Below, one piece after another: positions 1 through 34,518 of a stretch of DNA of 34,518 nucleotides. The notes under the pieces were generated by a model that worked only from the letters and a program-made list of their open reading frames with translations, had not been told where the DNA came from and ran no database searches. How positions within the stretch are numbered: the first letter of the stretch is position 1; the number at the start of each line of letters is the position of its first letter. Position numbers and translations under genes: made by a program. Source of the stretch: Pirellulales bacterium (GTDB lineage: Bacteria; Planctomycetota; Planctomycetia; Pirellulales; UBA7805); NCBI GenBank assembly GCA_030751095.1, contig JASMGX010000017.1:1-34518 (forward strand), written 5' to 3'.

Positions 1-75
1 CTATTCTAACACAGCGGGGCAGGCAAGGGGATAAGCGTCGATGCTCCGGTGAGAGCAAAATAGATGCTCCAACAA

Positions 76-93
76 ACCACCGGGAGAGGTGGT
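76..93 (-). terminator. Candidate intrinsic terminator for the small helical protein gene
   Basis: A perfect 6-bp inverted repeat (ACCACC / GGTGGT, 6-nt loop) lies about 40 nt past the minus-strand stop codon at 134. Read on the minus strand, the hairpin is followed by a short, imperfect T-rich stretch (TTGTTGG). The position fits a terminator, but the T-tract is poor, so the call is tentative. Confidence 0.35.
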
Positions 94-133
94 GCCGGGA
101 GAAAAAAGAATTAGAAACCGACGGCCTAAACGT

Positions 134-481
134 TTAATCAGGCAAAAGGCGTTCAGATCTTTCGACGCATTCCTGACGAAGGGCATCGAGATGATCCATC
201 AGGTCTTCCACCTTCTGGTTCTGTTCGCCGTTCTTAAAGAGCTGGCCCGTGACAGCCTGATGCGCTCTGTTCCATGTCATCCAGAGATTTAGCGTCTCGC
301 GCATTGCGACCTCATTGGTTTGACTAGCGTCATTAGATTGACCAGCGCTATCGATTTGTTCATCCAAGCGCGAGCATTCCGAAGCAAGTCGTTCAGCCTC
401 TTCGAGTTTTTGTAGCGCTGCGAGTTCATCGGGTGTCGTGGCGTTCCGTTGGACCGAGACATCCTCACGAGTTTGCGACAT
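134..481 (-). CDS. Small helical protein of unknown function (115 aa)
   Basis: I do not recognise this family. The predicted protein is soluble, rich in Glu, Gln, Asp and Ala, and has no signal peptide or membrane segment. It looks like two long amphipathic helices: roughly residues 18-45 (DELAALQKLEEAERLASE...) and 60-112. That would suit a small coiled-coil or oligomerising protein. The ATG at 481 was chosen because AGGAG lies just upstream on the minus strand; a longer reading to 595 adds a basic, low-complexity N-terminus with no ribosome site. It stands alone, with a candidate terminator downstream and a long gene-free gap upstream. Two Cys residues (about 36 and 103) show no metal-site pattern. 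Reality of the gene is likely; function is unknown. Confidence 0.6.
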   Translation of the reverse strand: MSQTREDVSVQRNATTPDELAALQKLEEAERLASECSRLDEQIDSAGQSNDASQTNEVAMRETLNLWMTWNRAHQAVTGQLFKNGEQNQKVEDLMDHLDALRQECVERSERLLPD

Positions 482-1105
482 TGGGCTCCTCCCAAATGCA
501 ATGGTACATGCTCGAGCGGTTTGGGGAGCAGGTGTCAGGCGGGTTCGACAAGGTGGGTAGCGTTTTGCTCTTTTTAGCGGCTTCCTCTGCCACATCCGTT
601 CGATTCAAAGCGCGAAGTGTATGCTAGCGTTCGGTGAAATGTCAATGTCAATCTCACCAAAATCGCCATTTTGTATGCGATGCTTCTCTACCAAATGGAG
701 CTGCCACCACCTACAAGATAAGAGAGTCCAGTTTATAATGTATTGCGCCACTTGCCAAAGAGCATACAAAGTGCCATTGGGATTTATTGATGTGTTGATT
801 GGACCTTTTAACACAAGCGCTCAGCAGTCACCGCTCCGCCGGGTAGTGAAGTCTTTGCCCGTGAATGTCTGACTTGTGTTTGGCTGAGTAAAGGGCTAAA
901 AAACCGCAAGTTAAGCGACATTTCCCCTGTATGGCCTTGTGGAAGGTTTGAAAAATAAACGCAAAACGGCTAGCCTGAGACACTCTAACGGGAGTAGCGA
1001 TAGCACTGCTCGTGATTATCTTCTGCGAAGTAGATTCTTGGGCTGCAAGCTGCTAATACATCGATTGCCCCGCCGCGCAAGACCGCGGAGAAAGCGAAAA
1101 ATATT
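482..1105. other. Gene-free stretch of 624 bp
   Basis: The small gene (minus) and the azurin/cytochrome gene (plus) diverge from here. I see no convincing gene: the short open frames lack ribosome sites and protein-like composition. The central part (about 610-830) is visibly more AT-rich than neighbouring coding DNA and holds a TATAAT hexamer near 734 with no clear -35 partner. It presumably carries the two divergent promoters, but I cannot place them firmly. No tRNA-like cloverleaf was found by eye. Confidence 0.5.
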
Positions 1106-3076
1106 TTGTTGCGTGCCTCCACTTTGATAACCGTTGCCTGCCTCGCGGGCCTGTCGCTCTTGCTGATCTCCTCTTCGTTGGCCCGCGGCGAAGGAGCAAA
1201 CGAACGGAATGAAAATCTAAAGCCGATTTACCTTCCGGAAAATCGTGTATTCGCCGCCTATGTGCTGCGGGTTCAGTCGAACGCCGAGCTGGTTTCTCTC
1301 GAGCGGGGCGAAGCGGTTTATAGTGCACTGTTAAACCGGTACGGCATCGACCCCAAATACCGCAAAGAAGCGATCGCCGGTCTTGCCCAACTGCACGGCA
1401 GCGACCTGCCGAGTGAGTGGATAGCGGCATTAAAGAAAATAGACCGCGAACCGGTTATTCTTGACTGGAATCACGTAGAAAAAGAGCCCACAGACGAACA
1501 GACCGATGCGGTGATCGCAGATTTTGGCCACCTCCTTGCCCAAATGCCCGCTGAGCAGCTCGCTGCTCAAAGAGCAAACATCCATGCACTTGCCAGAGAG
1601 AGCAAACGGCCACTCGTCCGCAGCCTCGGCTATGCGGCCCTTGTGTCTGCCGGTGCGGGTGCGTCTGAAATCTGGGAGCTTGCCCGTAGCGAAAGGCGTA
1701 GCGACGCGGTCCGGGCCATCCCCTGGATCGAAAACTCTCAGATCCAATCGGAACTCTATACCAAATCGCGGCCGTTGTCTGACGAGGCAGCTAGCGACCA
1801 ACTACGGGCCGCTTTTTTTTACGCTCTCCCCTCGGTCCCGGGACACGATGAGGAAATTTTTGCAACCCTTCGTCCCGGCATCGAGAATGAACAGCTAAGA
1901 GATGTTGCGGTTACCGCGCTGCTCGGTCGCGATGCCAGCAAGTGGCCGGCGACGGAGCTGGCCCAACTGTGCAAGGAGTTGGTCGGCATTCTTAAAGCGA
2001 TGCCGCTCGAAGCGCGGGCGAGCAGTCGGGGGCGACGACTTGTTGAACTTGCAACTCGCACCGCGAAACGATTGCCGGATGAGAGTCGCTCCGCGCACCT
2101 GGCACGGATTTCGCAACTGAAGGTTGCCCAGCGGTTTCTCGGCACGCTCCGCGAGCAGATGGCTTTCGATAAGGAGTTCCTTGTCGTTGGTGCAGGGCAG
2201 CCGATCGAGCTCTATTTTACAAATAATGACGGGATGCCGCACAATGTCGTGATCGGCGCGACAGGATCTCTGGAGGAACTTGGCAGAGCCGCCGATCAGA
2301 TGGCAACCTCTCCCGAGGCACTTTCCAAAGGCTACCTTCCCGAATCCGACAAAGTCCTGCATCACACGCGAATGCTCGATATGGGCCAGATGCAAAAGCT
2401 GGTCTTTACCGCTCCCGATACGCCGGGCGTCTATCCCATGCTCTGCACTTTTCCCTCACACGCGATGCGGATGTATGCCGCCTTTGTGGTTACCGACGAC
2501 GTGGATGGCTGGCTCGCGAGTCAACAGAACGCCTCACGCGACAAATTATTGGGGATTGTGACCTATGACCACGATTTCGACGCGTTGGCCGCGGAGTTGG
2601 CGAAAGGTCCCCCGCAGTCCTCGTTTGCCCGCGGGCGGGCGGCATTCGAGTCCCGGTCTTGTGTGAGTTGCCACTCGGTACGCGGCAAAGGGGGCAGGGT
2701 AGGGCCGGAACTGACGGAGTTGGCCAAAGAGAACAAACCTACCGATATTCTCCGGTCGCTGCTTTTCCCGAGTGAGAAAATCGATCCCAATTTTGCCAAG
2801 GTGGAACTCGAAGATCTCGAGAGCGGCCAAATTCATCTCGGGGTCCTCATCCCCCAGGAGAATGAGAATATCCTGTATCTGGTCGATGACCCGCTCGGCA
2901 ACTGTGAGCCGAAGATTTTTAATAGAGACGAATGTGTTGTTGTCCCGCTCAAAGTCTCTCCGATGCCGGAGGAACTTTTGCGAAGGAGCAGTCCACAGGA
3001 GGTGATGGATCTTGTAGGCTATCTCTGGGCGGGTGGTGACCCGGAGCATCCGATCTATCAAGGACCCGAAAAATAA
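1106..3076 (+). CDS. Exported azurin-like blue copper / cytochrome c fusion protein (656 aa)
   Basis: The protein begins with a hydrophobic signal (about residues 7-27). An alpha-helical, HEAT-like region follows (about 65-345). A type-1 copper domain (about 355-463) has His379 in MPHN and then C447-TFPSH452-x3-M456, the same Cys/His/Met spacing as azurin. The C-terminal part (about 508-645) is a Pirellula/Verrucomicrobium-type haem-binding domain with CVSCH at 519-523 and a likely axial Met620 in SPMPEE. Family knowledge implies a periplasmic electron carrier passing electrons between copper and haem; the partner enzyme is unknown. Unlike many relatives it has no beta-propeller dehydrogenase domain. 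The start is TTG (1106, or the adjacent TTG at 1109), with GGAG about 15 nt upstream; no in-frame ATG precedes the signal peptide. The OmpH-like gene follows after 53 nt and is probably co-transcribed. Confidence 0.85.
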   Translation: MLRASTLITVACLAGLSLLLISSSLARGEGANERNENLKPIYLPENRVFAAYVLRVQSNAELVSLERGEAVYSALLNRYGIDPKYRKEAIAGLAQLHGSDLPSEWIAALKKIDREPVILDWNHVEKEPTDEQTDAVIADFGHLLAQMPAEQLAAQRANIHALARESKRPLVRSLGYAALVSAGAGASEIWELARSERRSDAVRAIPWIENSQIQSELYTKSRPLSDEAASDQLRAAFFYALPSVPGHDEEIFATLRPGIENEQLRDVAVTALLGRDASKWPATELAQLCKELVGILKAMPLEARASSRGRRLVELATRTAKRLPDESRSAHLARISQLKVAQRFLGTLREQMAFDKEFLVVGAGQPIELYFTNNDGMPHNVVIGATGSLEELGRAADQMATSPEALSKGYLPESDKVLHHTRMLDMGQMQKLVFTAPDTPGVYPMLCTFPSHAMRMYAAFVVTDDVDGWLASQQNASRDKLLGIVTYDHDFDALAAELAKGPPQSSFARGRAAFESRSCVSCHSVRGKGGRVGPELTELAKENKPTDILRSLLFPSEKIDPNFAKVELEDLESGQIHLGVLIPQENENILYLVDDPLGNCEPKIFNRDECVVVPLKVSPMPEELLRRSSPQEVMDLVGYLWAGGDPEHPIYQGPEK

Positions 3077-3129
3077 GTCGACGGCGCATCTCTCTTGCTG
3101 CGCCGCATTCTGCATGAGGATTCTGCTCA

Positions 3130-3777
3130 ATGTCTAAAATTGAAATCGTGTTCTCTTTTATGTGCGTTCTTCTGATACTCGGCTGTACTCCATCGGCAAC
3201 TCCTCCGCAATCGCAGCAAGCGTCTGCATCGCTGGCAAAGCCTCGGAGTTCTGTCGGCGTAATCGACATGCAGCGGATCATCTCTTTGATGCAGCTCGAT
3301 CGACAGGTCACCGAGAAGCGCAAGAAACTCACAGCGGAATTTGGAGTCCTTCAGAAGGGCTTGAGAGAGGCGATGGAGAAAAAACTTGCCGGATTTGGTG
3401 ACGACGTGACCAAACTCACCGAATCGCAGCGAAAAGAACTCGACGAAATGGAAATGTCCGGCCGGAATCAATTGCGGGCGAAGAACGCCGAGGCCCAGCA
3501 ATTGATCGGCGAGACACAAAAATGGATGCAGCGTGTACTCGACCAGAAGACCAAAGGTCCGATCGAGGCGATCGCCGACAAGCGAGGCTTTGACCTTGTG
3601 CTCTACAAACGGCCCGGCTCTTTTGCCTTTTCCCGCTCTGCGGTCGATATAACCGATGAGGTGATCGCCCTGGCGGGAATTGGCGCTCCATTGGATGACG
3701 GACAAAAAAATAGTCCGGCACTGCCTGAGCCAAAGAGCGATGCCCCTTCATCTGCGGTGCCAAAGAGTGCTGAATAA
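3130..3777 (+). CDS. OmpH/Skp-like periplasmic chaperone, predicted lipoprotein (215 aa)
   Basis: Residues 41-182 match the OmpH/Skp pattern: a short strand (VGVIDMQRI), long charged helices forming the chaperone tentacles (about 55-145), then a closing strand region (FDLVLY). In this family the trimer holds unfolded outer-membrane proteins in the periplasm. The N-terminus has a signal segment ending in a lipobox (I-L-G-C, Cys19), so it is probably lipid-anchored, unlike soluble E. coli Skp. The C-terminal 35 residues are a Pro/Ser/Lys-rich tail. The ATG is supported by GAGGA 9 nt upstream. It follows the copper/cytochrome gene by 53 nt and converges on the histidine kinase gene. The family call is good; the client proteins are unknown. 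Confidence 0.8.
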   Translation: MSKIEIVFSFMCVLLILGCTPSATPPQSQQASASLAKPRSSVGVIDMQRIISLMQLDRQVTEKRKKLTAEFGVLQKGLREAMEKKLAGFGDDVTKLTESQRKELDEMEMSGRNQLRAKNAEAQQLIGETQKWMQRVLDQKTKGPIEAIADKRGFDLVLYKRPGSFAFSRSAVDITDEVIALAGIGAPLDDGQKNSPALPEPKSDAPSSAVPKSAE

Positions 3778-3854
3778 ACCGCGCCACCGAATCGATCGCC
3801 CCAGGTGCGCATTGTCCCAGCGCCGACGATGTCTCTCGGTAGAGATTATGGGGA

Positions 3855-5897
3855 TTATTCGTTCGGCATCGCTACGGGTATGGCGACCTTGATCGTGGTC
3901 CCCTTGCCGACCTGGCTGCTAATGTTCGCCTTGCCGCCAAAGAGTCTGGCCCGCTCCCGGATCCCGTGGAGTCCAAAGCGGCCGGCGTCGATCTCCGTTT
4001 CCTGAAAGCCGATACCATTATCCTGAACCGTTAAATAGAGCATCTCCTCACGCTCTTCCAGATGGATACTCACCGCCGCTGCATCGCTATGCCGGTGTGC
4101 ATTGGTAAGCGCCTCCCCGACAATGCGGAAAAGATTGCCCTCGAGCATCGGATGGTAGCGATCACCGCTCGTTTTGTGGGTGAAAGTGATCTTTAAATCC
4201 CTGGCATGCTGCGATTCGGAGATCAAAAAGCGGATCGCTTCGATGATTCCTTCCTCGTCCATGACCAGGGGCCGCAGTTCGGAGATGAGGCGTCGCAAGT
4301 CGATGATGGCTCGGGTGAGTGCAGTGCCAATTGCTTGGAATTGCTCCGTTGTGTGGCTGTCTGGGGCGGGGGAAAGGTGGCTGGTGAGCGCCTCGAGAAG
4401 CATTTTGGCCCCAACCACATCTTGCACGGCCCCATCGTGGATATCGTGGCTTATTAGCTGCCTCTCCGCTTCCTGGAAATCGATCATTTTTCGCAATAGC
4501 TGATCTTCAGCGATCAATCGCTGTTCGTGTTCTCTGCGTTCGGTAACGTCAATAGCAATTCCCCCGACATACGACTCGCCGGAGGCTTTGGGAAGGAAGA
4601 ATTTGTACACCAAAAACCAAACCGGCGAGCCCTTCGTGCTGATGAGCAACTCGCCGACATGCAGGGGAGTCTGCTCCTCCAGGACTCGGCGGTCATTCTC
4701 CTGAAGCATCGCTGCGGTTTCTGGCGATGTGAGATCAAAATCGGTGACAGGCGAGTTCTCCAGATCTTCCGGGGTTGTGGGGTGGTAATCGAAGAAGTGG
4801 CGATTGCCATAGACATATTGCCCCCTGGAAGTTTTGATAAATGCGATGGCAGGTACATTGTCCATGAAGGCGCGGAAACGCGATTCGCTATGTTCGACGG
4901 CATCTCTCGCAACAGTCTCCGCGGTGATGTCCCGGAAAAAGCAGACGGCCCCTTCAAAATATCCGGGAGGATTAATGAAGGGTGTCGCACTGACGCTGAG
5001 CAAGACATCGTCAGCAGTTTCCGGGTTGCAGATATAGAGTTTATCTTCCTGAACGGTCTCGCCACGAAGTGCCCGCGACAGGGGCAATTCCTCGGCCGGA
5101 TAGAGAGTGCCATCGATTCGGAAGCAGCCGTATCCGGGTGTCCAGTTTTCCACTCCAGAGACTGGGCCGACACCGAGCATCCGCCGGGCCGCCGGATTGA
5201 AGATGACGAACTCCCCTTGCTTGTCTGATACCGTGACGCCGATATCGATGCTCTCGAGTACCGCCTCGAGAAGATTCTTTTGCGCTTCAGCTTCTCGTTG
5301 GACGATTGCGAGGGCCTCGGCGCGGCGCGCGTGTTGCTGCTCGCTCTGTTTCAGCTCTGTGATGTCGCGAACGACAAGAACCGCTCCGGCAGGTTTGCCT
5401 GAAGAATCGATAAACGGAATGGCACTGATGGAGAGGTGGATGCCTCTCGTTTGACGGGCATTTCGCAAAAACATCGGCTCGTCCCGTACCGTCTCTCCTT
5501 GGAGTGCCCGCACGAGAGGAAGTATTTCCGTAGGGTAGGTCGTGACCTCATCAGGATAAAACGCCCCGTAATGGGCGGGCCAGTTCTCCTCGCGGTCCAT
5601 GACGGGGACACCACCAATCCGCCGGCTCTCTGAATTGTAAATCAGAAAAACCCCATTTTCATCGCAAAGTGAAACGCCGACGTCCATGGTTTCCAAAACA
5701 GCCACAAGAAGACTCTTTTGTGTTTCATCATCGTGGAGTGACCGAAATATCGTCGGCTCCTCTTCGGGTGGTGCTGCTGCCGCCTTGCCTGGAAAATCTT
5801 TGTCCGGAAGCTTTTGCAAAGCGGATTTGAGCTCGGCAATACGACACTCAAGCCCTTCGATCTCGGCGGCGATCTTTTGTGCCTCGTCTGCGGCCAT
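3855..5897 (-). CDS. Triple-PAS sensor histidine kinase, HisKA_3 (NarL-partner) type (680 aa)
   Basis: No membrane segment is visible, so this is a predicted cytoplasmic sensor. A short coiled coil (about 5-32) is followed by three PAS domains (about 60-184, 204-328, 336-456). PAS1 and PAS2 resemble each other (ENW..Y/GYG, LP..RAL.GETV) and probably arose by duplication. The HisKA_3 dimerisation domain holds the H box DIHDG (likely phospho-His487). The ATPase domain has N box EALTNAHRHS (about 595-604), DNGIG (627-631) and GLHGIRER (642-649). HisKA_3 kinases normally pair with NarL/FixJ-type regulators, but none lies in this window, so it is an orphan here. The ATG at 5897 sits 2 nt after the stop of the CoA-binding gene, with a purine-rich site (GAGGGTGGA) inside that gene. 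This favours translational coupling. Confidence 0.9.
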   Translation of the reverse strand: MAADEAQKIAAEIEGLECRIAELKSALQKLPDKDFPGKAAAAPPEEEPTIFRSLHDDETQKSLLVAVLETMDVGVSLCDENGVFLIYNSESRRIGGVPVMDREENWPAHYGAFYPDEVTTYPTEILPLVRALQGETVRDEPMFLRNARQTRGIHLSISAIPFIDSSGKPAGAVLVVRDITELKQSEQQHARRAEALAIVQREAEAQKNLLEAVLESIDIGVTVSDKQGEFVIFNPAARRMLGVGPVSGVENWTPGYGCFRIDGTLYPAEELPLSRALRGETVQEDKLYICNPETADDVLLSVSATPFINPPGYFEGAVCFFRDITAETVARDAVEHSESRFRAFMDNVPAIAFIKTSRGQYVYGNRHFFDYHPTTPEDLENSPVTDFDLTSPETAAMLQENDRRVLEEQTPLHVGELLISTKGSPVWFLVYKFFLPKASGESYVGGIAIDVTERREHEQRLIAEDQLLRKMIDFQEAERQLISHDIHDGAVQDVVGAKMLLEALTSHLSPAPDSHTTEQFQAIGTALTRAIIDLRRLISELRPLVMDEEGIIEAIRFLISESQHARDLKITFTHKTSGDRYHPMLEGNLFRIVGEALTNAHRHSDAAAVSIHLEEREEMLYLTVQDNGIGFQETEIDAGRFGLHGIRERARLFGGKANISSQVGKGTTIKVAIPVAMPNE

Positions 5898-5899
5898 GG

Positions 5900-6340
5900 C
5901 TAAAATCCACCCTCTGCGTACAGGTCCGATGTAGATGGGGGCTGCGAGAGGCCCTCGGCGAGCAGCAGGCACGCATCACCGGCAATCAAATTCATTCCGA
6001 AGCGTTTGGCGATGGCAACGCCGCGCGCACTTTGGGCACCAGGCTGCATCCAGAGATGAACGATCCCCAATTCTCCAGCCTCCTCAACGATCTGTTCTGT
6101 GATCTCCGGCGGAGTGATGATCGAAATGCCATGCATCGACACCGGAAGTGACGCAAGCGTCGAATAGCCAGTGAGACCCTCGATCTCTGATGCCGTTGGG
6201 TGCACAGGGAAAACCTGTCGACCAGATTTCATGTACGCGCGGAGAACCTTGTTGCCATATTTTTCGCGGTTGGCCGATGCGCCCACCACGGCATGGGGAC
6301 TGCCGGACAAAAATCGTTCGATACGATCGTGTAGCTCCAT
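5900..6340 (-). CDS. CoA-binding domain protein, YccU-like (146 aa)
   Basis: This is a single Rossmann-type CoA-binding domain. It shows the N-terminal nucleotide loop (VVGASANREKYGNKV, about 18-32), then VFPVHP, the ITPPE segment, and the WMQPGAQS motif typical of the family, ending with GDACLLL. Stand-alone proteins of this kind resemble the CoA-binding part of succinyl-CoA synthetase and are thought to bind CoA or acyl-CoA; no reaction is firmly assigned. Length is normal. ATG at 6340 was preferred to a TTG-initiated extension to 6388, which overlaps the likely -10 element. It leads a two-gene unit with the PAS kinase, suggesting a link between CoA or acyl-CoA status and signalling; that link is inference only. 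Confidence 0.85.
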   Translation of the reverse strand: MELHDRIERFLSGSPHAVVGASANREKYGNKVLRAYMKSGRQVFPVHPTASEIEGLTGYSTLASLPVSMHGISIITPPEITEQIVEEAGELGIVHLWMQPGAQSARGVAIAKRFGMNLIAGDACLLLAEGLSQPPSTSDLYAEGGF

Positions 6341-6387
6341 GTTCGACCGCTTTCTGGGAAAAATGCTCCGATGCAATAGATGGAACA

Positions 6388-6393
6388 ATTATA
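6388..6393 (-). promoter_or_regulatory. Candidate -10 element for the CoA-binding/kinase pair
   Basis: The minus strand reads TATAAT here, 47 nt upstream of the ATG at 6340. No good -35 hexamer is visible at 16-18 nt spacing, so this is a -10-only prediction. Confidence 0.4.
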
Positions 6394-6506
6394 CGCCAAT
6401 AGAGCAAGCGATTGGAGCAGGGGGATTCCTCAGCCAAGAGCGATATATCGCGCGAGAGGCAATCCATAATCGAGCGGCTTGCACGGCACCGCTGCACCGG
6501 GTCGAG

Positions 6507-7778
6507 TCAGCGTAGAATCTTGGCGGGGCGTATCTGCTGGTTCTTATGCTCTTTCACATCCGCAGTCTGAGGAATGGGTACGTCGTGGCTGGCCGATTGG
6601 ACTGCATTGTCCGGTGGGGAAACTGGCGGTACAACTGCGGATGCGGTCTTCTCTGCCTCGCCCGTTTGGGCCGCCAGGATGTCCTCGCCGCCATCCGGAT
6701 TGGCAGGCTGAACGTCTGCATCCTCATCCTCGGAAGCGAAAAATTGACTTCGCAAGAGGGTGCCATCTGCCCCGTACCAGGACCAGTGGCCATTTGGCTT
6801 GCCGGCTAGATATGCACCAGTCGCCTTGAGATTTCCACTTTCGCCGTACCACTCATGTTTCCCCTCGGGGAGATTGCGAAGGTACTCGCCAGTGTGCGCC
6901 AGTTTTCCGTTTTCGTGATAGTAGGACCAAAGCCCCGTCCGCTCTCGGGTCCCTTTTTTGGCAGTAACGGACATGTTCACATTGCCGTCCCACCACCAGA
7001 CGTCGGTTGCAATGCGATAGCGGGGGAGCAGGTGGCTGCCCTCTGATTTGACATTGCCGTTGTCATGCGTCGAACGGTGCTCCGAAAGCAGTCGCCCAAA
7101 GCGAAATGTGTTGCTCTCCAGGAGTTCTCCTTCCGGCGACCATTCCCGGTGCTGCCCGGAGGGTATTCCCTGGTCGTATTCCGCTTCGCGAAGACGATTG
7201 CCACTCGGGTACCAGACCACCGAAGCCCCATGGAGTTTCTCTCGATCAAAAGTCCACAGGCGGACCTTTCGCTGCTCATCGTCGAGGATAGTCCATTCGC
7301 CATGGAGAAGCCCATCGGAAAACGTGGCCGTAGAGTGCAAGGGTAGCGTGAATCCCTGGCCGCTTGCGCCGAGAATTGTTTTTGCCTCGTCGCCGCGATA
7401 CGTTCGGCTCCATGTTCCATGCGGGCGGCCATCGCAAAACGTTCCGTGTGCGATCTGGTCACCCTCCGGGGTATACATCGTCCATTTACCATGATTGATC
7501 GGTTCATTATTTTGATCGCGACGAATATGGCGCTCAATCTGCACCGCGCCGGAGGGGTATCGCGTGCGAAGGACCTCTGTGAATTCGAAAATGTCGTTCT
7601 CCAAACTCTGTCCCACGAGGATAGACGCGTTGTTTTGGGGCCGAGCCGCTTTTAACACCGAGCTTTGAACAGCATTTGGTGTGTCATCATTCGTCGCAGA
7701 CGAGTCCTGCTCTGAACCGACGGCTGGAAGCGCCAATGCTAAGAGCAGAGCGAACGGAAGCGTTTTGCGAGCAAACAT
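6507..7778 (-). CDS. Secreted YwqK/MORN-2 repeat protein (423 aa)
   Basis: A clear signal peptide (about 1-22) precedes a long array of short aromatic repeats of the YwqK/MORN-2 type. Examples are HGKWTMYTPEGDQIAHGTF, HGEWTILDD, TGLWSYYHENGKLAHTGEY and NGHWSWYGADG, spanning about residues 70-345. Each repeat forms a beta-hairpin in this family. Databases often label such proteins 'toxin-antitoxin YwqK antitoxin', but nothing here supports a toxin partner, so a surface or periplasmic scaffold role is more likely. The C-terminal 75 residues are acidic, Pro/Ala-rich and presumably disordered. The start is well supported by AAAGGAG upstream of the ATG at 7778. It is probably a single-gene unit, divergent from the large dehydrogenase fusion. 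Confidence 0.8.
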   Translation of the reverse strand: MFARKTLPFALLLALALPAVGSEQDSSATNDDTPNAVQSSVLKAARPQNNASILVGQSLENDIFEFTEVLRTRYPSGAVQIERHIRRDQNNEPINHGKWTMYTPEGDQIAHGTFCDGRPHGTWSRTYRGDEAKTILGASGQGFTLPLHSTATFSDGLLHGEWTILDDEQRKVRLWTFDREKLHGASVVWYPSGNRLREAEYDQGIPSGQHREWSPEGELLESNTFRFGRLLSEHRSTHDNGNVKSEGSHLLPRYRIATDVWWWDGNVNMSVTAKKGTRERTGLWSYYHENGKLAHTGEYLRNLPEGKHEWYGESGNLKATGAYLAGKPNGHWSWYGADGTLLRSQFFASEDEDADVQPANPDGGEDILAAQTGEAEKTASAVVPPVSPPDNAVQSASHDVPIPQTADVKEHKNQQIRPAKILR

Positions 7779-8174
7779 GGCCGGCTCCTTTGATTCGGGT
7801 ATTCACCAGAGGGAGTGTGCTGCATCGCTTTCTGAATGTTGGCGGTGATGCACGATGTGTGCACCCGGTTCGAGAAAACAGGGCAACTCCTATTACTCGG
7901 CTAATCGGCATACCCCCTACGCCCGATACAACGAACTGTTTTTGCGCGAAACAGGCGGGATAACCGCAATAGGCGGTCCTTTCGAGACGACCGATATAAT
8001 CGGCACGGTCGAGTGGAATGTGGACGCAGTGGTCCTCACAGGGGCAGATGCGATCGGGATAGTGCAAGGCAGAAAAATCGCACCGCGGGCCTTTAAGAGG
8101 CGGTGCCCTTTGCCGCGTTGCCGTTATAATCTACCGACGAAATCGATTTCCCCTTGATCCACAGCCACGCCGAT
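7779..8174. other. Divergent intergenic region (396 bp)
   Basis: This stretch separates the YwqK-repeat gene (minus) from the dehydrogenase fusion (plus). Open frames of 95-126 codons occur on both strands but lack ribosome sites and recognisable protein features, so I do not call a gene. It holds the TATAAT listed separately and a 6-bp inverted repeat (TGCATC near 7821, GATGCA near 7847) that could be an operator for the minus-strand gene. Confidence 0.4.
8125..8130 (+). promoter_or_regulatory. Candidate -10 element for the dehydrogenase/transglutaminase gene
   Basis: A perfect TATAAT lies 44 nt upstream of the preferred ATG at 8175. No TTGACA-like hexamer is found at normal spacing. A transcript starting about 7 nt downstream would give a leader of roughly 38 nt. 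Confidence 0.45.
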
Positions 8175-11100
8175 ATGCCATCAGCGATAGCACGCAACTC
8201 CGTTCTGTTTCTCCTGCCATTTCTGCTGGCAACGCAGTCACGCCCGCCTGCTCACGCCGCAGATCCCGCAGAGAGCCAGAGGGCGGTGCGGATCGATACG
8301 CTTCACCTGCTTCCCGGTTTTGCCGCCCAGCGGCTCTATGCGGTTCCGCGTGAGCAACAGGGGTCCTGGGTCTCTTTGGCGAGAGGGCCCAATGGCAGCC
8401 TGTTTGCGAGCGACCAGGGAGAGGCCGGGATCTATAAAATCACCCCCGCGCGACTCGGCGATGCGGCGGATGTTACTCTAGTCGAGCGGATCGACGTCCC
8501 GATTTCCCACGCCCAGGGTCTCTGCTACCACCGCGGCGTACTCTACGCCAACGTGAATGGTAAGGGGCCGGGTGTCTGGGCGATCCGCGATACAGACGGC
8601 GACGGGATGTTCGATGCGGCGAAACATATCCTGCCGCTCAAAGGGGCCGGAGAACATGGGCCGCACGCAGTGTTTCCGACTCCCGATGGAGAGCATTTGA
8701 TCGTGATGGGGGGAAATTACACCCAACCGGCCAAACTCACCGCCTCTCGCCTGCCGAGTAACTGGAAGGAAGATCTTCTGCTTCCCCGTCAGTGGGATGC
8801 CCGCGGACATGCCAAGGGCCTGCTTGCGCCGGGGGGTTGGATTGCCCGGATGCGGCCGGACGGGACAGAATTCGAAATACTGAGCGTGGGATATCGCAAT
8901 ACGTATGACGCCGCGTTCTCGCCCGAGGGCGAACTTTTTACCTACGATTCGGATCTCGAATGGGATATGGGCGCCCCGTGGTACCGGCCGACTCGCATTT
9001 GTCATGTTCTCAGCGGTAGCGAATTCGGGTGGCGGTCCGGCACCGGCAAGTGGCCGAGCTATTACGAGGATTCACTCCCTCCGGTACTCGATATCGGCCC
9101 CGGCAGCCCGGTCGGGGTCACGTTTGGAACGGGGGCAAGATTTCCGACCCGTTACCAGCGGGCACTTTTCGCACTCGACTGGACGTTTGGGACAATCCAC
9201 TGCATCCATCTGAAACCGAACGGGGCCTCCTATACCGGGGAGGAAGAGGAGTTTGTCTCCGGTTCGCCGCTACCGGTGACCGACGCGCTGATCGGTGAGG
9301 ACGGGGCGTTTTATTTTACGACCGGTGGCCGGGGAACCGAATCGGCACTCTGGCGGGTGTTTTATGAGGGGGATGAAGACACGACCCCTGCCGACAAAGG
9401 GACCATTACGCATGCGGCCGAGAAACGGAGGGCGCTGGAGAAGTTTCATGGGCGGAGAGACCCGCGAGCGGTCGATGCGGCCTGGGACCAACTCGGCAGT
9501 AGCGATCGCTTCGTCCGTTATGCAGCCCGCGTGGCGATTGAAAATCAGCCGGTCCGAGAGTGGCAACGACGGGCGCTGGCAGAAACAGAGCCGCAGCGGG
9601 CAATCGTGGCGCTCATGGCGCTATGCCGACAGGGCGACAAGTCGCTGCAGGCCGACCTCTTCTCAGCTCTTATGCGGATCGATTTCGACGCGCTCCCCCT
9701 CGAGCAGAAGCTTGCGCTGTTGCGGAGTTTTGGGCTCTGCTTTATGCGACTCGGCAGTCCCTCAGAGTCGCAGCGGAACGATCTGATCTCGATGCTCGAT
9801 GAGCATTTTCCGACGGATGACGATGATGTGAACGTCGAATTGGCCCGACTGCTGGTCTATCTCGATGCCCCCACTGTTATTTCCAAAGCGCTTGCGCTGA
9901 TGGAGTCGGCCGACCCGCCACAGGTGCCCCAGTGGGGCGAGTTGATTGCCCGCAATGAAGAATACGGCTCGCCCATCGCGAAGATGCTCGAAAATTATCC
10001 ACCCTTGCTAGAAATCCAATATGCCTTTCTCCTCCGCAATCTCCGCTGGGGCTGGACCACGGCGGAGCGACGCCGCTACTTCCGTTGGTTTTTGGATGTC
10101 GCCAAACACCCGGGCGGTCTGAGCTTTGCCGGTTTTTTGGAGAATATTCGTTCCGAGGCGCTCGCCAACTGTTCCGCTGCCGAGCGGGCGGCGGTGGCGG
10201 ACCTGACGGGGCAGGAGATATTGCCCCAGCCAACGATCACCGTGACCGCTCCGGAGGGGCCGGGGCGGGACTGGACGCTCGCCGAAGCGATCCGTGCGAC
10301 GGAAGGTTCGTTGACCGGGCGGGATTTTGAGAAGGGGAAAAATCTCTTTCATGCCACCAGTTGCGTTAAATGTCACCGGTTTGATGGCGCCGGCGGTGAT
10401 GTCGGGCCTGATCTTACGAGTCTTGCAGCCCGCCTGTCGCTGAAAGATCTTTTGGAAAACATCATTGAACCGAGCCGGGTGATCTCCGACCAGTATGGCT
10501 CGACGCTCATTACCACCGCCGACGGCAAGGAGTTGCTCGGAAGGCTCGTGGACCGCAGAGCAGAGGATCCGGACGGAACGGTTCGTTTTTTTACGCAAGA
10601 TCCTGATGCAGCGCCGCTCCTCCTTCGCGAGGAGGATATTGAACAAAAGGTGCCCTCGCCCATCTCGCAAATGCCTTTGGGTCTGCTCAAGCCGCTTTCG
10701 GCAGAGGAACTCCGCGATTTGGTGGCCTACCTGCTCTCGCGGGGCAATCCCTCTGATGTCCGCTTTGCAAAGCCGGAAACGAGCAAAGAGAAAAGCGATG
10801 GAGTAAAAGCGTCCGGAGCAAAAGCATCTGCATCCACTGCTTCCGGAGAAGCCGCGGTGCGGAAGTTCCGTTTTGAATACTCCGGGTCGATCGACGAGGT
10901 GCCGCCGGGCGCACGGGTGCGGATCTGGCTGCCGCTGCCGAGGCAGGATGCCGCACAGGAGGTATCGGTGCGCGATGTAAAGCTTCCGGCCAAGCATCGC
11001 CCCGGTACCGAAGAGCGGTACGGCAATAGAATGGTGTTCGCCGAGACGACCGCCCGGGAGGGCGTTTCCATTCCTTTTCGTCTTTTCTACGACATCACCC

Positions 11101-11738
11101 GCAGGGAACTGCTCGGGGGTTCTGGAACAAAAATTTCAGAAAAGGATCGCAAACTGTTTCTCTCGCCAAATCGGCTCGTGCCGGTGGGGGAAAAGCCTGC
11201 AACTCTGGCCGCTGCCTGGCCAGATTCTACCGATCCCCTCGAGCGATCGCTTGCGATTTACGAGGGCGTTTTGCAGCACATGCAGTACGACAAATCGCGA
11301 CCCGGTTTTGGCCGCGGGGATGCCCGCTGGGCCTGCGAGAGTCGGTTTGGAAACTGTACCGATTTTCACAGCCTGTTCATTTCTATTGCCCGCGGCCGCA
11401 AGGTGCCTTCCCGTTTTGAGATGGGCTTTCCGCTGCCGGGCGATGCACGTGAGGGAACTGTGGGCGGCTACCATTGCTGGGCCCATTTTTATGTCGACGG
11501 AAAAGGCTGGATCCCGCTCGACATCTCCGAGGCGGACAAACACCCCAGTTTGAGGCGTTATTATTTTGGCAACCTTTCAGCAGATCGGTTCTCCCTCTCG
11601 AGGGGAAGGGATCTGGTGCTCTCGCCCCCGCAGTCGGGCCCGCCACTGAATTACTTTGTCTATCCCTATGTGGAGGTGGACGGAGAGGTCTGGCCACAGG
11701 AAAAAATCGAGAAACATTTCCGCTTTCGCGATCTCTAA
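8175..11738 (+). CDS. Exported fusion: PVC-type dehydrogenase propeller, cytochrome c and transglutaminase-like domain (1187 aa)
   Basis: A signal peptide (about 1-29, ending AHA) is followed by a beta-propeller of the Pirellula/Verrucomicrobium 'membrane-bound dehydrogenase' type (about 40-400). The propeller carries a calcium-loop sequence DTDGDGMFD (139-147). A helical region (about 410-690) leads to a haem-binding domain with CVKCH at 730-734 and likely axial Met833 (about 715-858). A Ser/Ala/Lys-rich linker (about 866-893) joins this to a transglutaminase-like domain (894-1187) with Cys1061 (GNCTDFH), His1100 (GGYHCW) and Asp1116 (PLDIS). The propeller plus haem suggests oxidation of a sugar or alcohol, with electrons leaving through cytochrome c. 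Transglutaminase folds hydrolyse or cross-link peptides or amides. ATG 8175 was chosen because it gives a clean signal peptide; TTG 8154 is the alternative. Neither has a good ribosome site. The gene converges on the Gfo/Idh operon. Substrates are unknown. Confidence 0.85.
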   Translation: MPSAIARNSVLFLLPFLLATQSRPPAHAADPAESQRAVRIDTLHLLPGFAAQRLYAVPREQQGSWVSLARGPNGSLFASDQGEAGIYKITPARLGDAADVTLVERIDVPISHAQGLCYHRGVLYANVNGKGPGVWAIRDTDGDGMFDAAKHILPLKGAGEHGPHAVFPTPDGEHLIVMGGNYTQPAKLTASRLPSNWKEDLLLPRQWDARGHAKGLLAPGGWIARMRPDGTEFEILSVGYRNTYDAAFSPEGELFTYDSDLEWDMGAPWYRPTRICHVLSGSEFGWRSGTGKWPSYYEDSLPPVLDIGPGSPVGVTFGTGARFPTRYQRALFALDWTFGTIHCIHLKPNGASYTGEEEEFVSGSPLPVTDALIGEDGAFYFTTGGRGTESALWRVFYEGDEDTTPADKGTITHAAEKRRALEKFHGRRDPRAVDAAWDQLGSSDRFVRYAARVAIENQPVREWQRRALAETEPQRAIVALMALCRQGDKSLQADLFSALMRIDFDALPLEQKLALLRSFGLCFMRLGSPSESQRNDLISMLDEHFPTDDDDVNVELARLLVYLDAPTVISKALALMESADPPQVPQWGELIARNEEYGSPIAKMLENYPPLLEIQYAFLLRNLRWGWTTAERRRYFRWFLDVAKHPGGLSFAGFLENIRSEALANCSAAERAAVADLTGQEILPQPTITVTAPEGPGRDWTLAEAIRATEGSLTGRDFEKGKNLFHATSCVKCHRFDGAGGDVGPDLTSLAARLSLKDLLENIIEPSRVISDQYGSTLITTADGKELLGRLVDRRAEDPDGTVRFFTQDPDAAPLLLREEDIEQKVPSPISQMPLGLLKPLSAEELRDLVAYLLSRGNPSDVRFAKPETSKEKSDGVKASGAKASASTASGEAAVRKFRFEYSGSIDEVPPGARVRIWLPLPRQDAAQEVSVRDVKLPAKHRPGTEERYGNRMVFAETTAREGVSIPFRLFYDITRRELLGGSGTKISEKDRKLFLSPNRLVPVGEKPATLAAAWPDSTDPLERSLAIYEGVLQHMQYDKSRPGFGRGDARWACESRFGNCTDFHSLFISIARGRKVPSRFEMGFPLPGDAREGTVGGYHCWAHFYVDGKGWIPLDISEADKHPSLRRYYFGNLSADRFSLSRGRDLVLSPPQSGPPLNYFVYPYVEVDGEVWPQEKIEKHFRFRDL

Positions 11739-11798
11739 GAGTCGCAGGCGAAACGTTGCGCGCCGCGCGCCGACTGGCGGGCAAACGGGGCAAATCAC

Positions 11799-13811
11799 CT
11801 AAGAGTATTCACTGCGGCTAAGATCGGGGGCAATGCCCTCGGGTGTTTCGTCGCTGTTTGGGTCAAACCACGCCTCGTTAAACTCGATGCGAGAGTTTTC
11901 GCCCTTCGCGCCGCGGGCAATGGCCAGGTTGGCGGTAAGTGCAATCACAGCGTCGGCCAGGGCGACAGCAGGACTGCATCGCAGGGGAACCGAGAGTTGG
12001 CTCGCATCTTTGCCTTGGGCCTCAAGCTGTGCCCGCTGCCGAATTGCCCAGCAGAGGTGCTCGATCTGTTCGGTATACCCCCGGCTGATCGGACCGCTCA
12101 GGGCCTGGCGGGCGAGGTTGGCATCCGAACTGCCCGGCTTGCCGTCGACGAAGTAACATTCCTGTGCGTTGTGTTTTTTGCGGGCGGCGATCTGCGCCGG
12201 AGTGTATTTTCCGTTCTTGGGTCGCGCGAGCAGCACCACCTCTTTTTCGCGGTCGAGAATCAACGAACCTTTGGTTCCCAGAACCGTCTCTCCATAGCCG
12301 CCAAATCCGTTGCCGTTGATGCTCGAATAGCTCACGACGATTTTCTTTTCGGGGGCATTTTCAGGATCGTAGTCGGGTGCCGGGTATTCAAACTGACAGT
12401 AGACATGGTCGTCGATGTCCCGGTCGTGTGGAAAAACATGCCGCCCGCCGACGCCGGTGACACTCAGAGGCCGGGCCTTCTGGCCGTCATCGCGTAGCGC
12501 GGTGATAAAGATCCCCGCAGCATCGAGCTGGTGGGAACCGAGTTCTGCCATCAAGCCCCCGCCGGTCCGATCCCAGAGCCTCCAGCGAATCAATTCCTCG
12601 ATTGCCGGAATCTCGCGGCCACCCACGGTGCGGTCGCGATAGCCGTGATCTTTGATGCGGGTAGCAACCTCGGCGTCCTGAAGCTGGTGCTGGAGCATCT
12701 CGACGCGATCGGCAAGTGCGGTGAGGTTGAATTTCCGGGCCATCGCCGGGTCGAGTCGGAGCTTCCGGATGTAGGTCTTATTGACGGCGGCAAGACGTGT
12801 CTCGGTCGCGGCAATCTGATCCGAAATCTTCTGCCTCGCGGCAGTGTCGGGCGAACCGGAACGGGCCAGTTGGGCGAGTTGGTCGCGTAGCTTGCGGATC
12901 TTCAGTGGATGCTGCTGGAGTTCTTTGTCGAACTTGGCGAGCAGGGCAAGGGTTTTTTTGTCTTTGATTTTCGCCTTCGCTTCCAGCTTGATCCGGTCGA
13001 AGTTTTTCTCGGCCTTTGCGAGGGTATCCTCCGCCTCCTGAAGTTGTGCCCGCATCTCCGGGTCGGTCGGAAGCGGTTTCTGCCAACTGTCGTTGCCCGG
13101 CAGATTGTCGCGATGCCACTGGGCGCGGATGTGATGGATCGGGCCGATAAGATTGTTTTTGATCAAGGCGACGGCGTTTTCATAGAGCACGCTATAGTGC
13201 CGTTGGTGTCCGACCGAAAGCAGCCGGTCTTGCTCTACCGCTGCGCGGGCCATCTCTTTGCACTCGTGCACGCTATGCGCCATCAGCTTTTCGCACAATA
13301 CGTGTTTCCCCTTGCGCAGCGCTTTGATCGTTGCGACCGCATGCAGGTGCAGCGGCAGGGCGATGATCACCGCCTCAACGTCAGGATTCTCGAGCAGTTC
13401 GTCATAGCCGTTTTCATAGACCGCGACCTCTTTGCGGGCCGTCGCCTCGTCGGGCCAGCCGTAGACCTTTAAGAGGCCGGGCCGGACCCGGCGAGTGTTG
13501 GCGCTCGATTTGTCGCCATGAAAGGCGCGGTAGATGTTGAAGGGGCGGATGTCGGCAATCGCCACCACCTGGGCGTAGGCGGGGTTGATCGCTCCGATCA
13601 ACACGCTTCCTTCATCACCGGTGCCGATCACACCAATCTTGACCGGCCGATCGGCCTCGCCGTATTTGAAATATTGTGCACCCAGTCCGGCGCCGGAGAC
13701 GAGCTGCTCATTGACGCTCTTGCGAAGCACAGCACCCGACGTGTACCGACTGCCGACGGCGGCATAGAAATTTTCAATGCCGAGTTCTTTGTCTTCCGGG
13801 CTGAGTTTCAT
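11799..13811 (-). CDS. Gfo/Idh/MocA-family oxidoreductase with long coiled-coil insert, no Tat signal (670 aa)
   Basis: The NAD(P)-binding fold has GVIGTGDEG (about 60-68) and the variant catalytic motif CEKLM (173-177; EKP in most relatives). The second domain contains GGGLMAELGSHQLD (417-430) and SYSSINGNGFGGYGE. Between the domains lies a highly charged helical insert (about 252-386), probably a coiled coil, which makes the protein nearly twice the usual family length of about 350-400. Residues 22-52 align with the Tat signal of the upstream paralogue, including GAGLGAQYFKYG, but lack the twin Arg and much of the hydrophobicity. The ATG overlaps the upstream stop (ATGA), and GGAG lies 8 nt before it, so the two genes are translationally coupled. 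It may be a subunit of a complex with the paralogue. The substrate is unknown, likely a sugar or polyol. Confidence 0.85.
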   Translation of the reverse strand: MKLSPEDKELGIENFYAAVGSRYTSGAVLRKSVNEQLVSGAGLGAQYFKYGEADRPVKIGVIGTGDEGSVLIGAINPAYAQVVAIADIRPFNIYRAFHGDKSSANTRRVRPGLLKVYGWPDEATARKEVAVYENGYDELLENPDVEAVIIALPLHLHAVATIKALRKGKHVLCEKLMAHSVHECKEMARAAVEQDRLLSVGHQRHYSVLYENAVALIKNNLIGPIHHIRAQWHRDNLPGNDSWQKPLPTDPEMRAQLQEAEDTLAKAEKNFDRIKLEAKAKIKDKKTLALLAKFDKELQQHPLKIRKLRDQLAQLARSGSPDTAARQKISDQIAATETRLAAVNKTYIRKLRLDPAMARKFNLTALADRVEMLQHQLQDAEVATRIKDHGYRDRTVGGREIPAIEELIRWRLWDRTGGGLMAELGSHQLDAAGIFITALRDDGQKARPLSVTGVGGRHVFPHDRDIDDHVYCQFEYPAPDYDPENAPEKKIVVSYSSINGNGFGGYGETVLGTKGSLILDREKEVVLLARPKNGKYTPAQIAARKKHNAQECYFVDGKPGSSDANLARQALSGPISRGYTEQIEHLCWAIRQRAQLEAQGKDASQLSVPLRCSPAVALADAVIALTANLAIARGAKGENSRIEFNEAWFDPNSDETPEGIAPDLSRSEYS

Positions 13812-15508
13812 GATGCGTACTCCGGGCGTTGGGTATTCGGTGCAACAGCCTCGGGGGTCGCATCGCTTTGAGGGTCGAACCAGGCGGGGTCGAACTCGAT
13901 GCGGCATTGGGTGTCGATCGCCCGATTGGCAACCAGGGCAATGACAGCGTCCGCGAGTGCTACCTTTGGGCCGCAGCGGGGAACGTTTGCCGGATCGCGG
14001 TTGCGGATGCACCAGGCCCAATGTTCGATCTCTTCGGTGTAGCCGCGCGAGACCGGTCCGGAGGCGGCCTTCGTCTCGGCCGCCGCGTAGGTGCCGCTCT
14101 CGGTGGTGTCGAGGGCAGGTCCGGCCGTCTTGTCGGCCTGGATCGTGGTCGGTTTGTCCTTTTGGTAGAGCTCGACTTCCCGTTCCCGTTCGATCACGAT
14201 TGTCCCGTTCGTCCCCATCACAATCTCGCCATAGCCACCAAAGCCGTTTCCGTTGATTGATGAATAGGAAACGACGATTTTTTTGTTCCTGTCCCGGTCG
14301 TACTGCGGAGAAGGAAATTCAAAATTGCAGTAGACGTGGTCCGCCGCATCGCGGTCGGGCGGAAAGAGGTGCCGGCCCCCGTTGCCGCATACGCTCAAAG
14401 GCTGGACTTTTTCGCCGTCCTCACGCAGCGCGCTGATGAAAATAGATGCAGCGTCGAGTTGGTGGCTGCCGAGTTCGGCCATCAGCCCGCCCCCGGTACG
14501 GTTCCAGAGTCGCCAGCGGATCAACTCCTCATGGGGCGAGAAGGTTTTGACCTCACCGCCTGGAAGTGAAAGTTTTGGCGACTGGTATCCGTATTTTTCC
14601 GCATCCACATGTTGGTCGAGCAGGCGAAGGTGTGCGAGTTTGCGTTTGTTTTCCGCCACCGCGCGTCTGGCCGCGAGCGAACTGCTCCAGCTCGAGGGAT
14701 TGGTCGATACGGTGAGGCGATCGAGCAACTCCTCCGACTCGGTCGCATATTGGTCCATCTCCGCGCGGAGAGCATCGTCGGGTAACTGCTGCTGCCAACT
14801 GTCGCGGCCCGGCAGGTTGCCCCGATGCCACTGGGCCCGGATGTGGTGGATGTCGCCGATGATGCCGCGACGGATCATTTCTCGTGCGTTGTCGTAGAGA
14901 ATGCTGTAATGGCGCTGGTGGCCGACCGCGAGGATCTGATTGTTTTCCGCAGCGACACGGGCCATCTCCTTGCACTCATGAACGCTGTGCCCCATCAGTT
15001 TCTCGCACAGCACATGCTTGCCTTTGCGCATCGCCTTGATGGAGGCGGCCGCATGCAGGTGTAGCGGCAGAGCGATGATCACCCCTTCGATGTCCGGGTC
15101 GTCGAGAAGGTCCTCGTAGCGATCGTCATAGACTTTGATCGCTCGCCTGGCTGCTGCTTCGTCGCTAAAACCATATTTGTCGATCAGGCCGGGTCTGGCA
15201 GAGAGGGCACTGGTACTCGAAGCGTCGCCATGAAAAGCGCGGTAGATGTTGTAGGGGCGAATATCTGCAATGGCGGCGACCTGAACGTAATCGGGATTGA
15301 TCGCGCCCATCAGGACGCCCCCCTCGTCCCCGGTGCCGATCACACCGACGCGGACCGGGTTGCGGACGCTGCTGCCATAGCCGAAGTAGAGGGCCCCGAG
15401 GCCGACCCCGCCGACCACGCCCGCGGCCACGCCACCACGCAACAGGTCGCGCCGCGTGAAGCCGCTTCTGTGCTCCTGTTGTCCGAGATCAGTGGGCTCG
15501 GGCTCCAT
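13808..15508 (-). CDS. Tat-exported Gfo/Idh/MocA-family oxidoreductase (566 aa)
   Basis: The N-terminus carries a Tat signal: FTRRDLLRGG at 17-26 followed by an Ala/Gly/Val-rich hydrophobic stretch to about 43. This implies export of a folded protein with its nicotinamide cofactor already bound, as known for Zymomonas glucose-fructose oxidoreductase. The Rossmann motif GVIGTGDEG is at about 55-63, CEKLM at 168-172, and GGGLMAELGSHQLD at 339-352. A shorter helical insert (about 243-310) sits where the downstream paralogue has its long coiled coil. The two proteins are otherwise closely similar and share the C-terminal SRGYTE.IEH and FDP.WFDP motifs. ATG 15508 has AGGAG 9 nt upstream. It is the middle gene of an apparent DoxX-Gfo-Gfo operon, 70 nt after DoxX and overlapping the next gene by 4 nt. 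Confidence 0.88.
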   Translation of the reverse strand: MEPEPTDLGQQEHRSGFTRRDLLRGGVAAGVVGGVGLGALYFGYGSSVRNPVRVGVIGTGDEGGVLMGAINPDYVQVAAIADIRPYNIYRAFHGDASSTSALSARPGLIDKYGFSDEAAARRAIKVYDDRYEDLLDDPDIEGVIIALPLHLHAAASIKAMRKGKHVLCEKLMGHSVHECKEMARVAAENNQILAVGHQRHYSILYDNAREMIRRGIIGDIHHIRAQWHRGNLPGRDSWQQQLPDDALRAEMDQYATESEELLDRLTVSTNPSSWSSSLAARRAVAENKRKLAHLRLLDQHVDAEKYGYQSPKLSLPGGEVKTFSPHEELIRWRLWNRTGGGLMAELGSHQLDAASIFISALREDGEKVQPLSVCGNGGRHLFPPDRDAADHVYCNFEFPSPQYDRDRNKKIVVSYSSINGNGFGGYGEIVMGTNGTIVIEREREVELYQKDKPTTIQADKTAGPALDTTESGTYAAAETKAASGPVSRGYTEEIEHWAWCIRNRDPANVPRCGPKVALADAVIALVANRAIDTQCRIEFDPAWFDPQSDATPEAVAPNTQRPEYAS

Positions 15509-15578
15509 CGTGACATTCTCCTGATGGTTGGCTCGCGAATGGGCGAATTTGTCACCTACGCACAAGCCGCGTACATGT

Positions 15579-16583
15579 TTACGCAGGATTTAAAGTCTGG
15601 TTCTTGGAATTTTGCTTTGAGGCCGATTTGCTGCAGCAACAGCAGCCCTTACATATTTTACGCACAAAGTAGTCCAGCCCGCACCATCGACCCGCTCCGG
15701 TGGCCATCAAAAGCAGGCAGATGAGCATCATCTCGATCTGGTAGCCGATCGCGGAGTACCCCACCACCCAGGGGGGTTGGGAGACGATTACCAATAGCAG
15801 GAAGAGTCCGCCGCCGAATGCAGCAATTCGAGTGAGGAATCCGACGACCAGACAGGCCCCGATCAAAAAGTGGGTTACCGTGATAAATCGGTCAAAACCA
15901 GCGAGGAGGCTACTTCCCTCAGCGGTCGCTCTGCCCCGCTCTGCCCGCTGTCCGCTCGTGGCCAATTCCGCCAACTCGGCGCGAAACTCCTGTTCGATGG
16001 CGGCGACGCCCGCCTTGAATGTGGCAGCTTGAGCGGCGAGTTCCTTTTGCTTCGTCGCGATCCGCTCGGCCTCGAAAGGTACCCCTTCGGATGTTTCCGC
16101 CTGCTGCCACGAGAACAGACGACCAAGCTCATGGCGGTAGCTCGATAAATCTTCGCTATTGTCTGCAAGATAGTCCCGGAGCCGTCCCTCGTGATACGCA
16201 AAAATTCGGCGCCCCTGATGGTCCTGTGCGTCGTCGAAGGAATAATGGGTGGCGATGCGTTCTTTGGTTCTGCCGAAGTCGATCATGATCGACTCAAGCC
16301 AAGCTTCGTAAGGCCGCTCAGCCTCGGTCTTCCACAAGTCGCTTCCGGGTGGATGGGCCTTGGGCCTCTCTTCGAGCGGCACCTCCATCGTGAGTGCGAA
16401 ATCGTGATGGTCGGGCAGTGGCGCCTTGAAGAGGCCCGCAAGCGGGCCTTTCGCCTGGGAGAGAAATCCGGCAGAGGAAAAATCGCGATCGAGGTTTTTG
16501 CTGCGACCACTCTCGAAGAAGTACCAGCCAGTCGCCACGCGAAGTGCGACTAGGAGCAGAATGATCGTCGTCGAATAGGCCAA
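15579..16583 (-). CDS. DoxX-family membrane protein with large extracytoplasmic insert (334 aa or slightly longer)
   Basis: The first membrane helix (about 4-20, ending GWYFFESG) and three C-terminal helices (about 236-254, 257-274 and 281-297) match the four-helix DoxX pattern. Between helices 1 and 2 is a hydrophilic region of about 210 residues, partly helical and coiled-coil-like (170-225), predicted to lie outside the membrane. DoxX domains occur in quinone-linked membrane complexes, but the function of the planctomycete form is not established. The C-terminal tail holds a CKGCCCCSK cysteine cluster. The listed start is TTG at 16583. However, the only strong ribosome site (GAGGAG) lies 8 nt before an in-frame CTG at 16598, which would give LNENRLAYS..., so the true start may be that CTG. 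It is the first gene of the Gfo/Idh operon and divergent from the dehydrogenase gene. Confidence 0.8.
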   Translation of the reverse strand: MAYSTTIILLLVALRVATGWYFFESGRSKNLDRDFSSAGFLSQAKGPLAGLFKAPLPDHHDFALTMEVPLEERPKAHPPGSDLWKTEAERPYEAWLESIMIDFGRTKERIATHYSFDDAQDHQGRRIFAYHEGRLRDYLADNSEDLSSYRHELGRLFSWQQAETSEGVPFEAERIATKQKELAAQAATFKAGVAAIEQEFRAELAELATSGQRAERGRATAEGSSLLAGFDRFITVTHFLIGACLVVGFLTRIAAFGGGLFLLLVIVSQPPWVVGYSAIGYQIEMMLICLLLMATGAGRWCGLDYFVRKICKGCCCCSKSASKQNSKNQTLNPA

Positions 16584-16761
16584 TCGGTTCTCGTTCAGGG
16601 CAGGAACTCCTCGCTGTGGGCCATTTGCGGGGCAGGGCAGGAGAGAGGCACGTGGTACATGCCTCCCGTAGGCCTTATTATAGGCGATCAGAAGCGTACA
16701 AACCAGCGACCACCGTCCGGCTCAAAACGCGCAGCGCGTTCTTTTTTTCCGGACACTCCAG

Positions 16762-17763
16762 ATGCGGAAAAATACGATGCGTTTGGTACTCGGTTACCCT
16801 GTAGAGCAAAGACACTTGCAGACAATATGCCAAACGGCTGCCGACTGGGATGTGATCGACGCGGGCCAGGACCGATTGGCGGAGGAAATTTTAGCGGCGG
16901 ATGTTTTTTGCGGGCATGCGAAAGTACCCCTCGACTGGGAAGCGGTAGTGCAGCAGGGGCGACTTCGCTGGATCCAGTCTTCCGCCGCCGGATTGGACCA
17001 TTGCCTGCATCCCGCGGTCGTGCACAGCGACATCATTGTTACGAGTGCCTCAGGTGTCCTGGCAGATCAGGTGGCCGAGCACACCATCGCGCTCATCGGG
17101 GCGATGCTTCGCAACCTCCCCCGATTCATCGAGGCCCAAAAAGCCCGCGAGTTTATCCGCAGGCCGACCCGGGATTTGCACGGCGCTACGGTGGGAATCA
17201 TCGGCCTCGGGGGGGTAGGCCGCCGCCTTGCTGAGCTTCTCGCCCCTTACCGGGTCCGGATTCTGGCAACCGATGCGTTTCCGAGAGATAAACCGGCCCA
17301 TGTGGATGCTCTGTGGCCTGCCGATCAGTACCCGCAGCTACTCAGGCAAAGCGATATCGTCGTGCTATGCGTGCCCCTGACCGAAGTGACAAGGGGCATG
17401 ATCGACGCCGAGGCGATCGCTCTGATGCAGGACAATGCATTGCTCCTCAACGTTGCCCGCGGCCCGGTCGTGGTCGAAAAAGATCTCGTTGCCGCACTTC
17501 GTGCGGGAACCATTGCCGGTGCGGCACTCGATGTCACCGAGCAGGAACCGCCAGCGGCATCGAGCGAGTTGTGGGAGCTATCCAATCTACTCATCACGCC
17601 CCATGTGGCGGGCCAGAGTGGGACGCGAATCGACAAGATGACCGCCTTTTTCTGTGAAAACCTGCTCCGCTATCGGCAGGGGCAACCTCTCCTGAACCGG
17701 GTCGACAAAAAACTCGGTTTCCCACAGCCTTCACCCGGGCCGCTGCCACATGCCTTTTTGTGA
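16762..17763 (+). CDS. D-2-hydroxyacid dehydrogenase, NAD-dependent (333 aa)
   Basis: The protein fits the D-isomer-specific 2-hydroxyacid dehydrogenase family throughout. It shows an N-terminal lid domain with the SSAAGLDH loop, the nucleotide motif GLGGVG (148-153), and Asp171 after the second strand, which favours NAD over NADP. Catalytic residues are Arg233 (NVARG), Glu262 (EQEP) and His281 (TPHVAGQ). Length is normal for the family. Such enzymes interconvert 2-keto and D-2-hydroxy acids (glyoxylate, hydroxypyruvate, phosphoglycerate and others); the substrate cannot be read from the sequence. The start could be ATG 16762 or the ATG five codons later (16777), which has GCGGA at better spacing. 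It is divergent from the DoxX gene and 137 nt ahead of the kinase gene. Confidence 0.88.
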   Translation: MRKNTMRLVLGYPVEQRHLQTICQTAADWDVIDAGQDRLAEEILAADVFCGHAKVPLDWEAVVQQGRLRWIQSSAAGLDHCLHPAVVHSDIIVTSASGVLADQVAEHTIALIGAMLRNLPRFIEAQKAREFIRRPTRDLHGATVGIIGLGGVGRRLAELLAPYRVRILATDAFPRDKPAHVDALWPADQYPQLLRQSDIVVLCVPLTEVTRGMIDAEAIALMQDNALLLNVARGPVVVEKDLVAALRAGTIAGAALDVTEQEPPAASSELWELSNLLITPHVAGQSGTRIDKMTAFFCENLLRYRQGQPLLNRVDKKLGFPQPSPGPLPHAFL

Positions 17764-17831
17764 GCTCTAAAAAAATCTAGCGCTGCGTATGCGGACCAAT
17801 ATTGATGCGATAAAAAAATTCCGTTTTGGCC

Positions 17832-17859
17832 TTGTGGAACAGCGTGAATCCCATATTAA
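17832..17859 (+). promoter_or_regulatory. Candidate promoter of the Ser/Thr kinase gene
   Basis: A TTGTGG hexamer (17832-17837) is followed after 16 nt by TATTAA (17854-17859), about 40 nt upstream of the kinase ATG. The spacing is slightly short for a housekeeping promoter. Confidence 0.4.
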
Positions 17860-17900
17860 TAACAATCTGACATGATGCTGCAACTTTAGACGAGGATCCG

Positions 17901-19004
17901 ATGTCGACAACCCGTATTCTGCCAGACGCAGCAACCATGACACTCGCAGGCGGCGTTTCGGAGCCCTGCCCGGACAAGCTCCTCTCTGCCTATCAGGAAT
18001 TGGTTGCCCATCAGCGATTCAGTTGGACTGAACACCATCGCTTTCTTCGGCAGCTTGGGGAAGGCGGCCAGGGCGTGGTCTATCTGACCGAGCGCCGCGG
18101 GACCGACAACTTCACACTGCCGGTAGCGCTGAAAATATTTTCTCCCGAATCTTTTTCGACCGAGCATACCTACGATGAATCGATGGCCCGCATGGCGCGG
18201 GTTGCCGCGCAGGTCGCAAAGATCCAGCAGGATAATTTGCTGGATGTCCATAACTTCGTCGATCGCGATCGCATCCGCGTGATGGAGATGGAGTGGATCG
18301 ATGGGTACGACCTCGGCAAGCTGCTCACTGCTAAGATGTTGGATCGATCTCGAGAGCGGGTCAGTGCGCGGCGTTGGGAATTTATCAATAACGTCATCGT
18401 GACATCGGGCCCGGTGCAGCCCAGACTCAAACCGGGTGTTGCTGTTGCAGTACTTCGCGATATTTTTGCGGCTCTTGCGGCGCTGCATCGCGAGGATATT
18501 GTGCACCGTGACATCAAGCCCTCCAATATCATGGTCAAGCGAACCGGCAATGCCAAGCTGATCGATATCGGTTCGGCCTGCGAATTGAATTGCGAGCCGA
18601 CGATCCAGACCTGCACGCCGGCCTATGCAGCCCCCGAAACTCTCGAGGCAGGTGAGTTTTCGTTGCGGTCCGATTTGGCGAGTGTCGGCTATGTGCTGAT
18701 CGAGATGCTTTCGGGACGTCCGCCCTTTGGCGGTATCGAACGCTATTGCGACTTGGTCGAGGCAAAACGGACCCTTCCGCATCGTTTGGACACCATTTTG
18801 CCCGATGAAGTTGTCCGCAATGAAATGCTGATGAATTTCTGCCAGGGCCTAATCGCTCCCGATCCTAACCGCCGCTTTCCAAATGCCGAAGCGGCCGATC
18901 TTCGCGAAGAGGGTGCGGCTGATTTTCTCCGGCAGTTGACGATCAATAATCTCGGCAGCGAATACGATAATGAAATTCGCCTCTGGCTCGAGGAGATCGA
19001 TTGA
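17901..19004 (+). CDS. Soluble Hanks-type Ser/Thr protein kinase (367 aa)
   Basis: A complete kinase domain is visible: glycine loop GEGGQG (53-58), ATP-anchoring Lys78 (ALK), catalytic HRDIKPSN (202-209), metal-binding DIG (222-224, where most kinases have DFG), APE (244-246) and a helix F Asp258. An insert of about 30 residues (148-178) sits before the catalytic loop. There is no transmembrane segment or extracellular sensor domain, so it is a cytoplasmic kinase rather than a PASTA receptor type; the N-terminal 45 residues and last 40 residues are extra. Planctomycetes carry many such kinases, mostly with unknown targets. The ATG has GAGGA 5-6 nt upstream. The target could be encoded nearby (hydroxyacid dehydrogenase or LRR gene), but nothing in the sequence shows this. 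Confidence 0.9.
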   Translation: MSTTRILPDAATMTLAGGVSEPCPDKLLSAYQELVAHQRFSWTEHHRFLRQLGEGGQGVVYLTERRGTDNFTLPVALKIFSPESFSTEHTYDESMARMARVAAQVAKIQQDNLLDVHNFVDRDRIRVMEMEWIDGYDLGKLLTAKMLDRSRERVSARRWEFINNVIVTSGPVQPRLKPGVAVAVLRDIFAALAALHREDIVHRDIKPSNIMVKRTGNAKLIDIGSACELNCEPTIQTCTPAYAAPETLEAGEFSLRSDLASVGYVLIEMLSGRPPFGGIERYCDLVEAKRTLPHRLDTILPDEVVRNEMLMNFCQGLIAPDPNRRFPNAEAADLREEGAADFLRQLTINNLGSEYDNEIRLWLEEID

Positions 19005-19069
19005 GACGGCTTTCATTGAGACGGCGTGTTGTGTGAGACACCGTTCCATGTCGCCGCTGCTGCTTAGCG

Positions 19070-20341
19070 CTACTGTTTGATGCTCACGCCAGGGATTACC
19101 CGCTTGAGTCTTTCAATACCGGCCGATGTCACTCCGGTAAAGCTCAGGTTCAGCTCGGCGAGATGTTTGAGCCCGGCGAGATGGACCAGACCGGCATCGG
19201 TGATGGCCGTTTCGCTCAGATTGAGTGTGCGGAGCTTGGTAAGGGGCGTTAGTGCGGCAAGGCCGGCGTCGGTCACAGTCGTGTTCTGTAGGTTCAGCCA
19301 GGAGAGATCCGTCAGTTGGCGAATGTGCGCAAGGCCCGCATCGCCAACCTGGGTGTTCCAGAGGTTGAGGCGATCGAGTTTTGCTAAAGGGGCGATGTTT
19401 CGCATTCCCGCATCGTCGATCTGCGTTTCGCTCAAGTCGAGGTTCGTGAGCGTGTCTGCCGAGGCAGCCAGATTGGTAAGCGTGCTTCCGGTCACGGCGG
19501 TATCGCGTAACGATAGCCTCTTGAGACGAAACATCGGCGCAATTGCCTTCAAGGCATCGTCACTGATGTAGGTGCGAAACAGATACAACTCGTCCAGTTT
19601 GGTATGTTTGGCCAGATGAGCGGCACCTTCATCGGTGATTCCGCAGTCTTCGAGCCAGAGGCCGCGGAGTTTGGGGAATGTGGCGAGCACTTCTGCACCG
19701 CTGTCGAGAACGCCCGGGCAGCGGAGTTTGAGTCGCTGCAGGTTCGGCAGTTTTGCCAGATGGCGAAGCCCTTCGCTCGAAACCATCGTGCATCCACGAA
19801 GATCGATCACTTTGAGCTTGGTGAGGTTCGAAAGATGCGCAAGGCCCGCGTCGGAAAAATTGTTGTAAAGGAGAATGAGTTGTTCGAGATTGGTCATCTC
19901 CGACAATTCCGCCAGGGCATCGTCATCCAGATAGGTGCTGCGTCGCAGGTTCAATACCTTGAGTTTGGGAAGTTGCTTGAGGTGCGCGGCACCGTCGTTG
20001 GTAATCTCGGTGTTTTCCAGAATGAGTGTCGTCAGCTCGGGATTGTTTTTCAGTAGGGCGATGCCCGCATCGGTAATGTCCGCTCCCCAGAGCGTAAGGC
20101 GCGTAAGCTTCGGAAATGCCGAGAGGAGCGGTATTTGGGCATCGCCGAATTCGGCGTCATGGAGATCGAGTTCGATCACGTTTCCGTCGGCATCCTTTTT
20201 CATCGACGCGCCGCGCGCGAGGAGGGCTTGGGCCGCCTCGTCGGAGGTCGGGGCGGCTTTGGCGACGGTGGAAAGCGGGGCGATGAGCATCAGCAGGCAA
20301 ATCGTTCTTTTCACCCGCAGCTGTTTTTGGCCGTAGAGCAT
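19070..20341 (-). CDS. Secreted leucine-rich-repeat protein (423 aa)
   Basis: After a signal peptide (about 1-29, ending AKA) and a short helical cap, almost the whole protein is made of about fourteen 22-26-residue leucine-rich repeats. Their pattern is L..L.L..T.ITDAGLAHL, for example LTTLILENTEITNDGAAHL and LRTLNLSETAITDAGLVHL. This is the bacterial/cysteine-containing-like LRR subtype common in Planctomycetes, with TDAG at the helix start. The fold is a curved solenoid used for protein binding; no enzymatic residues are present. The ATG at 20341 has AAGGA about 8 nt upstream. The protein is probably periplasmic or surface-exposed. The gene converges on the kinase gene with 65 nt between the stop codons, and a small direct repeat (TGAGACGGC twice) lies just past the kinase stop. 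Confidence 0.85.
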   Translation of the reverse strand: MLYGQKQLRVKRTICLLMLIAPLSTVAKAAPTSDEAAQALLARGASMKKDADGNVIELDLHDAEFGDAQIPLLSAFPKLTRLTLWGADITDAGIALLKNNPELTTLILENTEITNDGAAHLKQLPKLKVLNLRRSTYLDDDALAELSEMTNLEQLILLYNNFSDAGLAHLSNLTKLKVIDLRGCTMVSSEGLRHLAKLPNLQRLKLRCPGVLDSGAEVLATFPKLRGLWLEDCGITDEGAAHLAKHTKLDELYLFRTYISDDALKAIAPMFRLKRLSLRDTAVTGSTLTNLAASADTLTNLDLSETQIDDAGMRNIAPLAKLDRLNLWNTQVGDAGLAHIRQLTDLSWLNLQNTTVTDAGLAALTPLTKLRTLNLSETAITDAGLVHLAGLKHLAELNLSFTGVTSAGIERLKRVIPGVSIKQ

Positions 20342-20726
20342 CGAGGATTCCTTGCAAAAGCGGCATCAGGCCGCGGGGCGGATAGGACGGCAAAAGGGCT
20401 GCCTCTATCTTAATGTAGCCGGTATATGACCGAAAACCGCCCCCGGTGGCGTTACGGGCATCGGCGCTATTTCCCCTTTGATGATCTCGGATGTTTCGAA
20501 AATGCCCGGCCTTAAAATAATACGGCCAGCAGAGGGGGGAAATCGCGGAAAAATAGCCGGTGGGCGAACTCAGGCGCGTCGGTGAGCGCGATGCGATCAA
20601 TTGCAGGCACACCGGCGAGACGTTAAGCTGATAGCAACTGAGCCTACCGCCGACTTTCGCAGTCGCACCACTTGAACATTCCGCTTTTGGCATAAAAAAT
20701 CGTCGCTCTCAAGGAGGCCCTCAGAA
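20342..20726. other. Divergent intergenic region (385 bp)
   Basis: This stretch separates the LRR gene (minus) from the Tat-exported Gfo/Idh gene (plus). A minus-strand open frame overlaps it but has no start signal or protein character. A weak promoter-like pair (TTGAAC at 20672-20677 and an ATAAAA/TAAAAA stretch near 20692) lies 30-55 nt before the Gfo/Idh ATG, with spacing of only 14-15 nt. A run of six G occurs near 20535. Nothing else is recognised. Confidence 0.35.
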
Positions 20727-22124
20727 ATGAAAAATCAGATTTCCAGGCGTACGTTCGTGCATGCAGCTACCGTGACAGCAACGGGCTATTGGGTAGCGGG
20801 CGGCTTGGAAGCTGCTGAGCCGCGGAGTGCGAACAGCAAGGTCCAGTTCGCCTGTATCGGAATCGGCGGCAAGGGGTCGAGCGACTCGGCTGATGCTGGA
20901 AAAAACGGCGATGTCGTCGGGATTTGCGACACCGATGCGAATCGACTCAAAGGCGCATCAAAACGATTCAAAGGCGCGGCGACATTTTCTGATTTTCGCG
21001 CGATGCTCGAGCAACTCGGCGATAAGGTCGATGCGGTCACCGTGAGCACCCCGGACCATACCCATGCCGTCGCAGCGGCCAAGGCGATGTCGATGGGCAA
21101 ACATTGCTTTTGCCAGAAACCGTTGACTCACACTATTTACGAAGCCCGCTATCTTGGCGAGTTGGCACAGAAGATGGGTGTGGCGACCGAGATGGGCAAC
21201 CAGGGGACCGCATACAACGGTCTGCGGGAGGCGGCAGCGATTGTACAATCTGGCGGTATTGGAGATGTCGAGTCGGTCCATGTCTGGACCAATCGACCGG
21301 TCTGGCCACAGGGCGGACCGCGACCGGCGTCGGAAAAGGTTCCCGCGAACCTCTCTTGGGATGAGTGGCTTGGCCCCGCACCCGAGCGGCCCTACGGCAA
21401 GGGCTACCACCCCTTTACCTGGCGGGGTTGGTGGGATTTCGGCACCGGGGCGCTTGGCGATATGGCCTGCCACACATTCAACATGCCCTTTGCCGCACTC
21501 AATCTTCGGGATCCGGTATCGGTTCAGGCTGAGACATCGGGGCACAACGGGGAGAGTTATCCCAAATGGTCGCAGATCCACTTTGTCTTTCCAGCGACCG
21601 GTGACCGCAAGGCGGTCGATGTCTTTTGGTACGACGGCGGCAAGCGGCCCGATCCGGCGCTCATCGGCAAAAAGAAACTGGCATCATCCGGTTCCATGCT
21701 CGTCGGCAGCAGTGGAACCATCTATTCGCCTGCTGATTATGGCGAAAAGTTTGAAGTCATCGGCGAAGGTGGCAAGGTACTGCAAAAACCGAAGGTTGAA
21801 ATCGATCGATCGCCCGGCCATTTCAAGGAATGGGTTGCCGCGATCCGGGGTGGACGGCCTGCGATGTCCAATTTTGTGGACTACGCCGGCCCGCTCACCG
21901 AGACGATTCTGCTCGGGAACCTTGCGGTCTGGGCCGCAGCACCGGGAGGCGAGGGGAAGAGGGTCGATTGGGATGCCGAGAGCCTCGTCGCCAAAGACGC
22001 ACCGGAGTTGGCCACGATTGTCCGTAGCGAGTACCGGCCCGGTTGGGAACTGGCGGGCGCTCTCACAGCGGAAAACGCGCCTCGGAGCAATCGTCGCGGC
22101 CGCTTCCGTAATCGTCGCGGATAA
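20727..22124 (+). CDS. Tat-exported Gfo/Idh/MocA-family oxidoreductase (465 aa)
   Basis: A Tat signal is clear (ISRRTF at 5-10, then a hydrophobic stretch ending GLEAA at about 30). The Rossmann domain begins CIGIGGKGSSD (43-53), and the catalytic region reads CQKPLTH (129-135), with Gln in place of Glu of the EKP motif but Lys130 kept. The C-terminal sheet domain (about 160-430) has WRGWWDFGTGALGDMACH, typical of the large planctomycete subgroup of exported Gfo/Idh proteins. The tail is Arg-rich (NRRGRFRNRRG). Exported members probably work as NAD(P)-bound sugar oxidoreductases or epimerases in the periplasm; the substrate is unknown. The ATG has AAGGAGG 9 nt upstream. The gene stands alone between the LRR gene and an AT-rich gap. 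Confidence 0.88.
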   Translation: MKNQISRRTFVHAATVTATGYWVAGGLEAAEPRSANSKVQFACIGIGGKGSSDSADAGKNGDVVGICDTDANRLKGASKRFKGAATFSDFRAMLEQLGDKVDAVTVSTPDHTHAVAAAKAMSMGKHCFCQKPLTHTIYEARYLGELAQKMGVATEMGNQGTAYNGLREAAAIVQSGGIGDVESVHVWTNRPVWPQGGPRPASEKVPANLSWDEWLGPAPERPYGKGYHPFTWRGWWDFGTGALGDMACHTFNMPFAALNLRDPVSVQAETSGHNGESYPKWSQIHFVFPATGDRKAVDVFWYDGGKRPDPALIGKKKLASSGSMLVGSSGTIYSPADYGEKFEVIGEGGKVLQKPKVEIDRSPGHFKEWVAAIRGGRPAMSNFVDYAGPLTETILLGNLAVWAAAPGGEGKRVDWDAESLVAKDAPELATIVRSEYRPGWELAGALTAENAPRSNRRGRFRNRRG

Positions 22125-22537
22125 ATCGCCACTTTTCTATGACTTGCGGAGAAGTTATTTTCTCCTCCGCTCGAATGGACGGTTCTCTTTTTTGTTTGGA
22201 AAAATAGAGTAGAAACTCCGCTTTCCGCCATTGCCTGCTAGCAGCTAGCGGCCGTCGAGACTGGGATAAATAGGAATTAGTCGTTTCTTGGCGGTATTCA
22301 GATCGTTTGATGGCGTTTGGCCTATCTGCAGCTCTTCATAGTTTGTTTTGATTATGGTAGCGATATCGATTTGCGCAATATTTCAAATCAAATAAATACA
22401 ATGTGGCGATATTGCTACATATCTTGTCTCGGTTTTTTGTGGGCCATTTGTTTTTGCTGGTTCACAAAGGGCCCTGGCTTGCGACTGGTTTTGTTTTATG
22501 TCTAGCTTCTCAATATCAATAATGGGCAAATAGTACA
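22125..22537. other. AT-rich gene-free region upstream of the autotransporter (413 bp)
   Basis: This region is visibly AT-rich compared with flanking genes, with T-runs at 22188-22193 and 22432-22437. It holds a 6-bp hairpin just past the Gfo/Idh stop (GGAGAA at 22148-22153, TTCTCC at 22160-22165). That hairpin is followed about 20 nt later by T6, a weak terminator candidate. It also holds a 7-bp inverted repeat (GCAATAT near 22375, ATATTGC near 22409) and the long hairpin listed separately. A hydrophobic 62-codon frame exists but has a TTG start and no ribosome site, so it is not called. Confidence 0.45.
22441..22474 (+). promoter_or_regulatory. Strong hairpin in the presumed leader of the autotransporter gene
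   Basis: The arms GGGCC-A-TTTGT (22441-22451) and ACAAA-G-GGCCC (22464-22474) pair over ten base pairs with one A/G mismatch around a 12-nt loop. The hairpin lies 64 nt before the YadA-like ATG. It could be an mRNA leader structure, an operator or a terminator of upstream transcription; the sequence does not decide between these. Confidence 0.4.
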
Positions 22538-23707
22538 ATGATGGATTATCACTACGTAAAGCGTATGACTAACTGTTTGCTCCTTGCAATTGTTGTTTGT
22601 TGCGCACTGCTTTTCTATGGCGCCGCCGGGCGGGTATATGGCCAAACGAACACGGCATTAGGCGGTGCCTTTAGCGCGGCGAACGTTAGCGCGCTTACGA
22701 GTATCGGGGTCGGTGCCGAAAATAACAGCGCGTTTGGTGCAAATGCCTCAGCGGCCCTTACGGTAGCTGACAATACTACAGCCGTTGGTTTTAATGCACT
22801 CTCTTCTGCTACTGATGGCGATGCCAATAATGCCTTCGGCAGTCAGGCGTTGTCGTCCTTAGTGACCGGGGTGGGAAATAACGCCTTTGGATTTAACGCG
22901 CTGCTTAGTAACTCGCCTGCGGGGGCTGCGTTCGGCGAGGGCGATAACAACAATGCGTTCGGTAACAGCGCATTGCAGTCGAATACATTAGGAACTGGCA
23001 ATACAGCGGTCGGCGAGAGTGCTTTGCGATTGAATGTGGCAGGTAACGAGAATGTTGCTGTCGGCATGAGAGCATTGAACCAAAGTACAGGATCCAATAA
23101 TGTTGGAGTGGGTTTTGAGTCACTTCGTGACATTTCGACAGGTGACGCAAATACTGCCATTGGGTATCATTCAAATTTCTCAACGACAAATTCCGTACAA
23201 TCGACCGCGATTGGCTCGAATACTGTCGCGACTGGCACTTCGTCCACGGCCATTGGTTATAGTGCGGAGGCACTTGCCGATAATGCCACCGCGATAGGCA
23301 CTGGGGCAACCGCCACTCGGGTCAATCAAATGGCGATGGGCACCACAGCGAGTACCTATACAATGCCCGGAATCGGCTCATCCGCCAGCCGCGCGGCACA
23401 ATCGGGCCCCACGGAGTTTGTGACCGCCGATGCTAATGGGAATCTCTCCACGGACGGTGGAGCGACAAATATTATCATCAACAAAAATACGCATGGGATT
23501 GCCGGCGCTTTTGCAATCTCGGGCATACCCGAGGTGCTCCCCAACGGCACCAACTATGCGGTCTCAGCCAATTGGGGAACATTCGGGGGCGCAAACGCAG
23601 CGGCTCTCGGTGGGGTGGCGAGAGTCGACGGCGATCTTTTTTTTAATGCCGCAACGGTACTCGGTTATGCTCCTGGAGCCCGGGCAGGTTTGACCTACTG
23701 CTGGTAG
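22538..23707 (+). CDS. Short YadA-type trimeric autotransporter (389 aa)
   Basis: An N-terminal signal segment (hydrophobic 12-30) is followed by a head (about 36-270) built of YadA/Hep-Hag style repeats with the A-[IVF]-G core. Examples are NTTAVGFNAL, NNAFGNSAL, NTAVGESAL, NTAIGYHS and STAIGSNTV; these form a left-handed beta-roll in the family. Residues 271-310 resemble the conserved neck (TYTMPGI...AAQSGPTEFVTADANGNLSTDGG). The last 70 residues match the YadA membrane anchor: a short helix (GIAGAFAISGIP), then four amphipathic strands ending in an aromatic residue (GLTYCW). Almost no coiled-coil stalk lies between neck and anchor, so the protein would sit close to the outer membrane. Family members trimerise, and many are adhesins. 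ATG 22538 (or the adjacent ATG 22541) has no strong ribosome site. A small exported protein follows after 21 nt. Confidence 0.82.
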   Translation: MMDYHYVKRMTNCLLLAIVVCCALLFYGAAGRVYGQTNTALGGAFSAANVSALTSIGVGAENNSAFGANASAALTVADNTTAVGFNALSSATDGDANNAFGSQALSSLVTGVGNNAFGFNALLSNSPAGAAFGEGDNNNAFGNSALQSNTLGTGNTAVGESALRLNVAGNENVAVGMRALNQSTGSNNVGVGFESLRDISTGDANTAIGYHSNFSTTNSVQSTAIGSNTVATGTSSTAIGYSAEALADNATAIGTGATATRVNQMAMGTTASTYTMPGIGSSASRAAQSGPTEFVTADANGNLSTDGGATNIIINKNTHGIAGAFAISGIPEVLPNGTNYAVSANWGTFGGANAAALGGVARVDGDLFFNAATVLGYAPGARAGLTYCW

Positions 23708-23728
23708 TTATCGCTTTTGGAGCCGATC

Positions 23729-24208
23729 ATGAATAATCCGCATCGAATCTGTTTGATCCTTTTGCTGTTGGTGTCTTCCCGGCTCGGGGCCGTTGCTCTG
23801 GCGGAGGTTCCTAAGGGCCAAGCGGTCCATCCCCTGACATTGGTACTCGTCAAAAGTACACTCATTGCAGTCAATCACGGGAATATTTCTGGTAACTACG
23901 CCGTGTTGCGGGAACTCGGCTCGGAGCGTTTCCAGCAGACGAATACCCCGGCCGATCTCGCTGCAAGTTTTGCAGAACTTCGCCGCAATAAACTCGATTT
24001 AAGTCCCATTCTGGTCACCGACCCACAGTTGACAAAACCGCCGGCACAAGACCAGGAGGGTCGCTTGCATCTCGAGGGATACTGCCCGCTTTTGCACAAT
24101 ACGATTCGCTTTCATTTGGTGTATCAGACGTTGCCCCACGGCTGGCTGATCGATCAGATCTCTATCGCCATTGTGCCGCAAAATCAGCAGCCTACAAGTA
24201 ACCGATAG
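23729..24208 (+). CDS. Small exported protein next to the autotransporter, possibly NTF2-like (159 aa)
   Basis: ATG 23729 was chosen because GGAG lies 6-7 nt upstream; a TTG four codons earlier is the alternative. A signal peptide (about 1-25, ending ALA) is followed by a compact domain. The domain begins with helices (TLIAVNHGNISGNYAVLRELGS and TPADLAASFAELRR) and ends with alternating strands (RLHLEGYCP, IRFHLVYQTLPHGWLIDQISI). This helix-then-sheet order with a terminal W.ID..S strand resembles NTF2-like secreted proteins, but I do not recognise a named family. The stop of the YadA-like gene is only 21 nt upstream, so both are almost certainly co-transcribed. A role in biogenesis or function of the autotransporter is a guess from position only. 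Confidence 0.7.
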   Translation: MNNPHRICLILLLLVSSRLGAVALAEVPKGQAVHPLTLVLVKSTLIAVNHGNISGNYAVLRELGSERFQQTNTPADLAASFAELRRNKLDLSPILVTDPQLTKPPAQDQEGRLHLEGYCPLLHNTIRFHLVYQTLPHGWLIDQISIAIVPQNQQPTSNR

Positions 24209-24292
24209 CACACACCCTGCTCGTGCACGCATACAGACTGCCCGGTCGCCATAACGGCAATGTTTATTGAATGTCGCAGAGGGTTTCCGCCC

Positions 24293-24340
24293 GTGGGGCA
24301 ACCCACTATAGAATTTGGTGGGGCAACCCACTATAGAATT
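24293..24340. repeat. Tandem 23-bp repeat, each copy a GNRA-loop hairpin
   Basis: Two identical 23-bp copies (24293-24315 and 24318-24340) are separated by 2 bp. Each starts with GTGGG-GCAA-CCCAC, a 5-bp stem closed by a GCAA tetraloop (GNRA class), followed by TATAGAATT. They lie between the convergent autotransporter unit and the broken PEP-CTERM gene, so they may act as a two-way terminator or mRNA 3'-end structure. They could also be copies of a dispersed genomic repeat. Confidence 0.7.
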
Positions 24341-24350
24341 CGATAATCGT

Positions 24351-25650
24351 TTAACGCCGTACCGGCCCTCGAGACGACCTGCTCAACAAAAGGCATCCCA
24401 GTAGAATTAGCAGACATCCAGACGGCTCTGGCACCGAATAGTAGAGCAGGCCCGTGGTGTTCAGATGCCAATAGCTCGGGGCGTGTACTTCGGCAAACCA
24501 TCCGGTGACGCTCTCGGCCGCAGACAAATCAACAATCTGAAAGGTGTCGTTAGGGTCCGGAGTAAAGCCGTCAAGAAAGGTGATTTGGGCGATGCCATCG
24601 AGCGAATCCTGGCCGGTAAGGGTCAAGCGGTCAAACTCAAAAGTGGATATTCCATGAATTCCAAATTCGATGATTCTTTCCGACTCGACCACAACGTCAT
24701 CGAAGACGAGAGAGCCCGCGCCGTAAGACCCATTGAAATGGTCTCCAATCGCGAGGGTACCGCCGGTCGACGAGTTGGCGAGGTTGGCATTTCGGATCGT
24801 TCCGGATCCGAATAGAACACCACTAATTTGTAGCGGTGACATGAGTTCCCCATCGATCAATCCCCCAGAGCCCATGTAGATATCGACATCAATATTACCC
24901 CATCCAGAAACCGTTCCCGAGTCGTCGAGGTTGATTAGGCTCGCAGAGGAACTGCTGGACAAACTGCCGCCTGCGAGGACAACACCATTTGAGGAGAGGT
25001 TGTCCAGGGGGGATCGAGCGTACTTCCGTGGGCAATCCAGATGCCGCCTGTCACATCGAGACGGCCACCTTCGCCGACAGTCACATTCGCCGTACCGCCC
25101 CCTGCTCCGGAAATCGAATCACCTCCTAAATTGAGGTGCCACCGACTGCCAGCGTGGCATCGCTGCCGCCACTAGCGCCCTCAATGGTGACAGTGTTTCC
25201 CGGGGCATGTATGCCGACATACATGTTGGCTCCTGTACTGATGGTGCCACCCGAAGTGATTGTAACGTTGCCGGTGCCATAATCGCCAATCCAAAATGTT
25301 CCGCTGTTATCCCAAGTCGATCCAGGACCCGAAATCAACAGCGTTCCAACTGCCCCTGAGGTGTAACCAAGAATGGCAACGGAGCCGTTCACGCGACCGC
25401 CATTTTCAATCGTCACGCTGCCAACGCCGAGGGCGCCCACGTTCACCAGGCCAACGTTCCAGGGATCGGATTGGACACCGGGAGGGCCGGGTTGGACATC
25501 GCCGCTGGTAATGACCGTCGCATATCCCCTGCCGGTCACAATCACAGAAATACATAAAGCAAAATAGAAAACGGAGTTCGTTAGCGTGACCCGACGGCGA
25601 GGATCTTTATTGCGTGCACGAGGCGTGCCGGTAAGGTGATTAGATTTCAT
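24351..25650 (-). pseudogene. PEP-CTERM exported beta-repeat protein gene broken by two frameshifts
   Basis: Three reading frames join into one protein. Frame one (from ATG 25650) has a signal segment, then Gly-rich beta-strand repeats of the autotransporter-associated type (GSVTIENGGRVNGS, GNVTITSGGTISTG) up to a TAG at 25126. Frame two continues as LNLGGDSISGAGGG...GGIWIAHGSTLDP, and frame three carries on with LDNLSSNGVVLAGGS to the end. The C-terminus is a PEP-CTERM sorting signal (VPEPSG, hydrophobic helix, RSSRGPVRR). Adding one C on the coding strand at each break (the GG at 25135-25136 and the G6 run at 25007-25012 of the plus strand) restores a single 433-residue frame. Both breaks look like single-base losses in C-runs, so assembly error is as likely as true decay. 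The start codon choice (25650 or 25665) is uncertain. Confidence 0.75.
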
Positions 25651-25987
25651 AAGGCCCCAGTCCATCGCCGATGGGGTGTCGAACAATGCACATCATGACG
25701 ATGTTGGCCACCATCGTTCTTCCCCACATCTTTTTTTGATACCTGTATATTTTAACACCACATGGTAAAAGTATCCATTGTTTTGCGCCACTCGCAGAGT
25801 TATCGTTCGGATCGAAAAAAACAGGCCCACCCTGCAATGCTCTCCCGAGGCAAATGGTACCCCCCCTATAAATCTGAATCAGCGGTCCAAATTATAGCTG
25901 CGCTAAAGGTTTTTCCCGTGAGAAGGCGAAACGCAGAGTTGCTATAGTGGGAACGGATGTTTTTCGCCAACGGAACCGGTTGCCTCC
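25651..25987. other. Divergent AT-rich intergenic region (337 bp)
   Basis: This stretch separates the PEP-CTERM gene (minus) from the cysteine-synthase-like gene (plus). It is AT-rich around 25730-25780 and contains an imperfect inverted repeat (GATAC near 25738 with TTTTA near 25750, against TAAAAGTATC ending at 25775). A minus-strand TATACA at 25744-25749 could be the -10 of the PEP-CTERM gene. No gene is supported. Confidence 0.4.
25943..25948 (+). promoter_or_regulatory. Candidate -10 element of the cysteine-synthase-like gene
   Basis: TATAGT lies 39 nt before the ATG at 25988. No matching -35 hexamer was found. Confidence 0.35.
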
Positions 25988-26968
25988 ATGAATGAATTTC
26001 CAACACCGACGCGGGCCATCTTGCCATCGGTCCTCGGTGCCATCGGCGCAACGCCCCTTGTGGATCTGAGGCGACTGACGGCCGATCTTGAGGGCCATAT
26101 CTATGCAAAACTAGAGTACATGAGTCCTGGCCACTCTAAAAAAGATCGCATTGCGCTTGCGATCATCGAAGCGGCCGAGGAGAGGGGGGAGTTATCGCCG
26201 GGACAGACTGTGGTCGAGATGACCTCCGGCAATACGGGGACCGGGGTCGCCATCGTCTGCGCGGTGAAGGGATACCGGTTTGTGGCCGTGATGAGTGAGG
26301 GAAATTCCTCCGAGCGGGTGAGGATGATGCAGGCGCTCGGGGCGGAGGTGGTACTGGTCGATCAGGCTTCGGGAGGACACTGCGGTCAGGTCCGGGGCGA
26401 TGACCTTTCGCTCGTGGAGGATGCAGCACGAAAGATTGCCCAATCGCGCGATGCGTTTCTGGTCGATCAGTTTGTCCGCCGCGAAAACGCTCTGGCCCAC
26501 GAGTTGGGGACCGCCCAAGAAATTCTCCGGCAGACGGGCGGTGCGTTTGATGCTTTTTGCGATTTTGCAGGAACCGGCGGCAGCTTTGCCGGATGTACCA
26601 AAGCCTTTAAAGAATTTAACGAATCGATCCGCTGTTATCTGATTGAGCCGGCCGGCGCTGAGGTGCTCGCCGGAGCGGTGCCGCCGTACAGTGAACATCC
26701 GATCCAGGGGGGCGGGTACAGTCGCGAACTGCCGCTGATCGACAAAACGCTCGTGGATGGTTTTTTGTCCGTGACCGGTGCCGATGGGAGGCACTGGGCG
26801 CACCGTCTTGCCAGTGAAGAGGGAATTTTTGGCGGTTTTTCTTCAGGGGCCAACGTAGCTGCCGCAGCGCAGTTGCTTGCGGGTGAGATGGCCGGCAGCT
26901 CCATTGTCACGATGATCTGTGACTCGGGCCTGAAATATCTCTCGACCGATCTCTGGGGCGAGGATTAA
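25988..26968 (+). CDS. Cysteine synthase family PLP-dependent enzyme (326 aa)
   Basis: This is a fold-type II PLP enzyme of the CysK/CBS family. The PLP lysine is Lys52 in GHSKKDR (usually GSVKDR). The substrate-binding loop is TSGNTGTG (79-86), the phosphate-binding loop GTGGS (about 195-199), and the C-terminal serine motif GGFSSGAN (about 282-289). Length matches O-acetylserine sulfhydrylases, which make cysteine from O-acetylserine and sulfide. The unusual GHSKK in place of PGGSVK and GGFSSGA in place of GISSGA suggest a divergent subfamily that may use another substrate. It has no C-terminal CBS domains. The ATG has no strong ribosome site. The gene converges on an atypical Gfo/Idh gene and shares its stop region (TTAA). 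Confidence 0.82.
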   Translation: MNEFPTPTRAILPSVLGAIGATPLVDLRRLTADLEGHIYAKLEYMSPGHSKKDRIALAIIEAAEERGELSPGQTVVEMTSGNTGTGVAIVCAVKGYRFVAVMSEGNSSERVRMMQALGAEVVLVDQASGGHCGQVRGDDLSLVEDAARKIAQSRDAFLVDQFVRRENALAHELGTAQEILRQTGGAFDAFCDFAGTGGSFAGCTKAFKEFNESIRCYLIEPAGAEVLAGAVPPYSEHPIQGGGYSRELPLIDKTLVDGFLSVTGADGRHWAHRLASEEGIFGGFSSGANVAAAAQLLAGEMAGSSIVTMICDSGLKYLSTDLWGED

Positions 26969-27981
26969 CCGTCGAGTTCGATTCGCCGGCCTTCTGCCTC
27001 ACTTTCGCGACCGGCCAATACAATCGCCATCGACCGGTAGGCGTCGTTGAGATCCGACTGCCGGCGGACGAGGCTCGTGACCGCGCGAAAAAAATGGTCC
27101 AGTAGTTGCTCTCCGACGGGGCGGTCAGCTTCGAGCGATTCGCGGTGACGGCCCGCCGAATCAAACCAGGTGACCGTAGATGGAAAGTCGATAAATGCGA
27201 CACCCCGCTCGCAGGAGACCTGCATCGCGCTCGGCGGCCTGAACGCAATCGCCTCGGGCCAATTGGTAGGCAGGTAATGCCCACAGCTCAACTGGGCGGT
27301 AACGGGCATCGCGCCATCGCCCTCAATGGGTGCAAACTGGAGGCTGAGCATTTCGTAATCGGTTTGGTAAGGTCCGCCACCTGCCGCTTTGTGCGCGACC
27401 CCCGTAACGGTCGAAGGTTCGTTGCCCACCACAAAACGGCACCAGTCGACCAGCTCAACCATGTGGAACATCGGCATGCCCTGTGGGGGCTCCGCATGCT
27501 CTTGTTCCTCTTCGACCAATAATCGCTGGTGGCAAAAGATGAGCCTCGGATTGCCGAGATGGGTTGCAATCAATTCTTTGAGCCTGAGCGTGGCAGGTGC
27601 GTGTCGCTTGGGCAACTCCGCCATGAAGGCGATGCCCGATTTCTCCACGCGTTTCTTAAGTTTGTAGGCGGATTGCAGATCGATATTCAGTGCCATCGCG
27701 CAGTAGACCGCTTTGCCGGAATCGCAGGCCGCAAGAATAGGCAGCGGGCCGTACCACTGCGGGGCGAGCATCAAGACGGCGTCGATGTCTTCGGCACGTA
27801 TCAGCGCACGAAAACTGTGGTAGAGGCGGGCGTCAAAGGCCGCAGCGGCCTGCTCAGCGCGGTGCGAGACCTGTTCGCAGACGCCCCGAACCTCAATCCG
27901 GTCGTTCATGGCCCGTAGCACGGGTGCATGGCGTTTTTGCCAGCTGCTACCGAGGCCGATCAGGCCGACACGGAGCTTCAT
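26965..27981 (-). CDS. Atypical Gfo/Idh/MocA-like protein lacking the EKP motif (338 aa)
   Basis: The N-terminal Rossmann domain is clear (VGLIGLGSSWQKRH at 5-18), and the length fits the family. However, the catalytic EKP segment reads CAMALN (94-99), so the conserved lysine is missing. The usual D.G.H..D region is replaced by FHMVELVDWCRF. No signal peptide is present, so the protein is cytoplasmic, unlike the other Gfo/Idh proteins here. It may be a non-catalytic or repurposed member; a true dehydrogenase role is doubtful. ATG 27981 begins the Rossmann strand directly; the ribosome site is weak, and a longer reading to 28092 would run through the promoter. It is divergent from rpmB, and its stop overlaps the stop of the cysteine-synthase-like gene by 4 bp. 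Confidence 0.8.
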   Translation of the reverse strand: MKLRVGLIGLGSSWQKRHAPVLRAMNDRIEVRGVCEQVSHRAEQAAAAFDARLYHSFRALIRAEDIDAVLMLAPQWYGPLPILAACDSGKAVYCAMALNIDLQSAYKLKKRVEKSGIAFMAELPKRHAPATLRLKELIATHLGNPRLIFCHQRLLVEEEQEHAEPPQGMPMFHMVELVDWCRFVVGNEPSTVTGVAHKAAGGGPYQTDYEMLSLQFAPIEGDGAMPVTAQLSCGHYLPTNWPEAIAFRPPSAMQVSCERGVAFIDFPSTVTWFDSAGRHRESLEADRPVGEQLLDHFFRAVTSLVRRQSDLNDAYRSMAIVLAGRESEAEGRRIELDG

Positions 27982-28033
27982 AGGATTTAATTTTCGAGGA
28001 CTTGGCGGACGACAGATCGGTTTAAGGGTGGCA

Positions 28034-28063
28034 ATTATACCGCTAGAAACAGTCCGCGCCCAA
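28034..28063 (-). promoter_or_regulatory. Promoter of the atypical Gfo/Idh-like gene
   Basis: The minus strand shows TTGGGC (28058-28063), an 18-nt spacer and a perfect TATAAT (28034-28039), about 52 nt upstream of the ATG at 27981. It lies back to back with the rpmB promoter. Confidence 0.55.
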
Positions 28064-28098
28064 TCGTCACGCACATGCGGCGGCAAGGCCAAGCGGTC

Positions 28099-28126
28099 TT
28101 GTCCGGCTGGCCGAGGTGAGTATACT
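28099..28126 (+). promoter_or_regulatory. Promoter of rpmB
   Basis: TTGTCC (28099-28104), a 16-nt spacer and TATACT (28121-28126) form a good housekeeping-type promoter. The predicted leader is about 65 nt and contains a T-rich stretch (28128-28144). Confidence 0.55.
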
Positions 28127-28197
28127 GTTTGTTTCTGTTTTTTGAGGCATTGTGGCGGTTTTGAGCCGCGAGGGCAGGGTCATTCAGGAGTGATGCG

Positions 28198-28461
28198 ATG
28201 GCGAGGATTTGCGAAGTTTGCGGTAAAGGCCCCCAGATGGGCAATCGGGTGCGAACCCGCGGTAAAGCCAAATACCTTGGTGGAGTCGGTACCAAGGTGA
28301 CTGGGATTACCCGGCGTCAATTCAAACCGAATCTGCAAAAAGTCCGCGTCACTACCGCCAGAGGGGCCAATACGTCGCTTTTGGTCTGCACGCAGTGCCT
28401 TCGCAGTGGGGCGGTGACCAAACGCGTGAAGGCCAAGCCCTTCGTCCTGCCGGTCAAATAG
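28198..28461 (+). CDS. rpmB: Large ribosomal subunit protein bL28 (87 aa)
   Basis: The sequence matches bL28 from the N-terminus (MARICEVCGKGPQMGN) through GITRRQFKPNLQKVRV to the basic C-terminus. It is a structural protein of the large ribosomal subunit. Two cysteine pairs, C5-x2-C8 and C64-x2-C67, make it the zinc-binding (C+) form; many bacteria carry C- paralogues without them. AGGAG lies 7 nt before the ATG, and a good promoter lies about 70 nt upstream. It is followed after 76 nt by gatC, with a short GC hairpin in between, so it may be transcribed alone or read through into the gat genes. Confidence 0.95.
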   Translation: MARICEVCGKGPQMGNRVRTRGKAKYLGGVGTKVTGITRRQFKPNLQKVRVTTARGANTSLLVCTQCLRSGAVTKRVKAKPFVLPVK

Positions 28462-28483
28462 AACATTTCGCGACCGGACCTGA

Positions 28484-28499
28484 GCGGGCCGGTACCCGC
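28484..28499 (+). terminator. GC hairpin between rpmB and gatC, possible weak terminator
   Basis: GCGGG (28484-28488) pairs with CCCGC (28495-28499) around a 6-nt loop, 22 nt after the rpmB stop. No T-tract follows, so it may only reduce read-through or protect the rpmB mRNA. Confidence 0.3.
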
Positions 28500-28537
28500 C
28501 GGGCTCTCTGTCGTCCATTTCGCGGATAATCAACAAT

Positions 28538-28828
28538 ATGGGCCTCTCACGTGAAGATGTAATCAAGGTGGCGCAGCTTGCTCGTTTGGAGCTTTCTGAG
28601 GCCGAAATTGCTGCACTGACATCGCAACTTGGTGACGTCCTTACCTATATCGAGCAACTCTCAAAACTCGATACCGAAGGGGTGGAACCGATGGCCCATG
28701 CGGTAGAAATGGTAAACGTGTTGGCGGAAGATGTGATCGAGGAGAGTTTTGACCGTGAGCAGATACTCTCAAATGCACCGAGTCGTGACGATACATGTTA
28801 CCGCGTTCCGCCCGTGTTGGGCGAATGA
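28538..28828 (+). CDS. gatC: Aspartyl/glutamyl-tRNA amidotransferase subunit C
   Basis: This is a 96-residue GatC protein. It starts with the typical helix (SREDVIKVAQLARLELSEAEIAALTSQL) and the LGDVLTYIEQLSKLDTEGVEPM segment, and ends in the extended tail (RDDTCYRVPPVLGE) that wraps GatA. GatC stabilises the GatCAB complex, which amidates misacylated Glu-tRNA(Gln) and Asp-tRNA(Asn). It has no visible Shine-Dalgarno sequence. A GATAAT hexamer at 28525-28530 would start transcription about at the ATG, so a leaderless transcript is possible besides read-through from rpmB. gatA follows after 59 nt. Confidence 0.95.
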   Translation: MGLSREDVIKVAQLARLELSEAEIAALTSQLGDVLTYIEQLSKLDTEGVEPMAHAVEMVNVLAEDVIEESFDREQILSNAPSRDDTCYRVPPVLGE

Positions 28829-28887
28829 AGGTGAGCCCACCGCGGCAAAATAGGCGTCGTGACCGGCTCTAGCGATGGTTTTGAAAG

Positions 28888-30378
28888 ATGACACTCATCG
28901 AACAATCGGCGACTGAACTTCTAGGCCTCCTGAAACGCCGTGAGGTCAGCTCGCGCGAACTGACCGGTGCCTATCTCGACCAAATCGATGCGCACGACCA
29001 GCAGATTCATGCCTTCCTTCGGACCGATCGCGATCGTGCACTGCAACAAGCAGACCTGATCGACAGGAGGCGGGCACAAGGAGAGTCCCTTGGGTCGTTG
29101 GGGGGATTGCCGGTGGCGGTCAAAGATGTGCTTTGCACGCGCGGTGCGGTGACCAGTTGTGCATCCAAGATGCTCGAGAATTACGTTCCACCGTACGATG
29201 CGACGCCGATCGCGCGGCTCAAAGAGGCCGATGCCGTCATTCTCGGCAAGACCAACATGGACGAGTTTGCGATGGGCGGATCGTGTGAAAATTCCGCCTT
29301 CGGTCCGACCCGCAACCCCTGGGATACCGAACGCATTCCCGGCGGTTCGAGTGGAGGTGCGGCGGCCTCGCTGGCTGCCTCGATGACACCTCTTTCGATA
29401 GGAACCGATACCGGTGGGTCGATCCGGCAGCCGGCGAGCCATTGCGGCGTGGTGGGACTCAAGCCGACGTATGGCCGGGTGAGCCGCTATGGCCTGATCG
29501 CGTTTGCCAGCAGTCTCGACGCGGTCGGTCCGTTGGCCCGCACGGCGGAAGATGTTGCGCTGCTGCTCGGAGTGATCGCTGGCCATGACGCCCGCGATTC
29601 CACATCGATCGTGCAGCCTGTGGGCGATTATCGTGCCGCAACGCGGCGGCCGCTGGAAGGATTGCGGCTGGGTGTGGTTTCAGAACATTTTGGCGAAGGG
29701 CTCGATCCCGAGGTTGCGCAAACGGTTCGAGATGCGATTGATCTGTTTAAGGACCTTGGCGCAACTGTCCGGGAAATTGCGATGCCGCACAGCCAATACG
29801 CCATTTCCGCCTACTACATCATCGCCCCTTCGGAGGCATCGAGTAATCTGGCGCGCTATGACGGTGCGCACTACGGAATGCGCGCACCTGAGGCAGAGTG
29901 GCGCGATGGTGGGGCAGAGGAGAATCCGTTGGTACAAATGTACCGCTCGACGAGGGCAGAGGGGTTTGGCGCGGAGGTGAAACGGAGGATCATGCTCGGC
30001 ACATACGCCCTCAGTGCCGGCTATTACGACGCCTATTACCTCAAGGCACTCAAAGTCCGGCGACTGATCGCCCAGGATTATCACGATGCGTTTGAGCAGG
30101 TCGATCTTATCGTCGGACCGGTGACCCCCTCGCCGGCCTTCAAACTTGGCGATAAGTCTGAGGATCCGCTTTCGATGTATTTGGTCGACCTGTACACGGT
30201 CGGAGCGAATCTGGCAGGTATTCCCGCGATTTCTCTGCCCTGCGGTTTTTCGTCCGACCGTTTACCGATTGGCATTCAGTTGCAGGGCGCGGCACTTTCA
30301 GAAGAACTTCTTTTGCAGGCCGCGGGCGCCTATCAGGGGCAAACGACCTGGCACTCTCAGCGGCCGGAATTGGCATGA
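28888..30378 (+). CDS. gatA: Aspartyl/glutamyl-tRNA amidotransferase subunit A
   Basis: This 496-residue amidase-signature protein has all catalytic residues in the canonical places: Lys79 (PVAVKD), cis-Ser154 (PGGSSGG) and nucleophile Ser178 (TDTGGSIRQPA). Their numbering is the same as I recall for the characterised Staphylococcus aureus enzyme. GatA releases ammonia from glutamine and passes it to GatB through an internal tunnel. Length and motifs are normal throughout, and no frameshift is seen. The ribosome site before the ATG is weak (GAAAG). It lies between gatC and a gene for a secreted protein of unknown function, which separates it from gatB. Confidence 0.96.
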   Translation: MTLIEQSATELLGLLKRREVSSRELTGAYLDQIDAHDQQIHAFLRTDRDRALQQADLIDRRRAQGESLGSLGGLPVAVKDVLCTRGAVTSCASKMLENYVPPYDATPIARLKEADAVILGKTNMDEFAMGGSCENSAFGPTRNPWDTERIPGGSSGGAAASLAASMTPLSIGTDTGGSIRQPASHCGVVGLKPTYGRVSRYGLIAFASSLDAVGPLARTAEDVALLLGVIAGHDARDSTSIVQPVGDYRAATRRPLEGLRLGVVSEHFGEGLDPEVAQTVRDAIDLFKDLGATVREIAMPHSQYAISAYYIIAPSEASSNLARYDGAHYGMRAPEAEWRDGGAEENPLVQMYRSTRAEGFGAEVKRRIMLGTYALSAGYYDAYYLKALKVRRLIAQDYHDAFEQVDLIVGPVTPSPAFKLGDKSEDPLSMYLVDLYTVGANLAGIPAISLPCGFSSDRLPIGIQLQGAALSEELLLQAAGAYQGQTTWHSQRPELA

Positions 30379-30426
30379 ACCGATACGCACGGCAAGATCC
30401 ATTATCTAAATAAAGGAAATTCAAGG

Positions 30427-31152
30427 ATGTACACATTCAGTCGATTTGCGGTGGCAACCCTTTTGATTGGCTTGTTCTTTCCCCTGCAAAATGTCGCTGG
30501 CCAATCGATCGTCGGCACGTGGGTCGTTGATTTCAAAAAGACCGCTTCGGAAATCGGCGATCCGGAAAAGGCAGCGGGATTTTTAGAGGCGGCATCCGGC
30601 GGGCTCAAGATTCAGATGGTCTACCGGGCCGATGGTTCCATGCTTGTTACCCGGTCACTCGGCAGCGAGGGCCAGCAGAGAAAGGGAACCTATAAAATCA
30701 CCGGACAGCGCGATCGTGCGACCACGATTCAGGTGACTAGTCCCTTGGCGGGCCTGCAGTGGCAGGAACTCTATCGAGCACCCAAAGACTATCTCGATCA
30801 GGAGATCGTGATGATTGGCACTTTTCGCGAACACTATCCCGAAAGTGAGTCGTTTGGCTTGGCACAGGGCGAATATGTTATAGAAATCTTCTATGAAGAG
30901 CTTCCCGATCAGCAGAAAGCTGCCATTCGCAAGCTAAAGAATGGTTCAAAGGCTCCTCTGGCGGTAACTGGAATGTTGGGACAGTCGACCGTGGAAGATG
31001 ACGAAGTCTATTTTATCGAGGCCTCCGGACTCCAGCCCGGCAACAAAGTGTTTCGCACGGACCAGCTGCAGATTACATTTCTCGATAATGACTATTGCAA
31101 AATGGGGACGCCGGGCGATGATCTTCTGCTAGTCTGGCGCCGGGTGAAGTAG
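30427..31152 (+). CDS. Exported protein of unknown function between gatA and gatB (241 aa)
   Basis: A signal peptide (about 1-25, ending VAG) precedes a region starting SIVGTWVVDFKKTA, a phrase common at the start of lipocalin-like or other beta-barrel domains. The rest alternates predicted strands and loops (MVYRADGSMLVTRS, GTYKITGQRDRATTIQV, LQITFLDNDYCKMG, LLLVWRRVK). No catalytic motif or membrane anchor is seen. The ATG is well supported by AAAGGA about 9 nt upstream. It is 48 nt after gatA and 40 nt before gatB, so it is very likely co-transcribed with them although its product is exported. There is no evident functional link to tRNA amidation. Confidence 0.75.
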   Translation: MYTFSRFAVATLLIGLFFPLQNVAGQSIVGTWVVDFKKTASEIGDPEKAAGFLEAASGGLKIQMVYRADGSMLVTRSLGSEGQQRKGTYKITGQRDRATTIQVTSPLAGLQWQELYRAPKDYLDQEIVMIGTFREHYPESESFGLAQGEYVIEIFYEELPDQQKAAIRKLKNGSKAPLAVTGMLGQSTVEDDEVYFIEASGLQPGNKVFRTDQLQITFLDNDYCKMGTPGDDLLLVWRRVK

Positions 31153-31192
31153 CTCCTTGTATGTTCAATAGCCGCCCTTAACGAGACCACCG

Positions 31193-32671
31193 ATGAGCGG
31201 AACAGCCTATACCACTGTGATTGGCCTGGAGGTGCATGTGCAGCTGGACACCCGGTCCAAACTGTTCTGCCGCTGCTCGAGCCAATTCGGCGCCCCGCCC
31301 AATACGCAGACGTGTCCCGTTTGTTCCGGCCAGCCTGGGGCATTGCCGGTAATGAACCTCCGCGCGTATGAACTTGCCATGCGGGCAGCGATTGGGCTCA
31401 ATTGCGAAATACCCCAATTCACGAAATGGGATCGGAAAAACTATTTTTACCCAGATCTTCCCAAAGGATTTCAGACGAGCCAGTTCGACCTGCCGATGTC
31501 GCAGGATGGATATTTAGACATCTCCGATCCGGAGGGTGCATTTGAAGAGAGACGCATCGGCATTATCCGGGCACATCTAGAGGAGGACGCGGGCAAGAGT
31601 TTGCACGATGAAGAGGCGGGAAAGGCAGATAGCAGGATCGACCTGAATCGATGTGGTACGCCGCTTCTGGAAATTGTGTCGCAGCCCGACATGCGATCTG
31701 CTGCCGAAGCGAGAGTCTATTTGACGGAACTGAAGCTCCTGCTCACGTATTTGGAGGTGTCTGACTGCAATATGCAGGAGGGGAGTTTGCGGGTCGATGC
31801 AAATGTAAATTTGCATATTGACCGCGAGGAGGATCTGATCGCCACGCCGATTGTGGAAGTAAAAAACATGAATAGCTTCCGTGCGGTACAGCGAGCATTG
31901 GAATATGAAGTCGAAAGGCAGTACGAGCTTTGGCAACAAACGGGCCGAAAGCTGGGCGACGTGGGGGTAACCAAAGAGACCCGCGGGTGGGACGATGAGG
32001 CCCAGCTCACGCGAGCGCAGCGGGGCAAGGAAGAATCGAGCGATTACCGCTATTTCCCCGAACCCGATCTCCTGCCGGTCACCGCGACAGGAGAGATGGT
32101 CCAAAGCGTCCGCGCCGGACTGGGAGAGTTGCCGGCCGCACTCCGCACGCGTCTAGCCCGCGAGTATCAATTATCTCCTTACGATGCCGATGTGCTGGTC
32201 AATCAGGGCCGTAGCCTTGTCGATTATTTTGTTGCCGTTGCCGATCGCTGCGGCGATGGCAAGAGTGCAAGCAATTGGCTCCAGCAGGATGTTCTGAGGC
32301 ATTTAAAGGAGACAGGAACGACCATTGAGGCCTTTGCTGTTCCCGGCGAACAACTCGCCGATCTGATCTCGGCAGTCCATTCGGGCGCGCTTACGACGAG
32401 CCGTGGTCGCGAAGTCCTTACGCATCTGATTTCAAATGGCGGAACGGTCGCACAGGCGATGCAGCAGTTGGGTATTGAGGAGGTGGACCAGAGCGAGCTT
32501 GAGGAATTGTGCCGGGAGTTGCTCATCGCGAACCCAAAAATCGTTGCCGATATCCAGAGTGGAAAAACAAAGGCTGCCGGGGCGCTGGTCGGACAGGCCA
32601 AGGGAAAAAATCCGAATGTCAATCCGCACGACGTTCAGAGAATCTGCCTGAAGCTCGCAGCGGAGATGTAG
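31193..32671 (+). CDS. gatB: Aspartyl/glutamyl-tRNA amidotransferase subunit B
   Basis: This 492-residue GatB protein has the N-terminal GLEVHVQLDT motif, the zinc-site cysteines C26, C28, C41 and C44 (FCRCS...TCPVCSG), RKNYFYPDLPKGFQTSQ, and DYRYFPEPDL. The C-terminal helical/YqeY-like tail, which contacts tRNA, includes SGKTKAAGALVGQAKGKNPN. GatB phosphorylates the misacylated Glu or Asp on the tRNA and then accepts ammonia from GatA. Length is normal. It is separated from gatA by the exported-protein gene. The next gene starts only 7 nt after its stop, implying a shared transcript. Confidence 0.96.
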   Translation: MSGTAYTTVIGLEVHVQLDTRSKLFCRCSSQFGAPPNTQTCPVCSGQPGALPVMNLRAYELAMRAAIGLNCEIPQFTKWDRKNYFYPDLPKGFQTSQFDLPMSQDGYLDISDPEGAFEERRIGIIRAHLEEDAGKSLHDEEAGKADSRIDLNRCGTPLLEIVSQPDMRSAAEARVYLTELKLLLTYLEVSDCNMQEGSLRVDANVNLHIDREEDLIATPIVEVKNMNSFRAVQRALEYEVERQYELWQQTGRKLGDVGVTKETRGWDDEAQLTRAQRGKEESSDYRYFPEPDLLPVTATGEMVQSVRAGLGELPAALRTRLAREYQLSPYDADVLVNQGRSLVDYFVAVADRCGDGKSASNWLQQDVLRHLKETGTTIEAFAVPGEQLADLISAVHSGALTTSRGREVLTHLISNGGTVAQAMQQLGIEEVDQSELEELCRELLIANPKIVADIQSGKTKAAGALVGQAKGKNPNVNPHDVQRICLKLAAEM

Positions 32672-32678
32672 ACGCATT

Positions 32679-33467
32679 ATGGGTAAGTGCATTATCACGC
32701 TCACAAGCGACTTTGGCACCGGCAGTCCCTATGTGGGGGCGATGAAGGGGACCATCCTCTCAATCGCTCCTGAGGTGTCGATTGTCGACATCACGCACGA
32801 TGTGCCACCCCAGGATGTCCGTCAAGGTGCGCTATCGCTCGCTGCGACGACCTGTACGTTTCCGGCAGGGACCATTCATATTGGCGTCGTCGACCCGGGG
32901 GTGGGCACCGAACGGTGCCTGATCTACGCTCTCATTGATGGGCAACACTTCCTGGCCCCGGATAACGGCCTGCTGGACCGCTTGGCCCGCAATACGCCTC
33001 CCGAGCAAATCATCGCCCTGACGCAATCTGAGTTCTGGCGAGAGGAAATTTCATCGACCTTTCACGGTCGTGACATTTTAGCTCCTGTTGCTGCGCATTT
33101 GAGTCTAGGGGTCGGCGCGGACGCGTTGGGCGATCCGCTCGATGAGCTGGTCCGTTTGGAGTGGGCGGAGGTGGAAGTGTCGGCAAAGAAGCTGTCGGGG
33201 ATCATCGAGTCGATCGATTCGTTCGGCAATCTGATTACCAATATCAGTGAAGAGTTGCTTGGAGATGTACCTCGCAATGATAGCGTGCGGATCGTGTGCG
33301 ATGAGCATGAGACGACCGGGATCTACAGCACCTATGGCGATCAGCCGTCCATGACCCTTCTGGCGCTGATCGGTTCGGCCGGGATGCTGGAGTTGGCGAT
33401 TGTCGACGATAGCGCTGCGGCAATGTTGAGCGTAAAAGTTGGTGCAGCGGTCACGGTGAACTGGTAG
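32679..33467 (+). CDS. SAM hydroxide adenosyltransferase (SAM hydrolase, DUF62 family, 262 aa)
   Basis: The protein has the family hallmarks TSDFGTGSPYVGAMKG (9-24), VDPGVGTER (71-79), APDNGLL (93-99), FHGRDILAPVAA (128-139) and SIDSFGNLITNI. The Asp-Arg-His set used to activate water in archaeal homologues corresponds to Asp72, Arg79 and His129. The reaction is SAM plus water to adenosine plus methionine; relatives with extra residues are fluorinases and chlorinases, but there is no sign of that here. The physiological role is not settled. It begins 7 nt after gatB, and GGAG lies within the end of gatB. The next gene follows after 37 nt. Confidence 0.88.
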   Translation: MGKCIITLTSDFGTGSPYVGAMKGTILSIAPEVSIVDITHDVPPQDVRQGALSLAATTCTFPAGTIHIGVVDPGVGTERCLIYALIDGQHFLAPDNGLLDRLARNTPPEQIIALTQSEFWREEISSTFHGRDILAPVAAHLSLGVGADALGDPLDELVRLEWAEVEVSAKKLSGIIESIDSFGNLITNISEELLGDVPRNDSVRIVCDEHETTGIYSTYGDQPSMTLLALIGSAGMLELAIVDDSAAAMLSVKVGAAVTVNW

Positions 33468-33504
33468 AACGGTGTAACGCAGTGGCACGTAAAAAAGGAA
33501 ACCG

Positions 33505-34233
33505 ATGACTCGAACAACTCTTCGTTTTATGCTTCTGCAGATCCGCAATGCAGACGATCCGATGCGGCAGCAGGAAGTCGATTGTTTTGCGCAAGCGCTC
33601 TGCTGCGACCCTTTGCAGCTCGAACCATGGGACCTGCTCTACGACTGTCCGGTTTGGAGTGCGGTTCGTCGCTGCGATGCGGTCTTTATCGGCGGTAGTG
33701 GGCACTACTCGGTTGTGAGCGATACGCCGTGGATGGAAGGAGCACTTGAGCTTTTGCGCCAGATCCATAGCGAGAGCAAGCCGACCTTTGCATCTTGCTG
33801 GGGATTTCAGGCGATGGCCCGGGCACTTGGCGGGCACGTGGTGCACGACCTTTCGCGGGCGGAGATCGGCACCCATACGCTTCAGGTAACTGCGGAGGGA
33901 TTGCGCGATCCCCTCTTCAGTTGTCGGGCTCCAACATTTCGCGCACAGATGGGGCACGAAGATCTGGTCGATCGGCTTCCCGACGGCGCGGTGCTTCTCG
34001 CCTCGTCACCGCTCGTGGAGAATCAGGCGTATCGACTGGCGGACAAACCGATCTGGTGTACGCAGTTTCACCCGGAGCTGAGGCGTGCTGCACTGCTTGA
34101 GCGCGTCATCGAGTACCCGAAGTACATCGAAAAGATTGCCGGTATGCCTGCCGAGCAGTTTGAGACGATGCTCGAAGATGCACCCGAGATAGAGAGCCTG
34201 TTGCAGGATTTTGTACAGCTCGTACTCGAGTGA
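33505..34233 (+). CDS. Class I glutamine amidotransferase domain protein (242 aa)
   Basis: A stand-alone GATase-1 domain of the GMP-synthase-like type shows the nucleophile elbow SCWGFQ (Cys98), oxyanion-region GGSGHYSV (63-70), and the catalytic His189 and Glu191 in QFHPEL. It has no synthetase domain, so it is not GuaA itself. Such proteins act as glutaminase partners or on glutamyl/polyamine substrates; the target is unknown. The last 45 residues form a helical extension. The ATG has AAGGA 6 nt upstream. It is the last gene of the rpmB-gat block, and no other glutamine amidotransferase subunit is nearby apart from GatCAB, whose glutaminase is unrelated in fold. Confidence 0.85.
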   Translation: MTRTTLRFMLLQIRNADDPMRQQEVDCFAQALCCDPLQLEPWDLLYDCPVWSAVRRCDAVFIGGSGHYSVVSDTPWMEGALELLRQIHSESKPTFASCWGFQAMARALGGHVVHDLSRAEIGTHTLQVTAEGLRDPLFSCRAPTFRAQMGHEDLVDRLPDGAVLLASSPLVENQAYRLADKPIWCTQFHPELRRAALLERVIEYPKYIEKIAGMPAEQFETMLEDAPEIESLLQDFVQLVLE

Positions 34234-34243
34234 GTTCCCAGAC

Positions 34244-34275
34244 AGACTATCACGCAGTCGTTGAAACGGTTAGTC
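34244..34275 (+). terminator. Weak hairpin past the glutamine amidotransferase gene
   Basis: AGACTA (34244-34249) pairs with TAGTCT (34270-34275) with a 20-nt loop, 10 nt after the stop codon at 34233. No T-tract follows, so termination here is only a suggestion. Confidence 0.25.
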
Positions 34276-34386
34276 TCTCGCAGGATATGCCGCCACGGCG
34301 CACTCTGGTCCTTGGCAAATAGCGGAAGAGAAAGAACGGCGCAGGGCAATCGAGTGCGAGAGCAGGGGCCAGAATAAAGATGCCGC

Positions 34387-34440
34387 ATTAACGGCGACAG
34401 ATTAACGGCGGCAGATTAACGGCGGCAGATTAACGGCGCC
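34387..34440. repeat. 14-bp tandem repeat (about 3.8 copies)
   Basis: Units at 34387-34400, 34401-34414, 34415-34428 and a partial unit from 34429 share ATTAACGGCGGCAG; the first differs by one base. The last copy contains the TTA that is the minus-strand stop codon of the PEP-CTERM gene, so the repeat seems to have grown by duplication of the 3' end of that gene. Confidence 0.85.
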
Positions 34441-34518
34441 GCCGACGGATGCCGAAGAAAGCAGCGCAACCAAGCAGCAGCAGCAGCGCGGCGGCCGGTT
34501 CCGGAACCGCACTTCCTC
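34430..34518 (-). CDS. C-terminal end of a PEP-CTERM exported protein (partial, cut by the window edge)
   Basis: The last 28 codons of a minus-strand gene are visible. They read AVPEPAA followed by a Leu/Ala-rich hydrophobic helix (LLLLLGCAAFFGI) and a run of five arginines before TAA at 34430-34432. This is a standard PEP-CTERM sorting signal, cleaved and processed by an exosortase in organisms that have one. The body of the protein lies outside the window. Codon use is GC-rich, with a CTG repeat in the helix. Confidence 0.85.
   Translation of the reverse strand, partial: GSAVPEPAAALLLLLGCAAFFGIRRRRR

Follow-up and report, generated by a model that had tools for sequence, protein, structure and literature searches.

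In this locus, a propeller resembling sugar dehydrogenases is read in one frame with a c-type haem domain and a transglutaminase-like (TG) domain, and the question is whether the three really form one protein and, if so, whether the two halves act on a common reaction. The frame lies in a window of 34,518 nucleotides (the whole stretch of DNA that was analysed) from a Pirellulales bacterium. In the original prediction, the exported chain was proposed to couple the oxidation of a glycan or amine to the cross-linking or trimming of a surface polymer. From the analyses below, the protein is considered, with fair confidence, as a genus-specific fusion of two exported enzymes that arose once and was undone once, the halves sharing export and no reaction. 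What is new is the domain architecture, confined to one genus in our surveys; the component families are known.

As had been claimed, the frame was open throughout from ATG to TAA (positions 8175-11738, + strand), and its translation gave 1187 amino acids from the signal peptide to the stop. Its parts and the flanking genes are collected in Table 1. The upstream neighbour is divergent and the downstream one convergent, so the fusion gene was regarded as monocistronic, with no operon partner. Scanning of the window for tRNA and Rfam matches gave none, and nothing clearly exceeding the shuffled controls was obtained from the promoter and terminator scans.

Table 1. Features of the fusion gene and its neighbours (positions in the window; residues of the 1187-residue translation)
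Feature	Position	Strand	Residues and basis
Sec signal peptide	8175..8258	+	residues 1-28, MPSAIARNSVLFLLPFLLATQSRPPAHA followed by AD, cleavage between AHA and AD; read from translation
Beta-propeller, sGDH-like	8292..9374	+	residues ~40-400; TIGR02604 2e-16 (below cut-off), AlphaFold2 strands, PDB matches
Helical HEAT-like repeats	9402..10244	+	residues ~410-690; predicted helices, profile matches to alphaRep/HEAT chains
c-type haem domain	10323..10739	+	residues 717-855; TIGR02603 2e-26, Kustd1711 (7zs0) match, orthologue alignment
CVKCH haem site	10362-10376	+	residues 730-734
Ser/Ala/Lys-rich linker (~30 aa)	10770..10856	+	residues ~866-894; pLDDT <50, 19-28% interspecies identity
TG domain	10857..11735	+	residues ~895-1187; PF01841, pLDDT 93.3, PDB matches
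TG triad	Cys1061 (11355), His1100 (11472), Asp1116 (11520)	+	invariant in 25 sequences
Upstream neighbour, secreted MORN-repeat protein	6507..7778	-	divergent from fusion gene
Downstream neighbour, Gfo/Idh/MocA oxidoreductase GfoA	11799..13811	-	convergent with fusion gene

Assignment of the parts was done with Pfam and NCBIfam. Transglut_core (PF01841) was matched at 5.8e-22, with 78.5 bits against a gathering threshold of 23; the triad residues were found where they had been predicted, in three columns invariant among the 25 TG homologues. By score, triad and fold, the TG half belongs to the transglutaminase-like superfamily, in which transferases and hydrolases are not separable by sequence or fold. 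For the haem domain, Cytochrom_C was matched at 8.8e-9, TIGR02603 scored 92.6 bits (cut-off 68.15), and the predicted CVKCH site was accompanied by a Met833 invariant in 11 orthologues, as is expected of a c-type cytochrome; Met833 is the putative distal haem ligand. TIGR02604, for the N-terminal domain, reached 60.3 bits in the window protein and 56-65 bits in other members of the genus, below its cut-off of 122.2, and judging by sequence the N-terminal module diverges from the PVC-type haem proteins to which it is related and is not a formal TIGR02604 member. A planctomycete genome holds many copies of PVC-type haem proteins, whose functions are poorly known. The N-terminal ~860 residues share with these proteins the propeller, the helical repeats and the haem domain in the same order, with 45-52% identity to the order-level orthologues of this half; a C-terminal TG domain is present in none of the literature-described members found. 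Residues ~40-858 are not one propeller: the propeller covers residues ~40-400, and the rest proved to be the HEAT-like repeats and the haem domain.

The predicted structure agreed with this division. AlphaFold2 gave a pLDDT of 93.3 for the TG domain alone and of 80.4 for the whole mature chain (pTM 0.60), with the linker below 50; the linker is predicted to be disordered and, given these values, the relative placement of the halves is undefined. With one query, Foldseek returned sGDH-type sugar dehydrogenases (2ism, 3a9g, 3das and 1cq1 in the PDB) together with 3isr, a TG-like protein, and the cytochrome Kustd1711; the TG domain was matched by 3isr and TgpA (6g49/6g4h). The diheme cytochrome c Kustd1711 (7zs0) has the same haem-domain fold (sequence profile 7.6e-26) but is a free two-haem cytochrome. 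The TG-like proteins 3isr, from Cytophaga hutchinsonii, and TgpA share the TG fold at 14-15% identity, in matched chains without a redox domain.

Since the window comes from a MAG in 469 contigs and of 82% completeness, hence fragmented, an artefact, by which neighbouring genes were merged through misassembly or recent loss of a stop codon, had to be excluded. The genus sample consisted of six genomes (G000 to G005), and the unbroken fusion was also found in two more species, G003 and G004, with 66% and 65% identity to the window copy, respectively. The order of genes around it, namely cupredoxin-cytochrome, OmpH, histidine kinase, MORN, fusion, GfoA, GfoB, DoxX, 2-hydroxyacid dehydrogenase, protein kinase, LRR and GfoC, was kept in G003, G004 and G005, the G004 contig starting inside the first gene. 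Because a diverged and selected fusion stands in identical gene order in the assemblies of two other species, an artefact is extremely improbable and a stop codon lost near 10770-10860, a concern of the original prediction, is excluded in practice; the fusion in the window species is genuine.

Several other genes of the window were recorded. The first gene of the locus (1106-3076, + strand), which keeps its place in G003 and G005 and can be seen in part in G004, encodes a secreted protein in which a cupredoxin of plastocyanin type is joined to a TIGR02603-like haem domain; it may serve the haem enzymes as an electron partner. GfoA and GfoB (11799-15565, - strand) are adjacent and mutually related Gfo/Idh/MocA oxidoreductases, a Tat-like RRDLL motif being present at the N-terminus of GfoB, and further Gfo genes lie at 20727-22124 and 26965-28092. 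At 22538-23707 (+ strand), YadA head-domain repeats were matched in Pfam (5.2e-10), unexpectedly for a planctomycete.

Selection on the parts was estimated from the divergence at codon positions 1, 2 and 3 between the G000 and G003 copies, which was 0.36, 0.25 and 0.63 for the TG domain, 0.20, 0.12 and 0.62 for the propeller, and 0.61, 0.56 and 0.69 for the linker, respectively. The linker, with 19-28% identity between species, has thus diverged at all codon positions, and purifying selection acts on both halves and not on the linker. As synonymous sites were saturated, a dN/dS value is withheld.

To determine how rare the architecture is, overlapping genome samples of the order (397), the class (398) and the phylum (392) were surveyed. 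Outside the fusion, the TG family is a separate protein of ~340-380 aa, widespread in Planctomycetota and Acidobacteriota, and among the matches listed from the three samples fused frames were found in the window genus only; the comparison of domain architectures in Planctomycetota, proposed with the original prediction, hence bore out its view that exported redox and amide-type domains in one chain are unusual. Among 80 named loci, the TG gene stood alone in 79, the only fused one being that of Planctomycetaceae bacterium TMED10 (NHBP01000015.1, the same locus as in G003). Most order-level homologues of the stand-alone type have 41-54% identity to the TG half and share the invariant Cys, His and Asp and the motif around them; many carry their own N-terminal hydrophobic signal or lipobox, in place of which the fusion has the linker. 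Large frames in six genomes (G500, G507, G552, G533, G317 and G457) were rejected as further fusions of this TG, as they resemble overruns from stop to stop in GC-rich DNA, and so was one in G319 (L175), with extra residues ahead of the TG domain but without a redox domain. A literature search for a TG-cytochrome fusion found none, and one relevant paper on the function of the TIGR02604/TIGR02603 family.

The neighbourhoods of the stand-alone TG genes were also inspected. A haem dehydrogenase accompanied the TG gene in only three of the 80 loci (L095, L105 and L130) within the stretch covered, which by a rough estimate is not above the expectation from the abundance of such proteins, and a consistent link between the two genes was rejected. 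A TorD/NarJ-like gene was seen 80-300 bp upstream of the TG gene in many of ten loci (L091, L095, L097, L100, L101, L111, L114, L127, L129 and L144), the L091 copy matching Nitrate_red_del at 5.7e-9, which suggests a separate functional link for that stand-alone TG family. In Acidobacteriota, a gene for an ABC transporter ATPase was seen near the stand-alone TG gene (L122, L137, L139, L142, L143, L149, L152, L153 and L158; Pfam check on the L122 copy).

Bearing on the history of the fusion is a further species, G005 (99% complete), in which the gene order is kept and the TG half is absent. Its protein stops 28 aa past the LLSRGN motif, ~25 bp from the convergent end of GfoA, by which the syntenic site without the TG half is marked; a search for a related TG in the rest of the G005 genome gave nothing but a far match (E 6e-5). 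Outgroup orthologues end ~8 aa past the motif, so the G005 tail, ~20 aa longer, looks like leftover linker. In G001 (65% complete) and G002 (62%), no orthologue of either half was found, an uninformative result at such completeness. When a tree was built from the haem-enzyme half, G005 was sister to G004 (91/81) and both grouped with G003 (100/99), inside the fused clade; a topology that kept the fused sequences together without G005 was rejected (p-AU 0.0007). The three TG domains formed one clade (SH-aLRT 99), and in both trees the window copy was the first to branch off. The nested position of G005 and the AU test thus point to one fusion, likely at the base of the genus or close to it, followed by one loss of the TG half; ancestral absence of TG from G005 is disfavoured by the same tree and test.

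For the N-terminal module, the comparison with sGDH/Asd proteins (PF07995; 1cq1, 2ism, 3das) gave a divided result. The propeller fold is shared, and the invariant His161 and Arg241-Asn242 of the orthologue alignment line up with the catalytic His and the Arg-Asn of sGDH, in which we take the PQQ-binding residues to be His144, Arg228-Asn229, Lys377, Arg406 and Arg408. When the protein was aligned with 2ism, although only weakly, the position of Arg408, where 2ism has Arg, fell on the invariant Thr369, so the PQQ-carboxylate-binding Arg seems to be replaced; the positions of Lys377 and Arg406 were mapped by eye only. Pfam GSDH (PF07995) gave no match in the fusion protein and matched one of the 11 orthologues, at 2.3e-4. 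None of 195 Planctomycetota genomes had PqqC (TIGR02111) above cut-off, and neither did any of the control genomes, which leaves the sensitivity of the search unproven; within the six genomes of the genus, there was no PqqC match and no PqqE above cut-off, again with no control genome above cut-off. PQQ synthesis, looked for as support for a quinoprotein, was not found by a search without a working positive control. As sGDH-like propeller haem proteins abound in spite of this, PQQ may be scavenged or unused, or the search may be insensitive. The use of PQQ by the N-terminal module is doubtful.

These observations bear on a further explanation, by which the propeller would cleave or bind carbohydrate beside a haem domain without being a working quinoprotein dehydrogenase, and the TG domain would sit on this module as on a targeting platform. 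Lac161_ORF7, which has the same three parts (TIGR02604, HEAT and cytochrome c), was purified and reported as a beta-galactosidase hydrolysing lactose with a Km of 1.8 mM (PMC5342196), and with Thr369 and the PqqC result it speaks for such a module. Lac161_ORF7 is, however, a distant verrucomicrobial relative, the best propeller fold match is sGDH with His161 and Arg-Asn kept, PQQ could be scavenged, and the PqqC search was silent in all control genomes; the explanation is accordingly rated as possible and rather improbable. In Verrucomicrobia, the genomic context suggests that planctomycete-specific cytochrome c genes take part in the use of carbohydrates (PMC5615132). From the sGDH-like fold, the Lac161_ORF7 report and this context, the module is likely a carbohydrate-active periplasmic enzyme, which would either oxidise or cleave its substrate.

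In the fusion of independent enzymes that we favour, the N-terminal ~860 residues would probably be a periplasmic carbohydrate-active redox enzyme, with a soluble carrier taking up the electrons from its haem. The TG half, ~290 residues at the C-terminus, would be a catalytically complete TG-like enzyme of the cysteine acyl-transfer type, elsewhere separate with its own signal peptide, and most likely hydrolyses or transfers amide bonds of peptides or proteins in the envelope. Through the floppy linker, the TG domain would ride on the export, expression and location of the haem enzyme without a common reaction.

Against this stands a coupled bifunctional enzyme, in which an amine or a glycan would be oxidised by the propeller and haem, and the product would be used by the TG domain to cross-link or trim a surface polymer. 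It is consistent with a TG triad and a haem motif that look complete, and with purifying selection on both halves in three species, the fusion having persisted across clear divergence. The TG domain was, however, dispensable in G005 while the rest was kept, the linker is flexible and fast-evolving, stand-alone TG genes are not consistently beside such haem proteins, and no amine-oxidase domain was seen with Pfam or NCBIfam. Coupling is for these reasons considered unlikely, and independence of the halves the likelier, with the argument drawn mainly from a single loss in G005, one MAG. To our knowledge there is no precedent for a redox-amide bifunctional catalyst, and a single exported enzyme that couples the electron-transferring oxidation of an envelope or extracellular glycan to a cysteine-mediated transfer or cleavage of amides in that polymer is judged quite unlikely. 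The proposed coupling of oxidation to cross-linking or trimming was accordingly not upheld, the doubtful quinoprotein activity adding to the points above. The maintenance of the fusion under selection in at least three species could nevertheless reflect a functional benefit beyond co-export.

With fused and un-fused alleles at the same locus in one genus, a clean comparative system is provided. If the halves cooperate, the partner domain would point to envelope peptides or glycoproteins as the substrate of the haem enzyme; if they do not, the locus would represent a traceable case of gene fusion and loss through co-export alone.
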